From positions 4,425,001 to 4,489,000 of the forward strand of contig NZ_CP045302.1 of the NCBI RefSeq assembly GCF_009363155.1: a DNA stretch of 64,000 bases, written 5' to 3'. The stretch is from Azotobacter salinestris (GTDB lineage Bacteria > Pseudomonadota > Gammaproteobacteria > Pseudomonadales > Pseudomonadaceae). Shown here one piece after another: positions 1 through 64,000 of this stretch (within the stretch, counting starts at the first letter, position 1; each line of letters opens with the position of its first letter). Position numbers and translations under genes: made by a program. The notes under the pieces are model-generated. The model ran no database searches. It was given only the letters and a program-made list of their open reading frames with translations, and had not been told where the DNA came from.

Positions 1-846
<846 letters not shown>

Positions 847-1001
847 TATAACACCCAAACAATCTGCACGCAGCACGCTGCGGCAGCGGGTGGGGTCGAA
901 GCCGACAGAACCGAAGATTCGCCTGAACCGCAAGAGCACCGCGACACCGATATCACATGCCCGATACGGGAGGGCGCCGCACAGCGACCTCCCCACCGAA
1001 T
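847..1001 (+). other. 23S-5S internal transcribed spacer
   Basis: About 155 bases separate the 23S 3' end from the 5S start. No tRNA cloverleaf is visible in it. It is presumably removed during maturation of the rrn transcript. Confidence 0.85.
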
Positions 1002-1119
1002 TGCTTGACGACCATAGAGCGTTGGAACCACCTGATCCCATCCCGAACTCAGCAGTGAAACGACGCATCGCCGATGGTAGTGTGGGGCTTCCCCATGCGA
1101 GAGTAGGTCATCGTCAAGC
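1002..1119 (+). rRNA. rrf: 5S ribosomal RNA
   Basis: The 118-base segment begins TGCTTGACGACCATAGAGC and ends GGTCATCGTCAAGC. These termini pair with each other as helix I. The internal CCATCCCGAACTCAG and GATGGTAGTGTGGGG segments are diagnostic for 5S rRNA, and the sequence is close to the pseudomonad version. It lies downstream of the 23S gene in the same direction, as in a standard rrn operon. Confidence 0.97.
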
Positions 1120-1129
1120 GCCCTTTCCG

Positions 1130-1160
1130 AACCCCCGAGCCGTCATCCGGCTCGGGGGTT
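1130..1160 (+). terminator. rRNA operon terminator hairpin
   Basis: A perfect 12-bp inverted repeat (1130-1141 and 1149-1160, AACCCCCGAGCC) with a 7-nt loop follows the 5S gene by 10 nt. The downstream strand is TT then CTTGCTT, so the U-tract is weak, but position and stem strength fit the end of the rrn transcript. Confidence 0.85.
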
Positions 1161-1482
1161 CTTGCTTGCGCGAGCAGCCCTCGCGGCGCGGCCGAACCGT
1201 CTTCGGGTTCAGGCCATAGCTTTTGCTCAGCGTCTGAATCAAAGCTTTCGATCGCTGTATTACAGTTCGGATGGCGTAAGTGGCCGTGGCGTAGCCATAA
1301 AGTATCTGTCTTATAACGACTCCCTGTAATGGTGAATACCAAGCATGCCACCACACTGCAAGGCCGAACATCTAGAGAAAAAACACACCGTACTCCCCTC
1401 TCTGAGCTATGGTGCGGCTTACGTTTGATGCACCGGCATGAATTTTTATACTCCGGCGCAGTTTAGGAATTTCCTTATTTAT
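1161..1482. other. Intergenic region, no feature recognised
   Basis: About 320 bases between the rrn terminator and the convergent glyoxalase gene. Base composition drops toward the right. I see no convincing coding frame, tRNA or strong hairpin. Confidence 0.6.
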
Positions 1483-1872
1483 TCAGGCTTGGCTTTCCTG
1501 AATAAGCTCGATTTTGTAGCCATCTGGGTCAGTCACAAACGCAATAATCGTTGTTCCATGTTTCATGGGGCCGGCTTCTCTGATCACATTCCCGCCGTTT
1601 CGCTTGATATCTTCGCAAGCCTTATAGGCGTCATTGACAGCAATGGCGATATGTCCGAAGGCGCTGCCCATTTCATATTTATCAACGCCCCAGTTATATG
1701 TCAGCTCAATGACAGCATTTTCTTCTTCTTTCCCATATCCAACGAAGGCTAGAGTGAATTTTCCTCCGGGGTAATCATGTTTTCTGAGAAGGCTCATGCC
1801 CAAGACCCGAGTGTAGAAATCTATTGACTTTTCAAGATCGGTTACACGGATCATGGTGTGTAGAAGGCGCAT
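1483..1872 (-). CDS. gloA: Lactoylglutathione lyase (glyoxalase I)
   Basis: Encodes 129 aa. Glyoxalase I isomerises the hemithioacetal of methylglyoxal and glutathione to S-lactoylglutathione, the first step of methylglyoxal detoxification in the cytosol. The vicinal-oxygen-chelate fold is evident. The four metal ligands of the Ni/Co-dependent bacterial class are present at His5, Glu56, His74 and Glu122, the same numbering as E. coli GloA. Length is normal for the short bacterial form. The gene is oddly AT-rich (by eye under 50% G+C), with many A/T-ending codons such as AAA, GAA and AAT, unlike the very GC-rich genes around it. This suggests recent acquisition. It stands alone, convergent with the rRNA operon. 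Confidence 0.9.
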
Positions 1873-2155
1873 GTCTAGTCCTTATATGGATGGGATGCTC
1901 AGAGAAAATTTTAGGAAGAAGTAGCCCAAAGAGGCAAATCATAGCCATGGCATTCGATACCTTGGCTAATAGCCGATCATGCTCTTGAAGCTGTAGAAGG
2001 GATAGGGAGGAGGCAAAGGGCCCTTTTCGTGTAAGGCCGCCTCTGCCTCACCGGGTAGGAATTAAGGAATACAGGGCTTTCAGGAGCGGATCAATCTGAA
2101 GCACATGGCTGAAAGCAAGCTCACTCCCAAAGAGTACCAAGTTTAGAGGCTGAGC

Positions 2156-2335
2156 TCATATATCAAAGTCGTAGTCGGCAAGGTCTTTTTGCAGGCGGCG
2201 TTCTTCAAGGTAGTTATCTATGATTCGGCGCTTGGTCAGGTTGGTCTTGGCTGCTTCAACTTCGGCTCCAGCGTCATCTGCTTCTTCAGCGACGAAGTCA
2301 TCATCCAGTTCAATATCGGCTTTATCGGTGGCCAT
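2156..2335 (-). CDS. PA3496-family small acidic protein (putative envelope integrity)
   Basis: Encodes 59 aa, very acidic in the N-terminal half (runs of Asp, Glu and Ala), with a basic helix-like segment KRRIIDNYLEERRLQ near the C-terminus. It resembles the small conserved pseudomonad protein PA3496, which I recall lying next to nth. NCBI family naming calls this group putative envelope integrity proteins; the function is not proven. An in-frame GTG lies 9 nt upstream at 2344, but the GGAG ribosome site (2344-2347) overlaps it and sits 8 nt before the ATG at 2335, so ATG is chosen. It is transcribed in the same direction as nth, about 100 nt downstream. Confidence 0.75.
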   Translation of the reverse strand: MATDKADIELDDDFVAEEADDAGAEVEAAKTNLTKRRIIDNYLEERRLQKDLADYDFDI

Positions 2336-2440
2336 ATTGTTCACTCCAGGCTACGGGCGCTATGGCGCTTCTTATAGCGGCAAAGCCTGAGAGGGTAAAA
2401 AAGATTTTTTCAATTGATCCGGCACATTTGAAATGAAAGG

Positions 2441-3079
2441 CTAATCGTTAGATGTCTTGTGTTTGTACTCGCACAGGTCTTCGATGCGGCAGCTGCCGCA
2501 TAGCGGCTTGCGAGCCTTGCACACATAGCGGCCATGCAGGATCAGCCAATGATGGGCGTCCAGGAGATACTCCTTGGGCACCAGTTTGACCAGTTTGCGC
2601 TCGACCTCCAGTACATTCTTGCCTGGCGCAATGTGGGTACGATTGCTTACCCGAAAGATGTGCGTATCCACCGCCATGGTGAAGTGCCCGAAGGCCGTGT
2701 TGAGCACCACATTGGCTGTCTTGCGGCCGACTCCGGGCAGCGCCTCCAGCGCTTCTCGATTGTCCGGAACCTGGCTGTTGTGCTTCTCGATGAGGAGGCG
2801 ACAAGTCTCGATGATGTTTTTGGCCTTGCTATTGAACAGGCCGATACTCTTGATGTACTCGCTCAGCTCCGCAACTCCCAAGGCGAGTATGGCTTCTGGG
2901 GTGTTGGCCACTGGAAAGAGCTTGGCAGTAGCCTTGTTTACCCCGACGTCGGTAGCTTGAGCAGAGAGAATCACCGCGATTAGCAGCTCGAACGGCGTGC
3001 TGTAGACCAGTTCTGTGGTAGGGCTTGGGTTGTCTTCCTGGAAGCGGCGAAAGATCTCCCGACGTTTGGCTGCGTTCAT
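2441..3079 (-). CDS. nth: Endonuclease III (DNA glycosylase/AP lyase)
   Basis: Encodes 212 aa. Endonuclease III removes oxidised pyrimidines from DNA and nicks the abasic site in base excision repair. The helix-hairpin-helix motif LPGVGRKTANVV contains catalytic Lys120. Asp138 (AVDTH) is the second catalytic residue. The C-terminal [4Fe-4S] ligands Cys187, Cys194, Cys197 and Cys203 follow the C-X6-C-X2-C-X5-C pattern. All positions coincide with the E. coli enzyme. It follows rnfE by only 23 nt and is probably the last gene of the rnf operon, an arrangement common in gamma-proteobacteria. Confidence 0.97.
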   Translation of the reverse strand: MNAAKRREIFRRFQEDNPSPTTELVYSTPFELLIAVILSAQATDVGVNKATAKLFPVANTPEAILALGVAELSEYIKSIGLFNSKAKNIIETCRLLIEKHNSQVPDNREALEALPGVGRKTANVVLNTAFGHFTMAVDTHIFRVSNRTHIAPGKNVLEVERKLVKLVPKEYLLDAHHWLILHGRYVCKARKPLCGSCRIEDLCEYKHKTSND

Positions 3080-3102
3080 GAGTAGTGGATTTCAGGTTGG
3101 AT

Positions 3103-3816
3103 TTACTCGATCACCCCGGTAACCCGTACCCGACGGCTGGGGGCGGGAGCGTGTGGTTGCATGGCCTTGGCCCGCTCGGCGCGATGTTCATCGATCCGGT
3201 TCTTCAGTGCAATGAGAAGGCCGAGGACGATAAAGGCCCCGGGCGGCAATATGGCCAGCAGAAATCCCTTGTAGTCGTCGACCAGCACGATATGCCACTC
3301 GGTTGCTGCGGAGCCAAACAACAGATGCATGTTGGCAAATAATCCGCCAGTGCCGAACAGCTCGCGCAGTCCGCCCAGCATGACCAGCACTGCGGCAAAA
3401 CCTAGCCCCATCATCAATCCGTCGAAACCGGCCAGCAGGGGAGAATGCTTGGCAGCGAAGCCGTCGGCGCGACCGAGTATCACGCAATTGGTCGTAATCA
3501 ATGGAATGAAGATGCCGAGGATCTGGTAGAGCTCGTAGGTGAAGGCCTGCATCAGAAGTTCGATGCAGGTGGTCAGCGCAGCGATGATCATCACAAAGAC
3601 CGGCAAACGTACAGCAGTATTTACCACTCTGCGCACCAGCGATACGGCCACGTTCGAGCAGCCCAGCACCAGCACCGTGGCCAGTCCGAGCCCCAGGGCA
3701 TTGACGGTCGAGTTGCTTACACCGAGCAAAGGACAAAGTCCGAGCAGCTGAACCAGCGCCGGATTGTTCTTCCAGAGCCCGTTGAAGCTCAGTTCACGAT
3801 AGCTCGGATTGCTCAT
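3103..3816 (-). CDS. rnfE: Rnf electron transport complex subunit E
   Basis: Encodes 237 aa, an integral membrane subunit of the Rnf (Rsx) complex. The complex couples electron flow between ferredoxin and NAD to ion translocation, and in E. coli its Rsx form also keeps SoxR reduced. Several hydrophobic segments and the family signature around [15 protein letters not shown] are visible. The protein is paralogous to RnfA at the other end of the cluster (compare [12 protein letters not shown] there). The C-terminal tail is basic and Pro-rich. Its start overlaps the rnfG stop as ATGA, indicating translational coupling. Confidence 0.95.
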
Positions 3817-4466
3817 GGTTTATTCCCCTGCCGCTCGACGAGCTGTGCGTTCAGAAGTGCCGCCTTGTTGGCCTGGAAATACTGCAAGGCCTGGTGAACT
3901 GCCTTGACCACGGCCCGCGGCGTGACGGTGGCTCCGGCGAACTGATCGAAAGCTCCGCCGTCCTTCTTCACAGCCCATCCGGAGTCATCCGGATTTCCAA
4001 GGGATTTACCCTTGAAGCCGAGAATCCAAGGATCCTTGGCCAGTTCGATGCGATCTCCCAGTCCAGGTGTTTCCCGGTGGCCAATGATCCGTACTCCAGC
4101 CAGTCGCCCATCGGCCAGGACACCGATCAGCAGATGGATAGCTCCACTGTAGCCGTCGGGAGCCGTGGCTCGGAAGATCACTGCAGTGGTCTGTCCATAC
4201 TTGCGGGCGAGATGGGCCGGCTGCGGCCCGCGATGGCCGAGCAACGGCTCGTTGAGCAAGGCGGTATTGGCGAGTAGATCGTTATCGTAGCTGCCGCTCG
4301 GGAGAATCTCGCCCAAGGCACGAACCTGAGCCTGGCGCTCAGCGGCCTGGATCCGGTCGGCCGTACCCTGTTGGAGCAGGGTGACACCACCGACCGTAAC
4401 TACTGCAAACAGCCCCAATACCAGAGCATTCTTCAACATCGAGCGACCGATTTCAGGCGCGGGCAT
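3813..4466 (-). CDS. rnfG: Rnf electron transport complex subunit G (covalent FMN)
   Basis: Encodes 217 aa with one N-terminal membrane anchor (about residues 12-32) and a periplasmic FMN-binding domain. The flavinylation motif appears as FAGAT with Thr180 as the expected phosphoester-linked FMN site; the usual Ser/Thr before Gly is Ala here. The family segment [13 protein letters not shown] (about 129-141) is intact. RnfG passes electrons between periplasmic-side flavins of the complex. Only 3 nt separate it from rnfD upstream, and it overlaps rnfE downstream by 4 nt. Confidence 0.95.
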
Positions 4467-4469
4467 GGT

Positions 4470-5501
4470 TCAGTCTCCCACCTTGAAGCCGCGCTCCGCC
4501 TTGCGATGCCCATAGGTGCGCGGACGGCTGAAATAGTCGATGGTCGGTGCAGCCAGGTTCATCAACAGCACGGCGAAGGCCACCGCATCCGGATAACCGC
4601 CCCAGGTGCGAATCACGTAGACCAGGATGCCGACGCCGATTCCGAAAATCAGCCGCCCTTGGTTACTGGTCGCGCCGCTTACCGGGTCGGTGACGATAAA
4701 GAAGGCGCCCAGCATGGTCGCACCGCTCAGCAGGTGAAACAGTGGCGAGCCGTTGGAGTCGGAGCCCGAGCCGTTCCAGAACAGCAGGCTCATGACGAAC
4801 AGCGCACCGAGCATGCCGAGCGGCGCGTGCCAGCCGAACAGGCGACGCCGGAGCAGGAACAGTCCGCCGGCGAGGAAGGCCAGGTTGACCCATTCTGCTC
4901 CCCGGCCCCCCAGGTTGCCGAATGCCGGATTTTGCGCCCGGAGTTCGTCCATCGTCAGGCTTCGATTGGTTTTCAGTGTATCCAAGGCCGTGGCCTGACT
5001 CCAGCCATCGGGCAGGGCAGCGATGCCGAGGATCTGCTGGAGACCATCGGCCAGCCCGACGACATGGGGAGCCGGCCAGGCGGTCATCTCCACCGGGAAG
5101 GAGATCAGTACCACCACATAGCCAACCATTGCCGGGTTGAAGGGATTTTGCCCCAGCCCGCCATAGACGTGCTTGCCGAACAGAATGGCGAAGCTGCAGG
5201 CCGTCAGGGTCAGCCACCAAGGCGAGTAGGGCGGAAGGGCCAGGGCCAGCAGCACGGCCGTGACCACAGCGCTGCAGTCGTTGAGAAAGAAGCCGACAGG
5301 GCGTTGCCGGAGGTGCAGAACGGCCGCCTCGAGACCGAGCGCTACGGCACTTCCCCAGAGCAGATTGACCAAGGTGCCGAAGCCATACAGCCAGGTCAGC
5401 ACCAGCAGACCGGGCAGGGTGGCGACCAGCACCTGCTGCATGACCTGGCGGGTACGGTTGCTGCCCGTGGCATGGGGCGAAGTGATGCGAGGCAGGGCCA
5501 T
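4470..5501 (-). CDS. rnfD: Rnf electron transport complex subunit D (covalent FMN)
   Basis: Encodes 343 aa, a multi-pass inner-membrane subunit of the NqrB/RnfD family, with length typical for RnfD. The covalent FMN site is the SQATALDTL segment with Thr171. Conserved GKHVYGGLGQNPFNPAMVGY (about 109-128) and TDPVSGATSNQGRLIFG lie in the membrane core. The protein works with RnfG in the flavin relay that drives ion transport. A 78-nt gap separates it from rnfC, the longest gap in the operon. Confidence 0.96.
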   Translation of the reverse strand: MALPRITSPHATGSNRTRQVMQQVLVATLPGLLVLTWLYGFGTLVNLLWGSAVALGLEAAVLHLRQRPVGFFLNDCSAVVTAVLLALALPPYSPWWLTLTACSFAILFGKHVYGGLGQNPFNPAMVGYVVVLISFPVEMTAWPAPHVVGLADGLQQILGIAALPDGWSQATALDTLKTNRSLTMDELRAQNPAFGNLGGRGAEWVNLAFLAGGLFLLRRRLFGWHAPLGMLGALFVMSLLFWNGSGSDSNGSPLFHLLSGATMLGAFFIVTDPVSGATSNQGRLIFGIGVGILVYVIRTWGGYPDAVAFAVLLMNLAAPTIDYFSRPRTYGHRKAERGFKVGD

Positions 5502-5579
5502 TGGCGCTCCGTTGTGTACTTGCCTGGGGGCGCGGCTATCAGGCTAACTGGTTGATTGCCAGAAACGGCCGCTGCCGGG

Positions 5580-7655
5580 TTATTCGCTTTGGTGTTCCGC
5601 CAGCCGGCGTTCGGCTTCCGCCAGGCGCGTCCGGGCCGACTCCAAGGCGGGTGGATCGACCGCCTCGTTGCGCTCCAGCTTGCGCAGATCGGCGAGTGCG
5701 AACGCGAGTTCGGTCTTCAAGGCTCGCAACTTCTCATCCATGGGGCGCTTTTCCGTGCGCACCACTTGTGGTGCGGGCTTGTCCGAAGCCTCCTCGGCGG
5801 CATGCAGGGCGCGCTCGGCCCCGGCCAGGGCCTCGTGCAGGCGCGTCAGTTCGCTGTCGTCTGCACCGCCTTTCTCGGCCTTTTTCAGTTCGGCACGCTT
5901 CATCGCCAGTTCGATCTTGGCTTTCTTCAGGGCAGCATCGTCGCTCGCCGGCGGTGCCGCCGGAGCAGCGGCCACGGCGGCCTCAAGGGCTTTCTGGGCC
6001 GCCTTGGCCGCGGCACGCAGCTCGGCGACTTGGGCTTCCAGCTCTGGCGCGGCGTGGGCAGCGAGCTGCTTCTCGGCCTTTCTCAGGGCGACTTGGGCCA
6101 TGCTCGCCTCGATCTTCAGCTTCTTCTGAAGGTCGGAAAGCCCGGCCGGCTGGCCGGCAGGCGGGACTTCCTGATGGGGCACCGAGGTGCTCTCCGCCTG
6201 TACCGCCTTGGCCCGCGCGGCCTTTTCGGCACGGGCCTGGCGTTCGGCCTCCTTCTGCTCCTCGGCCTTGCGCAGACGCTCCTGGCGCAGCTCGAAGCGC
6301 TGCCGGGCATTCTCGGCCTTGTGATGCTTCTGCTCCAGCTCGCGGATTTCCGCCTTGGCCGCGCGGTAGTACTGTACCAGCGGCAATGTGGAGGGGCAGA
6401 CATAGGCGCAGGCACCGCATTCGATGCAGTCGAACAGGTTGTATGCCTTGAGCTGTTCATGCTCCTGACCGAGGGCGAAGAAATGCAGTTGCTGCGGCAG
6501 CAGGCTGGCCGGACAGACATCGGAACAGGCGCCACAGCGGATGCACGGCAGTGCCGGTGGTGGAGGCGGTAGCTCGCTGCGGGTCGGCGCCAGCAGGCAG
6601 TTGCCGGTCTTGATCAGCGGTGCGTCGAGCGAGGGCAGGGTGAAGCCCATCATCGGACCGCCCATGATCAGTCGGTCCATGCGTTCCTCGTCCAGCCCGG
6701 CGAAGGCCAGCAGCTCGCCCACCGGCGTGCCGAGCAGGGCCTCGACGTTCATCGGCCGCGCCAGGGCTTCGCCGGTCAGGGTGACGATGCGCGAGATCAG
6801 CGGTCGTCCCTTGAGCACCGCATCATGGATGGCGACACAGGTGCCGACGTTCTGGCAGATCATGCCGATGTCCGCCGGCAGGCCGCCGCTCGGCACCTGC
6901 AGGCCGGTGAGGATTTCGATCAGCTGTCTCTCACCTCCGGACGGGTATTTGGTCGGCAACACCCGCAGACCGAATGGTTGCTCGCCGAGGGCGGCGCGCA
7001 CCGCGGCGCTCGCCTCGGGCTTGTTGTCCTCGATGCCGATCAGCACCTGCTCGGGCTCGATCAGCCGCACGAGGATCTCGATGCCGACGACCAGCTCGGT
7101 AGCTCTCTCGCGCATCAGCCGGTCGTCGGCGGTGATATAGGGCTCGCATTCGGCACCATTGATGACCAGCGTGTGGATCTTCCGCTGCGAACGGGCCGCC
7201 AGCTTTACCGCCGTGGGAAAGCCGGCACCGCCCAGGCCGCTGATACCAGCCTGGCGGATCTTCTCCAGCAGGGCCGCAGGCTCCAGGCTGCGGTAGTCGA
7301 TGCAGGGCTCCAGTGCAGTCCACTCGTCCAGGCCGTCGCTGTCGATGACGATGGCCGGAGCGAGCATCCCGGAAGCGTGGGGATAGGGCTGCAGACCGAT
7401 GAAGCTCACCGTGCCGGAGGTCGGCGCATGCAGCGGCGCGCCGACCCGTCCGCTGGCGGCGGCGATCGGCTGGCCCTTGAGGACCCGCTCGCCGACCGTG
7501 ACGATCGGCTCGGCTGGGGCGCCGATGTGCTGTCCGAGCGGCAGGATCAGGCGCGCGGGCAACGGCGCCGTCTGGATCGGCGTACGGTTGGAAAGCTCCT
7601 TGCGCTCCGGCGGATGGATGCCACCGTGGAACTCCCAGAGTTTCATCTCGCTCAT
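5580..7655 (-). CDS. rnfC: Rnf electron transport complex subunit C, with long coiled-coil tail
   Basis: Encodes 691 aa, the peripheral NADH/FMN-binding subunit of Rnf. The N-terminal part holds the NAD/FMN fold ([16 protein letters not shown]) and an SLBB-like region. Two ferredoxin-type clusters follow at about residues 368-420 ([11 protein letters not shown] and [11 protein letters not shown]). From about residue 440 to the end the protein is a highly charged Ala/Glu/Lys/Arg coiled coil, the extension seen in gamma-proteobacterial RnfC. The open frame continues far upstream through rnfB, but the start at 7655 overlaps the rnfB stop as ATGA and begins with the family-typical [19 protein letters not shown]. 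Confidence 0.95.
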
Positions 7656-8215
7656 GCTACCCGCTCCCGATCGCTGGCGATCAGTCGGCCAGGGGGCAGG
7701 GGCATATCCCATTTCCAGTTCTGCAGCGTGCCGGCGACCGGCAGCATCTCGATGCAATCCACCGGGCAGGGCTCGACACAGAGGTCGCAGCCGGTACATT
7801 CGGCGGCAATCACCGTGTGCATGTGCTTGGCAGCGCCGACGATGGCATCCACCGGGCAGGCCTGCAGGCACTTGGTACAGCCGATGCATTCCGCTTCGCG
7901 GATGTGGGCGACCATCTGCGGTTTTTCGCCCTCGGCGGCATCCAGCGGTTCGGGCTCGAGGTCCAGCAGCTCGGCCAGGGCCTGGATGGTCGCCTCGCCA
8001 CCGGGCGGACACTTGTTGATCTTGTCGCCGGCAGCAATGGCCTCGGCGTAGGGCTTGCAGCCGGGATAGCCGCACTGGCCGCACTGGGTCTGCGGCAGCA
8101 GGGCGTTGATCTGCTCGGCGATGGGGTTGCCCTCGACGCGAAAGCGAACCGCCGCATAGCCGAGGATGGCGCCGCAGACCAGACACAACAGGAGCAGGGC
8201 GAGAACTGCAGTCAT
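7652..8215 (-). CDS. rnfB: Rnf electron transport complex subunit B (polyferredoxin)
   Basis: Encodes 187 aa. An N-terminal membrane helix (about 2-24) is followed by a 4Fe-4S domain with Cys45, Cys48, Cys53 and Cys69. Two ferredoxin clusters follow: Cys110/113/116/120 and Cys140/143/146/150, each continuing into CPVD. RnfB accepts electrons from soluble ferredoxin or passes them to it. The spacing Cys53 to Cys69 is one residue shorter than I recall for E. coli RsxB. The start at 8215 overlaps the rnfA stop (ATGA). Confidence 0.96.
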
Positions 8216-8796
8216 GGCTTGATCAATCCGGAAAAGCCCATGAAGGCCAGTGACATCAGCCCGGCAGTGACCATGCCGATGGCCGCGCCCTTGAACGGGC
8301 CGGGCACGTCGGCGATGGCGATGCGCTCGCGCAGGGCGGCGAACAGCACCAGCACCAGAGAGAAGCCGAGTCCGGCACCGAAACCGTTGATGCTGGCTTG
8401 GAGAAAACCGAAGCCGGTCCTGTTGGCGTTGAGCAGGGCCACGCCGAGGACGATGCAGTTGGTGGTGATCAGCGGCAGGAAGATGCCCAGCACGCGGTAG
8501 AGCAGCGGGCTGGTCTTGTTCACCAGCATCTCGGTGAACTGCACCACCACGGCGATCACCAGGATGAAGCCGATGGTGCGCAGATATTCGAGATCCAGCG
8601 GCTTGAGCACGTACTGCTGCAGCAGGTAGCTGCACATAGACGCCAGGGTCAGCACGAAGGTGGTGGCCAGGGCGAGGCCGATGGCGGTTTCGATCCGCTT
8701 CGACACGCCCATGAACGGGCAGAGGCCGAGGAACTGCACCAGCACAAAGTTGTTGACCAGGATGGCGCCAACCAGGATCAGGACGAGTTCGGTCAT
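8212..8796 (-). CDS. rnfA: Rnf electron transport complex subunit A
   Basis: Encodes 194 aa, a highly hydrophobic protein with about six membrane segments, paralogous to RnfE. The signature [18 protein letters not shown] (about 18-35) and [16 protein letters not shown] carry the conserved Cys residues that in this family ligate an intramembrane Fe-S cluster with RnfE. It is the first gene of rnfABCDGE-nth, and its promoter should lie in the 158 nt between it and the metG stop, partly behind the metG hairpin. Confidence 0.96.
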
Positions 8797-8913
8797 CGCG
8801 GGGGCACCGTCAGGCGGGCAGAAAGCGGAGGAGAAAGAGTGTCCATTATCCGGGAAGGCGCCAGGGCGGACAACCGTGAAGGCCGTCCGGAAAGGATTTC
8901 AGGGAGCGGCCAA

Positions 8914-8944
8914 GGGAGGAGAAGCACAGCTGGCTTCTCCTCCC
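8914..8944 (-). terminator. Strong hairpin downstream of metG
   Basis: Perfect 12-bp arms (8914-8925 and 8933-8944, GGGAGGAGAAGC) around a 7-nt loop lie 10 nt after the metG stop. There is no long U-tract on the minus strand, so it is a probable but imperfect intrinsic terminator separating metG from rnfA. Confidence 0.7.
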
Positions 8945-8954
8945 CCGGCAGGCC

Positions 8955-11000
8955 TCAGTGCACGCGCTGACCGGGCTTGGCGCCGGCGTCCGGACTGAGC
9001 AGGAAGATCTCGCTGCCGCCGGGGCCGGCGGCCAGCACCATGCCTTCGGACATGCCGAACTTCATCTTGCGCGGCGCCAGGTTGGCCACGTACAGGGTGA
9101 GGCGGCCTTCCAGCTTGCTCGGATCCGGGTAGGCGCTCTTGATGCCGGAGAACACGTTGCGCTTGGCATCGCCGATGTCCAGGGTCAGGCGCAGCAGCTT
9201 GTCGGCGCCCTCGACGAACTCGCACTTCTCGATCAGGGCGATGCGCAGGTCGACGGCGGCGAAGGCGTCGAAGTTGATTTCCGCGGCCAGCGGCTCCTTG
9301 ACCAGCTCGCCGTTGCCGGTCGGGGCGGCAGCTTCGGTGCTCTGGGCGGCGAGGTCTTCCTTGGAGGCTTCGATCATGGCATCAATCTTCGCGGGTTCGA
9401 TACGGGTCATCAGGGGCGTGAAGGGGTTGAGCGGGTGGTTGGCCAGACGCAGCACATGGTCCTGCCAGGAGAGCGGGGCGACGTTGAGGAAGCCCTCGGC
9501 GGCGGCGGCCAGGTTGGGCAGCACGGGCTTCAGGAAGATCACCAACTGGCGGAACAGGTTGATGCCGAAGGCGCAGATCTCCTGCACTTCGGCCTGCTTG
9601 CCTTCCTGCTTGTTCAGCGCCCAGGGTGCCTTGTCGGCAATCCAGGCGTTGGCGCGGTCGGCCAGGGCCATGATCTCGCGCATGGCGCGGCCGAAGTCGC
9701 GCTGCTCGTAGGCCTCGGCAATGGCCGGGGCGGCGGCCTGGAAGGCCTCCCACAGCTCCGGCTCGGGGTTGGCATCGACTATCACGCCGCCGTTGCCCTT
9801 GTGGATGAAGCCGGCGCAGCGGCTGGCGATATTGACCACCTTGCCGACCAGATCGGAGTTGACCTTCTGCACGAAGTCCTCGAGGTTGAGGTCCAGATCG
9901 TCCACGCCGCGCGACAGCTTGCTGGCGTAGTAGTAGCGCAGGTACTCGGGGTTCAGGTGATCCAGGTAGGTGCGTGCCTTGATGAAGGTGCCGCGCGACT
10001 TGGACATCTTCTGGCCGTTGACGGTCAGGTAGCCGTGCACGTTGACCGCGGTCGGCTTGCGGAAACCCGCGCCCTCCAGCATCGCCGGCCAGAACAGGGT
10101 GTGGAAGTTGACGATGTCCTTGCCGATGAAATGGTACAGCTCGGCGCTGGAGTCCTTGCGCCAGAAGGCGTCGAAGTCCAGCTCCGGGCGGCGTGCGCAG
10201 AGGTTCTTGAAGCTGGCCATGTAGCCGATCGGCGCATCCAGCCAGACGTAGAAGTACTTGCCCGGCTCGTCGGGGATCTCGAAGCCGAAGTAGGGCGCGT
10301 CGCGGGAGATGTCCCACTCCTGCAGGCCGCCGTCCAGCCATTCGGCGATCTTGTTGGCCACCGCGTCCTGCAGGGTGCCGCTGCGGGTCCACTCCTTGAG
10401 CATCGCCTCGAAGTCGGGGAGCTTGAAGAAGAAGTGCTTGGAGTCCTTGAGCACCGGGGTGGCGCCGGAGATTGCCGAGCGCGGGTCCTTCAATTCGGTC
10501 GGCTCGTAGGTGGCGCCGCACTTCTCGCAGTTGTCGCCGTACTGGTCCTCGGCACCGCACTTCGGACAGGTGCCCTTGATGAAGCGGTCGGCGAGGAACA
10601 TGCCCTTGTCCGGGTCGAAGTACTGGGTCACCGAGCGGGTGGCGATGTGCCCGGCGTCGTGCAGGCGGGTGTAGATCAGGCTGGCCAGCTCGCGGTTTTC
10701 TTCCGCATGGGTCGAATGGAAGTTGTCGAAATCGACGAGGAAATCGGCGAAGTCGGCGCTGTGCTCGGCCTGCACGTAGGCGATCAGCTGTTCCGGGGTG
10801 ATGCCTTCCTTCTCGGCGCGCAGCATGATCGCCGAGCCGTGGGCGTCGTCGGCGCAGACGTACACGCACTGGTTGCCGCGCTGCTTCTGGAAGCGCACCC
10901 AGATGTCGGTCTGGATGTACTCGAGCATGTGGCCCAGGTGGATCGAGCCGTTGGCATAGGGCAGGGCGCTGGTGACGAGGATCTGGCGAGCTTCGGACAT
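8955..11000 (-). CDS. metG: Methionyl-tRNA synthetase
   Basis: Encodes 681 aa, the cytosolic enzyme that charges tRNA-Met. The class I signature HIGH appears as HLGH (about 22-25), the zinc-binding knuckles as [18 protein letters not shown], and KMSKS as [10 protein letters not shown]. The C-terminal OB-fold tRNA-binding (dimerisation) domain occupies about residues 575-681. The open frame extends past the real start into the promoter region. ATG at 11000 ([18 protein letters not shown]) is chosen because it matches family N-termini. It is divergent from apbC, a conserved pseudomonad arrangement. Confidence 0.97.
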
Positions 11001-11197
11001 GGTCTGTGCGATCGGGATTGCGGAAGGAAAGTCCGCGAGTGTAAAGCCGCGGCGGTTTTTTTTCATCCGCAGGGGGCGCCTGTGCAGAGGCCGGCGGAGA
11101 TGCCTCTTCCACGGCGGTTGACGCCTGCGCATGGCGATCGGGCCGGGCTCGGCTATCATGGCCATCTGTTTTAGTCGGTTTTTCTCGGGAGTAGCCC

Positions 11198-12292
11198 ATG
11201 TCCGTCACTCGCGAAGCGGTGGAAACCGCGCTGCGTCAGTACCTCGACCCCCATCTCAAGCAGGACCCGGTCAGCGCCGGCTGCGTCCGCGACATCGCCA
11301 TCCAGGATGGCCAGGTCAGCGTGCGCTTGGAGCTCGGCTATGCTGCCGGGCTGTTCAAGGACGGCTGGGCACAGCTGCTCGAGGCCGGCCTGAGGAATCT
11401 CGACGGCGTGCGCGAGGCTCGGGTGCAGGTGGATTGCGTGATCGCCCCGCACAAGGCGCTGGAGCAGGTGCAGGGCCTGCATGGAGTGAAGAACGTCATC
11501 GCCGTGGCCTCCGGCAAGGGCGGGGTGGGCAAGTCCACCACTGCCGCCAACCTGGCCCTGGCCCTGGCCCGCGAGGGCGCGCGGGTCGGCATGCTGGATG
11601 CGGACATCTACGGTCCCAGCCAGGGCATCATGTTCGGCATTCCCGAGGGCACCCGCCCGCAGGTCCGCGACCAGAAGGCCTTCGTCCCGCTGCAGGCCCA
11701 CGGCGTGCAGCTGATGTCCATGGCCTTCCTCACCGACGACAACACGCCCATGGTCTGGCGCGGCCCCATGGTTTCCGGTGCGCTCCTGCAACTGGCCACC
11801 CAGACCGACTGGGATAACCTCGACTACCTGGTGGTGGACATGCCGCCCGGAACCGGCGACATCCAGCTGACCCTGGCGCAGAAGGTGCCGGTGGCCGGCG
11901 CGGTGATCGTCACCACGCCGCAGGACCTGGCTCTGCTGGACGCCAGGAAGGGCGTGGAGATGTTCCGCAAGGTGAACATCCCGGTGCTCGGTGTGGTGGA
12001 GAACATGGCCGTGCATATCTGCTCCAACTGCGGGCATGCCGAACACCTGTTCGGCGAGGGTGGCGGCGAGAGGCTGGCAGCCCGGTACAACGTCGAGCTG
12101 CTCGCGTCCCTGCCGCTGTCCATGGAGATCCGCAGCCAGGCCGATGCCGGCCGGCCGACGGTGATCGCCGACCCGGACAGCCCGGTCAGCCTGATCTACC
12201 AGCAGATGGCCCGCACCGTCGGCGCGCGCATCGCCCAGAGCGGGCAGATCGTCGCCCAGTCGATGCCGAAGATCGTGATCAGCGAGGATTGA
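11198..12292 (+). CDS. apbC: Iron-sulfur cluster carrier protein, Mrp/ApbC family P-loop ATPase
   Basis: Encodes 364 aa. The N-terminal MIP18/DUF59 domain (about 1-80) precedes a MinD-like ATPase with the deviant Walker A GKGGVGKS (106-113), a [10 protein letters not shown] segment and Walker [11 protein letters not shown]. The CSNC pair near residue 275 is the CxxC that bridges a transferable Fe-S cluster between monomers. It delivers clusters to apoproteins in the cytosol. This Mrp is unrelated to the Mrp antiporters elsewhere in the window. It diverges from metG and is followed by crtZ after 65 nt. Confidence 0.96.
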
Positions 12293-12357
12293 AGTCCGGG
12301 GTTGTCCGCAGCCGGCGTCTTCTAGACTGAGGGCACCTCCACTGCCGAAGGTCCGCC

Positions 12358-12876
12358 ATGCGCCTGCTGCTCGACACCCTCATCGTGCTCGCCACCGTCG
12401 CCGTGATGGAGGCGGTGGCCTGGGCCTCGCACAAGTACGTGATGCACGGCTGGGGCTGGGGCTGGCACCGCTCGCACCACGAGCCACGCCACGGCCCGTT
12501 CGAGAAGAACGATCTCTATGCGCTGGTATTCGCCGGCCTTGCCATCCTGCTGATCGCCCTGGGCACCGCCGGCCTCTGGCCGCTGCAGTGGATCGGCGCC
12601 GGCATGACCCTCTACGGTCTTCTCTACTTCCTCGCCCACGACGGCCTGGTGCACCGACGCTGGGGGCTGCGCTACGTGCCGCGCAAGGGCTATCTCAAGC
12701 GGCTTTACCAGGCGCACCGGCTGCACCATGCGGTGCCGGGGCGTGACGGCTGCGTCTCCTTCGGCTTCCTGTATGCGCCCAGGCTGGACATCCTCAGGGC
12801 GCAGCTGCGACGCCTGCATGGCGGGTCGCTGCAGGGCGCCGCGACCGGGTCCACAGGCCCGCGGGCCGCGGACTAG
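12358..12876 (+). CDS. crtZ: Beta-carotene 3-hydroxylase
   Basis: Encodes 172 aa, a di-iron membrane hydroxylase that adds 3-OH groups to both beta-ionone rings of beta-carotene to give zeaxanthin. All histidine boxes are present: HKYVMH (25-30), HRSHH (37-41), HDGLVH (94-99) and HRLHH (120-124). Hydrophobic helices lie between them. It is convergent with crtB, and the last 83 nt overlap the crtB 3' end on the other strand, a layout also known in Pantoea-type carotenoid clusters. Because it lies on the plus strand behind apbC, its expression may be separate from the main crt operon. Confidence 0.95.
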   Translation: MRLLLDTLIVLATVAVMEAVAWASHKYVMHGWGWGWHRSHHEPRHGPFEKNDLYALVFAGLAILLIALGTAGLWPLQWIGAGMTLYGLLYFLAHDGLVHRRWGLRYVPRKGYLKRLYQAHRLHHAVPGRDGCVSFGFLYAPRLDILRAQLRRLHGGSLQGAATGSTGPRAAD

Positions 12877-13756
12877 GCCTGCCGAGGCGCGAGACCAGCG
12901 CCTGCAAGCCGCCGACGAAGGCCAGACGCAGCTTGTCCGTCCTGCTCGTGGCCAGGCGCGAGTCCCAGGCAGCGGAGCCGGCCGCCTTCACCCTGATGCC
13001 GATCTGCCGATAGACCGCCCAGGCCGTGGCGACGGCCCAGGCCGAGCGTGGCGGCAGAGTCGCCAATCCGCCGAGCGCCGAGGCGTAGTAGGGCTCGGCT
13101 GCATTCACCAGGCGACCGGCCAGTCGTGCCAGCGCCGGGCGGTGCCGGGGGGCGCTCAGCGCCTCGGGCGGTATGCCGGCTTCGTCCAGCCACTGCGCCG
13201 GCAGGTAGAGGCGGCCGCTGGCGTGGTCGTCGAGGATGTCACGGGCGATGTTGGTCAGCTGGAGGGCCAGGCCTAGGTCGCAGGCGCGATCCAGGATGTC
13301 CTCGTCGCGCACGCCCATGACCAGCGCCATCATCACGCCGACCACCCCGGCGACGTGGTAGCAGTAGTCCAGGGTGTCGGCGAAGCTGTGGTAGCGCCGG
13401 CCCTCCACGTCCATGCGAAAGCCGGCCAGGTGATCGAGCGGGTAGCGCTCGGGAATGCCGTGCCGGCGGACCACCTCCTGCAGCGCGGCGAAGGCGGGGC
13501 TGGCGGGGGGCTCGCCGGCGCAGACGCGGCGGGTCGCCTCCTCGAGCTGGGCGAGACAGGCCGGATCGGCGCCGGGCAGTCCGTTGCCGAAGCCGTGGGA
13601 CTGGCCGTCGATCACATCGTCACAATGCCGGCACCAGGCATAGAGCAGCACCGTGCTGCGCCGGGTCGATGCATCGAACAGCCGGGCGGCGGCGGCGAAG
13701 CTCTTCGAGCCTGCGGCGATGCTCCGGCTGGCGTGTTCGAGTAGGGCGTCGCTCAT
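12794..13756 (-). CDS. crtB: 15-cis-phytoene synthase
   Basis: Encodes 320 aa. Phytoene synthase condenses two GGPP molecules to phytoene, the committed carotenoid step. The two Asp-rich motifs are visible as DDVID (46-50) and LTNIARDILDD (167-177). The RLYLPAQWL segment is typical of the family. The frame is open far upstream, but ATG at 13756 overlaps the crtI stop (ATGA), marking translational coupling. The last roughly 25 residues are a low-complexity Pro/Arg/Ala tail encoded opposite the end of crtZ, so the exact C-terminus is less conserved than the core. Confidence 0.95.
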   Translation of the reverse strand: MSDALLEHASRSIAAGSKSFAAAARLFDASTRRSTVLLYAWCRHCDDVIDGQSHGFGNGLPGADPACLAQLEEATRRVCAGEPPASPAFAALQEVVRRHGIPERYPLDHLAGFRMDVEGRRYHSFADTLDYCYHVAGVVGVMMALVMGVRDEDILDRACDLGLALQLTNIARDILDDHASGRLYLPAQWLDEAGIPPEALSAPRHRPALARLAGRLVNAAEPYYASALGGLATLPPRSAWAVATAWAVYRQIGIRVKAAGSAAWDSRLATSRTDKLRLAFVGGLQALVSRLGRPSPRPAGLWTRSRRPAATRHAGVAAAP

Positions 13757-15243
13757 CCAGTCAGCTCCTCGATCATCAATCCTGCAGTGGCCTTGGCCGA
13801 GCCGACTACCCCGGGCAGGCCGGCGCCCGGGTGGGTGCCGGCGCCGACGATGTAGAGGTTGGCGATCTCGTCGTCGCGGTTGTGCGGACGGAACCAGGCG
13901 CTCTGGATCAAGGTGGGTTCCAGGGAAAAGGCCGAGCCCAGGTGGGCATTCAGCTCGTCGCGAAAATCCAGCGGGGTGAAGGTGCGGCAGGTCACCAGAT
14001 CCTGGCGCAGGTCCGGGATGTAGTGGCGTTCCAGGTAGGCGAGGATGCGGTCGCGGTAGCGCGGCCCTTGCTGCGTCCAGTCGATGGCGGCGCGCCCCAG
14101 ATGCGGCACCGGCGCCAGCACATAGAAGCCGGAGCAGCCCGGGGGTGCCAGCGAGGGATCGGTGACGCAGGGCGCGTGCAGATAGAGGGAGAAGTCCTCG
14201 GGCAGGGCCGTGCCCTTGAAGATTTCCTCGATAAGGCCGCGATAGCGCGGGCCGAAGCACACCGTGTGATGCTGCAGATGTGCGTGCTGGCGCTTCAGGC
14301 CGAAGTAGACGACGAACAGCGACATGCTGAAGCGCTTGCCCGCGAGCCGCCGGCCCTCCCGGCGGCCGCGCTCGTGCTGGCCGAGCAGTTCGCGGTAGGT
14401 GTGCACGACGTCGGCGTTGGAGGCGACGGCATCGGCCGCGAAACGCCGGCCATCGGCGCAGATCGCCGCGTTCAGGCGCTTGCCCTCGGCGGCCAGGTGC
14501 GCCACCGGCGCGTTCAGCTCCAGTCGCCCGCCGAGTTCCTCGAACAGTTGCACCATGGCGCGCACCAGGGCGCCGGTGCCCCCGCGGGGGAACCACACGC
14601 CCCAGCGCCGCTCGAGGGCGTGGATCAGCGCATAGATCGAGGAGGTGGCGAAGGGATTGCCGCCGACCAGCAGCGAATGGAAGGAGAAGGCCTGACGCAG
14701 CTGGTCGTCCGCGATGAAGGACGACACCATCCCGTATACGCTGCGCCAGGCCCGCAGCCGGACCAGCTGCGGCGCGGCCATGACCATGCGCTCGAAGGTC
14801 AGGAAGGGCACGCTGCCGAGCTTCAGGTAACCGGCTTCGAATACCGCCCGGGAGTAATCGAGAAAGCGCCGGTAGCCGTCGACGTCCGCCGGATTGCGCG
14901 CCCGGATCTGGCTGTCCAGCAGGGCCTGGTCGTTGACGTAGTCGAAGCGGCTGCCGTCCTCCCAGCACAGCCGGTAGAAGGGGCTGACCGGCAGCAGCTC
15001 GACGTAGTCGGCCAGGCGCCGGCCGCTCAAGGTAAATAACTCCTCCAGCGCCGAGGGATCGGTGATCACCGTGGGACCGGCATCGAAGACGAAGCCCTGG
15101 TCCTCGTAGACGTAGGCGCGGCCGCCCGGCTTGTCGCGCTTCTCCAGGAGCGTGGTCTGGATCCCGGCGGCCTGCAGTCGGATGGCCAGAGCCAGGCCGC
15201 CGAAGCCGGCGCCGATCACCACGGCGTGTTTCCCCGTGCTCAT
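13753..15243 (-). CDS. crtI: Phytoene desaturase (lycopene-forming)
   Basis: Encodes 496 aa, an FAD enzyme that introduces four double bases-worth of desaturation (four double bonds) into phytoene to make lycopene. The Rossmann FAD motif VIGAGFGGLALAIRLQAAG lies at about 8-26, and the bacterial-type carotenoid dehydrogenase C-terminal signature GAGTHPGAGLPGVVGSAK is intact. ATG at 15243 has an AGGGAG ribosome site 5 nt upstream, inside the crtY 3' end, and gives a family-typical N-terminus. The longer open frame upstream is discarded. It overlaps crtB by 4 nt. Confidence 0.96.
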   Translation of the reverse strand: MSTGKHAVVIGAGFGGLALAIRLQAAGIQTTLLEKRDKPGGRAYVYEDQGFVFDAGPTVITDPSALEELFTLSGRRLADYVELLPVSPFYRLCWEDGSRFDYVNDQALLDSQIRARNPADVDGYRRFLDYSRAVFEAGYLKLGSVPFLTFERMVMAAPQLVRLRAWRSVYGMVSSFIADDQLRQAFSFHSLLVGGNPFATSSIYALIHALERRWGVWFPRGGTGALVRAMVQLFEELGGRLELNAPVAHLAAEGKRLNAAICADGRRFAADAVASNADVVHTYRELLGQHERGRREGRRLAGKRFSMSLFVVYFGLKRQHAHLQHHTVCFGPRYRGLIEEIFKGTALPEDFSLYLHAPCVTDPSLAPPGCSGFYVLAPVPHLGRAAIDWTQQGPRYRDRILAYLERHYIPDLRQDLVTCRTFTPLDFRDELNAHLGSAFSLEPTLIQSAWFRPHNRDDEIANLYIVGAGTHPGAGLPGVVGSAKATAGLMIEELTG

Positions 15244-15244
15244 T

Positions 15245-16414
15245 TCAACTCCCTTGTCGATGCAGGTCCCCGGCCAGCGCCGCCCGCAGCGCCTGGTCGA
15301 GGGGCACCGGCGGCTTGCCGGCGAGGATGCGCAGTTTGTCGCCGGCATGCAGACGGCCGGCGTAGAAGCGCCGGATCAGAGCCTCCGGCAGGCCGTAGAA
15401 GCGCTGCATGACCCGCCAGCGGTCTTCCGGCGCGCCGGCGAGGAACAGCATGCGGTTGAGCAGGCGGAAGAACCCCTGGCGGCGCCACTCGGCGCGCAGG
15501 GTCGCCTGGATTTCTGTAGCCAGACTGGCGGCGTCGAGCTGCGGCAGGGCGGCGATGCGCTCGGCCAGGCGCACCGCATGCGGCAGCGAGTAGCCGGTGG
15601 TGGCGTGAAACAGGCCAGCGGCCAGACCGCTGCACGGCTGGGCGCCCATTTCCCGGCAGAAGCCCTCGAGATCGCCGCTGAGGATGATAGGCAACACGCC
15701 TTGTTCCTCGCGCAGTACCTCCAGGATGCACCAGCCATGCTGCGCAGAGTAGTCGTCGATCTGCGTGCGCAGGGTCGCCGGTGCCAGGCTCGCGCCGTCG
15801 GTGTAGTAGGTGTCCTCGATCAGCAGGCGGTCGGGGCCGAAGGGCAGCAGGTAGACGAACCGGTAGCCTTCGCGCTGGGCGACACCGGCGTCCATCAGCA
15901 CCGGCATGTCCAGCCCGTGTGGCGCCGTCAGGCGTACCTCGCGGCCGAGGAATTTCTGGTAGCCGAGCGCCAGGTGCGGACTGGAACGCGGGCCGCGGCC
16001 GTCGATCACCGCGCGGGCACCGAGGCTGCTGCCGTCCGTCAGCTCCACCCGTTGCGGATTCAGGCTGTGCACCTTGTTGCCCAGCTGCACCTGACCGACG
16101 AGGCGTGCGCACAGCTGGGCATCGAAGTGCGTGGAGGTGATCGACGCATAGCCGCTGCGCAGGATGCGCCGTCGCTCGGGAAAGCGCACTTCGTAACCGG
16201 GCCAGCGGTGACTCACCAGCGGCGCCAGCCAGGCGTGCTGTTGTGCGGTCAGATCATCCTGATGGAACGACCAGGTGTGATTGCCGCCGAGCACCGGGCC
16301 CCGTTCCAGCAGCAGCAGGCGCAGCGCCGGGCGCAGCTCGGCCAGACGCCAGGCGATCAGGCCGTTGGCCAGGCCGCCGCCGACCAGGATGAGGTCGTAG
16401 TCAGGCCGCGGCAT
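15245..16414 (-). CDS. crtY: Lycopene beta-cyclase
   Basis: Encodes 389 aa of the CrtY type. It cyclises both ends of lycopene to beta-carotene. The dinucleotide-binding motif YDLILVGGGLANGLIAWRL (about 6-24) and the downstream GGNHTWSFHQDDL match proteobacterial CrtY. Placed between crtX and crtI, its start lies inside the crtX 3' end (14-nt overlap), and its stop is 1 nt before the crtI ATG. Confidence 0.95.
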   Translation of the reverse strand: MPRPDYDLILVGGGLANGLIAWRLAELRPALRLLLLERGPVLGGNHTWSFHQDDLTAQQHAWLAPLVSHRWPGYEVRFPERRRILRSGYASITSTHFDAQLCARLVGQVQLGNKVHSLNPQRVELTDGSSLGARAVIDGRGPRSSPHLALGYQKFLGREVRLTAPHGLDMPVLMDAGVAQREGYRFVYLLPFGPDRLLIEDTYYTDGASLAPATLRTQIDDYSAQHGWCILEVLREEQGVLPIILSGDLEGFCREMGAQPCSGLAAGLFHATTGYSLPHAVRLAERIAALPQLDAASLATEIQATLRAEWRRQGFFRLLNRMLFLAGAPEDRWRVMQRFYGLPEALIRRFYAGRLHAGDKLRILAGKPPVPLDQALRAALAGDLHRQGS

Positions 16415-17684
16415 GGAGAACCGGCCGGCCGCTTTTCAGCACCGCCTCGACGATGTCGGCGGCGCGTTCGACGCCGCCCGCCTGCCGCGCCTCGGCGCCG
16501 ATCCGGGTGGCATGCTCGGCGAAGGCCGGCTCGTCCAGTAGCCGGCGCAGCAGGCGACGCAGCCTGCTGCGCCGGGCCAGCAGCGGTGAGGCACGCAGCC
16601 CGGCGCCGGCATACACCACCCGGGCGGCGATCGCCGGCTGATCGAAGGCGATCGGCAGGGCAAGCATCGGCGTGCCGGCGACCAGGGCGTCGAGCACGGT
16701 GTTCAGTCCGGCATGGGTGATCGCCACGTCGGCTTGGGCCAGGGCCGCACACTGCGGGGCGAAGTCGGTCACCCAGGTAGCGCCCGCCGCGTGCAGTGCA
16801 CGCACCTGGCCGGGGTCCAATCGGCCGCAGTGCGCCAGCAGGAGTTGCAGATCCAGGTCGCGACAGGCTGCGGCCATACGCCGAAACAGGCCGAAACGGC
16901 CGCCCTGCAGGGTGCCGAGCGAAGCGAAGACGAACGGCCGCCCAGGGTCGATTGGCAGGTCCAGCGGCGCCGCACCCTGGTTCGGTGAGCGCAGCGGGCC
17001 GACCGGGTGGAAGTGCGCCGGGGCCTCCTGGCGCGGAAAGTCGAAGCCGGCGAGGGTCTGGCTGATCTGGGCGAAGGGCGACAGGCACTGGTGCAGGCTG
17101 TCGCGCGGCGGCAGGCCGAAGGCCTCGGCATGCCTGGCGATGATCCTCCCATGGGGCCGCATCAGGTAGTCGTAGACCCGGCTGCTGCTGCGGTTGAGAT
17201 GCTTGCCGAAGGGTGAGACGGCATAGCCCCAGGGCATCACCGGCAGCGGCAGGCGCGGCTCGCGGTTGACCGGCAGGGCGCAGGCCACCGAAACCCAGGG
17301 CAGGCCCAGGTATTCGGCGAGCAGCCCGCTAGCGGCCTCCATCTGGTCGGCGATCAGCGCCTCGACGCCGAGCGCGCGCAGCAGCTGTGGTCCTTCGCGG
17401 CAGAGCATGTCGGTGCCGTGCGCCATGTCCTGGATCACCCTGCGCAGGCCGAACGGGGCGCCGGGATGCCCGGCATGGGCGATGAGCGTGGCGAGCGAGC
17501 CGGGCGGATGCGAGGCCTGGCCGAGGGCGGCGAACTCGACCTGCGGCTGGCGCAGCAGGGCGCGGGCATCCTCCTGCTGGACGAAGGTGACCCGGTGCCC
17601 GCGCATGATCAGGCATTCGGCCAATGCTTCCAGTGCCCAGAAATGGCCGGCGAAAGGTGGTGCGATGACGGCGAAGTGGCTCAT
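16401..17684 (-). CDS. crtX: Zeaxanthin glucosyltransferase
   Basis: Encodes 427 aa, a GT1-family enzyme that transfers glucose from UDP-glucose to the hydroxyls of zeaxanthin. The N-terminus MSHFAVIAPPFAGHFWALEAL is CrtX-like. The C-terminal donor-binding region includes FAPQCAALAQADVAITHAGL followed by DALVAGTPMLALPIAFDQP, the UDP-sugar-binding signature. A GGAG ribosome site sits 7 nt before the ATG. It lies 16 nt after idi in the operon. Its presence predicts glycosylated, more polar end products. Confidence 0.94.
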   Translation of the reverse strand: MSHFAVIAPPFAGHFWALEALAECLIMRGHRVTFVQQEDARALLRQPQVEFAALGQASHPPGSLATLIAHAGHPGAPFGLRRVIQDMAHGTDMLCREGPQLLRALGVEALIADQMEAASGLLAEYLGLPWVSVACALPVNREPRLPLPVMPWGYAVSPFGKHLNRSSSRVYDYLMRPHGRIIARHAEAFGLPPRDSLHQCLSPFAQISQTLAGFDFPRQEAPAHFHPVGPLRSPNQGAAPLDLPIDPGRPFVFASLGTLQGGRFGLFRRMAAACRDLDLQLLLAHCGRLDPGQVRALHAAGATWVTDFAPQCAALAQADVAITHAGLNTVLDALVAGTPMLALPIAFDQPAIAARVVYAGAGLRASPLLARRSRLRRLLRRLLDEPAFAEHATRIGAEARQAGGVERAADIVEAVLKSGRPVLHAAA

Positions 17685-17700
17685 CCTTGAACTCCAGCTT

Positions 17701-18744
17701 CTAGTGCGGCGGCGCTGCCTGCCGTATGCGCGCCAGGCGCAGGGCCGCCAGGTCCGCCGAGCCGGTGCAGAAGCAGGCGATGCGCAACTGCTCGATGATC
17801 ACGTTGAAGTGCTCGATCACCGCCTCGCTGGAGTGCAGCGCGCCGGACAGCGCGGCGGCGGCCTGCCCAGCCAGATCGGCGCCCAGGCGGATCGCCTTGG
17901 CCACATCCACGCCGTCGCGTATCCCGCCCGAGGCGATCAGCGGCGTCCCCGGGCACGCCTGGCGCACCTCGCGCAGCGCCTCGGCGGTGGGGATGCCCCA
18001 GTCGGCGAAGGCCAGCGCGACCTGCTTCCGGGCCGGGGTGCGCGCCCGTTGCGCCTCGACCGTGACCCAGTTGGTGCCGCCGGCGCCGGCGACGTCGATC
18101 ACCGCGACGCCGGCTTCGACCAGGCGCCGCGCGACCGGGGCGCTGATGCCGGCGCCGACCTCCTTGACCACCAGCGGCACCTCGAGGCGGGCGGTGAGCC
18201 GGCCGATGGCGTTGAGCACGCCGCGCCAGTCGCGGTCGCCTTCCGGCTGCACGGCTTCCTGCAGTGGATTCAGGTGCACGATCAGGGCGTCTGCCTCGAG
18301 CATGTCCACCGCCCGCCGTGCTTCCTCCAGGCCGAAGCCGGCAGCCAGCTGCGCCGCGCCGATATTGGCCAGCAGCGGCACGTCCGGGGCCAGCTGGCGC
18401 AGCTGCCGGGTCAGGCCGTGGTCGGCGCCGGTTTCCAGGGCGATGCGCTGGGAGCCGACGCCCAGGGCGATGCCGAGCGCCTGTGCCGCTTCGGCCAGAT
18501 GCCGGTTGATGGTCGCCGCCCGCGCGGGACCGCCGGTCATGGAGCTGATCAGCAGCGGCGCACGTAGGGGGCGGCCGAGGAAACTCGTGCCCAGATCGAT
18601 CTGCTGCAGGTGCAACTCCGGTAGCGCGCAATGCTCGAAGGCAAAGGCGGCGAAGCCGGTATTGCCGTGCCGATTGGTCCGGGCCGGGTCGAGGACGATA
18701 TCCAGATGGTCGTTCTTGCGCGCCGCCAGTTCGTCTCCTGCCAT
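17701..18744 (-). CDS. fni: Type 2 isopentenyl-diphosphate delta-isomerase (FMN-dependent)
   Basis: Encodes 347 aa. It interconverts IPP and DMAPP, balancing precursors for GGPP synthesis, and uses reduced FMN plus Mg. The N-terminal [10 protein letters not shown], the SSMTGG phosphate loop, [14 protein letters not shown] and the C-terminal [20 protein letters not shown] flavin-phosphate site are all recognisable. ATG at 18744 ([14 protein letters not shown]) is chosen over the longer open frame, which would run through the promoter. It is the first gene of idi-crtX-crtY-crtI-crtB and diverges from crtE. Confidence 0.95.
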
Positions 18745-18802
18745 CGCTGTTCCCTGGTTCGGTGGAGTGGGACTGCGGGGTCGGGAAATCTTTCCGTCAG
18801 GA

Positions 18803-18828
18803 TTGTACAGAATTAGAAATATGTACAA
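18803..18828. promoter_or_regulatory. Putative LitR/CarH-type operator in divergent idi/crtE promoter
   Basis: A perfect inverted repeat TTGTACA (18803-18809) and TGTACAA (18822-18828) gives TGTACA-N12-TGTACA. This is the form I recall for LitR-family (MerR, B12/light-sensing) sites in Pseudomonas putida, and also fits the TGT-N12-ACA outline of PpsR/CrtJ sites. The half-sites overlap promoter-like hexamers: toward idi TTGTAC, 15 nt, TACAAT; toward crtE TTGTAC, 14 nt, TACAAG. Binding would plausibly block both promoters. No regulator gene of this type is in the window. Confidence 0.6.
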
Positions 18829-18885
18829 GAATTTTAGCATTCTTTCTTCCGCCCGCCTTTTCAGAAAACGGAGTTTCTGGACCTT

Positions 18886-19788
18886 ATGGCAACTTCACTT
18901 GTGCCACCCCAAGGTGACACCTTCGCCGGCGACCTCGGCGCGCTGCGTGGGCGGATCGACCGGCGCCTGGCGCATCTGCTGTCCACTTCCGCGGATGAGA
19001 GCGACTTGATCGGCACGGCGATGAAGGCTGCGCTGCTCTCGCCTGGCAAGCGCGTACGTCCGCTGATAGTGGTGCTGGCAGGAAGCCAGCTGGGCGCCCG
19101 CGAGGCGCCGCTGCTGGACCTGGGGTGCGCGCTGGAGATGGTCCATGCCGCCTCCCTGGTGCTCGACGACATGCCGTGCATGGACGATGCGCGCCTGCGC
19201 CGGGGCCTGCCGACCGTGCATGTGCGCTTCGGCGAGGATATCGCCGTGCTGACGGCGGTGGCGCTGCTCGGCCAGGCCTTCAAGGTGATTTCCAGTGCGT
19301 CCGAGCTGCCGTCGTTGCTGCGTACCCGGCTGGTCGGCGTGCTCGCCGACGCGGTGGGGGCGCAGGGGCTGGTGCGCGGCCAGTATCAGGATCTGCGCGA
19401 AGGCGGCCGGCCGCGCCGGGTCGGCGAGATCGCCGAAACCAATCACCTGAAGACCGGGGCGCTGTTCGCCGCGGCCCTGGAGATGGCGGCTCAGGTCGCG
19501 CATGCCCGCGATGACGTGCGCATGACCCTGCGCGAGGCGGCGCTCGAGCTGGGGCAGGCCTTCCAACTGTACGACGACCTCTGCGACCGCGCGTCGGATG
19601 CGCCACTGCGCAAGGACCTGGGCAAGGATGCCGGCAAGTCGACCCTGGTCGCCCTGCTCGGGCAGGAAGCGGCCAGACAGCGTCTGTACGGGCACGTGCA
19701 ACGCATCGATACCCTGCTGAGTGGCGTGTACGGGCCGGATTGCCTGCTCCTGCGGCTTCTTTGCCTGCTGTTTCCGCGTCTGTACTAG
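18886..19788 (+). CDS. crtE: Geranylgeranyl diphosphate synthase
   Basis: Encodes 300 aa of the short-chain trans-prenyltransferase family, making GGPP for phytoene synthase. The first Asp-rich motif is DDMPCMDD, with [12 protein letters not shown] following. The second is DDLCDRASD, and [13 protein letters not shown] is the substrate-binding segment. The region ahead of the first Asp motif is of CrtE type. It is divergent from idi and shares the putative TGTACA operator region. The ATG has a distant GGAG (12 nt). In Pantoea-type clusters crtE usually leads the same operon; here it is split off. Confidence 0.94.
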
Positions 19789-19804
19789 GCCGGCGGCTGG
19801 CGCT

Positions 19805-19832
19805 TTGAAGGCGTCGGGACAGCCGTTAATAT
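19805..19832 (+). promoter_or_regulatory. Likely dcd promoter
   Basis: TTGAAG (19805-19810), a 16-nt spacer and TAATAT (19827-19832) lie 30 nt before the dcd ATG. Both hexamers match sigma-70 consensus at four of six positions. Confidence 0.45.
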
Positions 19833-19862
19833 GCGCACCTCATTTTTTGCAGGACTGCCGTC

Positions 19863-20429
19863 ATGACCATCAAATCGGACAAGTGGATTCGCCGCATGGC
19901 CCGGGAGCAGGGCATGATCGAGCCCTTCGTCGAGCGCCAGGTGCGCACCGAGGGCAGCGAGCGGCTGATTTCCTACGGCGTGTCCAGCTACGGCTACGAT
20001 GTGCGCTGTGCCGACGAATTCAAGGTATTCACTAACATCCACTCGGCTACCGTCGATCCGAAGAACTTCGACGAGAGGAGCTTCGTCGACGTCAAGGGCC
20101 CGGTCTGCATCATTCCGCCGAACTCCTTCGCCCTGGCGCGCACCGTCGAGTACTTCCGCATCCCGCGCAACGTGCTGACCATCTGCCTGGGCAAAAGCAC
20201 CTACGCGCGCTGCGGCATCATCGTCAACGTCACCCCGCTGGAGCCGGAATGGGAGGGCCATGTGACCCTGGAGTTCTCCAACACCACCACCCTGCCGGCG
20301 AAGATCTACGCCAACGAGGGCGTGGCACAGATGCTCTTCCTCGAGTCCGACGAACCCTGCGAGGTGTCCTACAAGGACCGCGGCGGCAAGTATCAGGGGC
20401 AGACCGGGGTGACCCTGCCGAAGGCGTGA
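19863..20429 (+). CDS. dcd: dCTP deaminase
   Basis: Encodes 188 aa. dCTP deaminase converts dCTP to dUTP, feeding dTMP synthesis. The trimeric-dUTPase-like fold is clear: [16 protein letters not shown], the [20 protein letters not shown] active-site segment with its conserved Glu, and C-terminal [12 protein letters not shown]. Length and sequence are canonical. It follows apbC in P. aeruginosa as I recall, so the crt cluster appears to split an otherwise conserved metG-apbC-dcd neighbourhood. Confidence 0.97.
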
Positions 20430-20552
20430 GTGGCAGCGGCATCGCTGTCATCGGACTTTCGGCGGGCTCGGGGAATTACTCCGCTCCGGCGGACTCTACC
20501 GACTGTAGCCATCGGGCCGGCAGCGTGCCGTCCCTCACAGTCGGAGGTCGTC

Positions 20553-20762
20553 ATGGAAATCCGTCATCACAGCGAACCCCTTCCCCAGCCCTCGGTGGCA
20601 GCGCAGGCATTACCCGGCCGGCCCTGGATGGCCAGTAATCCTTCCGGCGATCCGGAACCGGGCGTGCCGACGCAGCCCCATGAGCCCGGTGTGCCGACGC
20701 AACCGACCGAGCCGGGAGAGCCGACCCGGCCGGACCAGCCTCCGCCGGCGCCGGTGGCCTGA
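20553..20762 (+). CDS. Small Pro-rich protein with nonapeptide repeats
   Basis: Encodes 69 aa from an ATG preceded by a strong CGGAGG site (6-nt spacer). Residues 35-61 are three tandem nine-residue repeats (EPGVPTQPH, EPGVPTQPT, EPGEPTRPD), followed by a PPPAPVA tail. No signal peptide, membrane segment or enzyme motif is visible. The function is unknown; it may be an unstructured linker-like or stress protein. It stands between dcd and the convergent phosphoribosyltransferase gene. The good ribosome site is the main evidence that it is real. Confidence 0.55.
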   Translation: MEIRHHSEPLPQPSVAAQALPGRPWMASNPSGDPEPGVPTQPHEPGVPTQPTEPGEPTRPDQPPPAPVA

Positions 20763-20787
20763 GCGCCTGCCCAAGCACAGCACCCGT

Positions 20788-21459
20788 TCACCGGGCGCTG
20801 TGCCGCGCTTCCGCCAGCAGGCCGACGACTTCCTGGTCGGTGGTTTCGGCGAAATCGCCATAATGTTGCGCGATCGAGCCAAAGGGCTCGGGCATGGCCA
20901 GGCAGACCAACTCGTCCACCAGCAGCTGCAGGTCCTTGGCGACTTCCCGGGGAGCGACCGGCACGGCCAGGATCAACTGCGCGGGAGCGGACTTGGCCAG
21001 GCCCTTCAGGGCTGCCCGTACGCTGCTGCCGGTGTCGATGCCGTCGTCCACCAGGATCACGTAGCGTCCGGCCACCGGTATCGGCGGCTCGCTGCAATAC
21101 AGCCGTCGGGCACGCTCCAGCTCCTGCAGCTGACGCTGCATTTCCTCCTCGAACCAGCCGGACGGCGGGCGCACCTGGCGCATCACTTCCTCGTTGACCA
21201 CGAATTGCGGATTGGCGCCGTCGATCACCGCCCCGAGCGCAAGCCCGCTATGTCCGGGCGCGCCGATCCGACGCACCAGCAGGATGTCCAGTTCGGTGTG
21301 CAGCATCCTGGCGGCTTCGAAGGCGACCGGGACACCGCCGCGGGGCAGGGCGAGCACCAGCGGACGGTTCGCCGCATGGGGCATCAGCGCTTCGGCCAGC
21401 TCCAGGCCGGCGCTGCGGCGATCGAGGAACAGGTGGGAGGCGTGGCTGGTTCCATGCAT
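20788..21459 (-). CDS. Phosphoribosyltransferase-family protein
   Basis: Encodes 223 aa of the type I PRTase fold. The PRPP-binding motif VILVDDGIDTGSS lies at 134-146, and an upstream ALPRGGVPVAFEAA segment (37-50) is typical of stand-alone PRTases of unknown substrate. ATG at 21459 is chosen; the longer open frame upstream runs into the esterase gene. It starts 4 nt after the stop of the erythromycin-esterase-like gene. The two families recur as neighbours or fusions, so a shared pathway is likely, but substrate and product are unknown. Confidence 0.85.
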   Translation of the reverse strand: MHGTSHASHLFLDRRSAGLELAEALMPHAANRPLVLALPRGGVPVAFEAARMLHTELDILLVRRIGAPGHSGLALGAVIDGANPQFVVNEEVMRQVRPPSGWFEEEMQRQLQELERARRLYCSEPPIPVAGRYVILVDDGIDTGSSVRAALKGLAKSAPAQLILAVPVAPREVAKDLQLLVDELVCLAMPEPFGSIAQHYGDFAETTDQEVVGLLAEARHSAR

Positions 21460-21463
21460 GGGG

Positions 21464-22801
21464 TCATTCTCCGAACGGGTAGGTTTCGGCCTGCCCCACC
21501 TGCGGCTGGCGGGGCCCCAGGGGCGTGACGGCGCGGGTTTTCTCCAGCCAGATCCAGGCATCGAACTGTTCGGCCAGCACGGCTTCGAAATAATGGCTCT
21601 GGCGCTCGCTCTCGGGTCGGTAGATCACGCCGATGGCGCGTTCCAGCAGGGTCTGGGAAAGGACCGCACGCAGTTCGATGGGGGCGTCGTCACGCCAGTC
21701 GGTGAGCGAGGCGGGGATGCCGGTCTGTAGGAACAGGTGTTCCCAGCTGTCCGGGCGCGACGGACGGACCTGCTTGATGCGCATCGGCTCGTCCCATTCG
21801 TTGGCGCACGCCACTTCGCCGCGGTCGGTGCCCATGCCGATCAGCACGGCATCCCTGCCCCATGCGGTGCGGCTCAGTTCGCCGATGTTGAACTCGCCGG
21901 CCCAGCCCATGGCCGTTGCGTCGGCATTGCCGATGTGCGAATTGTGCGCCCAGACCACCGCCCTGGCCTCGGGACTGCGGTGCTCCAGCAGATGACGCAG
22001 GGTGTCGAACATGTGCCGATCGCGCAGGTTCCAGGAGGCGCTGGAACCGTGGTACATGATCCGGTAGTAGTGCTCGGCAGCCCGCACCACGCGGGCGTTC
22101 TGGGCGGCGTCGAAGAAGTCCTCGCCATCCTGGCCGAGGGCCGCCAGGCGCAGCTCGAGCAGGCTGCGCAACTGCTCGATCACCGCCTCCTCGCAGGACT
22201 GGCGGCCATAGAGGACATCGCGACCGTAGCGGGTCGGTGCATCCTTCCAGGGCATTAGACAGCCGTAGCGCTGGCGTGCGGCCCGGGCAGCCTGGGTGTC
22301 GATCTTGTCCAGGTAGTCCAGTACCGCGCCGATCGAGGCGCCCATGCTGTAGACATCCAGGCCGCGGAACTCGACGCGCCGTTCGTACGGCAGGTCCCGG
22401 TTGAAGCGGCTCAGCCAGTCGCAGAATTCGGCGACCTCCAGATTGCGCCACATCCAGATTGGAAAGCGCTGGAAGGCCTGGCGCTCCCAGTCGGGACGCT
22501 GCTGCCGGCGCACCTGGCGATCGATCTGGGCGGCGTCCGGCCAGTCGGCTTCGACAGCGACGATGTTGAAACCATGCCGCTCGATCAGCCGCCGGGTGAT
22601 CGCCGCGCGGGTGCGGTAGAACTCGGAGGTGCCGTGGCTCGCCTCGCCGATCAGCACCACCCGGGCATCGCCATAGCGGTCGAACAGGCTGGGGAACGCC
22701 TCGCTGTCGAGCGCAGGCAGGGAAATGGCATGACGGCGCAGCACTTCCACGTGCTCCCGGACTTCCGGCGAGGCAGAGCGGGTCTCGAAAGGCTTTCTCA
22801 T
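21464..22801 (-). CDS. Erythromycin esterase-like family protein
   Basis: Encodes 445 aa of the Ere/EreA-like fold. The motif IGEASHGTSEFYRTR (51-65) with His56, the EADWPDA segment with Glu84, and the downstream VVWAHNSHIGNA with a conserved His form the metal-independent esterase-type active-site set. ATG at 22801 has AGGAGG 5 nt upstream. Together with the following phosphoribosyltransferase it forms a two-gene unit. Most chromosomal members of this family are not drug-resistance genes, so macrolide inactivation should not be assumed; the physiological substrate is unknown. Confidence 0.85.
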   Translation of the reverse strand: MRKPFETRSASPEVREHVEVLRRHAISLPALDSEAFPSLFDRYGDARVVLIGEASHGTSEFYRTRAAITRRLIERHGFNIVAVEADWPDAAQIDRQVRRQQRPDWERQAFQRFPIWMWRNLEVAEFCDWLSRFNRDLPYERRVEFRGLDVYSMGASIGAVLDYLDKIDTQAARAARQRYGCLMPWKDAPTRYGRDVLYGRQSCEEAVIEQLRSLLELRLAALGQDGEDFFDAAQNARVVRAAEHYYRIMYHGSSASWNLRDRHMFDTLRHLLEHRSPEARAVVWAHNSHIGNADATAMGWAGEFNIGELSRTAWGRDAVLIGMGTDRGEVACANEWDEPMRIKQVRPSRPDSWEHLFLQTGIPASLTDWRDDAPIELRAVLSQTLLERAIGVIYRPESERQSHYFEAVLAEQFDAWIWLEKTRAVTPLGPRQPQVGQAETYPFGE

Positions 22802-22978
22802 GCAGGCCTCCTGAAGGCCTGTCCCTGCGGACGGGCCCGGGACAGGCGTTGGCAGGATTCTTCAGAAAGCCTAGCCACATTTGGCCGACTGGCGAACTGT
22901 GCGAAGGGGGGCTAGTCTGACTCTTAACTTGGATTGGAATGCCTATCCGCATCAGTGGTTGGAACGGAGGAGCAAGAC

Positions 22979-23218
22979 ATGGCTATTTGGTCGATTACAT
23001 TCAACAAGGACGGTAATACGGTCAAGATGGTGACCGAGTCAGTGGCCAAGCCAACCGTGGAGGAAGCTAGTCAGAAAGTGCTGGAACTGGCGCGGCGTGA
23101 GGGATTCGAGCCTCAGGACAGGGAAGGCGGTAGCGCGGGAAACGGGGCCAAGGAGCCGGCAGTGCAACTGTTCGAGCGCTATGGCATTACCTTGAGTGGC
23201 ATCTTGAAGACGGGGTGA
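22979..23218 (+). CDS. Small hypothetical protein
   Basis: Encodes 79 aa from an ATG with GGAGGAG 7 nt upstream. The N-terminal half (MAIWSITFNKDGNTVKMVTE) looks like a beta-strand pair and is followed by an amphipathic helix (about 28-41). A polar Gly-rich linker precedes a short C-terminal helix (QLFERYGITLSGIL). I do not recognise the family. It diverges from the esterase-like gene, with 177 nt between starts. It lacks membrane segments. Confidence 0.6.
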   Translation: MAIWSITFNKDGNTVKMVTESVAKPTVEEASQKVLELARREGFEPQDREGGSAGNGAKEPAVQLFERYGITLSGILKTG

Positions 23219-23317
23219 GACGCAAGGTTCTGTCTTAGGTGTTCATCCCCGGTCGCCAGCGGCGATGACGGCCGGGGGTTGCTGCTTTTTCGCCATCAAG
23301 TTCCCATCCATTCAAGC

Positions 23318-25849
23318 CTACGGCACCAGCAGCAGACGCTGGTTGCCGTAGGTCTTGTCCAGATTCTCCGCCTTGAAGGGAAAGCTCATGTAGCGCCCTT
23401 CGAGCCAGGCATCGATCCCATCCTTGTAATGCGGACTGGCCGGATTGCCGGATTGGCCGGTACTGTTCAGCCCGAGCATGGGCTCTTCGCGTGCGAAGTC
23501 GACGACGATGCGCATGGCCGGAATCAGCTGGCTGTCGAAGTCCTGCCCCCAGCGATAGGCAGAAACGTTCAGCGTGCCATGGTCGCCACCGGCGGGATCG
23601 GGCGCTCGGTTCAGGTAGTCGTCGAGCGCGTGGATGGCGGTACGCTGCCGCGCGCCGAGGTAGGGGGCCAGGCGGGTGCTGTCGCTGATCCACCGGTAGC
23701 GGTGCAGCTTGCCCCATTGCCAGGCGCCCCGATCGCTGCCGAGCCGGCTTTCCAGATGCTGTACGGCGGCCGCCAGGCTGCGCGCGAGAATGGCCGGCTT
23801 GTCTTCGGTCTGTGCGGTGGCGATGTCGTCCCAGAAGGGGCTTTCCTCGCGGCCGAGCAGGTGATCGGCCTGGGCCGAGTAGGAAAGACCGGACATCTGC
23901 AGCAGGGCATGCCAGGCGTGGCTGTCGTCCGGGCCCAGTTCGTCGAGGAAGATCTGGCGCGCACTTTCCTGCAGGAAGGCACTGTACAGGGCTGCATCCG
24001 CCGAGCCGGCCGCGAGCCGGCCATCGAAGGCGAGCAGCCGGGCCAGGGCTTCGCGAGCCCGGTCGCGCGCGGCCGGCGGCAGGGCATCGATGGCCTGACG
24101 CAGCGGCCCGGTCATGCCCGGCGCTTCGAACATGGCCTTGAGCTTGCCAGCGAAAGGCGTGGTCTGGTCGTACTGCATGGCGATCATGCTCTGCGCATCG
24201 TGGCGACCGCGGCCGGCCAGCTCGGCGATGCGCTCGGCGCGCTCCGGGTAGTACCAGGTGCTGGACAGTTGCATGCCATAGCCGCGCGGCACCGTGCGCT
24301 GGTTGGCGGTACCCAGCCAGCCCTGCGCCGGGTCCTGGTCGTAGGGGTGCAACATGGGATCGGCGAAGCCGTCCCAGTCGTAGGCGCTGTCCCAGCCCGG
24401 GGAGGGCAGGAGGCCGAGGCCGCCGCGGCGATTGGGGTAGCGTCCGGTCACCTGCCAGCCGATGTGTCCGGCATCGGCGAACATCAGGTTCACCGCCATG
24501 GCGCGCAACTCGCCGGTTGCGGTGAAGGCCTCGTCCACCGAGCGGGCGCGGGAGAGCTGGAAGAAGGCATCCAGGCTGCGATCGTCGTCGAACGAAAGCG
24601 TCTGCAGCGCCAGCCCATGGCCGCTTTTCAGCGACAGGGGCTGCAGCGGATGCTTGCGCTCGCCGAGCACGCTGTTCAGCAGCGGGCCGTGGCGGGTCTC
24701 GTAGAGCGTTTCGCGCACCGCTTGTGCGCCCTTGACGAGAAAGGTCTCCTGACGCGCACGAGCAGGTAGCCACTTGCCATCGGCCAGGTAGTGGAGGCGT
24801 CCGCCTTCGCTCTTGATCCGCTCGAGGAAAAGGTCCTGGGTATCGGCCATGACCATGGTCATGCCCCAGGCCAACTGGCCGTTGAAGCCGACGATCACCG
24901 CCGGGATGCCGGCGACAGAGACGCCGGCGGTCTGGCGCTGTGGCGTGCGGACATGCACGAAGTTCCACAGCGAGGGCAGGGTGGACGGCAGGTGGGTGTC
25001 GTTGGCCAGCAGGCTCTTGCCCAGCCGGCTGCTGCGCGGTGCGATCGCCCAGTTGTTGGAGGCGGCGACGCCGAGCATGTTCAGGGTGGCGATCTGTCCG
25101 GCCGTCCGATCGAGAGCGCTGAGGCCGGGGATCTGCCCGCCGAGATCGAGCCCCTTGAGCTTGTCCGCCTCCGCCTCCGGCAGGGGGTCGTCAGGGTAGA
25201 TCGGCGTCAGCCAGGCGAGCCGTTCCGCTCCGACCTTCTGTGCCAGCGCGAGCGCGGCAATTTCCTCCTGCAGATTGGTCGACAGGCCGAAGTTCAGCAG
25301 ACAGAACAGCAGCACAGAGTCCTCGGCCTTCCAGTATGGCGGCTGGTAGCCGGACTCGGCCAGAGCCATGGGCAGTCGGTCGCGGTGGCGGAACAGGAAG
25401 GCATTGACCCCCCGGGCATAGACCTCGAAGTCCTGCTTCAACCGGGGCGAAGCATTGCGGTAGAGCGTCTCGGCATGGCGCCGGAGGTCCATCGCGCGCA
25501 TGAAGCGGTCGATATCGAGGACGTCCGGACCGAGCATCTCGGCCAGTTTCCCTTCGGCCACCAGGCGCAGGCCGACCATCTGGCCGAGACGATCGCTGGC
25601 GTGCACGTAGCCGAGGGCGAACAGGGCGTCGTGCTCGTTGCGGGTTTCGATCAGCGGCATGCCGAGGGCGTTGCGCCGTACCACCACGGTGTCCGCCAGT
25701 CCCTGGATGCGCAGCATGCCCTGCGCGGGCGGCAGGCTGTCCGCATAGCGCTTGTCTACCATCGACTGGCAGCCGGCGAGAACGAGCAGGGCGGCGAGCC
25801 CGGCAGCGAGGGGCAGGCGGGACAGGGGTCGAAACGGGCGCAGGCGCAT
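23318..25849 (-). CDS. quiP: Penicillin acylase-family lipoprotein, QuiP-like (putative acyl-homoserine lactone acylase)
   Basis: Encodes 843 aa, an Ntn-hydrolase made as a precursor that self-cleaves into two subunits. The predicted catalytic N-terminal Ser of the beta chain is Ser264 in [12 protein letters not shown] lipobox LVLAG-Cys27 follows the N-terminal hydrophobic stretch, suggesting membrane anchoring in the periplasm. The length is close to P. aeruginosa QuiP, and the DUF2489 and LEA neighbours agree with that locus as I recall it. QuiP degrades long-chain acyl-homoserine lactones; whether this protein does is inferred only. The start at 25849 has an AAGGAA site 8 nt away; the earlier ATG at 25870 has none. 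Confidence 0.82.
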
Positions 25850-25968
25850 GCGGCGGCTTCCTTGGGGCATGGGGTCGCGAAAAGACGGGCAGGCCGGCGA
25901 CTTGGGGTACGGGAATGGGCGCCTAAAGTAGGGAGCCGGCCGGTGACTTGCAAGCTGGCCGAGCTGTC

Positions 25969-26424
25969 TCAGCGACCCGTGGCCAGCCCTTCCTCCAGCA
26001 GCCAGCGGGCACTGCCGCGGGCCGCTGTCTTGTGCTGCAGCTCGAGGCGGCTGAACAGCGCCTCGTACTGACGACGCTCCGTTCTGCTCAGGGCCTTCCA
26101 GGCCTCGTGCGTGGGGATGTGGGCAGTGGCCTCGCCAAGCTCACGAAAGACCTGCAGGTGCTCGCTCTGGTGCAATTGCGGGTCGTAGTGCTCGAGCAGG
26201 GCTCGGATGCGGATGGCCCCCTCGATCAATGGCAACTGCCCATCGAGCAGGCTGCCGGCGAGGATACGCAGGTGCTCGGCGAGTTGAGCCCGGCGCTCCT
26301 GCTCGGCAGCCTTGCGGGCCTTCTCGCGCAGCCATACCCGGCGCCAGAGGACGACGGCCACGACGCTCAGGGCAAGCACGATCAGCAGGGCGGCCAGCAG
26401 CAGACCGACAATCAATGGATTCAT
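25969..26424 (-). CDS. DUF2489-family membrane-anchored protein
   Basis: Encodes 151 aa. One N-terminal membrane helix (about 4-27) is followed by a charged, mostly helical cytoplasmic region with conserved Trp and His ([20 protein letters not shown]). It matches my recollection of DUF2489, a gamma-proteobacterial family of unknown function. It lies 6 nt after the LEA14-like lipoprotein gene and upstream of the acylase, probably in the same operon. Confidence 0.75.
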
Positions 26425-26430
26425 GGGTGA

Positions 26431-26928
26431 TCAGTCCCGGATATAGTCGCCAGGGGTTATCTCGCCATAGCGGGAAACCAGCACGCGGCGTCCGAACAGA
26501 AGCCCTGTCTTGGCCTTGCCCTGCAACTGGTACTGGATTGGCTGGTCGGGTTCTTCCAGCAGCTTGACGATGCGCTTCATGTGTCGCCAGAGGTTGGTCG
26601 TGACCAGGACGTCGAACTCCTCGCGACCGCGGGCGGGTACGGTGAACCACTTGCTCGACTCACCCTTGGCGAGGCGGATATCGTTCAGGAACACTTCGTA
26701 ATCCAGGCCGCGGATCGGCAGGCTCGCCCAGTTGGGATTGTCGACGCGAAAGCGCAGAATGAATTGCTGCTCCAGCAGGCGGGCCTTGACGACATCGACC
26801 TTGACCAACTGGACGTCGGGATCCTTGAAGGCCCCGGTCACCCAAGTAGAGCAGCCGGCAAGGCCGGATAGCAGACCGAGCAACCCCAACAGGCCTAGAA
26901 TTCTTGTGATATGTGCCTGGAAAAACAT
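26431..26928 (-). CDS. LEA type 2 (LEA14-like) lipoprotein
   Basis: Encodes 165 aa. The signal peptide is rich in Leu-Gly repeats and ends in a lipobox LSGLAG-Cys26. The mature domain has the WHy/LEA14 signature: FRVDNPNWASLPIRGLDYEV and LAKGESSKWFTVPARGREEF. Members are beta-sandwich proteins linked with desiccation or envelope stress. ATG at 26928 has a GGAG site 6 nt upstream. It is the first gene of the LEA-DUF2489-acylase unit. Confidence 0.85.
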   Translation of the reverse strand: MFFQAHITRILGLLGLLGLLSGLAGCSTWVTGAFKDPDVQLVKVDVVKARLLEQQFILRFRVDNPNWASLPIRGLDYEVFLNDIRLAKGESSKWFTVPARGREEFDVLVTTNLWRHMKRIVKLLEEPDQPIQYQLQGKAKTGLLFGRRVLVSRYGEITPGDYIRD

Positions 26929-27100
26929 GCTGAACTCCAAAGGGGGCCTCAGTGTAACAAGCAGCTCTCTGGCTGCAACCTTTGCCGGATCGCCCGGAAG
27001 GCGCGGGATGATCTGCTTCGCAGAAGTCCCTCCTGCAAGGTTCCCGAGCTTTTTGGTCGAAAAAAACTGCGCCATACTGCCCGACGATTGGGGCATGAGT

Positions 27101-27643
27101 ATGACCATGAGCCGCTATCGGATCGTTTTTTCCGGCCAACTGATGCACGGAGTCTCTCGAGAGCAGGCGCAGGCCAATCTGGCCAGGCTGTTCCGTGCGG
27201 ATGCCGCACGCATTGCCGCGCTGTTTTCCGGTCGGCGCATATCCCTCAAGGACAATCTGCAGGCCGATGAGGCCGAGAGATACCGAGCCGCGCTGGAGCG
27301 CGCCGGTGCCCTGGCGGACATTCTGCCGATGGAGGCGGTGGAGCCGTTTGCTCCAAGGCAAGAAACCGACCTTGCCACGCCACGTCCCGAACCTGCCCGC
27401 AAGCCTCTCGTGGTCGTGCCACGAGACGTCTACATGGCGGCCTTCAATGCCGTCGAGGCGCCAGACTTCGGCATCGCTCCGGTGGGAACCGAGTTGCTGG
27501 AGCCGCGAACCGAAGAGTCGCCACCGCCTCTGGATCTGAGCGGTCTGAGCCTGGCGCCGGTCGGCAGCGACATGGAACAGGTCCCGGCGCGGTCGGTCGG
27601 CGTGCTGCCCGATATCTCCCATCTTCGCCTGGAAGCACCCTGA
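27101..27643 (+). CDS. Hypothetical protein with N-terminal alpha/beta domain
   Basis: Encodes 180 aa from ATG 27101; nearby in-frame ATGs at 27095 and 27107 are also possible, but a GGGG site is 7 nt from 27101. Residues 1-70 (SRYRIVFSGQLMHGVSREQAQANLARLF and following) form a compact charged domain that I recall in several pseudomonad proteins, where it precedes variable tails. The rest is Pro-rich and probably disordered. It diverges from the LEA14-like gene. No enzyme motif or signal peptide is seen. Confidence 0.65.
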   Translation: MTMSRYRIVFSGQLMHGVSREQAQANLARLFRADAARIAALFSGRRISLKDNLQADEAERYRAALERAGALADILPMEAVEPFAPRQETDLATPRPEPARKPLVVVPRDVYMAAFNAVEAPDFGIAPVGTELLEPRTEESPPPLDLSGLSLAPVGSDMEQVPARSVGVLPDISHLRLEAP

Positions 27644-27761
27644 TCCGGGGGCGCTTGTGCCCCATCCGGACAGGGGGCATGCACCACTTCTTTGAATCGT
27701 CACCGTATACATCCGATATCCGGGATGGGAAATGGCGAGGCGACGAGTGTACCTCAACAAT

Positions 27762-27776
27762 TAAGAATTATTCTCA
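27762..27776. promoter_or_regulatory. Fur-box-like palindrome
   Basis: TAAGAATTATTCTCA on the plus strand (TGAGAATAATTCTTA on the minus) matches the 7-1-7 Fur consensus TGATAATNATTATCA at 12 of 14 fixed positions. It is embedded in an AT-rich run with no recognised gene immediately downstream on either strand. Confidence 0.45.
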
Positions 27777-28008
27777 AATATTGGTGTCCTGCTGCAGTCG
27801 GCAGGCATGGAATGTCCGTCCAGACCCAGGCGGGATCGGTTGTCATGGCCATGGGTCGTCTGGCATTGAAGGCCCGGGCAGGGCATGGGATCGAGGCCGC
27901 TGGCGCCTGGTTGCGCGCGCATGCCGGGTTGAGCGGCTTGCCTTGAGGGGCGGAAGGTCGGTGATTTTGGTGGAGAGTACGGAGATGCGGTTCCTCGGGA
28001 CGAACAAA

Positions 28009-28035
28009 AAGCGACAAGAGGTCGTCTTGTCGCTT
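28009..28035 (-). terminator. Hairpin with U-tract on minus strand
   Basis: Perfect 11-bp arms AAGCGACAAGA (28009-28019) and TCTTGTCGCTT (28025-28035) enclose a 5-nt loop. Read on the minus strand, the stem is followed by TTTTTGTT, an intrinsic-terminator shape. No minus-strand gene is recognised upstream of it, so it could end an unrecognised transcript or serve both directions. Confidence 0.5.
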
Positions 28036-28327
28036 CATGTTCTTGCTTTCCTCCATGGGGCCATCATCCTGATGGAGCCGCTATCCTGCGACTGTTCCCA
28101 TGGCCTTCATCCCTAGCAGCCTTCATCGGTCCCTCGATGCCGATGAAAGTGAATCTAACGAAGTGGCCGCCTCGGATAAATTGGAAAAGCTCCTGATCTT
28201 TTGTAAGTGATGGCTTACAGCGCGACCTGCATGCAGCGATGCTCAGCGCAAGTGTCCTTGGCAGGAAAATTTATCTTCGACAAAGGCCTTGTTGGTTTCC
28301 CTCGTGTTTATCCAGGCTCTAAAATCT

Positions 28328-28349
28328 AGAGCTTCCCTTGGGAAGCTCT
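28328..28349. repeat. 22-bp perfect palindrome
   Basis: AGAGCTTCCC (28328-28337), TT, GGGAAGCTCT (28340-28349). It lies 28 nt before the GTG start of the next gene. It could be an operator or a leader hairpin; no T-tract follows, so termination is unlikely. Confidence 0.6.
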
Positions 28350-28376
28350 GCAATTTGTCCTAATCAGGAGCGTCAC

Positions 28377-28706
28377 GTGCCTAATAAGAAAATAGACGCC
28401 ATCAAGCTATCTAACATGATCGATCAAAACTACAGTCCAAACTTGGGAATTGTCTTGCGAAATCTGTTCGCCCTTGGATGTCTGCTGACGAGCCAGGGCA
28501 GGATCAAGGAGGGGCTCAGAGTTTGCCATGATGTAATCAACGCCCTCGACCAGAGCGGGAGCAGCAGCTACCTTGGCCGACTCATGGCTGCCTTGCTGGC
28601 CGACCCCATCCGTATCGCCCGGGAGGTCGGGCCATCCCACGAACTGCTGGCTCTCTTTCCGAGTGACAAGGCCTGGAGTTCCGGGCCTCCGACTGGAAGC
28701 CGATAG
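28377..28706 (+). CDS. Hypothetical protein, GTG start
   Basis: Encodes 109 aa. GTG at 28377 is preceded by AGGAG at a 6-nt spacing, a far better signal than the upstream ATG at 28338, which would place the start inside the palindrome arms region. Residues 20-80 are predicted helical (NLGIVLRNLFALGCLLTSQG, then GLRVCHDVINAL). I do not recognise the family. Base composition is lower than the backbone, and it lies in the accessory stretch next to the insertion sequences, so horizontal origin is plausible. Confidence 0.5.
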   Translation: MPNKKIDAIKLSNMIDQNYSPNLGIVLRNLFALGCLLTSQGRIKEGLRVCHDVINALDQSGSSSYLGRLMAALLADPIRIAREVGPSHELLALFPSDKAWSSGPPTGSR

Positions 28707-29173
28707 TCAGGCCGAACTCAAGAATTGAATGATCGTTGGGGGCTGGATATACGCCAGCCTGGCTTTCAATTCAGATCGCTCTGATGGGGCTTGATTAATG
28801 GTGAGGCTTCAACTACTTGATTCGATCGACTTCAAGGATTTCATAACTCCACAACTATCCCGGGGTGTTGTAGTGCTCCGTTGCCTCGGAGTAGCTGTAT
28901 CCTATCTTGGACACTCTTCCCAAGATGGGAGTATCAAGCCGAATGGCGCTCCCGGGCTCTTGATCCAGATTGCAATGATTGCCAAGGGCGAGAGGCAGGG
29001 GCCGGGGAGAGTGTCGAGTGTTTTCTCCATGGCGGGCCGGCGGGAGATTGAGATGCGCCGCGAGCCATTTGTCTCGATGGCTCGGCCCTTGCCGGCTTCA
29101 TGGCCGGGAATTGAAAGCGGCACGGTTGCGCTGCCCGAAACGAAGCGGGCAGCATTCGCACGCATCGCCTGAT
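28707..29173. other. Region left of the IS5-family element, no supported gene
   Basis: About 470 bases. A 124-codon frame (28798-29172) and an opposing 97-codon frame exist, but neither has a convincing ribosome site or recognisable product. The last four bases (29170-29173, TGAT) are the left copy of the target duplication. Confidence 0.45.
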
Positions 29174-29189
29174 GGGCACCTCTAAAAAC
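29174..29189 (+). repeat. Left terminal inverted repeat of IS5-family element
   Basis: GGGCACCTCTAAAAAC, identical to the complement of 32742-32757. Preceded by target duplication TGAT. Confidence 0.93.
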
Positions 29190-29303
29190 ACCCACCTGAG
29201 CTAGGTCGAGCAGTGACGAACCCAGCGCTTGGCATCCGTTGACCGGGTTGATGTCTCGCAGAAGATCCTGCTGCCGGTCGCGGTATGCAACCGGCGACCT
29301 GAC

Positions 29304-29401
29304 TCAGGCCATTTCCAGCAGTCTCGACATCCGCTTGAGGTTGTAGACCGCCGATTTGACCACCAAACCGAACTCCGCCCGGACCAAGAAGCCAATGCTC
29401 C
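29304..29401 (-). pseudogene. IS5-family transposase, 3' fragment
   Basis: The C-terminal 32 codons of the split transposase, reading GFLVRAEFGLVVKSAVYN and on to RLLEMA-stop. It joins in frame with the fragment at 31776-32688 once the IS66 element and one duplication copy are removed: 98 plus 913 nt make exactly 337 codons including stop. Confidence 0.9.
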
Positions 29402-29445
29402 GTAAGCGTCCGGCCAAGTCATCTGGTTTGAGCCCGCCAGGCTAA

Positions 29446-29482
29446 GAGATGGTGTCCACCTATTTATCGTGGACACCATCTC
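29446..29482. repeat. Perfect 14-bp stem hairpin upstream of IS66 tnpA
   Basis: Arms GAGATGGTGTCCAC (29446-29459) and GTGGACACCATCTC (29469-29482), loop 9 nt. It lies between the left end and tnpA, 22 nt before the tnpA start. It may attenuate outside read-through into the transposition genes. Confidence 0.75.
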
Positions 29483-29503
29483 CAGGCTTTTAAGCGGGAA
29501 ATC

Positions 29504-29827
29504 ATGCAGCGTCGTTCCTATTCCACAGCCTTCAAGGCTCAAATCGTGCAGGAGTGTGGCCAGCCCGGCGCCTCCGTCGCCAGCGTGGCGCTGAGCCATG
29601 GCATCAACAGCAACGTTGTCCATAAATGGATACGCACGGCACGCAGCCAGGTTGAGACCCTGCCGGCGTTCATCCCGCTTGCACTGGATGCGCCCGTGCG
29701 GGCCGGATATGCCTCCCGCGCGGACATTCGCATCGATATCCCCCATCGGCGCACAACCTTGACCGTTCCCTGGCCTGCGGGCGATGCAGAGGGGTGTGCC
29801 CGGTTCGTGCGCGAGATCCTGCAATGA
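29504..29827 (+). CDS. tnpA: IS66-family accessory protein TnpA
   Basis: Encodes 107 aa. An N-terminal helix-turn-helix of the IS3/IS911/IS66 OrfA type is visible (YSTAFKAQIVQECGQPG then SVASVALSHGINSNVVHKW). The C-terminal half matches IS66 TnpA (TLTVPWPAGD). It is needed with TnpB for IS66 transposition and probably binds DNA. Its stop overlaps the tnpB start as ATGA. Confidence 0.92.
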   Translation: MQRRSYSTAFKAQIVQECGQPGASVASVALSHGINSNVVHKWIRTARSQVETLPAFIPLALDAPVRAGYASRADIRIDIPHRRTTLTVPWPAGDAEGCARFVREILQ

Positions 29828-30159
29828 TCCGTATCGATGCCATCTGGCTCGCCACCGAACCGCTGGATATGCGGGCCGGAACGGAAACGGCGCTGGCCAG
29901 GGTGGTGGAGGTCTTCGGTGCGGCGAAGCCGCACAACGCCTACCTGTTCGCCAACAAACGAGCCAACCGCATGAAAGTGCTGGTTCACGATGGTTTCGGT
30001 GTCTGGCTGGCCTCGCGCCGACTGAACCGGGGCCGTTTTGTCTGGCCGGGCAGTTGGCAGGGCACGCAGTTGGAGCTGAATGCCGAGCAGCTTCAGGCCC
30101 TGGTGGTCGGGCTGTCCTGGCAGCGGGTCGGATCGGGGGCCGAAATCAGCCTTTTATAG
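29824..30159 (+). CDS. tnpB: IS66-family accessory protein TnpB
   Basis: Encodes 111 aa of the IS66 Orf2 family (unrelated to the Cas12-like TnpB). Signatures include the N-terminal IDAIWLATEPLDMRAGTET, the central AYLFANKRANRMKVLVHDG and WLASRRLNRGRFVWP. ATG at 29824 overlaps the tnpA stop. The exact biochemical role is unknown in the family, but it is required for transposition. Confidence 0.93.
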   Translation: MIRIDAIWLATEPLDMRAGTETALARVVEVFGAAKPHNAYLFANKRANRMKVLVHDGFGVWLASRRLNRGRFVWPGSWQGTQLELNAEQLQALVVGLSWQRVGSGAEISLL

Positions 30160-30173
30160 TTGGCCGTCAGGTG

Positions 30174-30230
30174 GTGCCTGCCGCGCAATTGACCGAACGA
30201 CCTATCGTCGATAGCGGTCAAGGCAGGCAC
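30174..30230. repeat. Structured 57-nt inverted repeat between IS66 tnpB and tnpC
   Basis: Three nested stems: GTGCCTGCC (30174-30182) with 30222-30230, TTGACCG (30189-30195) with 30215-30221, and CTATCG (30202-30207) with 30209-30214. It ends 10 nt before the tnpC ATG, where a folded RNA could limit tnpC translation. Confidence 0.75.
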
Positions 30231-30240
30231 ACTCGGCGCC

Positions 30241-31752
30241 ATGACTTCTGCTTGCTTCGACCATCTGACTCCCGAGCAACTGCGCGAACTGGCGGCGCAG
30301 TTGACGCAGCAAGTCCATTACTACAAAACCCGCGGCGAGCAGCTGGCTCACGAAATTGCCGTCCTCAAGCGGCATCGGTTTGCCCGGCGCAGCGAGCAGC
30401 TCGGTGCTGCCCAGCTCAGCCTGCTGGACGATCTGCTCGATACCGATATCGCGGCCATCGAAGCCGAGCTCGAGGAGCTGGCTCCAGCTCCCGCCGCTGC
30501 CGAGCCACGCCAGCAGCCCAGGCGCACAGCCTTGCCGCCGCAGTTCCCCCGCACGCTGATCCATCACGAGCCGGACAACACGCAGTGCGCCTGCGGCTGC
30601 CAGCTCAAACGCATCGGTGAAGATGTCAGCGAAAAGCTCGACTACACCCCGGGCGTCTTCACGGTGGAGCGGCATATCCGCGGCAAATGGGTCTGCGAAC
30701 GATGCGAAACGCTGATCCAGGCGCCGGTTCCGGCCCAGGTGATCGACAAGGGCATCCCGACTGCCGGGCTGCTGGCCCAGGTCATGGTGGCCAAGTTCGC
30801 CGACCATCTGCCCCTGTACCGGCAGGAAAAGATCTTCGGCCGGGCCGGTTTCGCCCTCCCGCGCTCGACCCTGGCGCAGTGGGTCGGCCGCTGCGGCGTG
30901 CAACTGCAACCACTGGTCGATGCACTGCGGGACATAGTCCTGGAGCAGAACGTCATCCATGCCGACGAGACCCCGGTACAAATGCTCGCGCCGGGCATGA
31001 AGAAGACCCGGCGCGCCTATGTCTGGGCCTACGTTCCCAGCCCGTTCGCCGAGCTGCGTGCGGCGGTCTACGACTTCAGCCCCAGCCGTGCCGGCGAGCA
31101 TGCCCGCACCTTCCTCGGCGACTGGCGCGGCCAACTGGTCTGCGACGACTTCGCCGGCTACAAGGCCTGCTTCGAGCAGGGCGTGACCGAGATTGGCTGC
31201 ATGGCCCATGCCCGGCGCAAGCTCTACGACCTGCATATCGCCAACCAGAGTCAACTGGCCGAACAGGCTCTGCGCTACATCGGTCAGCTGTACGACATCG
31301 AGCGTGAGGTGCGCGACCTGCCGCCCGACGAGCGACAGCGAATACGCCAGGAAAAAGCCAAGCCCATCGCCGATGCCCTGCACGGCTGGATGCTCACCCA
31401 GCGCCGGTTGGTGCATGAAGGCACGGCCATCGCCAAGGCACTCGACTACTGCCTCAAGCGCTGGACGGCCCTCGTGCGCTATCTCGATGACGGCATGCTC
31501 GCCATCGACAACAACGGGTGTGAAAACCAGATCCGCCCGTGGGCCATCGGCCGCGCAAATTGGCTGTTCGCCGGCTCACTGCGCAGCGGCAAGCGTGCGG
31601 CCGCCCTGATGACACTGATTCAATCGGCACGCCTGAACGGGCATGATCCGTATGCCTATCTGAAAGATGTGCTGACCCGGCTGCCGACGCAGAAGGCCAG
31701 CGAGATCACCCAGCTGCTGCCACACAACTGGAAACCCTCCTGCAAGGCGTGA
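30241..31752 (+). CDS. tnpC: IS66-family transposase TnpC
   Basis: Encodes 503 aa. Order of domains: N-terminal leucine-zipper helix (about 15-60), zinc-finger region with Cys pairs (CACGC and CERCE), catalytic DDE domain with HADETPVQM and VCDDFAGYKACFEQG, the conserved GCMAHARRKLYDLH, and DNNGCENQIRPWAIGRANWL near the C-terminus. Full length with no stops, so probably functional. It ends 15 bp before the right terminus of the element. Confidence 0.95.
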   Translation: MTSACFDHLTPEQLRELAAQLTQQVHYYKTRGEQLAHEIAVLKRHRFARRSEQLGAAQLSLLDDLLDTDIAAIEAELEELAPAPAAAEPRQQPRRTALPPQFPRTLIHHEPDNTQCACGCQLKRIGEDVSEKLDYTPGVFTVERHIRGKWVCERCETLIQAPVPAQVIDKGIPTAGLLAQVMVAKFADHLPLYRQEKIFGRAGFALPRSTLAQWVGRCGVQLQPLVDALRDIVLEQNVIHADETPVQMLAPGMKKTRRAYVWAYVPSPFAELRAAVYDFSPSRAGEHARTFLGDWRGQLVCDDFAGYKACFEQGVTEIGCMAHARRKLYDLHIANQSQLAEQALRYIGQLYDIEREVRDLPPDERQRIRQEKAKPIADALHGWMLTQRRLVHEGTAIAKALDYCLKRWTALVRYLDDGMLAIDNNGCENQIRPWAIGRANWLFAGSLRSGKRAAALMTLIQSARLNGHDPYAYLKDVLTRLPTQKASEITQLLPHNWKPSCKA

Positions 31753-31775
31753 TGCCCGGCCGCTTACAATGCTCC

Positions 31776-32688
31776 GGACCATCTTGCCGCCCATCTGGGC
31801 GAGGCTGGCAAATACATGCTCGACCCTGGCCCGGGGGCTGGCAATGCGTTTGTTCCGGGCCTTGCCCGGCTCTCCGATAGGCTTGCCGGCCTGGCCCTTG
31901 CGCTGGATATGCGGTCGCCAGCCGATCAGCTTGAGCCAGCGCTCTCTGGGCTTGTCGTGATAACCGCGATCCGCCCAGAAGTCACGGCTGCTGTTGTTTC
32001 GGTCGAGCACATCCACCAGGTGCAGGGTATCGGCCTCGCTGGCATCGCTCACCCGCACGCCGCGGATCAGCTTGTGCCGACGATCCACGCTGACCGACAG
32101 CTTGTAGCCGAAGTACGATTTGCCGTGCTTCTTCGTCCAGCGCGCCTCGACATCCTTTTGTCGGCGCTGGGCGGGTGACCACTCCACCGGCACAGCCTGC
32201 TCCTTCACCACGGCCTGCTCATCGGCTGTGTTGTGCTGGATGGGCGCGCGAACGATGCTGGCATCGATGATCTGCCCTTCGCGAGCCCGGAATCCGTGTG
32301 CCTGCAACTGACGCTGCACCTCGGCAAAGATCTGGTGCTCGACATTGGCCTTGACCAGGCGCTCGCGAAAGAGCCAGATCGTGTTGCGATCCGGCACTCG
32401 GCCGGCGTGCTTGAGACCGGCAAAACGCTGGAAGCTCATGCGGTCGAGCAACTGGAACTCCATCTGCTCGTCGGACAGGTTGAACAGTTGCTGGAGTACC
32501 AGCAGTCGCGTCATCTGCTCCGTTGGATAAGGCGGCCGGCCGCCCTTGGCCCTACTGGGCCTGGGAGCCCAGCGGTCGATTTCGGCGGCCAAGGATGCAA
32601 AGTCCACATGCTTGTTCAGTAGGGCCAGTGGGTCGCCCAAGCTGTCCAGCTTGGCTTCACGCTCCTGGTCGGCAAAAAGACTGAACAT
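31776..32688 (-). pseudogene. IS5-family transposase, 5' fragment (disrupted)
   Basis: Holds the first 304 codons plus one base of a 336-aa transposase cut by IS66 insertion after MGGKMV. ATG at 32688 (MFSLFADQEREAKLD) has a GGAG site 7 nt upstream; a TTG further up is disfavoured. Catalytic residues are in place: Asp in IIDASIVRAP, Asp in FWADRGYHDK and Glu in RARVEHVFA, forming the DDE triad. The remaining codons lie at 29304-29401. An alternate frame runs on into IS66 but lacks the native C-terminus. Confidence 0.92.
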
Positions 32689-32741
32689 CAGCAGGCTCCG
32701 GGTGATCAACAGGCGGATGATCTTACCCGGCGGCCGGGCTG

Positions 32742-32757
32742 GTTTTTAGAGGTGCCC
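32742..32757 (-). repeat. Right terminal inverted repeat of IS5-family element
   Basis: GTTTTTAGAGGTGCCC, exact complement of 29174-29189. Followed by the TGAT duplication at 32758-32761. Confidence 0.93.
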
Positions 32758-32804
32758 TGATGTGTATGTACGCATCGCAGGCAGCTGTGCGCGGACGAGT
32801 GTCT

Positions 32805-33302
32805 TCACTGGCCTGCCGCTCCGTAGCAGCACTTCTTGAATTTCGCGCCGCTGCCACAGGGGCAGGGGTCGTTGCGTCCTGCATGCAGCGGGACGGTCGG
32901 GTCGATGAAGTACCAGCGGTCGTCGCATCGTACGAAGCCCGAGCGTTCACGATGGACGTGTTCGCCCGAGCCATCGCGCCAGTGCGCGCTGAAGGTGACG
33001 AAGGCGTGCGCCGGTCGCTCGGCAGGCAATTCGGTTTTCTCCACCGTCAAACCGAGCCAGGTGCTCTGCAGGCTCCAGTCCTGCATGGCTGCGCGATCCA
33101 GTCCTGCCTGCTGAGCCGGCAGGGTGGTCTGCAGCAGATAGTCGATATCGCCCAGGACGTAGGCGCTGTAGCGCGAGCGCATCAGGCGTTCGGCCGTAGG
33201 GGCAGGAGTGCCGGCCAGATGGCGGCCGCAGCATTCATCGAACCGGCTGCCACTGCCGCAGGGACAGTTCCCGCCCTGCGCCGACAGGTCGTTGCTGTTC
33301 AT
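32805..33302 (-). CDS. ychJ: YchJ-family (UPF0225) SEC-C motif protein
   Basis: Encodes 165 aa. SEC-C type zinc motifs occur at both ends: [15 protein letters not shown] near the N-terminus and [15 protein letters not shown] at the C-terminus. The central NTF2-like domain contains the [20 protein letters not shown] segment. Function is unproven in the family. The stop is only 47 nt from the IS5-family right end, so the insertion sits just downstream and leaves the gene intact. It lies 4 nt after the DUF6231 gene. Confidence 0.9.
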
Positions 33303-33306
33303 CCGT

Positions 33307-33804
33307 TCACCACCAGTATTTGCCGAAATTCTCGGGGTTGGCCCAGAACTTGGCATTCAGCCAGTCCGGGATCTGCTTGTAGTCATAGAGATCGTAGGTG
33401 AACAGGGTGAGGACCTGTTCGTTGCGCCGGAAACGCTCGCTGGCCTGCAGCGCCAGGGAGAAGAAGTCGGTATCCTGCCAGCCGCACGCCGCCAGATCGA
33501 CCAGTACCGCAAGGCGACTGGCATTCAGGTTGCGAATGCCGCCGAGCAGCTCCAGGCCGGCACGTCGGGGCAGGTGCTCCAGGCAGTCGACCAGCGCGGC
33601 CAGCTCGTAGCGCTGGGCGGCGACCTCGGGGGGCAGCGGGCCGGCGGCACAATGAGTCACCTGGGCCTCCGGGTGCGTAGTGCGAAAGGCCTCGAGAGCA
33701 GGCAGATCGCTGGCGCCGACCAGCAGCAGCCGGCTCGGGGCGTAGCGCTCGAGCAGGGCGGCGAGGGCTTGCTGCGGCGTGCGGGAAGAAAAGCTGTCGT
33801 TCAT
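33307..33804 (-). CDS. DUF6231-family protein
   Basis: Encodes 165 aa. A methyltransferase-like core is suggested by [17 protein letters not shown] and [22 protein letters not shown]. The C-terminus is aromatic ([25 protein letters not shown]). I associate it with DUF6231, a pseudomonad family of unknown function located beside ychJ. It shares an operon with ychJ (4-nt gap). The fold suggestion is inference from pattern only. Confidence 0.7.
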
Positions 33805-33920
33805 CGAAGGTCCTCGAGCGGAGTGCAGCTGAGATTCAAGAGTAAGGCAATGGGCGCTTCGTGCCGGCGGCTACGCCCGCGGATGTCCCGCCTGGATGAA
33901 GATCGTATGACAGGAACGCG

Positions 33921-34184
33921 ATGAAACTGTTGTTGACCCTGGGAAAGGCCCTGATCCTGATGCTGTGGCTGGCGCTTGCCGGAATGCTCCTGCAGCCGTT
34001 GAACAAGCCCTTCGACCTGCTGCTGCCGCTCTGCGGCGGGCTGCTCCTGTCCGCTCACCTGCTCGCGCTGGTGCTGTTCGAGCGTACCGCCAGAGCCGAT
34101 CCGCCGTGCTGGAAGATCCGTCTGCAGATACTGCTGTTCGGCATCCTCCATCTGTACGCTCCGCCGAAGGATGGCCGAGCATGA
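33921..34184 (+). CDS. DUF1145-family membrane protein
   Basis: Encodes 87 aa, with two hydrophobic segments (about 5-25 and 34-54) and a short third hydrophobic stretch (LQILLFGILHLYA). This is the compact layout of DUF1145 proteins, whose role is unknown. It is convergent with the CopD-like gene, with 18 nt between stops. Confidence 0.75.
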   Translation: MKLLLTLGKALILMLWLALAGMLLQPLNKPFDLLLPLCGGLLLSAHLLALVLFERTARADPPCWKIRLQILLFGILHLYAPPKDGRA

Positions 34185-34202
34185 CTTGGGCAGCCGGACG
34201 GT

Positions 34203-34667
34203 TCAGAACATCGGCCGGGCGGAGGCGATGGCGACCAGCGACAGACCGATCGCCAGGTTGAAGCCCACCAGCCGGCGAATCCGTCCCAGCGCCGCACCGC
34301 CGGCCGGCCAATCGCGAAGCTCCACGGCCCTGCGCAGCTGCGGCAGTTGCTGCAGTCGCACGCGCAGGAACAGGGCGAGCATCACCAGGTACAGGCCCAT
34401 CATGATGTGTACGTACGCCGGCGCCGTCTCCAGGCTGGGAAAGCGCAGGTGCAGCAGGCCGACGCCGGTGACCGGCAGCAGCACCACCGCGGCCCAGACC
34501 CACTGGAAGAAGCGGCGGAACACTTCCGGCCACAGCTTCAGGCGGGCCGGCGCGTCCAGTTCGCTGACCGCGGCGGGACGCAGGATCGTCCAGGCGAAGA
34601 ACATGCCGCCGACCCAGATCAGGGCGGGCAGCACGTGCAGGGTGTAGGCGAGGGAATAGGGCGTCAT
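34203..34667 (-). CDS. CopD-family integral membrane protein
   Basis: Encodes 154 aa with four predicted membrane helices. The N-terminal YTLHVLPALIWVGGMFFAW with His and Trp at the first helix is typical of CopD/HemJ-like proteins. Some CopD members take part in copper uptake; smaller stand-alone ones are uncharacterised. ATG at 34667 is chosen because upstream codons belong to the divergent dinG promoter region. Confidence 0.75.
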   Translation of the reverse strand: MTPYSLAYTLHVLPALIWVGGMFFAWTILRPAAVSELDAPARLKLWPEVFRRFFQWVWAAVVLLPVTGVGLLHLRFPSLETAPAYVHIMMGLYLVMLALFLRVRLQQLPQLRRAVELRDWPAGGAALGRIRRLVGFNLAIGLSLVAIASARPMF

Positions 34668-34761
34668 TCGGCAATCTCCGGTGGTGGTCCACGCAACGCG
34701 CGCTATCATAGCCGCCCATTTGCATACTGAAAATTTGTCCAGTTTCGATTCGGGAAACGGA

Positions 34762-36906
34762 ATGCTCAGCGCCGAACTCAAGTCACAGATCCAGGGTGCC
34801 TACTCCCGCTTTCTCGAAGCCAAGGGCCTCAAGCCGCGCTATGGCCAGCGCTTGATGATCGCCGAGGTGGCCAGGAGCCTGGGGGCCATCGCCACCGACG
34901 ACGAAGGACGCCGCCAGGGCGAGCCGGCGGTGGTCGTGGTGGAGGCCGGCACCGGCACCGGCAAGACCGTCGCCTACAGCCTGGCAGCGATTCCCGCGGC
35001 CAAGGCGGCCGGCAAGCGCCTGGTGATCGCCACCGCGACCGTCGCCCTGCAGGAGCAGATCGTCAACAAGGACCTGCCCGACCTGATGCGCAACAGCGGC
35101 CTGAGCTTCAGCTTCGCCCTGGCCAAGGGGCGCGGTCGCTACCTGTGCCTGTCCCGGCTCGATCTGCTGTTGCAGGAGGGCCAGGCGCAGAGCGCCACCG
35201 CCCAGCTTTTCGAGGAGGAGGGCTTTCGCATCGATGTCGACGAGGCCAGCCAGAAGCTGTTCACCCAGATGATCGAGAAACTCGCCGGCAACCGCTGGGA
35301 CGGCGACCGCGATGCCTGGCCGCAGGCCATCGAGGACGACACCTGGTCGCGGCTGACCACCGACCACAGCCAGTGCACCGGCCGGCACTGCCCGAACTTC
35401 CAGCAGTGCGCCTTCTACAAGGCGCGCGAGGGCATGACCAAGGTCGATGTGATCGTCACCAACCACGACATGGTGCTCGCCGATCTCGCCCTGGGCGGCG
35501 GCGCCGTATTGCCCGATCCGCGCGACACCCTCTATGTGTTCGACGAGGGCCACCATCTGCCGGACAAGGCCATCGGCCATTTCGCCCACTTCACCCGCCT
35601 GCGCTCGACCGCCGACTGGCTGGCGCAGGTGGAAAAGAACCTGACCCGGCTGCTCGCCCAGCATCCGCTGCCCGGCGAGCTCGGACGGCTGATCGAGGGC
35701 GTGCCGGAGCTGGCCCGCGAGCTGCGCACCCAGCAGCAGTTCATGTTCGCCGCCTGCGAGCAGTTGGCCGATTTCCGCGCCGGCGAGGACATGGACGGCC
35801 GCGAGAGACCACGCCACCGCTTCGTCGGCGGAGTGGTGCCGGAGCACCTGCGCGAGCTGGGACTCGAATTGAAGAAGGGCTTCTCCAGGCTGGTGGAGCT
35901 CTTCACCCGGCTCACCGAGCTGCTCAAGGAGGCCATGGACGGCGAGCCCGGCATGGGCCTGCCCAGCCACCAGGCAGAGGAATGGTATCCGCTGTTCGGC
36001 AGCCTGCTGGCGCGGGCCGAGGGCAACTGGCAGCTGTGGACCGCCTTCACCGCGGAGGATCCCGAGGACAGTCCGCCGATGGCGCGCTGGCTGACCCTGG
36101 CCGAGAGCGGTGCCCTGCACGACATCGAGGTCGACGCCAGTCCGATCCTCGCCGCCGAGACCCTGCGCCGCCATCTCTGGAGCATCGCCCATGGCGCGCT
36201 GGTGACCTCCGCCACCCTGACCGCGCTGAACAGCTTCGAGCGCTTCCGCATGCGCGCCGGGCTGCCAAGGAGCGCCGTCACCGCGGTGGTGCCCAGCCCC
36301 TTCGCCCATGCCGAGGCGGGCCTTCTGCGGGTGCCGGACCTCAAGGCCGACCCGCGCGACGCTGCCGCGCACACCGTCGCCATCGTCCGCGAGCTGCCGC
36401 AATTGGTGGAGGGCGCGCGCGGAGCCCTTGTGCTGTTCTCCTCGCGCCGGCAGATGCAGGACGTCTTCGACGGCCTCGAGCGGGACTGGCGCAGGCGCGT
36501 GCTGATCCAGGGCAACCTGTCCAAGCAGGAAACCCTGAACCGGCACAAGGCGCGGGTCGACGCCGGCGAGTCCAGCGTGCTGTTCGGCCTGGCCAGCTTC
36601 GCCGAGGGTGTCGATCTGCCCGGGGCCTACTGCGAGCACGTGGTCATCGCCAAGATTCCCTTCGCCGTGCCCGACGATCCGGTGGAGGCGGCGCTGGCCG
36701 AGTGGATCGAGGCCCGCGGCGGCAACCCCTTCATGGAAATCGCCGTGCCCGACGCCTCGCTGCGCCTGGTCCAGGCCTGCGGCCGTCTGCTGCGCACCGA
36801 GCAGGACCGCGGCACCATCACCCTGCTGGATCGCCGGGTGGTGACCCAGCGCTATGGCAAGGCGATTCTCGATGCGCTTCCGCCCTTCCGCCGGGAGATC
36901 GGCTGA
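34762..36906 (+). CDS. dinG: ATP-dependent DNA helicase DinG
   Basis: Encodes 714 aa, an XPD-like superfamily 2 5'-to-3' helicase with an Fe-S cluster, acting on R-loops and damaged DNA. Walker A is GTGTGKT (63-69), and the DEAH box appears as DEGHH near residue 260. The Fe-S Cys ligands are in RYLCLSRL and CTGRHCPNFQQC (about 128-215). C-terminal helicase motifs LVQACGRLLRTEQDRGTI are intact. A TATCAT element near 34704 is a plausible -10. The start follows P. aeruginosa-like DinG length. Confidence 0.95.
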   Translation: MLSAELKSQIQGAYSRFLEAKGLKPRYGQRLMIAEVARSLGAIATDDEGRRQGEPAVVVVEAGTGTGKTVAYSLAAIPAAKAAGKRLVIATATVALQEQIVNKDLPDLMRNSGLSFSFALAKGRGRYLCLSRLDLLLQEGQAQSATAQLFEEEGFRIDVDEASQKLFTQMIEKLAGNRWDGDRDAWPQAIEDDTWSRLTTDHSQCTGRHCPNFQQCAFYKAREGMTKVDVIVTNHDMVLADLALGGGAVLPDPRDTLYVFDEGHHLPDKAIGHFAHFTRLRSTADWLAQVEKNLTRLLAQHPLPGELGRLIEGVPELARELRTQQQFMFAACEQLADFRAGEDMDGRERPRHRFVGGVVPEHLRELGLELKKGFSRLVELFTRLTELLKEAMDGEPGMGLPSHQAEEWYPLFGSLLARAEGNWQLWTAFTAEDPEDSPPMARWLTLAESGALHDIEVDASPILAAETLRRHLWSIAHGALVTSATLTALNSFERFRMRAGLPRSAVTAVVPSPFAHAEAGLLRVPDLKADPRDAAAHTVAIVRELPQLVEGARGALVLFSSRRQMQDVFDGLERDWRRRVLIQGNLSKQETLNRHKARVDAGESSVLFGLASFAEGVDLPGAYCEHVVIAKIPFAVPDDPVEAALAEWIEARGGNPFMEIAVPDASLRLVQACGRLLRTEQDRGTITLLDRRVVTQRYGKAILDALPPFRREIG

Positions 36907-36962
36907 CACCGCCGCGGCGAGGCTCGCCGTGGCTGCTTCCCCGCAAGCCGTGATGCCGGCGC

Positions 36963-37301
36963 TTAGTCGTGTTTCCGTCGCTCCCGCTCCAGGGCATCGC
37001 CGAGTGGGCCTACCTGCGGCCTGATCCGCGCCCGGTGCGCAGCGCGGGAGATCGCATGGGTGGCCAGAGGCGCGCTGGCCAGCAGTACGAGCAGGCCGAG
37101 CAGGGCCTCGCCGGCCATCTGGCCACGGCTGGCGGCAGCGGTGCCGGCCAGGACCAGCACCGTGCCCAGCACCCCGGCCTTGCTCGCCGCATGCATGCGG
37201 CTGTAGCTGTCGGGCAGGCGCAGCACGCCGATGGCGCCGAGCAGCGAAACCAGCGCTCCGCCGAGGACCAGCAGCGAGGCCAGCCAGGGCAGGATGTTCA
37301 T
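36963..37301 (-). CDS. mnhG: Na+(K+)/H+ antiporter subunit G (Mrp system 1)
   Basis: Encodes 112 aa with three membrane helices. The MnhG signature GAIGVLRLPDSYSRMHAASKAGVLG (about 22-46) is clear. It is the last gene of the first, minus-strand Mrp operon, starting within the end of mnhF (ATGA overlap). The C-terminal tail is basic. It lies 57 nt from the convergent dinG end. Confidence 0.93.
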   Translation of the reverse strand: MNILPWLASLLVLGGALVSLLGAIGVLRLPDSYSRMHAASKAGVLGTVLVLAGTAAASRGQMAGEALLGLLVLLASAPLATHAISRAAHRARIRPQVGPLGDALERERRKHD

Positions 37302-37615
37302 GGGTTCTTGTCCTGCTCGCTGCGCGCCTCCTGCTCGGCCGGCTCCCCACGGAACAGAAAGGCGAAGGCGGCGGTGCCGATGAAGGACATCAGAGCCAGC
37401 AGCACCGCGACCTCGAGCAGCACCGCCTGGGCTCGGGACAGGGCGGCCAGTGCCATGGCGGCGATCGCCACCAGCGTCAGGGCGTCGATGGCCACCACCC
37501 GGTCCGGGCGGCTCGGTCCGCGCAGCAGGCGGTAGAGGATCAGCAGGGCGCTCATGGTCAGCAACAGGGCGGCCGTGGGCAATACCCAGGTGGCACCGGC
37601 CAGCTCCACGATCAT
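37298..37615 (-). CDS. mnhF: Na+(K+)/H+ antiporter subunit F (Mrp system 1)
   Basis: Encodes 105 aa with three membrane helices. LLRGPSRPDRVVAIDAL is the MnhF signature, followed by FIGTAAFAFLFRG. ATG at 37615 overlaps the mnhE stop by 4 nt. The C-terminal tail is acidic and hydrophilic. Confidence 0.93.
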   Translation of the reverse strand: MIVELAGATWVLPTAALLLTMSALLILYRLLRGPSRPDRVVAIDALTLVAIAAMALAALSRAQAVLLEVAVLLALMSFIGTAAFAFLFRGEPAEQEARSEQDKNP

Positions 37616-38100
37616 CCCGTCTCTCCGTCGCTGCCGGCATCCAGCCAGTGGAGCAGGCGACGCTCCAGTTCGCGCAGCATCTCTTCCACGGCAGCCGGGT
37701 TGCGCACATCCAGGGCATGGATGAAGAGGGTGCCTTCGGTTTCCCGGTACTCCAGGGCCATGGTGCCGGGCGTCAGGGTCAGCAGGCAGCCGAGCAGGGT
37801 TGCCAGACGCGCTTCGGGGCGGCGCAGGGACACGGCCACCACCGCCGGCTCCACCCTGATCCGTCGCGCCAGCACCAGGCTGGCCACATGCAGGCTGGCG
37901 AGAAACACCTGACCGACGAACCAGAGGATGAAGGCGCTTCCCCGTTCCACCTTGCGCGCATGGCGGCGCAGGGGCCGCAGAGGAAGGACCAGCCTGCACA
38001 GCAGGTACAGGGCGACGAAGGCCGCCAGCAGCCCCGGGACATGGGCGGCTCCGGCAAGTGCGGCGAGGGCGCCGCTCAGCAGAAGGTGGGCCAGGAACAT
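37612..38100 (-). CDS. mnhE: Na+(K+)/H+ antiporter subunit E (Mrp system 1)
   Basis: Encodes 162 aa. N-terminal membrane helices precede a soluble domain with the MnhE signature LTLTPGTMALEYRETEGTLF and FIHALDV. MnhE is structurally required for assembly of the hetero-oligomeric antiporter. It directly abuts mnhD (start 38100, mnhD stop 38101). Confidence 0.92.
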   Translation of the reverse strand: MFLAHLLLSGALAALAGAAHVPGLLAAFVALYLLCRLVLPLRPLRRHARKVERGSAFILWFVGQVFLASLHVASLVLARRIRVEPAVVAVSLRRPEARLATLLGCLLTLTPGTMALEYRETEGTLFIHALDVRNPAAVEEMLRELERRLLHWLDAGSDGETG

Positions 38101-39594
38101 CTAGCGTGCTTCCGTCGTGCGCAGGAGGTGGAAATAGGCCTGGGGATCGCCCAACTGGGCGGCCGCGGCGCTGGCATACTCGGCCACCGGCCCGGCGCCC
38201 AGGCCGATTGCCACGGTCAGCAGGGCCAGCGCAGCGATGGACCACCAGTTGCAGCGATGCGCTCCCGCCGTCCGCAGCGCTGCCTCGCCCTGTGGATGAG
38301 CCTTGAGGAAGGCCTCGTTCCAGAGCTTGTTCATCGACAGCAGGGTGAAGATGCCGGTGACCAGCGCGATGGCTGTGGCCCACCAGACACTGCTCTCCAG
38401 GCTGGCCCTGACCAGCAGGAGCTTGGCCCAGAACCCGGAGAGCGGGGGAATGCCGGCCAGCGACAGCGCCGGAATGGCGAACAGCAGGGCCAGTCCGGGA
38501 TGGCGCGCGTAGAGCCCGCCCATGCCCGCCAGGTGTTCCGAACCGCAGATCCGTGCCGCCAGCCCGCCGATGAAGAACAGGTTAGCCTTCACCAGGATGT
38601 GGTGGATCAGGTAGAACACCGCTCCGGCCAGGGCCAGGGGCGTGGCCAGGGCGAGGCCCAGGATCATGTAGCCGACCTGGCTGACGATGTGAAAGGACAG
38701 GATGCGCCGCACTTCGCTCTGTGCCGCGGCGCCCAGCACGCCCACCAGCATGGTGGCGCAGGCGATCCACAGCAGGATTTCATGGGCCGGGCCGTACTCG
38801 GGCCAGAGCAGGGTCACCAGGCGGATCAGCGCGTAGACCCCGACCTTGGTCAGGAGACCGGCGAACAGCGCCGAAACGGCCATCAGCGGTACATGATAGG
38901 TGGCTGGCAGCCAGCCGAACACCGGGAACAGTGCGGCCTTGATGGAGAACGACAGCAGCATCAGGGACAGCGCGGCGGTGGTGCCCGGGGCCGTTTCGCC
39001 AGCGCGCACGAGCAGCGCCAGATCGCCCATGTTGAGGGTTCCGGTCGTGCCGTAGACCAGTCCGGCGGCGAGCAGGAACAGCAGGGTGGCGAACAGGTTC
39101 AGCGCCATGTAGCTCATGGTGCCCGCCAGATGCCGCTTGCCGCCGCCCAGGGCCATGAGGGCGAACGAGGCGATCAGCAGCACCTCGAACCAGACATACA
39201 GATTGAAGATGTCGGCGGTGATGAAGGCGCCGCAGATCCCGCACAGCAGCCCCTGGACGAACAGGTGGAAGTCGCGGATCACCTGCGGCGGACAGTCGTG
39301 GCCGACGCCATAGACCACGGTAGCCAGGCCGATCGTTGCGCTGATGGCGACCATCGCCGCGGACAGCCGGTCGATCACCAGGCTGATGCCATAGGGCGCC
39401 GGCCAGCCACCCAGTTGCCCGGACAGCACCACATCGCCGGCCGCCTGCCAGACGAGCGCCAGGCCGACCAGCAGCAGCAGGCTGCAGCCGCCGATGCTGA
39501 GTCGCTCCACCAGCCGGACCCGTGGCCGCAACAGGATGCCCAGCAGCAGCGTGGCCAGCGGCACCAGCACGGGGGCGACCAGCAGGATGTTCAT
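38101..39594 (-). CDS. mnhD: Na+(K+)/H+ antiporter subunit D (Mrp system 1)
   Basis: Encodes 497 aa, related to complex I subunits ND2/4/5, with about 14 membrane helices. The conserved membrane Glu is in YVWFEVLLIASFAL, and the Lys in SIKAALFPVFGWLP. Both are part of the family's proton path. ATG at 39594 (MNILLVAPVLVPLATLLLG) overlaps the mnhC stop (ATGA). Confidence 0.95.
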   Translation of the reverse strand: MNILLVAPVLVPLATLLLGILLRPRVRLVERLSIGGCSLLLLVGLALVWQAAGDVVLSGQLGGWPAPYGISLVIDRLSAAMVAISATIGLATVVYGVGHDCPPQVIRDFHLFVQGLLCGICGAFITADIFNLYVWFEVLLIASFALMALGGGKRHLAGTMSYMALNLFATLLFLLAAGLVYGTTGTLNMGDLALLVRAGETAPGTTAALSLMLLSFSIKAALFPVFGWLPATYHVPLMAVSALFAGLLTKVGVYALIRLVTLLWPEYGPAHEILLWIACATMLVGVLGAAAQSEVRRILSFHIVSQVGYMILGLALATPLALAGAVFYLIHHILVKANLFFIGGLAARICGSEHLAGMGGLYARHPGLALLFAIPALSLAGIPPLSGFWAKLLLVRASLESSVWWATAIALVTGIFTLLSMNKLWNEAFLKAHPQGEAALRTAGAHRCNWWSIAALALLTVAIGLGAGPVAEYASAAAAQLGDPQAYFHLLRTTEAR

Positions 39595-39998
39595 GGGCGC
39601 GGCTCCCGCTGCTCCTCGCTGCCGGGCTCCTCTTCCTCCTGGCCGGCCTGCCAGTCCGGCGCCGGCTCTTCGGTGACGGCACTGACCGCATCGGTGGAGC
39701 GGTCGCCATACAGTTCGCGGGTGCGCTTGAGCAGGGCCAGGGCGAACACGAACAGTCCGAAGCCGATGACGATGGCGGTCAGCACCAGCGCCTGGGGCAG
39801 GGGATTCGCCGCCGCCGCACCGACGTTCGCGAAGGCCGCACCGTTGCCGGCGAGGCGGCCGGCGGTGAACACGCCGAGGTTGATGGCGTTGCCCAGCACG
39901 CCGATGCCCAGCACCACGCGCTTGAGATTGCGGTCCAGGAGCATCCACAGGCCAAGGCCGGCGAGGCCGCCGACGGTCACTGCCGCCATCCATTCCAT
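39591..39998 (-). CDS. mnhC: Na+(K+)/H+ antiporter subunit C (Mrp system 1)
   Basis: Encodes 135 aa, similar to NuoK, with three membrane helices and the signature GNAINLGVFTAGRL and DPLPQALVLTAIVIGF-like NPLPQALVLTAIVIGFG. The C-terminal tail is unusually long and acidic (EEEEPGSEEQREP). The start shares one base with the mnhA stop (TGATG). Confidence 0.94.
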   Translation of the reverse strand: MEWMAAVTVGGLAGLGLWMLLDRNLKRVVLGIGVLGNAINLGVFTAGRLAGNGAAFANVGAAAANPLPQALVLTAIVIGFGLFVFALALLKRTRELYGDRSTDAVSAVTEEPAPDWQAGQEEEEPGSEEQREPRP

Positions 39999-42721
39999 CA
40001 GTCCGGCACTCCCGTCACCCTCTCCTGCATGTGCATGGCCGAGCCGAGCACCGTGAGAAACACGCCCAGGTCGAACAGCAGGGGGCTGCCCAGCGGCAGA
40101 CCGCCGGGAAAGATCCAGAGCCCGTCGAGAAAGGCCTCGCCGGCCACCAGGCCGAGCATTCCCGCTCCCATGGCACAAGCCAGCCCGCAGCCGATCAGGC
40201 GTGCCGGGCCGACCCGCAGCAGGCGACGGGCCGCGTGGCTGCCGAAGGTCAGGGACAGCAGCATCAGGCCGGCAGCCGCCACCAGCGCGGCGATGAATCC
40301 GCCGCCGGGCAGATTGTGGCCACGCCACAGCAGCAGCAGGGCGACGCCCATCAGCAGCATGGCCAGGGGCGGAAGGCCCTGGCGCAGCAGCACCGAGGCG
40401 AATTCCGGCTCACCCCGGCGGCCCTCCCCGGTGCCCGCTCCGCCAGCCAGCAGGGTTGCCGCGGACAGGGCGGCCAGCGCCACCACGAGGATCTCCCCGA
40501 GCGTGTCATAGGCACGAAAGTCCACCAGGATCACGTTCACCACGTTGTTCCCGTGACCCTCTGGCTGGCTCCTGGCCAGATACCAGGCGGCCAGGTCGCC
40601 CGGCAGTGGCAGGCTCACCGTCAGGAGCAGGGCACAGGTCACGCCCAGGCCGAAGAGTATCGCCACGGTGGCGTGCAGGCGGCGCTTCCAGGGCGAATGC
40701 GCGCCGCTCGGAGGCATGGATGGCATCCTGCGAAAGACCAGGGCGAGAAAGATCACGCCGAGGGCTTCCACCATCAGTTGAGTCATGGCCACGTCAGGCG
40801 CATTGGCGGCGGCGAAGAACAGCGCCAGGCCCAGGCCGCAGGTGGCCAGTGTCGCCACCAGGGTCAGCCGGCCGGGCAGCAGCGCCGTGGCGGCGGCGCC
40901 GACCAGGGCCAGCAGGCAGCCGACCAGGCCCAGCGGCGAGAGCGGCGAGAAATCCGCCCCGGCCAGCACCCCGCCGACAGCCGGCAGGCCGGATGCCAGC
41001 AGGGTGCCGAGCGCCGTCATCGCGAGCAGCAGCAGATGCTGGCGCAGCGAGCCGTGCTGAAAGCGCGCGGCGAGGGTTCCGGCGATCAGGAACAGGTGCT
41101 TGAGCAGGCGATCCCAGAGCAGATCGCCGCTGATGCTCAAGGCCATGTCGGCACGCTCCAGCAGCGTCCGTACGCGCTCGCGGGAACGATAGAACCGCAT
41201 CCCCAGCAACAGGGTCAGCAGACTGGCCAGCACGGCCGGCGTGATGCCACCCCAGAGGTACAGTTTGACGTCTACCGGGCTGCGCGCCACCGCCTGCACG
41301 GCCGTGTTCACCAGCCAGGTTTCCGGCCAGGTGTTCCAGGCGCCGAGGAGGAAGCCGCCGAGCGCCAGCAGCATCGGCCCCAGCCACATCGACAGGGAAA
41401 CTTCATGGGGAGCCTTGGGGTAGTCGCCCGGGGGGCCGAGGAAGCTGCGGATGAACATCAGGCCGGCGATGGCGAACAGCAGGGCGTTGGTGAGGATCAT
41501 CACCAGGGCCACGGCCCAGCCGACCAGGCCCATCTCCATTAGCCCGGCGTATTTGAATTCCTTGGCGATGAAGCCGAAGAATGGCGGCAGTCCGGCATTG
41601 GAGAAGGCTGCCAGGGCCATGGCCGCGCCGGTCAGCGGCATGTAGCGGATCAGTCCGCCGAGGCGCGTCAGCTCACGGCTGCCGGTGCCCTGGTCGATGG
41701 CGCCCACCACCATGAACAGGGCACCCTTGTACAGCGAGTGGGCCACCAGATAGAGCACGAAGGCCTGCAGGCCATGGGCGGTATCGGTGCCGATCAGCAT
41801 GGTCAGCTGACCCAGCACGGTGACCGTGGTGTAGGCCAGCAGTCGCTTGAGATCGGTCTGGCGGAACGCCAGCAGGGTGCCGAGCACGGCAGTGGTCGCA
41901 CCCACGGCAATCAGTACCGTCCCCCAGCCAAGGGGGCCGCCGAGCACCGGATTCAGGCGCGCCAGCAAATAGATGCCGGCCTTGACCATGGTCGCCGAAT
42001 GCAGGTAGGCCGACACCGGCGTCGGTGCGTTCATCGCGTTGGGCAGCCAGATGTGGAAGGGGATCTGCGCCGACTTGGTAAAGCAGCCGAGCAGCACCAG
42101 CGCCATGATCGCCGGCAGCAGGGGATCTCCTTCCAGCTGCGCCGCCTTCAGGGTGGAAAACTGCGAGGCTTCGGCAGCAATGCCGAGCAGGATTAGCCCG
42201 GCGAGCAGGGCCAGACCGCCTGCGCCGGTGATCAGCAGCGCCTGCAGGGCGGCACGACGCGACTCCGCCCGCTCGTGCAGGAAGCCGATCAGCAGGAAGG
42301 AGGCGATGCTGGTCAGCTCCCAGAACACGAACAGCGCCACCATGTCGTCGGCCAGTACCAGGCCGAGCATCGCCAGCATGAAGGCCAGCAGATAGGCGTG
42401 GAAGCGGCCGAGATGCTGGTGACGGGACAGATAGGCGCCGGCATAGAGCACGATCAGCGTACCGATGCCGCTGATCAGCAGGGCGAACAGCAGCGACAGA
42501 CCGTCCAGATACAGGGCGAGCCGGACGCCCAGAGCCGGTACCCAGGCGAGGCTTTCATGCAGTGTCTTGCCGGCGGCCACGGCAGGGATACGGGAGACGA
42601 ACCAGCAGAACGCCGCCAGCGGTGCCAAAGCCAGCACCCAGCCGGCACGCTGCTGCAGCTTCCCGGTCACCCAGGGAGCGGCCGAGGCTGCCAGCGCGAT
42701 GACGAACAGCAGACCGAACAC
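39998..42721 (-). CDS. mnhA: Na+(K+)/H+ antiporter fused subunit A-B (Mrp system 1)
   Basis: Encodes 907 aa from a GTG start at 42721, chosen because AGGAG lies 6 nt upstream and residues beyond it are not membrane-like. The N-terminal NuoL-like part has Glu in FVFWELTSIASFLL and Lys in FTKSAQIPFHIWLP. The C-terminal part continues through [18 protein letters not shown] (about 725) into an MnhB-like domain with [10 protein letters not shown] (about 800). There is no separate mnhB gene, so A and B are one protein, the six-gene type of operon. It leads the minus-strand operon. Confidence 0.94.
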   Translation of the reverse strand: MFGLLFVIALAASAAPWVTGKLQQRAGWVLALAPLAAFCWFVSRIPAVAAGKTLHESLAWVPALGVRLALYLDGLSLLFALLISGIGTLIVLYAGAYLSRHQHLGRFHAYLLAFMLAMLGLVLADDMVALFVFWELTSIASFLLIGFLHERAESRRAALQALLITGAGGLALLAGLILLGIAAEASQFSTLKAAQLEGDPLLPAIMALVLLGCFTKSAQIPFHIWLPNAMNAPTPVSAYLHSATMVKAGIYLLARLNPVLGGPLGWGTVLIAVGATTAVLGTLLAFRQTDLKRLLAYTTVTVLGQLTMLIGTDTAHGLQAFVLYLVAHSLYKGALFMVVGAIDQGTGSRELTRLGGLIRYMPLTGAAMALAAFSNAGLPPFFGFIAKEFKYAGLMEMGLVGWAVALVMILTNALLFAIAGLMFIRSFLGPPGDYPKAPHEVSLSMWLGPMLLALGGFLLGAWNTWPETWLVNTAVQAVARSPVDVKLYLWGGITPAVLASLLTLLLGMRFYRSRERVRTLLERADMALSISGDLLWDRLLKHLFLIAGTLAARFQHGSLRQHLLLLAMTALGTLLASGLPAVGGVLAGADFSPLSPLGLVGCLLALVGAAATALLPGRLTLVATLATCGLGLALFFAAANAPDVAMTQLMVEALGVIFLALVFRRMPSMPPSGAHSPWKRRLHATVAILFGLGVTCALLLTVSLPLPGDLAAWYLARSQPEGHGNNVVNVILVDFRAYDTLGEILVVALAALSAATLLAGGAGTGEGRRGEPEFASVLLRQGLPPLAMLLMGVALLLLWRGHNLPGGGFIAALVAAAGLMLLSLTFGSHAARRLLRVGPARLIGCGLACAMGAGMLGLVAGEAFLDGLWIFPGGLPLGSPLLFDLGVFLTVLGSAMHMQERVTGVPD

Positions 42722-43093
42722 GGTTTTCTCCTGTTCCGAGGCCTGCGGCACAAGGCCGACACTGACCCGGCGCAACCGGCGGAACGTGCCGGCGAGAAGG
42801 ACATCGGCGCCCGGGCGCGCGGGAGGCGTGCCGACCGGTCTTCCACACCGCTTTCTCCAGCATAGAGAATCCGTCCGCAAATCACCGTTGATCGCAGCGG
42901 GCGCCGGGGGCGGCAGCCGGTGTCCGTTTGCGATCGAACTGCAGGGGCGAATCCCGGTCGCATCCAGTCACGCCCGCGCATGAAGGGTGTTGAAACAGGC
43001 CGTCCAGTCAATGTCTTGGCTTCACCGCTGCAGGAGCGACTGGCATCATGCCAACTCTGTTGTCCACCTCCGTTCCGCTGGAGAGCGAACTCG
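42722..43093. other. Divergent intergenic region between mnhA (system 1) and GH50-like gene
   Basis: About 370 bases with start regions on both sides. Open frames cross it in both directions but their codons do not resemble the downstream proteins. No clear operator or terminator is recognised; promoters for both flanking genes are expected here. Confidence 0.5.
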
Positions 43094-45478
43094 ATGATCC
43101 GTCCCCTGGTTCCCCTGCTGTTTGCCTGTTGCCTGGTACCCCTGTCGGCACGGGCGGCCGACGAGCAGGTGCTGTTCAACTTCGTGCGTCCCACCGATGT
43201 GGTGCAGGTCAAGGGCGAAGGCGCCTTCCTGCCGCAGCTGACGGCGGAGAGCACGGCAGGAGGCGAGGTGCTCCGGCGGGTCACCTTCAATCCGCAGGAG
43301 CAGCCGAGCCTGCGCCTGACACCGCAGCAGGGCAGCTGGGACTGGTCTTCCGCCGGGGCGGTCAGTCTGCGCATCCAGAACGCCATGGACTGGGCACTGA
43401 CCCTGCAGGTGAGCATCGAGAGCGCCGACGGCAAGGTGCTCAGGACGCTTGTCGCGTTGCCGGCCGGTCCGGCGCAGACCCTGGTGTTGCCACTGCGCGC
43501 CAGCTCGCCCAGGGCGCACGGCATGCGTGCCGCGCCGCCGATGCCCTGGACCCATGACAACCAGCGCCTGCTCGTGGCGACCAACCTGGAGGGCGAGATC
43601 GATCCGCGCCAGGTGCGGGCGGTGAGCCTTTCCCTGGAGAGGCCAGACGTGCAGCAGAGCATCCTGCTCGGCCGCTTCGGCGTGCGCGAGGATCTCGAGG
43701 CGGCCGCGTACCGCGGCATCGTCGATGCCCATGGGCAGTACAGCCGTGGCAACTGGCCGGAGAAGGTCAGCAGCGACAAGCAGCTGAAGGCGGCCGCCGA
43801 ACAGGAGCGGGCGCAGCTCGGCCGCTGGCTGGCCGAGCGGCCCGGGCTGGATCGCTTCGGCGGCTGGTTGAAAGGCCCGCAGCTGGAGGCCACGGGCTTC
43901 TTCCGGGTGGCCAGGCACGAGGGCCGCTGGTACCTGGTGACGCCGGAGGGCCATCCGTTCTTTTCCCTCGGCGTGAACACGGTTTCCTCCGGCAACAGCC
44001 GCACCTACGTGGAGGGGCGCGAGGAGATGTTCCTCGCGCTGCCCGGCGAGGACGGGCCGCTGGGCGCCTTCTATGGCGCCGCGGACAGCCGCCAGGCCAC
44101 CGGCGCCAACGGCGGCCGGCAGTTCGCCCATGGCCGCTGGTACGATTTCTATCGGGCGAATCTCTATCGAACCTACGGGCAGACCTGCAAGCCGCCTGCG
44201 GAGCAGGTTGCCGAGCCGGAGCGCACGACACCGGCAGCCCCCACGGAGGAAACGCCCGCCAATGCGCCGGTCGTCCCGGAGGCTGGCGTGCCGGTCGCCG
44301 GACAGCCGGCCGCCGCGTCGCCGTGCGTCGCCCAGTTCTTCGATGCCCAGCGCTGGCGCGAGCACACCCTGGGCCGCCTGCAGGCCTGGGGCTTCAACAC
44401 CCTCGGCAACTGGAGCGATCTCGCCCTGGGGGCGATGCGCCGGGTGCCCTACACGATCCCGCTGCTGATCCGGGGCGACTATGCCACCATCTCCACGGGC
44501 CACGACTGGTGGGGCGGCATGCCCGACCCCTTCGATCCGCGCTTCGCCATGGCCGCCGAGCGGGCCATCGCCATCGCCACCCGCGACCACCGCAACGACC
44601 CTTGGGTGATCGGCTATTTCGCCGACAACGAGCTCAGCTGGGCCGCCCCGGGCACGGACCCGAAGGCCCGCTATGCCCTGGCCTACGGCACCCTGCGGCA
44701 GACCACCGACGTGCCCGCCAAGCGTGCCTTCCTCAAGCTGCTGCGCGACCGTTACCGCAACCAGCAGGGCCTTTCCGCCGCCTGGGGCATCGAACTGCCC
44801 GCCTGGGAACTGATGGAGGACCCGGGCTTCGAGGCGCCTCTGCCGAGTCCGGAGCATCCGGCCATCGAGGAGGATCTGCAGCGCTTCCAGCAGCTCTTCG
44901 CCGACACCTACTTCAAGACCATCGCCGAATCGCTGAAATGGCATTCGCCCGATCATCTGCTGCTCGGCGGTCGCTTTGCCATTTCCACCCCGGAAGCGGT
45001 CGCTGCCTGTGCCAGGTACTGCGACGTGCTCAGCTTCAACTTCTACACCCGCGAGCCCCAGCACGGCTATGACTTCGAGGCTTTGCGCAAGCTGGACAAG
45101 CCGGTACTGGTCAGCGAGTTCCATTTCGGCTCGCGGGATCGCGGCCCGTTCTGGGGCGGCATGGCCGAGGTATACAAGGAAGAGGAGCGTGGCCCGGCCT
45201 ATGCCCACTTCCTGGAGCGGGCCCTGGCCGAGCCGTCGATCGTCGGCGTGCACTGGTTCCAGTATCTCGACCAGCCGGTGACCGGACGGCTGCTGGACGG
45301 CGAGAACGGCCATATCGGTCTGGTCGGTGTCACCGATCGACCGTTCGCCGGCTTCGTCGAAGCGGTGCGCAAGGCCAACCTGGAGGTGGGCGAGGCCCTC
45401 GAGCCGGCTGCGCCTGCCGCCGGGCAGGCGGCGGCAGGGGGCGGCGCTCCCTCCGCGGCGCCGGCCGGGGCACAGTGA
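43094..45478 (+). CDS. Secreted beta-agarase/GH50-like glycoside hydrolase
   Basis: Encodes 794 aa. A signal peptide (MIRPLVPLLFACCLVPLSARA) predicts export. An N-terminal beta-sandwich-like region (about 25-200) leads into a clan GH-A barrel with WYLVTPEGHPFFSLGVNTV (near 281). The likely acid/base Glu lies in YFADNELSW (near 512) and the nucleophile Glu in LVSEFHFGS (near 674), the GH50 agarase pattern. A Pro/Ala/Thr-rich insert occupies about 365-411, and the C-terminal 30 residues are Ala/Gly/Pro-rich. The start at 43094 gives a clean signal peptide. Substrate unknown; agar or another galactan is only the family precedent. Confidence 0.78.
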   Translation: MIRPLVPLLFACCLVPLSARAADEQVLFNFVRPTDVVQVKGEGAFLPQLTAESTAGGEVLRRVTFNPQEQPSLRLTPQQGSWDWSSAGAVSLRIQNAMDWALTLQVSIESADGKVLRTLVALPAGPAQTLVLPLRASSPRAHGMRAAPPMPWTHDNQRLLVATNLEGEIDPRQVRAVSLSLERPDVQQSILLGRFGVREDLEAAAYRGIVDAHGQYSRGNWPEKVSSDKQLKAAAEQERAQLGRWLAERPGLDRFGGWLKGPQLEATGFFRVARHEGRWYLVTPEGHPFFSLGVNTVSSGNSRTYVEGREEMFLALPGEDGPLGAFYGAADSRQATGANGGRQFAHGRWYDFYRANLYRTYGQTCKPPAEQVAEPERTTPAAPTEETPANAPVVPEAGVPVAGQPAAASPCVAQFFDAQRWREHTLGRLQAWGFNTLGNWSDLALGAMRRVPYTIPLLIRGDYATISTGHDWWGGMPDPFDPRFAMAAERAIAIATRDHRNDPWVIGYFADNELSWAAPGTDPKARYALAYGTLRQTTDVPAKRAFLKLLRDRYRNQQGLSAAWGIELPAWELMEDPGFEAPLPSPEHPAIEEDLQRFQQLFADTYFKTIAESLKWHSPDHLLLGGRFAISTPEAVAACARYCDVLSFNFYTREPQHGYDFEALRKLDKPVLVSEFHFGSRDRGPFWGGMAEVYKEEERGPAYAHFLERALAEPSIVGVHWFQYLDQPVTGRLLDGENGHIGLVGVTDRPFAGFVEAVRKANLEVGEALEPAAPAAGQAAAGGGAPSAAPAGAQ

Positions 45479-45567
45479 GGATGGTGCGGCGGTTTCGTGC
45501 AGGAGTTCACAAAAACCCGCTATGGCTGGGAGAATGACCAGCGGTTTTACAGCCAGGAGAGACAAAG

Positions 45568-46719
45568 GTGCAGGTTCAAGGCTATTTCGACCTCAAGTTC
45601 GAGGCATTGAAGGACGCGTTCGCCGCGCTGTTCGAGGACGGACAGACCCGCGGCGCGGCACTCTGCATCCAGATCGGCGGAGAAACCGTGGTGGATCTCT
45701 GGGCCGGGCTCGCCGGCCGGGACGACAGCGAGGCCTGGCAGAGCGATACCATCGCCAACCTGTTCTCCTGCACCAAGCCCTTCGCCGCGGTCGCTGCCCT
45801 GCAGCTGGTGGAGGAAGGCAAGCTGGACCTCGATGCCCCGGTGGCACGGCTGTGGCCCGAGTTCGCCGCCGCCGGCAAGGCCCGGATCACCCTGCGCCAA
45901 CTGCTCTGCCATCAGGCTGGACTGCCGGCGATCCGTGCACCGCTGGCGGCGGAAGCGCTCTACGACTGGCAAGCCATGACCGCGGCACTGGCTGCCGAGA
46001 CGCCCTGGTGGAATCCGCACGACAAGGGGCATGGCTATGCGCCGATCACCTTCGGCTGGCTGGTCGGCGAACTGCTGCGACGCGCCGACGGCCGCGAGCC
46101 CGGCCACTCGATCGCGGCGCGCATCGCCCGGCCGCTCGGCCTGGATTTCCATGTCGGGCTGGACGATGCCGAATTCCACCGGGTCGCCCATATCGGACGG
46201 GGCAAGGGCAATCTGGGCGACGCCGCCGCCCAGCGCCTGCTCAAGGTCACGATGAGCGAGCCGGAAGCCCTCAGCACCCGGGCCTTCACCAACCCGCCGT
46301 CGGTTTTGAACAGCAGCAACAAGCCCGAGTGGCGGCGCATGCACCAGCCGGCGGCGAACGGCCATGGCAATGCGCGCGCCCTGGCGGGCTTCTATGCCGG
46401 GCTGCTCGACGGGCGCCTGCTGCCACCCGAGCTGCTCAATGAAATGACCCGCGAGCACAGTTGCGGCGAGGACCGCACTCTGCTCACCCCGACCCGTTTC
46501 GGTCTCGGCTGCATGCTCGACCAGCCCAAGCTGGCCAATGCCACCTTCGGCCTCGGCCCCAAGGCCTTCGGTCATCCCGGCGCCGGCGGCTCCTGTGGCT
46601 TCGCCGATCCCGAGCGCGAACTGGCCTTCGGCTTCGTCACCAACAGCCTGGGCCCCTACATACTGATGGACCCGCGGGCGCAGAAGCTGGCGCGCCTGGC
46701 GGGAGAATGCCTTGGTTGA
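45568..46719 (+). CDS. Serine hydrolase, beta-lactamase/esterase EstB-like
   Basis: Encodes 383 aa from GTG 45568, with AGGAG 8 nt upstream. The class C beta-lactamase fold is shown by the S-x-x-K motif SCTK (Ser67, Lys70), a Tyr motif at GYAPITFGW and GHPGAGGSCGF near the C-terminus. No signal peptide is visible, so it is probably a cytoplasmic esterase rather than a beta-lactamase. It follows the GH50-like gene by 89 nt in the same direction, matching the order I recall in P. aeruginosa. Confidence 0.88.
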   Translation: MQVQGYFDLKFEALKDAFAALFEDGQTRGAALCIQIGGETVVDLWAGLAGRDDSEAWQSDTIANLFSCTKPFAAVAALQLVEEGKLDLDAPVARLWPEFAAAGKARITLRQLLCHQAGLPAIRAPLAAEALYDWQAMTAALAAETPWWNPHDKGHGYAPITFGWLVGELLRRADGREPGHSIAARIARPLGLDFHVGLDDAEFHRVAHIGRGKGNLGDAAAQRLLKVTMSEPEALSTRAFTNPPSVLNSSNKPEWRRMHQPAANGHGNARALAGFYAGLLDGRLLPPELLNEMTREHSCGEDRTLLTPTRFGLGCMLDQPKLANATFGLGPKAFGHPGAGGSCGFADPERELAFGFVTNSLGPYILMDPRAQKLARLAGECLG

Positions 46720-46735
46720 CGCCACTCGTCTGTCT

Positions 46736-46754
46736 GGCAAGGCAATGCCTTGCC
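46736..46754 (+). terminator. Hairpin after the serine hydrolase gene
   Basis: GGCAAGGC (46736-46743), loop AAT, GCCTTGCC (46747-46754), 16 nt after the stop codon. No U-tract follows, so termination is possible but not certain. Confidence 0.4.
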
Positions 46755-46864
46755 TGCAGTGGGGTTGCGGCCAGACTCAAAATTCGATCTTGAGGCCTGC
46801 TACCGCCATGCTGCCTGTGATGCCTCATCTCCCTTGGCACTTTTCTTTACGACGGGACCTGTCG

Positions 46865-47509
46865 ATGAAACTTCTCATTAAAAGCAGCACCCTGATCCTC
46901 TGCATGGCCATCGCCGCCTGCAGCTCTTCCGGCAAGCAGGAACGTGCCGGCGCTCAGGCCGCCAAGTCCGGCTCATCGGCGGCCGGTTTCGACTCCAGGG
47001 CAAGTCGGGCCTGGGTGGCCAGCCACGAGGCGAGCGTGCGCGAAGCCGTCAAGGGCAGCCAGTTCGAGGTGGAGCGTCGTGGCGATCTGCTGGTCGTGAC
47101 GGCCCCGGTGGACAGCTCGTTCAACCCCGACCGGCCGAGCATGCTGCTGGTGGCGACCCTGGGGCCGCTCAGCCGGGTGGCCAAGCTGGTGGCGCAGGAC
47201 CGCGAAGTGGCCGTGCTGCTGCTGGGGCATGGCGACAGCAGCGGCTCGACCGATCTGACCCGCAAGTTGAGCCAGGAACGGGCGCAGTCCATGGCGTCGA
47301 TCTTCCGTATGAGCGGCCTGCACCATGACCGTCTGATGTACAAGGGGGTGGGCGCCGACATTCCGCGTTCCAGCAACGCCAGCAAGAACGGTCGCTCCCA
47401 CAACCGCCGCGTGGAGATGTTCCTGACCACCCGCGGCAGCCTGTCTGCCGTGCTGGCCCAGTACGGTACGCCAGGGGTTCGGGTGGTTGCTTCAGATCAA
47501 GCGAAGTGA
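46865..47509 (+). CDS. OmpA-family lipoprotein
   Basis: Encodes 214 aa. A signal peptide ends in the lipobox AIAA-Cys19. The C-terminal OmpA-like peptidoglycan-binding domain (about 95-190) includes [29 protein letters not shown] and [10 protein letters not shown], although the acidic Asp usually near the NxR site is partly replaced. It should anchor the outer membrane to peptidoglycan. The start at 46865 is set by the signal peptide; the ribosome site is weak. It is upstream of pdxH. Confidence 0.88.
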
Positions 47510-47561
47510 TAGCGGTCTGGTTAGACTTTGGTCGACTGCAATCCATTCGAAGGAACCCGCC

Positions 47562-48209
47562 ATGCCCCAGACGCTGGCCGACATGCGCCGTGACTATACC
47601 CGCTCCGGCCTTTGCGAGGCAGATGCCCCGCTCGAACCCTTTTCCCTGTTCCATCAGTGGTTCGCCGAGGCGATGAAGACCGAGCAACTGCCGGTCGAGC
47701 CCAATGCCATGAGTCTGGCCACCGTGGACGCCAGCGGGCGGCCCCATTGCCGGGTGCTGCTGCTGAAGGGTCTGGACGAGCGTGGCTTCACCTTCTTCAG
47801 CAACTACGACAGCGCCAAGGGCCAGCAGCTGAAGGCGCGACCGTTCGCCGCCATGACCTTCTTCTGGCCGACTCTGGAGCGTCAGGTGCGCATCGAGGGA
47901 CAGGTCGAGAAGGTCACGCCACAGGAGTCCGACGCCTACTTCCAGGTACGTCCCCTGGGCAGCCGTCTCGGTGCCTGGGCTTCGCCGCAGAGCCAGGTGA
48001 TCCGCGACCGCGTGGAGCTGGAAGAGCTGCTGGCGCTGACCGAGCAGCGCTTTCTCGATCAGGCGCCGCACTGCCCCGGACATTGGGGCGGCTATCGCCT
48101 GCTGCCCGAGCGCATTGAATTCTGGCAGGGGCGTGCCAGTCGTCTTCACGACCGCCTCAATTACCGCCTGGAGAAGGGCGGCTGGGTGCGCGAACGCTTG
48201 GCGCCCTAG
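47562..48209 (+). CDS. pdxH: Pyridoxine/pyridoxamine 5'-phosphate oxidase
   Basis: Encodes 215 aa, an FMN enzyme that oxidises PNP or PMP to pyridoxal 5'-phosphate, the last step of vitamin B6 synthesis. FMN and substrate motifs [40 protein letters not shown] and the C-terminal [16 protein letters not shown] are all conserved, the last being the PNPOx signature. The length is canonical. AAGGA precedes the ATG. Confidence 0.97.
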
Positions 48210-48269
48210 ATCGATCCCACGACGGGGCGCTCGCCCGGGAGCGCCTCTGTGCAAGACCGGCCCGCATGC

Positions 48270-48506
48270 TCAGGAGGCGGGATAATCGGCCGCTGCGCGT
48301 TCTAGCCACTGCGCCAGATCGCGACGCTTGACACCCTCTCTCCTGGCCTCGTCGAGGCGCTCCAGCATGTAGTCGCGCCTGGCTGCGTCCCGACTGGCGA
48401 GGGACAGCGCCAGATCGCGGTCCATCCAGCGCTTGATGCGCACATACAGCCACCAGTGAAAGTACAGCCCGGTCACAGTGGTGATGAAGATGATGAAATA
48501 GTCCAT
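48270..48506 (-). CDS. Small membrane-anchored protein
   Basis: Encodes 78 aa. One membrane segment at the N-terminus (MDYFIIFITTVTGLYFHWWL) is followed by a strongly charged helical region. AGGAGG lies 6 nt before the ATG at 48506. I recall a similar small gene between pdxH and the slyB-like gene in P. aeruginosa, but no function is known. The upstream part of the open frame lacks coding character. Confidence 0.7.
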   Translation of the reverse strand: MDYFIIFITTVTGLYFHWWLYVRIKRWMDRDLALSLASRDAARRDYMLERLDEARREGVKRRDLAQWLERAAADYPAS

Positions 48507-48668
48507 GGCAGTCCTCCTGGCCGCCACCCTAGCCGATCCGCCCAGGGGCGGGAAGTGGGGGCGTACCGCTGGATATCCGGGCGGTGCCGGGAAGCGGCAT
48601 GAACGCGCCGTGACAAGGGGCGGAGGCGGGGATTTAATAATTGGCATGACTCATGTGGAGTAAGTGCA

Positions 48669-49133
48669 ATGCGCAAGCCCGTACTGTTGTTCGCCTCTTT
48701 CACTGCCGTGGCGCTGGCCCTCGGCGGCTGTGCCTCCAGCCTGACCGGCGAGGCCTATTCGCGCGGGGAAGCGCGTACCGTCCAGACCGTGCGCATGGGC
48801 ACCATCGTGTCGCTGCGGCCGGTGCGCATCGAGGGCACCAAGACTCCCATCGGTGCCGGTGCCGGCACCATCGTCGGCGGCGTGGCCGGCAGCGGAGTGG
48901 GCGAGGGCCGTGGTAGCGCCGTGGCTGCGGTGATCGGCGCAGTGGCCGGCGGCATGCTCGGTGCCGCGGCGGAAGAGGGAATCACCCGCACCCAGGGTGT
49001 CGAGATCACCGTGCGCGAGGACGATGGCAGCATGCGTGCCTATGTGCAGGCGGTGCAGCCGAACGAGGTGTTCCGCGTCGGTGAGCGGGTGCGCATCCTG
49101 ACCGTCAACGGCACCAGCCGCGTCGCCCACTGA
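48669..49133 (+). CDS. Glycine-zipper outer-membrane lipoprotein, SlyB/PcpP-like
   Basis: Encodes 154 aa. The signal peptide ends in lipobox ALGG-Cys21. A Gly-zipper membrane segment (about 61-100, GAGAGTIVGGVAG and AVIGAVAGGMLGAAAEE) is followed by a C-terminal beta domain (ITVREDDGSMRAYVQAVQP). SlyB proteins form rings that stabilise the outer membrane under stress. It precedes the second Mrp operon after a long spacer. Confidence 0.88.
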   Translation: MRKPVLLFASFTAVALALGGCASSLTGEAYSRGEARTVQTVRMGTIVSLRPVRIEGTKTPIGAGAGTIVGGVAGSGVGEGRGSAVAAVIGAVAGGMLGAAAEEGITRTQGVEITVREDDGSMRAYVQAVQPNEVFRVGERVRILTVNGTSRVAH

Positions 49134-49470
49134 GCCTCGCGCTGTCCTCGCGAGCGATCGTCTCCCCGGAAGGCGGCAGGCTGGTTCGCGCCTGCCGACT
49201 TCCGGATAGCTTGTCTGGTGCCTTTCCCCTGTGCCATATCTGTGCCAGCCATGCTTGATTCATGCCTGTAGTGAAGATTCCAATTTTCCTTTTTACAAAA
49301 TAATTCAATTCATGACGGTTAACCGATAGATATGGATAATCGGTTCAACCAGTTTCGTTCGGGGCTGGCAATCGGAAGAGACCTGGCGCGGGCGCGCGAC
49401 GCCATGTTCGCCACGAATCCCTGGCATCAAGGAACCGGTTGCAAGTCGGAACTATGAAAAGGACGTGCCG
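49134..49470. promoter_or_regulatory. Leader region of Mrp operon 2 with CGGTT repeats
   Basis: About 340 bases before mnhA of system 2. An AT-rich segment (49270-49340) carries the palindrome CGGTTAACCG (49316-49325) and an overlapping inverted repeat AACCGAT (49321-49327) with ATCGGTT (49339-49345). These could be an operator. No gene is visible. Confidence 0.4.
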
Positions 49471-52263
49471 ATGACGCTTGCGTTGATCATTGCCTTGCCC
49501 TTTCTCGGCGCCTGCCTGCCTCTGCTGGCGGATGGCCGTGGGCGCTCGCTGTGCGCGGCAGCCGCTGCGCTGGTTCCGCTGCTGGGACTGATCCTGCTGT
49601 TTTCCCAAAGCGCGACAGTGTTCTCCGGGACGCTCATCGAAACCAGTATCCCCTGGCTGCCGGAGCTGGGTCTGAACCTCAGCCTGCGTCTGGACGGCCT
49701 TGGTTTTCTCTTCGCCCTGCTGATTCTCGGCATCGGCATTCTGGTCATCGTCTATGCCCGCTACTACCTGGCCAAGCACGAGCCGATGGGGCGTTTCTTC
49801 GCCTTCCTGCTGCTGTTCATGGGCGCCATGCTGGGGCTGGTACTGTCGGAAAACCTGCTGCTGATGCTGATGTTCTGGGAGCTGACCAGTCTCTCCTCGT
49901 TCCTCCTGATCAGCTTCTGGCACCACCGCTCCGATGCCCGCCGCGGTGCACGCATGGCCCTGACCGTGACCGGCGGGGGCGGGCTGGCGCTGCTCGCCGG
50001 GGTGCTGCTGATCGGCCACATCGTCGGCAGCTTCGAGCTGAGCGAGGTGCTCGCTGCCGGCGACAGGGTCAGGGCCCATGCCCTCTATCCGCTGACCCTG
50101 ATTCTGGTGCTGCTCGGCGTGTTCACCAAATCGGCCCAGTTCCCCTTCCATTTCTGGCTGCCGCAGGCGATGGCCGCACCCACTCCGGTGTCGGCCTATC
50201 TGCACTCGGCGACCATGGTGAAGGCCGGGGTCTTTCTCCTGGCCCGCCTGTATCCGGTGCTCTCGGGCAGCGACTGGTGGTTTTATCTGGTCAGCCTGAG
50301 CGGTCTGACGACCCTGCTGCTGGGGGCGGTGACGGCGCTGTTCCAGCACGACCTCAAGGGTCTGCTCGCCTATTCGACCATCAGCCACCTGGGCCTGATC
50401 ACCCTGCTGTTCGGACTCAACTCGGACCTGGCGACCGTGGCGGCGGTGTTCCACATCATCAACCACGCCACCTTCAAGGCCTCGCTGTTCATGGCCGCGG
50501 GCATCATCGACCACGAAACCGGCAGCCGCGACATGCGGCGCGTCAACGGCATGTGGAAATACATGCCGCACACCGCCACCCTGGCCATGGTGGCCAGTGC
50601 TGCGATGGCCGGGGTGCCCCTGCTCAATGGCTTCCTGAGCAAGGAGATGTTCTTCAGCGAGACACTCCAGCAGAACCTGCTGGGCAGCTTCCACTGGCTG
50701 CTGCCGGTCGCCGCGACCATCGCCGGGGTGTTTTCGGTGGCCTATTCGCTGCGCTTCATCCACGACGTGTTCTTCAACGGCGAGCCGATCGATCTGCCCA
50801 AGCCGAAGCCGCACGAGCCGCCGCGCTACATGAAGATTCCGGTCGAGGTGCTGGTATTCCTCTGCCTGCTGGTGGGCATGGTGCCGGGCTGGGCCGTGGC
50901 ACCGCTGCTGGCCGTTGCGGCCTCGGCCAGCCTCGGTGGAGAGCTGCCGACATACAGCCTGGCGATCTGGCATGGCTTCAACCTGCCCCTGGCGATGAGC
51001 GCCGTCGCCCTGTTCGGCGGGGTGCTGGTCTATAGCCTGCGGCAGCCGTTGTTCCGCTGGTACGAGGGCCTGCCGAGCCTGGACGCGCAAGGTATCTTCC
51101 GCCGCTGCGTCGGCGTGCTGGTGGACTTCTCCCGCGATCTGACCGAGCTGCTGGAGAACGGCTCGCTGCAGCGCTACCTGGGTCTGATGCTGGGCAGCGC
51201 CCTGCTGCTGGCGGTGTTCGCCCTGGCGCCGCTGGCCGATGTCGACGGCCCCGTGGCGCTGAGCCCGATGGACGGCATCACCGTGCTGGGCCTCGCCGCA
51301 CTGGCCCTGACCGCCCTGCTCAGCGCGGTGTTCCATCGCAACCACCTGGTCGCCCTGATGATCCTCAGCGGCACCGGGCTGATGGTAGCCCTGGCCTTTG
51401 CCCGCTACTCGGCGCCCGATCTGGCGCTGACCCAGCTGTCGGTCGAGGTGGTGACCATCATCCTGCTGCTGCTCGCGCTGTTCTTCCTGCCCGAGCGTTC
51501 TCCGGCCGAATCGGGCAGCCTGCGGGTGGTTCGCGACCTGCTGCTGGCGGCCGGCAGCGGCGTCCTGGTGTCGCTGCTCGCCTACGCGGTGCTGACGCGC
51601 CCCTACGAGAGCATTGCCGACTTCTTCCTGGCGAACAGCCTGACCGGCGGCGGTGGCTCCAACGTGGTCAACGTGATCCTGGTGGATTTCCGCGGCTTCG
51701 ATACCCTGGGCGAGATCAGTGTGCTGGCCATCGCCGCGGTGGGCGTCTTCGCCCTGCTGCACGGTCTGCGCCTGCCGCACCCGCAACTCGACCTGCGGGG
51801 CCGGCCGTGGTCCGCCGATCCGCATCCGCTGATCCTCGACCAACTGGCGCGCGCCCTGCTGCCCCTGGCGCTGCTGATCTCGGTGTTCATCTTCCTGCGC
51901 GGTCACAACCTGCCGGGCGGCGGGTTCATCGCCGGACTGATCACTGCGGTGGCCCTCATCCTGCAGTACATCGCCCTCGGCGTGTCCTGGTCCCAGGCCC
52001 GCCTGCGTTTCAGCTATCACGCCATGGCCGGTGCCGGGGTGCTGATCGCCGCCCTCACCGGGCTGGGCAGCTGGGTCTTCGAGCGACCCTTCCTGACTTC
52101 GGCGTTCGGTCATTTCAGCCTGCCCCTGGTCGGCGAGTTCGAGCTGGCCACGGCGATGCTCTTCGATCTGGGGGTCTATCTGGTGGTGGTCGGCGCGACC
52201 CTGCTGATCCTGTCCAACATCGGCCACGTCAGTCGGGACGAGGCGAGCAAGGAGGTGCTTTGA
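49471..52263 (+). CDS. mnhA: Na+(K+)/H+ antiporter fused subunit A-B (Mrp system 2)
   Basis: Encodes 930 aa. ATG at 49471 has AAGGA 7 nt upstream; a GTG two codons earlier is less well placed. The NuoL-like N-terminal region has Glu in [13 protein letters not shown] and Lys in [32 protein letters not shown] and the MnhB-like [10 protein letters not shown] (near 809) complete a fused A-B subunit. It corresponds to ShaA of P. aeruginosa by position. It differs clearly in sequence from the system 1 protein, so the two are not a recent duplication. Confidence 0.95.
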
Positions 52264-52264
52264 G

Positions 52265-52594
52265 ATGGAAGCGCTGTTCGCCATCACCCTCGGCGTGCTG
52301 ACCGCCAGCGGCGTGTACCTGCTGCTGCGCGCGCGGATCTTCCCGGTGGTGATGGGACTGACCCTGATTTCCTATGCGGTGAACCTGTTCCTCTTCGCCA
52401 TGGGTCGTCTGCGCACCGGCGTGGCGCCGGTGCTCGGCAAGAGCGCCGAGTACGGCGATCCCCTGCCGCAGGCCCTGGTGCTCACCGCCATCGTCATCGG
52501 CTTCGCCATGACCGCCTTCGTGGTGGTGCTGGCCCTGCGCGGCCTGGGCGAAGTGCATAGCGACCACGTGGACGGACGGGAGCCGGACCAATGA
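52265..52594 (+). CDS. mnhC: Na+(K+)/H+ antiporter subunit C (Mrp system 2)
   Basis: Encodes 109 aa with three NuoK-like helices. The family segment SYAVNLFLFAMGRL and DPLPQALVLTAIVIGFAMTA are conserved. It lacks the long acidic tail of the system 1 MnhC. It starts 1 nt after the mnhA stop and overlaps mnhD by 4 nt. Confidence 0.95.
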   Translation: MEALFAITLGVLTASGVYLLLRARIFPVVMGLTLISYAVNLFLFAMGRLRTGVAPVLGKSAEYGDPLPQALVLTAIVIGFAMTAFVVVLALRGLGEVHSDHVDGREPDQ

Positions 52595-54093
52595 TGCACG
52601 CACCGATCCTGCCGATCCTCCTGCCGCTGTTCGCCGGCAGCCTGCTGCTGCTCGGCCATCGCCTGGGGCGCAGCATGCAGCGCCGGCTGTCCCTGCTCGC
52701 CACCTGGGCGTTGCTGCCGCTCTCCGTCTGGCTGCTGGTCCTGGCCGGGGACGACCAGTTGCGCATCTATGCGCTGGGCGACTGGGCGCCGCCTTTCGGG
52801 ATCATCCTGCTGCTCGACCGGCTGAGCGCGCTGATGCTGCTGGTCACCGCCCTGCTGGCCGGGTTCGCGGTGCTCTACGCGGTGCGCGGCGACGACGAGC
52901 GGGGGCCGAACTTCCACGCCCTGTTCCAGTTCCAACTGCTCGGCATCAACGGCGCCTTCCTGACCGCCGACCTGTTCAACCTGTTCGTGTTCTTCGAGAT
53001 CCTGCTGATCGCCTCCTATGCACTGCTGATGCACGGCAACGGCGCCGCGCGGGTACGGGCCGGCATGCATTACGTGCTGCTCAACCTGCTCGGTTCGTCG
53101 TTCTTCCTGATCGGCGTGGGCACCCTCTACGGCCTGACCGGGACCCTGAACATGGCCGATCTGGCCCGCCAGGTGGCCAGCGCCGATGCGACGCAGACGC
53201 CGCTGCTGGCGGCTGCCGGCTACCTGCTGCTGCTGGTGTTCGGCCTCAAGGCGGCGGTTCTGCCGCTGTACTTCTGGCTGCCGCGCGCCTATGCCGCCGC
53301 CAGCGCACCGGTGGCGGCGCTCTTCGCGATCATGACCAAGGTCGGGCTGTACGCCATCCTGCGGGTATTCACGCTGATCTTCGGCAGCGAGGCCGGCGAA
53401 CTGGCCGATCTGGCGCAGCCCTGGCTCTGGCCGCTGGCCGCCATGACCCTCGCTGCCGGGGTGTTCGGTGCCCTGGCGGCGCGCAGCCTGCAGACACAGC
53501 TGGCCTACCTGGTGGTGGTATCGGTCGGCACCCTGCTGGTCGGCATCGCCCTGGGCACCGCCGAGGGCTTCGCTGCCGCGCTCTATTACCTGTTGCACAG
53601 CACCCTGGTCAGCGGTGGCCTGTTCCTCCTCGCCGATCTGATCGCCCGCCAGCGCGGCGAGCTGGGCGGCGAGCTGCAGCACGGGCCCACCCTGCGCCAG
53701 CCGACTCTGCTCGGCGGGCTGTTCTTCTTCGCGGCGATATCGGTGGCCGGTCTGCCGCCGCTGTCCGGCTTCCTCGGCAAGCTGATGCTGCTGCGTGCGG
53801 TACCGACCGGCTCCCCGGCGCTGCTGATGTGGTCGGTGCTGCTGGTCGGCGGCCTGGGGCTGCTGATCGCCCTCAGCCGCTCCGGCAGCACCCTGTTCTG
53901 GCGCACCTCCGGGGCGCCGGTGGCCGAGGGGGCGGCCGACCGCCTGCGCATCCTGGCCTGCGCCGGCCTGCTGCTCGGCAGCCTGCTGATGGTTCTGGCG
54001 GCTGCGCCGCTGCAGGCCTACGTGCAGGCCACGGCGCGCCAACTGCTGGATCTTTCGCCCTATCTGCAGATCGGCATGGGAGGTGCTGCATGA
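52591..54093 (+). CDS. mnhD: Na+(K+)/H+ antiporter subunit D (Mrp system 2)
   Basis: Encodes 500 aa, about 14 membrane helices. The conserved Glu lies in FVFFEILLIASYALL and the Lys in LKAAVLPLYFWLP. The start overlaps mnhC (ATGA); a second Met follows immediately, and either may be used. The stop overlaps the mnhE start. Confidence 0.95.
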   Translation: MMHAPILPILLPLFAGSLLLLGHRLGRSMQRRLSLLATWALLPLSVWLLVLAGDDQLRIYALGDWAPPFGIILLLDRLSALMLLVTALLAGFAVLYAVRGDDERGPNFHALFQFQLLGINGAFLTADLFNLFVFFEILLIASYALLMHGNGAARVRAGMHYVLLNLLGSSFFLIGVGTLYGLTGTLNMADLARQVASADATQTPLLAAAGYLLLLVFGLKAAVLPLYFWLPRAYAAASAPVAALFAIMTKVGLYAILRVFTLIFGSEAGELADLAQPWLWPLAAMTLAAGVFGALAARSLQTQLAYLVVVSVGTLLVGIALGTAEGFAAALYYLLHSTLVSGGLFLLADLIARQRGELGGELQHGPTLRQPTLLGGLFFFAAISVAGLPPLSGFLGKLMLLRAVPTGSPALLMWSVLLVGGLGLLIALSRSGSTLFWRTSGAPVAEGAADRLRILACAGLLLGSLLMVLAAAPLQAYVQATARQLLDLSPYLQIGMGGAA

Positions 54094-54593
54094 AGGCAAT
54101 GCGCGGCTTGCCGCATCCGGCCCTGAGCCTGTTGCTGGCGATCATCTGGCTGATGCTGGTGAACACCCTGAGCCTCGGCCACCTGCTGCTGGGGGCCTTT
54201 CTCGGTTGGGCGATCCCGCTGCTCTGCCGCGATTTCCTGATCCGGGTGCCGCGGGTGCGCCGGCCGCTGCAACTGATCCGGTTCGTGCTCAAGGTGTTCG
54301 GCGACATCCTCATCGCCAACCTGGCCGTGGCGAAGCTGGTGCTGGGGCCGAAGGAGCGGCTGAACCCGGCCTTCGTCGAGGTGCCCATGGCCATCGAGGA
54401 CGGGTTCGTCCTGGCGGTGCTGACCAGCATCATTTCCCTGACGCCGGGCACGGTGTCCGCCGATCTCAGCGCGGATCGCCGGACCCTGCTGCTGCACGCC
54501 CTGGATGCGCCGGAGCCCGGACAGCTGGCTGCCGAGGTGAAGCGCCGCTACGAGGCGCCCCTGCTGGAGATCTTCGAATGCTCGCCTACGTGA
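54090..54593 (+). CDS. mnhE: Na+(K+)/H+ antiporter subunit E (Mrp system 2)
   Basis: Encodes 167 aa. Two N-terminal membrane helices precede the soluble domain with ISLTPGTVSADLSADRRTLL and LHALDAPEP, the MnhE signature. GGAGG lies 8 nt before the ATG, inside mnhD. It overlaps mnhF by 16 nt. Confidence 0.93.
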   Translation: MKAMRGLPHPALSLLLAIIWLMLVNTLSLGHLLLGAFLGWAIPLLCRDFLIRVPRVRRPLQLIRFVLKVFGDILIANLAVAKLVLGPKERLNPAFVEVPMAIEDGFVLAVLTSIISLTPGTVSADLSADRRTLLLHALDAPEPGQLAAEVKRRYEAPLLEIFECSPT

Positions 54594-54847
54594 TTCCCTT
54601 CTGCCTGGTGGTCATCGGCCTGGCGCTGGCCCTCAACCTGGTTCGCCTGATCAAGGGGCCGAGCCTGCCGGACCGCATCCTGGCCCTGGACACCCTGTAT
54701 ATCAACGCCCTGGCGCTGATCGTGCTGTTCGGCATCTGGTTGGCGTCGGACCTGTTCTTCGAGGCGGCGCTGCTGATCGCAGTGATGGGCTTCGTCGGTA
54801 CCGTGGCGGCCGGCAAGTACCTGCTGCGCGGCGATATCATCGACTGA
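54578..54847 (+). CDS. mnhF: Na+(K+)/H+ antiporter subunit F (Mrp system 2)
   Basis: Encodes 89 aa with three membrane helices. LIKGPSLPDRILALDTL is the MnhF signature, and GFVGTVAAGKYLLRGDIID ends the protein. The start lies within the mnhE 3' end, consistent with coupled translation. Confidence 0.94.
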   Translation: MLAYVIPFCLVVIGLALALNLVRLIKGPSLPDRILALDTLYINALALIVLFGIWLASDLFFEAALLIAVMGFVGTVAAGKYLLRGDIID

Positions 54848-54861
54848 GGAGTTTGTCATTC

Positions 54862-55188
54862 ATGCCATTCTGGATCGAAGCGCTGGTCAGCCTGTTCCTG
54901 GTCCTCGGCAGCCTGTTCGCCCTGATCGGCGCCATCGGCCTGTACCGTCTGCCGGATTTCTACACCCGCCTGCACGGCCCGACCAAGGCCACCACCCTGG
55001 GCGTGGGCGGCATGGTGATCGCCTCGATGCTGTTCTTCGCTGGGCGGCCGGAAGGGCCGAGCCTGCATGAACTGCTGCTCACCCTGTTCCTGTTCATCAC
55101 CGCGCCGGTCAGCGCGCACATGCTGGCCAAGGCGGCGATGCAGAAGAAGCTGCCGCTGACCGAGCGGACCCGCGGCAAGCCCTGGTGA
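54862..55188 (+). CDS. mnhG: Na+(K+)/H+ antiporter subunit G (Mrp system 2)
   Basis: Encodes 108 aa. GAIGLYRLPDFYTRLHGPTK is the MnhG signature. ATG at 54862 is chosen over an in-frame TTG at 54853 because GAGGAG would be too close to the TTG. Last gene of the plus-strand operon; it ends 1 nt before the stop of the convergent lipoprotein gene. Confidence 0.94.
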   Translation: MPFWIEALVSLFLVLGSLFALIGAIGLYRLPDFYTRLHGPTKATTLGVGGMVIASMLFFAGRPEGPSLHELLLTLFLFITAPVSAHMLAKAAMQKKLPLTERTRGKPW

Positions 55189-55189
55189 C

Positions 55190-55861
55190 TCAGTTCTCGC
55201 GGCTGCCGCCGACATAGGCGCAGCCGCGCTGCACCTGGCCATCGAGGCGCAGCTCGGCGCTCAGGTGGCGGATCGCGCCGCTCATGGAGTCGACGCAGCG
55301 TTGCGGCGCTACCCAGAGCTCCAGGCGCCGGCCGTCGGCCTCGCTGGTCAGGTTGAGGCTGCCGCCGGGCAGCTGTTCCTCCAGATAGGGCAGGGCCAGG
55401 GGAGGCTGGTCGGGGCGCTGCAGCAGCAGGCCCCGGCTGCCGACGCTGACGCTCCAGAAGGGCTCATTGCCCGCGGCGCGCAGGATCATGCGGCGGAAGT
55501 CCGGATCCTTGCAGCTCTGCCCGCCTAGTTCCAGGCGATAGAGCCGGCTCGCCTCGAAACGCCCATCCACGCCGGACTTGTCGCTGGAGCCGAGGCTGCC
55601 GCGCAGGTCGGCGAACAGCGGCTCGTTGCCGCCCCCCTGAAGTCCGCGTATGTCCTCGGCCAGACCGAGGTCGCCGGCATCGATCAGCACGAAGCGGCGT
55701 TGCTCGTCGCACGGGCGCAGCAGCAGATCGCCGTCGCGCATGCTCAGCTCGCCGTGCAGGCGGACTTGCCCGCCCGCAGGGGCCTGGCTTTCTCCGGCGA
55801 ACAGCTGGCAACCGGTGAACAATGGCAGAAGGCAGTACAAGAGGGGACGGACAAGGCGCAT
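55190..55861 (-). CDS. Putative lipoprotein with META/COG3650-like features
   Basis: Encodes 223 aa. The signal peptide ends in lipobox LFTG-Cys18. Two copies of a GNEP motif occur (GGGNEPLF and AAGNEPFWSVSV); the second is typical of COG3650-like periplasmic beta-barrel domains that accompany META domains. Conserved Cys residues (LLRPCDEQ, QSCKD, PQRCVDSMSG, RGCAYV) suggest disulfides. The function is unknown. It is convergent with the Mrp operon. Confidence 0.75.
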   Translation of the reverse strand: MRLVRPLLYCLLPLFTGCQLFAGESQAPAGGQVRLHGELSMRDGDLLLRPCDEQRRFVLIDAGDLGLAEDIRGLQGGGNEPLFADLRGSLGSSDKSGVDGRFEASRLYRLELGGQSCKDPDFRRMILRAAGNEPFWSVSVGSRGLLLQRPDQPPLALPYLEEQLPGGSLNLTSEADGRRLELWVAPQRCVDSMSGAIRHLSAELRLDGQVQRGCAYVGGSREN

Positions 55862-56053
55862 CGGCGGTCTCCTGAAAGGGGGCTCACGTTAACCAGAGGG
55901 GCCGCCGATCTCAAGCCCGACGATACTGTGCCAAGCGACGACACGCAGGAGATGGGCAGCCTCCGCTGTCTACACTGAGCGCAGGCTGCACCCCGCCGAT
56001 TGCGGACCGGGGGCTCTACGTTGTTCGGTCTTACCCCCTGCGAGGAGGCTCCC

Positions 56054-56416
56054 ATGTTCAAGCCGGGTCACCTGCATCGCGAGCATCTGCCGGACAAGTC
56101 CGACCCGCAGACCTTCGTCTACGACGTGCATTACGAGGTGCGCGACCTGCCGGAAAAGGGCCAGGTGCTGCACATGCGCATGGACGGCGCGGTCGACGGC
56201 AAGGCCTTTTCGGAGGAGTGCGAGCTGCCCCGCGACATGGCCTTCGACTTCATGAACGAGCTGACCCGGGTCGCCGTGCGCAACGGTTTGCATCCGCGCT
56301 TCGGCCCGATCCTGCGCGAGCACGACGAATACGACGCGATGTTCGAGGATATCCGCCACAAGCTGGGGTTACGCCCCGGAGAGCCGATCGATCTCGGCCA
56401 TCTACCCGGGCGATAG
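56054..56416 (+). CDS. DUF5064-family protein
   Basis: Encodes 120 aa. The N-terminus MFKPGHLHREHLPDK and the central strand-rich segment YDVHYEVRDLPEKGQVLHMR match my recollection of DUF5064, a small pseudomonad family of unknown function. GAGGAGG lies 6 nt before the ATG at 56054; the upstream frame is discarded. It is convergent with braG, with 3 nt between stops. Confidence 0.75.
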   Translation: MFKPGHLHREHLPDKSDPQTFVYDVHYEVRDLPEKGQVLHMRMDGAVDGKAFSEECELPRDMAFDFMNELTRVAVRNGLHPRFGPILREHDEYDAMFEDIRHKLGLRPGEPIDLGHLPGR

Positions 56417-56419
56417 GGC

Positions 56420-57121
56420 TCAACTGCCCAGGTAGGCCTCGCATACCCGCGCATCGCCGAGCAGTTCCTCGCCCGTGCCGTGCATGACGATCCGCCCGTT
56501 CTCCAGCACGTAGCCGCGGTCGGCCAGCTTCAGCGCCTGGTTGGCGTTCTGCTCGACCAGAAAGACCGTCACGCCTTCCGCGCGCAACTGCTCGATGATT
56601 GCGAAGATCTGCTGGATGACCAGCGGCGCCAGGCCCAGGGAGGGTTCGTCGAGCAGCAGCAGGCGCGGCCGGCTCATCAGCGCGCGGCCGATGGCGAGCA
56701 TCTGCTGCTCGCCGCCGGACAAGGTGCCGCCGCGCTGGGCATAGCGCTCCCTCAACCGCGGGAAGAGCTCCAGTACCCGCTCGAGCTGTTCCTCGAAGGC
56801 GTCCTGGGCGGTGAAGAAGCCGCCCATGGCGAGGTTTTCCTCCACCGTCAGACGGGCGAAGATGCGCCGGCCCTCCGGGACCACGGCGATGCCCTTGCGC
56901 ATGATCGCGCTGGTGTCCTGGCCGACCAGTTCCTCGCCGCGGTAGCGGATACTTCCGGCGCTGGCCCGCGGCGTGCCGCAGAGGGTCATCAGCAGGGTCG
57001 ACTTGCCGGCGCCGTTGGCGCCGATCAGGGTGACGATTTCGCCCTCGCGGACCTCCAGGCTCACCCCGTGGAGCGCCTGGATCTTGCCGTAGCAGGTGGA
57101 GACGTCGTCGAACCGTAACAT
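56420..57121 (-). CDS. braG: Branched-chain amino-acid ABC transporter ATPase BraG/LivF
   Basis: Encodes 233 aa. Walker A GANGAGKST (34-42), ABC signature LSGGEQQMLAIGRAL and Walker B LLLLDEPSLGL are intact. One of two ATPases powering uptake of Leu, Ile, Val and related amino acids. It starts 1 nt inside the braF stop. Last gene of braCDEFG. Confidence 0.95.
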   Translation of the reverse strand: MLRFDDVSTCYGKIQALHGVSLEVREGEIVTLIGANGAGKSTLLMTLCGTPRASAGSIRYRGEELVGQDTSAIMRKGIAVVPEGRRIFARLTVEENLAMGGFFTAQDAFEEQLERVLELFPRLRERYAQRGGTLSGGEQQMLAIGRALMSRPRLLLLDEPSLGLAPLVIQQIFAIIEQLRAEGVTVFLVEQNANQALKLADRGYVLENGRIVMHGTGEELLGDARVCEAYLGS

Positions 57122-57885
57122 CAGGCTTCCCCCAGATAGGCCTTGATCACCTCGGGATGACAGCGGATCTGTGCCGGCGTGCCCTCGGCCAGCGGGCGGC
57201 CCTGGTTGATGACGACGATCCGGTCGGAAATGCCCATCACCAGCGGCATGTCGTGCTCGATCAAGAGCACGCCGAGGCCGTGTTCCTCGCGCAAGAGGCC
57301 GATCAGCGCCTTGAGGTCCGCGGTTTCCCGCGGGTTGAGGCCGGCGGCCGGCTCGTCGAGCATCAGCAGGCGCGGACGGGTCATCATGCAGCGGGCGATT
57401 TCCAGACGGCGCTGCTGGCCGTAGGCGAGGGTGCCGGCGGAACGGTTGGCGCAGTCCAGCAGCCCGACCCGTTCCAGCCAGCTGTGGGCGAACTCCAGGG
57501 CCTGGCGTTCGCTGCGGCGGAAGGCCGGGGTCTTCAGCAGGCCGGCGAAGAAGTTGGTGTTCAGGTGGCGGTGCTGGGCCACCAGCAGGTTCTCCAGCGC
57601 GGTCATCTCCCTGAACAGGCGGACGTTCTGGAAGGTGCGCACGATCCCCTTGCGGGCGATCCGGTGCCCCGGCAAGCCCTGGATCGGCTCGCCGTCGAGG
57701 AGGATCTCTCCGCCGCTGGGCCTGTAGAAGCCGGTCAGGCAGTTGAACACCGTGGTCTTGCCGGCGCCGTTGGGGCCGATCATCGACAGCACCTGCCGTT
57801 CGCCGAGGCAGAGGTTCACGCCGTCGACCGCCAGCAGGCCGCCGAAGCGCATGGCCAGGTCGCGCACCTCGAGCAGGGCGCTCAT
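57121..57885 (-). CDS. braF: Branched-chain amino-acid ABC transporter ATPase BraF/LivG
   Basis: Encodes 254 aa. Walker [10 protein letters not shown], signature [15 protein letters not shown] (the LivG-type variant of LSGGQ) and Walker [14 protein letters not shown] are present. ATG at 57885 ([16 protein letters not shown]) overlaps the braE stop by 4 nt; the long open frame upstream is a shadow of braE. Confidence 0.95.
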
Positions 57886-59134
57886 CGCTTGAGCTCCAGG
57901 TGCGGGCGCTGCATGGGCAACAGGCCCTGCGGCCGCCAGACCATCATCAGCACCAGCAGGGCGCCGAACAGCAGCATGCGGTACTCGCTGAACTCGCGCA
58001 TCAGTTCGGGCAGCAGAATCATCACCACTGCGGCGAGGATCACCCCCAGCTGCGAGCCCATGCCGCCCAGCACGACGATGGCGAGGATCACCGCCGACTC
58101 GATGAAGGTGAAGGATTCCGGCGTCACCAGCCCCTGGCGGGCGGCGAAGAAGCTGCCGGCGAATCCGGCGAAGCAGGCGCCCAGGGTGAAGGCCGAGAGC
58201 TTGATGGCGGTGGGGTTGAGGCCCAGGGCGCGGCAGGCGATCTCGTCCTCGCGCAGGGCCTCCCAGGCGCGGCCGATCGGCATGCGCAGCAGGCGGTTGA
58301 TGACGAACAGGGTGAGCAGTACCAGCGCGAGGGCGATCAGGTAGAGGAAGATCACCTTGTGCGCCGAGTCGTAGGGCAGGCCGACGAAGCCGTGGAAGGT
58401 CTGCAGGCCCTCCGGGGCGCGGCGCTCGAAGGTCAGGCCGAAGAAAGTGGGCCTGTCGATGCCGCCGATGCCGTTGGGGCCACCGGTGAGTTCGGTGAGG
58501 TTGCGCAGCAGGAGGCGGATGATTTCGCCGAAGCCCAGGGTGACGATGGCCAGGTAATCGCCGCGCAGGCGCAGTACCGGAAAGCCGAGCAGAAAGCCGA
58601 ACAGCGCGGCCATCGCCCCGGCGATCGGCAGGCAGGTCCAGAAGCCAAGGTCGAAGTACTGCGAGAGCAGGGCGTAGGTATAGGCGCCGATCGCGTAGAA
58701 GCCCACGTAGCCGAGGTCGAGCAGGCCGGCGAGGCCGACCACGATGTTCAGGCCGAGTCCCAGCATGACGTAGATGAGGATCAGGGTGGCCAGATCCACG
58801 GCGCCGCGGGAGGCGAAGAACGGCCAGATCAGGGCCGGAACCAGCAGGGCGAGCACACCCCAGCGCTGGGTCGAGGGCAGGCTGAGGAGGTTCTTCACCC
58901 GGCCCGGCATGCCGGGAAGCTGCGGTGCTTCGCCCCAGAGGGCGGCCAGTCGGTCGCGGCCGAGCTGCCAGCAGAACATGCCGACGGCCGCGGCGGCGAT
59001 GCTCCAGAGCACCGCCGGGCTGGCATTGTGCACTTCCAGGCGGATGCCCACGGTGGTCAGCTTGAGTCCCAGCACCGGCCAGGCTACGGCGAGCACCAGC
59101 AGGGCGCTGAACAGGGCGGTCTTCAATCGGGGGC

Positions 59135-59138
<4 letters not shown>
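57882..59138 (-). CDS. braE: Branched-chain amino-acid ABC transporter permease BraE/LivM
   Basis: Encodes 418 aa, close to the BraE length. It has an N-terminal extension with extra helices (typical of BraE/LivM in pseudomonads), then the permease core with [20 protein letters not shown] and the EAA-like loop [22 protein letters not shown] at 59138 overlaps the braD stop by 4 nt. The open frame runs through braD and braC in a shadow frame and is discarded. Confidence 0.95.
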
Positions 59139-60058
<920 letters not shown>

Positions 60059-60132
60059 TGCCTGGTTCCTCGAAGCCCGCGGCAGGCGCAGACACACTCG
60101 CTCGTCGGTTTTTGCGGCCTTGGGAGTCGTAG

Positions 60133-60180
60133 GGTGGGTTAGGCCAACGGCCGTAACCCACCAACGGCACCGCAGGTGCC
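60133..60180 (-). repeat. REP-like inverted repeats between braC and braD
   Basis: GGTGGGTTA (60133-60141) pairs with TAACCCACC (60154-60162), a palindrome type often scattered in pseudomonad intergenic DNA. A second hairpin GGCACC (60166-60171) with GGTGCC (60175-60180) adjoins it. Such structures can stabilise upstream mRNA or partly terminate, consistent with higher expression of the binding protein than of the membrane genes. Confidence 0.65.
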
Positions 60181-60208
60181 GCTTTCGCAGACGAGCTGGG
60201 CTCTCGAC

Positions 60209-61330
60209 CTACTCGACCGGCGTCTTGCTCCCGTCCCGATGCCACTCGTAGACCTCGAAGCCGAAGTCTTTCAGATCGCCCTTGGCATCGAAGGCCAGGG
60301 TGCCGGTCACCGTATCGAAGCTGTTGCCGCGCAGGGCCTCGGCGACCGCCTCGGGGTCGTCGCTGCCGGCTTTCTCGATGCCCTGGGCGATCAGTTGCAC
60401 GGCGGCATAGGCGGGAAACACGAAGGGGCCGCTGGGGTCCCGGTTCTTGGCCTTGAGAGCCTCGACCAGCGGCTGGTTGCGCGGGTCCTGGTCGAAGGCG
60501 CGCGGCAGGGTGAGCAGCAGTCCTTCGGATGCGTTCCCGGCAATGGCGGAAAGTTCCTTGTTGCCGACCCCCTCCGGTCCCATGAAGCGCACCTTCAGGC
60601 CCCTTTCCGCGGACTGGCGCAGCAGCAGGCCGAGCTCCGGGTGGTAGCCGCCGTAGTAGACGAAATCGACGCCGGCCTGCTTGAGCTTGGCGATCATCGC
60701 CGAGAAGTCCTTGTCGCCGGCGTTGATGCCCTCGAACAGGGCCACCTCGACACCGCGCTCCTGCAGGGTCTTCCTGACCGCGCTGGCGATGCCTTCGCCG
60801 TACTGCTGCTTGTCGTGCAGCACCGCGACGCGCTTGGGCTTGATCCGCTCGGCGATGAACTTGCCCGCGGTCGGCCCCTGCAGGCTGTCCAGGCCGATGG
60901 TGCGGAAGATCAGTTGGTGGCCCTGGGCGGTGATCTGCGGGCTGGTAGCGGCCGGGGTGATCATCAGCACGCCCTCGTCCTCGTAGATGTCCGCCGCGGG
61001 CTGGGTCGAGCTGGAGCACAGGTGGCCGACGACGAAGGCGATGCCGTCGTTGACGATCTTGTTGGCCACCGCGACGGCCTGCTTGGGATCGCAGGCGTCG
61101 TCGTAGACGCTGCCCTCGAGGAGCTGGCCGTTCACCCCGCCGGCCTCGTTGATCCGTTCGATGGCCAGTTTCGCGCCGATGAACTGCATGTCGCCGTATT
61201 GCGCCACGGGCCCGGTGACCGGCCCGGCCAGGGCGATGCGGACCGGCTCGGCGGCGGCTGCATGGAGTGCGGTTCCGGCCAGCGCCAGGGCGGCGAACAG
61301 TCGGGAAAGGTGTCGGGTAGCCTTGTGCAT
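60209..61330 (-). CDS. braC: Branched-chain amino-acid-binding periplasmic protein BraC
   Basis: Encodes 373 aa, equal to P. aeruginosa BraC. A signal peptide ([27 protein letters not shown]) is followed by a Leu/Ile/Val-binding type I periplasmic fold with [39 protein letters not shown] and two Cys residues that would form the family disulfide. It is the first gene of braCDEFG. Confidence 0.96.
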
Positions 61331-61447
61331 ACTGCTCCTCGTTGTTCTGTCGTTGCGGGGGGCCGCTCTGCAGCGGGCCCTTCTGCCAGGCGTTGCGTTA
61401 CAGTGTAAAGTCACGCTTCGCCGCTTGGAAACCTTGCCGACCGACAC

Positions 61448-61475
61448 TTGCCTGGTCCCGTCACACCGTTATGAT
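61448..61475 (+). promoter_or_regulatory. Likely promoter of the DUF2288 gene
   Basis: TTGCCT (61448-61453), 16-nt spacer, TATGAT (61470-61475), 28 nt before the ATG. The -10 matches consensus at five of six positions. Confidence 0.45.
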
Positions 61476-61503
61476 GGCGGCCCTTCCAACCGGTGAATCC
61501 TTC

Positions 61504-61821
61504 ATGACAGACACGACCAACCCCCTCTACGTCAAACTGCTCGGCGAAACGGCGCGGATCACTTGGGAAGAACTGCAGCCGTTCTTCGCCCGTGGCGCGC
61601 TGCTCTGGGTCGCCGGCGAGGTGGATCTGGTGGCGGTGGCGCTGGCCGTCGCCGAGGACGATCAGGCCAGTGTGGCCGCCTGGTTGACCGGCGGCCAGCT
61701 GGCGAAGCTGGAGGAGAGCCGCGCCGAGGATCTGCTCGCCCGCGACCCCGAACTCTGGGCTGTGGTGGTGGCGCCCTGGGTACTGGTGCAGGAGCGCAGC
61801 GGGGCGCCGGGGCACCACTGA
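61504..61821 (+). CDS. DUF2288-family protein
   Basis: Encodes 105 aa. The N-terminus TDTTNPLYVKLLGETARITW and the central ARGALLWVAGEVDLVAVALAV match DUF2288, a small cytosolic family of unknown function found in proteobacteria and cyanobacteria. It diverges from braC and is convergent with the phosphonate-type permease gene (9 nt between stops). Confidence 0.82.
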   Translation: MTDTTNPLYVKLLGETARITWEELQPFFARGALLWVAGEVDLVAVALAVAEDDQASVAAWLTGGQLAKLEESRAEDLLARDPELWAVVVAPWVLVQERSGAPGHH

Positions 61822-61830
61822 GCCGTCAAG

Positions 61831-62598
61831 CTATGCCTGCACCCAGCGCTGGCGCCCCCAGCCGCTCAGCGCGTCGACCCCAAGCACCAGCAGCAGCATG
61901 GCGAGGATCACCGTGGCGGCCTGGGCCTCCTGGAACAGGCTGAGGCTCAGGTAGAGCATCTGTCCCAGCCCGCCGGCGCCGACGAAGCCCAGCACGCTGG
62001 CCATGCGGATGTTGTTTTCCCAGCGGTACAGCGAGTAGGCCAGGAGTTGCGGCCAGACTCCCGGCAGGGTTCCGTAGCAGAACGCCGCGATGCGCCCGCC
62101 GCCGGCCAGGCGCACGGCTTCGGCCGGCTCGCCCGGGGTGTTTTCCAGGGCCTCGGCGAACAGCCGGCCGAGCACCCCGGCGGTGTGCAGGGCCAGCGCC
62201 AGGGTGCCGGCATTCGGCCCGAGGCCGGCAGCCAGCACCATCAGCGCAGCCCACACCAGCTCCGGAATCGCCCGCAGTGCATTGAGCAGCAGGCGCGCGG
62301 CGCTGGTCGCCAGCAGCCCGCAGCGTCCGCTGGCCGGGAGCGCCAGCAGCAGGCCGAGGCCGGCGGCGAGCAGGGTGCCGATGGCCGACATGGCCAGGGT
62401 CTCGAGGGCACCCTGACCAATGGCCAGCAGGTGTGCCGGGGAGAAGTCGGGGCGCAGGAAGCCGCCGGCGTAGTCGCCCATCTGCCGCAGGCTGTCCGCG
62501 CCGAACAGCGTCCCCAGGTCGATCTCCAGCCAGGCGAAGGAGGCCGCGACGGCCGCCAGCAGGCCCAGCAGCAGGAGGACGTTGCCCGTACGCCTCAT
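61831..62598 (-). CDS. phnE: Phosphonate-type ABC transporter permease (second, PhnE-like)
   Basis: Encodes 255 aa with about six membrane helices. The binding-protein-dependent permease loop appears as ENTPGEPAEAVRLAGGG, and the PhnE signature is [25 protein letters not shown] at 62598 overlaps the stop of the upstream permease by 4 nt. Two PhnE-like permeases with one ATPase are typical of phosphonate/phosphite importers; the exact substrate is not determined. Confidence 0.88.
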   Translation of the reverse strand: MRRTGNVLLLLGLLAAVAASFAWLEIDLGTLFGADSLRQMGDYAGGFLRPDFSPAHLLAIGQGALETLAMSAIGTLLAAGLGLLLALPASGRCGLLATSAARLLLNALRAIPELVWAALMVLAAGLGPNAGTLALALHTAGVLGRLFAEALENTPGEPAEAVRLAGGGRIAAFCYGTLPGVWPQLLAYSLYRWENNIRMASVLGFVGAGGLGQMLYLSLSLFQEAQAATVILAMLLLVLGVDALSGWGRQRWVQA

Positions 62599-63425
62599 GT
62601 CAGCCTCCCGCGCAGCAGGCGACTCAGCTGGTCGGCCAGCAGCACCAGCAGGAGGAAGGTCAGCAGCATGCTGGCCACCTCGCCGCCGGCGAACATGCGC
62701 ATCGACAGGTCGATCTGCTGGCCGAGCCCGCCGGCGCCGACGAAGCCCATCACCACCGAGGCGCGGATCGCGCATTCCCAGCGGTAGACGGTGTAGGAGA
62801 GCATCTCCGCCGCGGCGTTGGGCAGGATGCCATAGAGGAAGGCGACCAGCCGCGGACTGCCGCTGCCGAGCAGGGCGCGCACCGGGCGCGGGTCGACCGA
62901 CTCGAAGATCTCGGCGTAGACCTTGCCGAGCATGCCGGCATAGGTGATGGCGATGGCCAGCACCCCGGCGCTCGGGCCGAGCCCCACGGCGCGCACGAAG
63001 AGCAGCGCCCAGACGATCTCCGGCACGCTGCGCAGGACGATCAGCAGGCCGCGCACCGGCCAGCGCAGCAGGGCACCCCACCAGGCCGGCCGGCCACTGC
63101 GATGCACCGCCGAAAGCGACAGGGCGCGGCTGGCGAGCAGCGCGGCGGGCAGGGCGACGAGCAGCGCCAGGCTCATGCCGGCGGTGGCGATGGCCAGGGT
63201 TTCCAGGGTTGCCCGGCCGAGCAGTTCGAGAAACTCGTGGCCGTGTTCCGGCGGCCAGAAGGCGGCGACGAAAGTACCCATGGTGGCCACGTTGTCGCCG
63301 TGCAGCAGCACGCCCAGGTCCAGCTCGCTGAGCGACAGCCCCGGCCACAACAGGGCCAGCGCGAGCAGACCGAGCAACAGGCGCGGCAGGGCGGCGGGAT
63401 CGCGGGAGGCAGCGCGGGTCAGCAT
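62595..63425 (-). CDS. phnE: Phosphonate-type ABC transporter permease (first, PhnE-like)
   Basis: Encodes 276 aa. It shares with the downstream permease the C-terminal signature [20 protein letters not shown] and an EAA loop ([19 protein letters not shown]), so the two are paralogues that likely form a heterodimer. ATG at 63425 lies 7 nt inside the end of the ATPase gene. The longer open frame upstream is a shadow of that gene. Confidence 0.88.
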
Positions 63426-64000
63426 CGGGGTATGTGCAGTACGTGGGGCAGAGCCGGCGGTGCAGCCGGCGGCTGCAGCTGTTCGTTGGCGTAGAGCGCG
63501 TCCAGCTCGGCCCGGCCGAGGGCGGCGGCCGGGCGGTCGAAGACCAGGCGCCCGGCGCGCACGCCGAGGATGCGCGGGAAATGCGCCAGCGCCAGATCCA
63601 CGGCATGCAGGCTGGCGAGCAGGGTGATGCCGCGGCGGGCGGCCTCCTCGCTCAACACGCCGAGGGTGTGTCCGGCGAGCACCGGGTCCATGGCCGAAAC
63701 CGGCTCGTCGGCGAGGATCAGCTCCGGCTCCTGATAGAGCACGCGGGCGATGCCGACCCGCTGCAGCTGGCCGCCGGAAAGCTGGTCGCAGTGCTCGAAC
63801 AGCTTCTCGGCCAGGTCCAGACGCGCCAGGGCTGCAGCGGCGCCGGCGGTATCCAGCGGATGCAGCAGGTTGAGCAGGCTCCTGCCCAGGGACCACTGGC
63901 CGAGCTTGCCGGCCAGCACCGCGGTGACCACCCGCTGGCGCGGAGGCAGGGGCGGCGCCTGATGGATCAGGCCGATGCGCGCGCGCAGCCGTTGCCGGGC
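63419..64000 (-). CDS. phnC: Phosphonate-type ABC transporter ATPase, 5' end outside window
   Basis: The visible 193 codons are the C-terminal part. It begins just before the Q-loop ([15 protein letters not shown]), then has the signature [16 protein letters not shown], Walker [14 protein letters not shown] and the switch His in [11 protein letters not shown]. The Walker A region lies beyond 64000. PhnC-like layout (Q-loop, then [17 protein letters not shown]) suggests a phosphonate or phosphite importer. A periplasmic binding protein gene is expected further right. Confidence 0.88.

Follow-up and report, generated by a model that had tools for sequence, protein, structure and literature searches.

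A putative LitR-type operator in the divergent carotenoid promoter of Azotobacter salinestris, with a predicted place in a small photoprotection regulon

The carotenoid genes of Azotobacter salinestris leave in both directions from one short gap, and a palindrome in this gap raises the question of which regulator reads it and what signal that regulator answers. A sequence-only reading of the window (the whole stretch of 64,000 nucleotides analysed, positions 4,425,001 to 4,489,000 of contig NZ_CP045302.1) had proposed a switch of the LitR/CarH type, governed by light and B12 and carried by a distant regulator. The crt cluster is flanked by metG-apbC-like genes and dcd, as judged from Pfam matches, and idi is the first gene of its minus-strand arm, idi-crtX-crtY-crtI-crtB. 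In window coordinates, the features are as follows:

12358..12876, plus strand: crtZ-like hydroxylase (PF04116, E = 1.6e-11), convergent with crtB and, by its position, outside operator control
12794..13756, minus strand: crtB, phytoene synthase (NF042419, 445 bits, slightly under the cut-off of 480)
13753..15243, minus strand: crtI, phytoene desaturase (TIGR02734, 732 bits, cut-off 238)
15245..16414, minus strand: crtY, lycopene beta-cyclase (TIGR01789, 511 bits, cut-off 215)
16401..17684, minus strand: crtX, glycosyltransferase, by context a zeaxanthin glucosyltransferase (glycosyltransferase families, below cut-off; place in the cluster conserved)
17701..18744, minus strand: idi, type 2 isopentenyl-diphosphate isomerase (TIGR02151, 382 bits, cut-off 281)
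18745..18885, no strand: divergent crtE/idi promoter region with the operator, 141 bp (crtE ATG at 18886 on the plus strand, idi ATG at 18744 on the minus strand)
18803..18828, no strand: putative LitR-type operator, TTGTACA-N12-TGTACAA, read from the sequence (core TGTACA-N12-TGTACA at 18804-18827)
18886..19788, plus strand: crtE, polyprenyl/GGPP synthase (FPP synthase and CrtE family matches, under the curated cut-offs)

As a side observation, dcd also lies near the crt cluster of a second genus (L048, that is G040, of genus g11), which hints at a common insertion site.

Read directly, the operator letters are TTGTACA GAATTAGAAATA TGTACAA; the arms pair over 7 bp and the spacer adds three dyad-symmetric pairs, which bears out the perfect inverted repeat claimed for the shared crt promoter region. 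Because TGTACA is itself palindromic, its two copies can equally be read as a direct repeat. The exact TGTACA-N12-TGTACA pattern occurs once within the window, and with up to two mismatches four times, a count reached in none of 100 dinucleotide shuffles. The accompanying claim that the repeat overlaps promoter-like hexamers on both strands proved weak: no sigma-70-like pair scoring at least 9/12 with a spacing of 16-18 was found at the operator, and the best four pairs score 8/12, with the hexamers 15 bp apart in two cases. The half-site and its spacing had also been likened to LitR operators of Pseudomonas putida, and they do agree with the operators of P. putida and P. mendocina in PMC9758184. 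In particular, the crt site matches exactly the class II LitR operator consensus T(G/A)TACA-N12-TGTA(C/T)A, given for the PplR1-3 regulon of P. putida KT2440 (Sumi 2020, via PMC9758184).

Across the genome (5,292,366 bases, 3 contigs), TRTACA-N12-TGTAYA is found exactly three times and its reversed-pattern control not at all. One site is that at crt, and the other two, 51 bp apart, stand directly upstream of a rudS-litR-phrB cluster on the same contig, 2.7 Mb away. The search for further copies that the sequence-only reading had called for was thus rewarded with two, both ahead of a LitR gene, and its expectation of a distant regulator holds. With one mismatch allowed there are 15 sites, the three exact ones included, against 10 for the reversed control; therefore nothing beyond the three exact sites rises above background, and the one-mismatch sites were rejected as extra members of the regulon. 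That the crt palindrome arose by chance and has no function is most improbable. The sequence around the site is indeed AT-rich, which makes such hexamers more probable there than elsewhere in the 66% G+C window, yet composition predicts about 0.1 sites per genome against the three found, and TGTACA is about 30-fold enriched in the crt promoters of Pseudomonadaceae.

The gene behind the tandem sites encodes 2-thiouracil desulfurase and DUF1722 domains, the architecture of RudS, a tRNA 4-thiouridine desulfidase (PMC11417400). Downstream follow a MerR protein of 314 residues, LitR, and a DNA photolyase, phrB. This order matches the neighbourhood of class II LitR, gene order alone being read here; pmlR1 sits in a light-inducible cluster with phrB (PMC9758184), and an operon of PhrB, LitR and RudS is named in PMC11417400. 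Four MerR_1 proteins were found in the genome, of which LitR alone has a long C-terminal part. The other three are short, with 121, 147 and at most 177 residues, and a family-wide LitR search likewise returned one match in A. salinestris, so that the 314-residue protein is the only gene of the LitR/CarH type found.

Comparison with relatives ties the motif to this regulator. Among named rudS-litR loci (the best 80 of at least 593 candidates), rudS adjoins litR in 75, and 71 of these 75 carry an exact site no more than 250 bp upstream of rudS, with two sites in 53; the same best 80 of at least 593 hold 142 sites, against 0 matches of the reversed control. Among 398 Pseudomonadaceae genomes, drawn from a larger group and not independent of one another, 370 have a LitR match (E <= 1e-25), and 340 of these carry at least one exact site; of the 28 that lack a match, some of them incomplete, six do so (Fisher p = 8e-17). 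These 28 are spread over eight genera; 20 were named by search and eight by absence from the match list. The remaining 30 of the 370 have a LitR match and no exact site. Biochemical work on P. mendocina points the same way: PmlR2 footprints cover two sites written TGTACA-N12-TGTACA, and its binding to one of them was abolished when both half-sites were replaced (PMC9758184). The TRTACA-N12-TGTAYA motif belongs to LitR, and we predict, with good confidence, that the crt palindrome is an operator of the genome's single class II LitR.

The class of this LitR bears on the proposed role of B12. Sequence and model agree on a MerR winged helix followed by a four-helix bundle, as in LitR/CarH; the AlphaFold model (mean pLDDT 83.5) finds its best PDB matches among CarH structures, and a profile of five Azotobacter LitRs aligns with CarH positions 16-252. 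Within this alignment, the B12-handling positions of CarH, Trp131, Glu141, His142 and the cobalt-ligating His177, are occupied in A. salinestris LitR by Glu, Arg, Ala and Ile, and the region opposite His177 reads QPIEPGLWL. No Pfam B12-binding domain matches the A. salinestris protein even at E <= 10; one of the other aligned Azotobacter LitRs does have a B12-binding_2 match. Because the B12-handling residues are replaced and the domain match is absent, A. salinestris LitR is class II-like and, as far as its sequence tells, without a functional B12-binding domain. Of the MerR protein with a B12-binding domain that had been sought, the LitR-type MerR exists and the domain match is missing, and the B12 part of the proposed switch fails.

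A classical light/B12 switch, in which a class I CarH/LitR would act with adenosyl-B12, is accordingly very improbable and largely refuted. It could appeal to the three-part CarH fold predicted by the model, to the B12-binding_2 match in a congeneric LitR, and to the authors of the RudS work, who call class II LitR adenosyl-B12-dependent (PMC11417400). To the contrary, B12 was not required in P. putida (PMC9758184), and a second LitR-like gene that might fill the role was not found in the A. salinestris genome. CarH of Thermus thermophilus resembles our LitR in fold, and its class is involved in carotenoid gene control; CarH, however, is an AdoB12 sensor that reads 11-bp direct repeats (PMC8156234), whereas A. 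salinestris LitR has other residues at the B12 positions and its site is palindromic, with 12 bp between the half-sites. CarA of Myxococcus xanthus is likewise a CarH-like repressor of carotenoid genes; it works without B12 (PMC8156234) and is released by the antirepressor CarS.

Whether the site is a general property of carotenoid promoters was read from the relatives with CrtY (92 of the 398 genomes). Divergence of crtE and idi is the rule, in 91 of the 92 clusters inspected, and 91 gaps were compared after G019, with no crtE or idi in its fetched stretch, had been dropped; many of the 91 come from near-identical relatives. Absence of the repeat from orthologous crt promoters, named in the sequence-only reading as evidence against it, holds in part: the exact N12 site stands in only six of the gaps (A. 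salinestris, G002, G226, G063, G128 and G365), with one mismatch in that of G040, and two or more half-sites (TGTACA, TATACA or TGTATA) in 55. TGTACA itself occurs 99 times, in 58 of the gaps, against about 3.4 expected from shuffles, and 26 gaps have no half-site. Half-site spacings include 3, 5, 11, 12, 13, 16, 23 and 25, among others, and a quick CrtI tree requires no fewer than 23 changes of spacing class and nine in the presence of a half-site pair; L048 was assigned to the N11-13 spacing class by hand, as one of its half-sites has a mismatch. Row set A2 comprises 28 of 39 rows, one having been left out for a stop codon and ten by choice. Apart from genus g6 and the greater part of g5, the element thus appears, in these promoter sequences, widespread at crt, and its geometry is loose. 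The gap of G002, also an Azotobacter, has a single spacer substitution and a single inserted base relative to that of A. salinestris, with both half-sites intact, a near-identity that is no independent evidence of selection.

Genus g6 departs from this pattern, with a LitR match in 13 of 13 crt genomes, TGTACA at crt in none of them, and no exact site anywhere in nine. Separately, the two g6 crt promoters that were inspected for repeats (L107:6495-6584 and L061:6522-6627) each hold two copies of a GACCTTTCGTCGGTC-like sequence, separated by 75-89 bp, which another regulator might bind. Two associations were not retained. LitR presence was dropped as a predictor of TGTACA at crt, with only three of the 91 crt genomes lacking LitR and TGTACA in one of these three. 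An excess of N11-13 spacing at crt with a single LitR (13/18 versus 8/57; 75 genomes, g6 and LitR-less genomes left out, copy numbers from the family-wide LitR search) was not significant on an independent-pairs test and is not claimed.

Another TGTACA-reading factor might control crt, its likeness to the LitR operator being convergent. The variable half-site spacing among crt promoters would suit such a factor, as would G102, which has TGTACA-N3-TGTACA at crt and no LitR match. We nonetheless find it unlikely, since crt and the litR cluster are the only places in the A. salinestris genome that have the exact N12 site, which is difficult to put down to coincidence. PpsR/CrtJ operators read TGT-N12-ACA, and the letters of the crt gap do not follow this pattern.

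We return to class II LitR as the reader of the site, for which the closest precedent is the PmlR2/PmSB-LOV system of P. mendocina (Maruyama 2022, PMC9758184), with a class II LitR and an identical operator, TGTACA-N12-TGTACA. PmlR2 represses its promoter in vitro (PMC9758184). By analogy, LitR of A. salinestris would occupy the crt operator as a repressor and block both crtE and idi-crtXYIB, and its release would let crt, rudS, litR and phrB rise together, so that carotenoids, a photolyase and a tRNA 4-thiouridine eraser would form one small photoprotection regulon. Repression of both crt arms by class II LitR at this operator, within a shared photoprotection regulon, is on our analysis the best explanation and a strongly favoured one. 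Binding of LitR to the crt copy, the repression itself, and light or a light-related stress as the releasing signal are all inferred.

This signal is an uncertain part of the scheme. PmlR2 is released by the short blue-light LOV protein PmSB-LOV (PMC9758184). The motif NCRFLQ gave no match in four Azotobacter genomes, and its matches elsewhere were LOV kinases, LOV-GGDEF proteins and chance matches. Because the short LOVs of this group read DCRFLQ, the search was redone with that motif and with a real short LOV protein. DCRFLQ has no DNA match in the A. salinestris genome, and the protein query returned five matches there, all without the photoactive Cys, the best being a PAS domain at 38% identity and the second-best protein probably NifL, by its size and genus. 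Short LOV is absent from A. salinestris, G002 and G003, three of the four Azotobacter genomes, and BLUF from all four. In the fourth, A. beijerinckii DSM 378 (G001), a short LOV lies between a second litR and rudS-litR-phrB. As a side observation on light receptors, five g6 genomes (G008, G024, G037, G047 and G058) have an NCRFLQ match on the crtY contig, about 11-25 kb from crtY; in L144, L146 and L160, the three loci inspected, this match resembles a LOV histidine kinase.

Light induction in A. salinestris is not to be assumed, because LOV knock-outs of P. putida are reported to transcribe constitutively at a low level, in darkness as in light (PMC9758184). It is possible, at a little below an even chance, that the LitR operator is real and the switch is light-blind in A. 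salinestris, its regulon fixed at a low level or answering a cue other than light. The knock-outs would be the model for such a state, and A. salinestris, in which neither a short LOV, BLUF nor a second LitR was found, could be its natural counterpart next to A. beijerinckii, whose cluster is accompanied by both a short LOV and another LitR. Set against this, the three Azotobacter genomes without LOV keep litR, rudS and phrB intact, at dN/dS values far under 1 (0.31-0.37 for litR, with dN of 0.013-0.026 in its DNA-binding part), and the sites precede genes for protection from light. We put the odds that crt control is light-dependent in A. salinestris at about even.

The most likely arrangement is thus a crt cluster within a compact LitR photoprotection regulon, with either another sensor as its input or none that sees light. 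Release would come from a light or photo-oxidative sensor beyond the known LOV and BLUF types, or from nothing related to light. A bolder version, which we offer tentatively and find rather doubtful, is that a LitR deprived of both LOV partner and B12 pocket continues to control a minimal regulon of carotenoids, photolyase and tRNA 4-thiouridine eraser. Its input would be a form of light or photo-oxidative sensing not yet recognised, perhaps by LitR itself or by an unrelated antirepressor, and pseudomonad crt clusters would have reshuffled the TGTACA half-sites of this one regulator time and again.

Compared with the known class II systems, the A. salinestris arrangement shares with P. mendocina a cluster with litR and phrB, light-inducible there, and differs in that release in P. 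mendocina is by a short LOV that was not found here, and in the crt site itself, 'crt' and 'phytoene' being absent from the main text of PMC9758184. With PplR1-3 of P. putida KT2440 it has in common the operator consensus, photolyase and litR as targets there, and independence of B12 as reported there; P. putida, however, has three LitRs and two LOVs, whereas A. salinestris has one LitR, no short LOV and a carotenoid cluster that bears the site (PMC9758184 for P. putida). Pseudomonad carotenoid synthesis would in this way be tied to the class II LitR regulon, and the LOV-less Azotobacter appear, from their gene content, to be natural mutants in which the repressor and its operators are kept and the one known light input is absent. 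The broader association of rudS with carotenoid genes is already in print, since PMC11417400 reports that rudS genes are often in light-responsive operons including photolyases or carotenoid clusters. The specific link between LitR and carotenoid genes was not found in the top-ranked titles and abstract beginnings on LitR and carotenoids in Pseudomonas or Stutzerimonas and on light and carotenoids in Azotobacter, a coverage outside which most subscription journals lie.

One further observation concerns the history of the rudS-litR-phrB module. A. beijerinckii has an orphan N12 site (L138:9600-9623, on G001:C76) between a murI-like gene and an FAD oxidoreductase, and the other neighbours of this oxidoreductase, an epimerase and a ferrochelatase, are those found upstream of rudS-litR-phrB in A. 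salinestris, so that the orphan site looks like the scar of a departed module.
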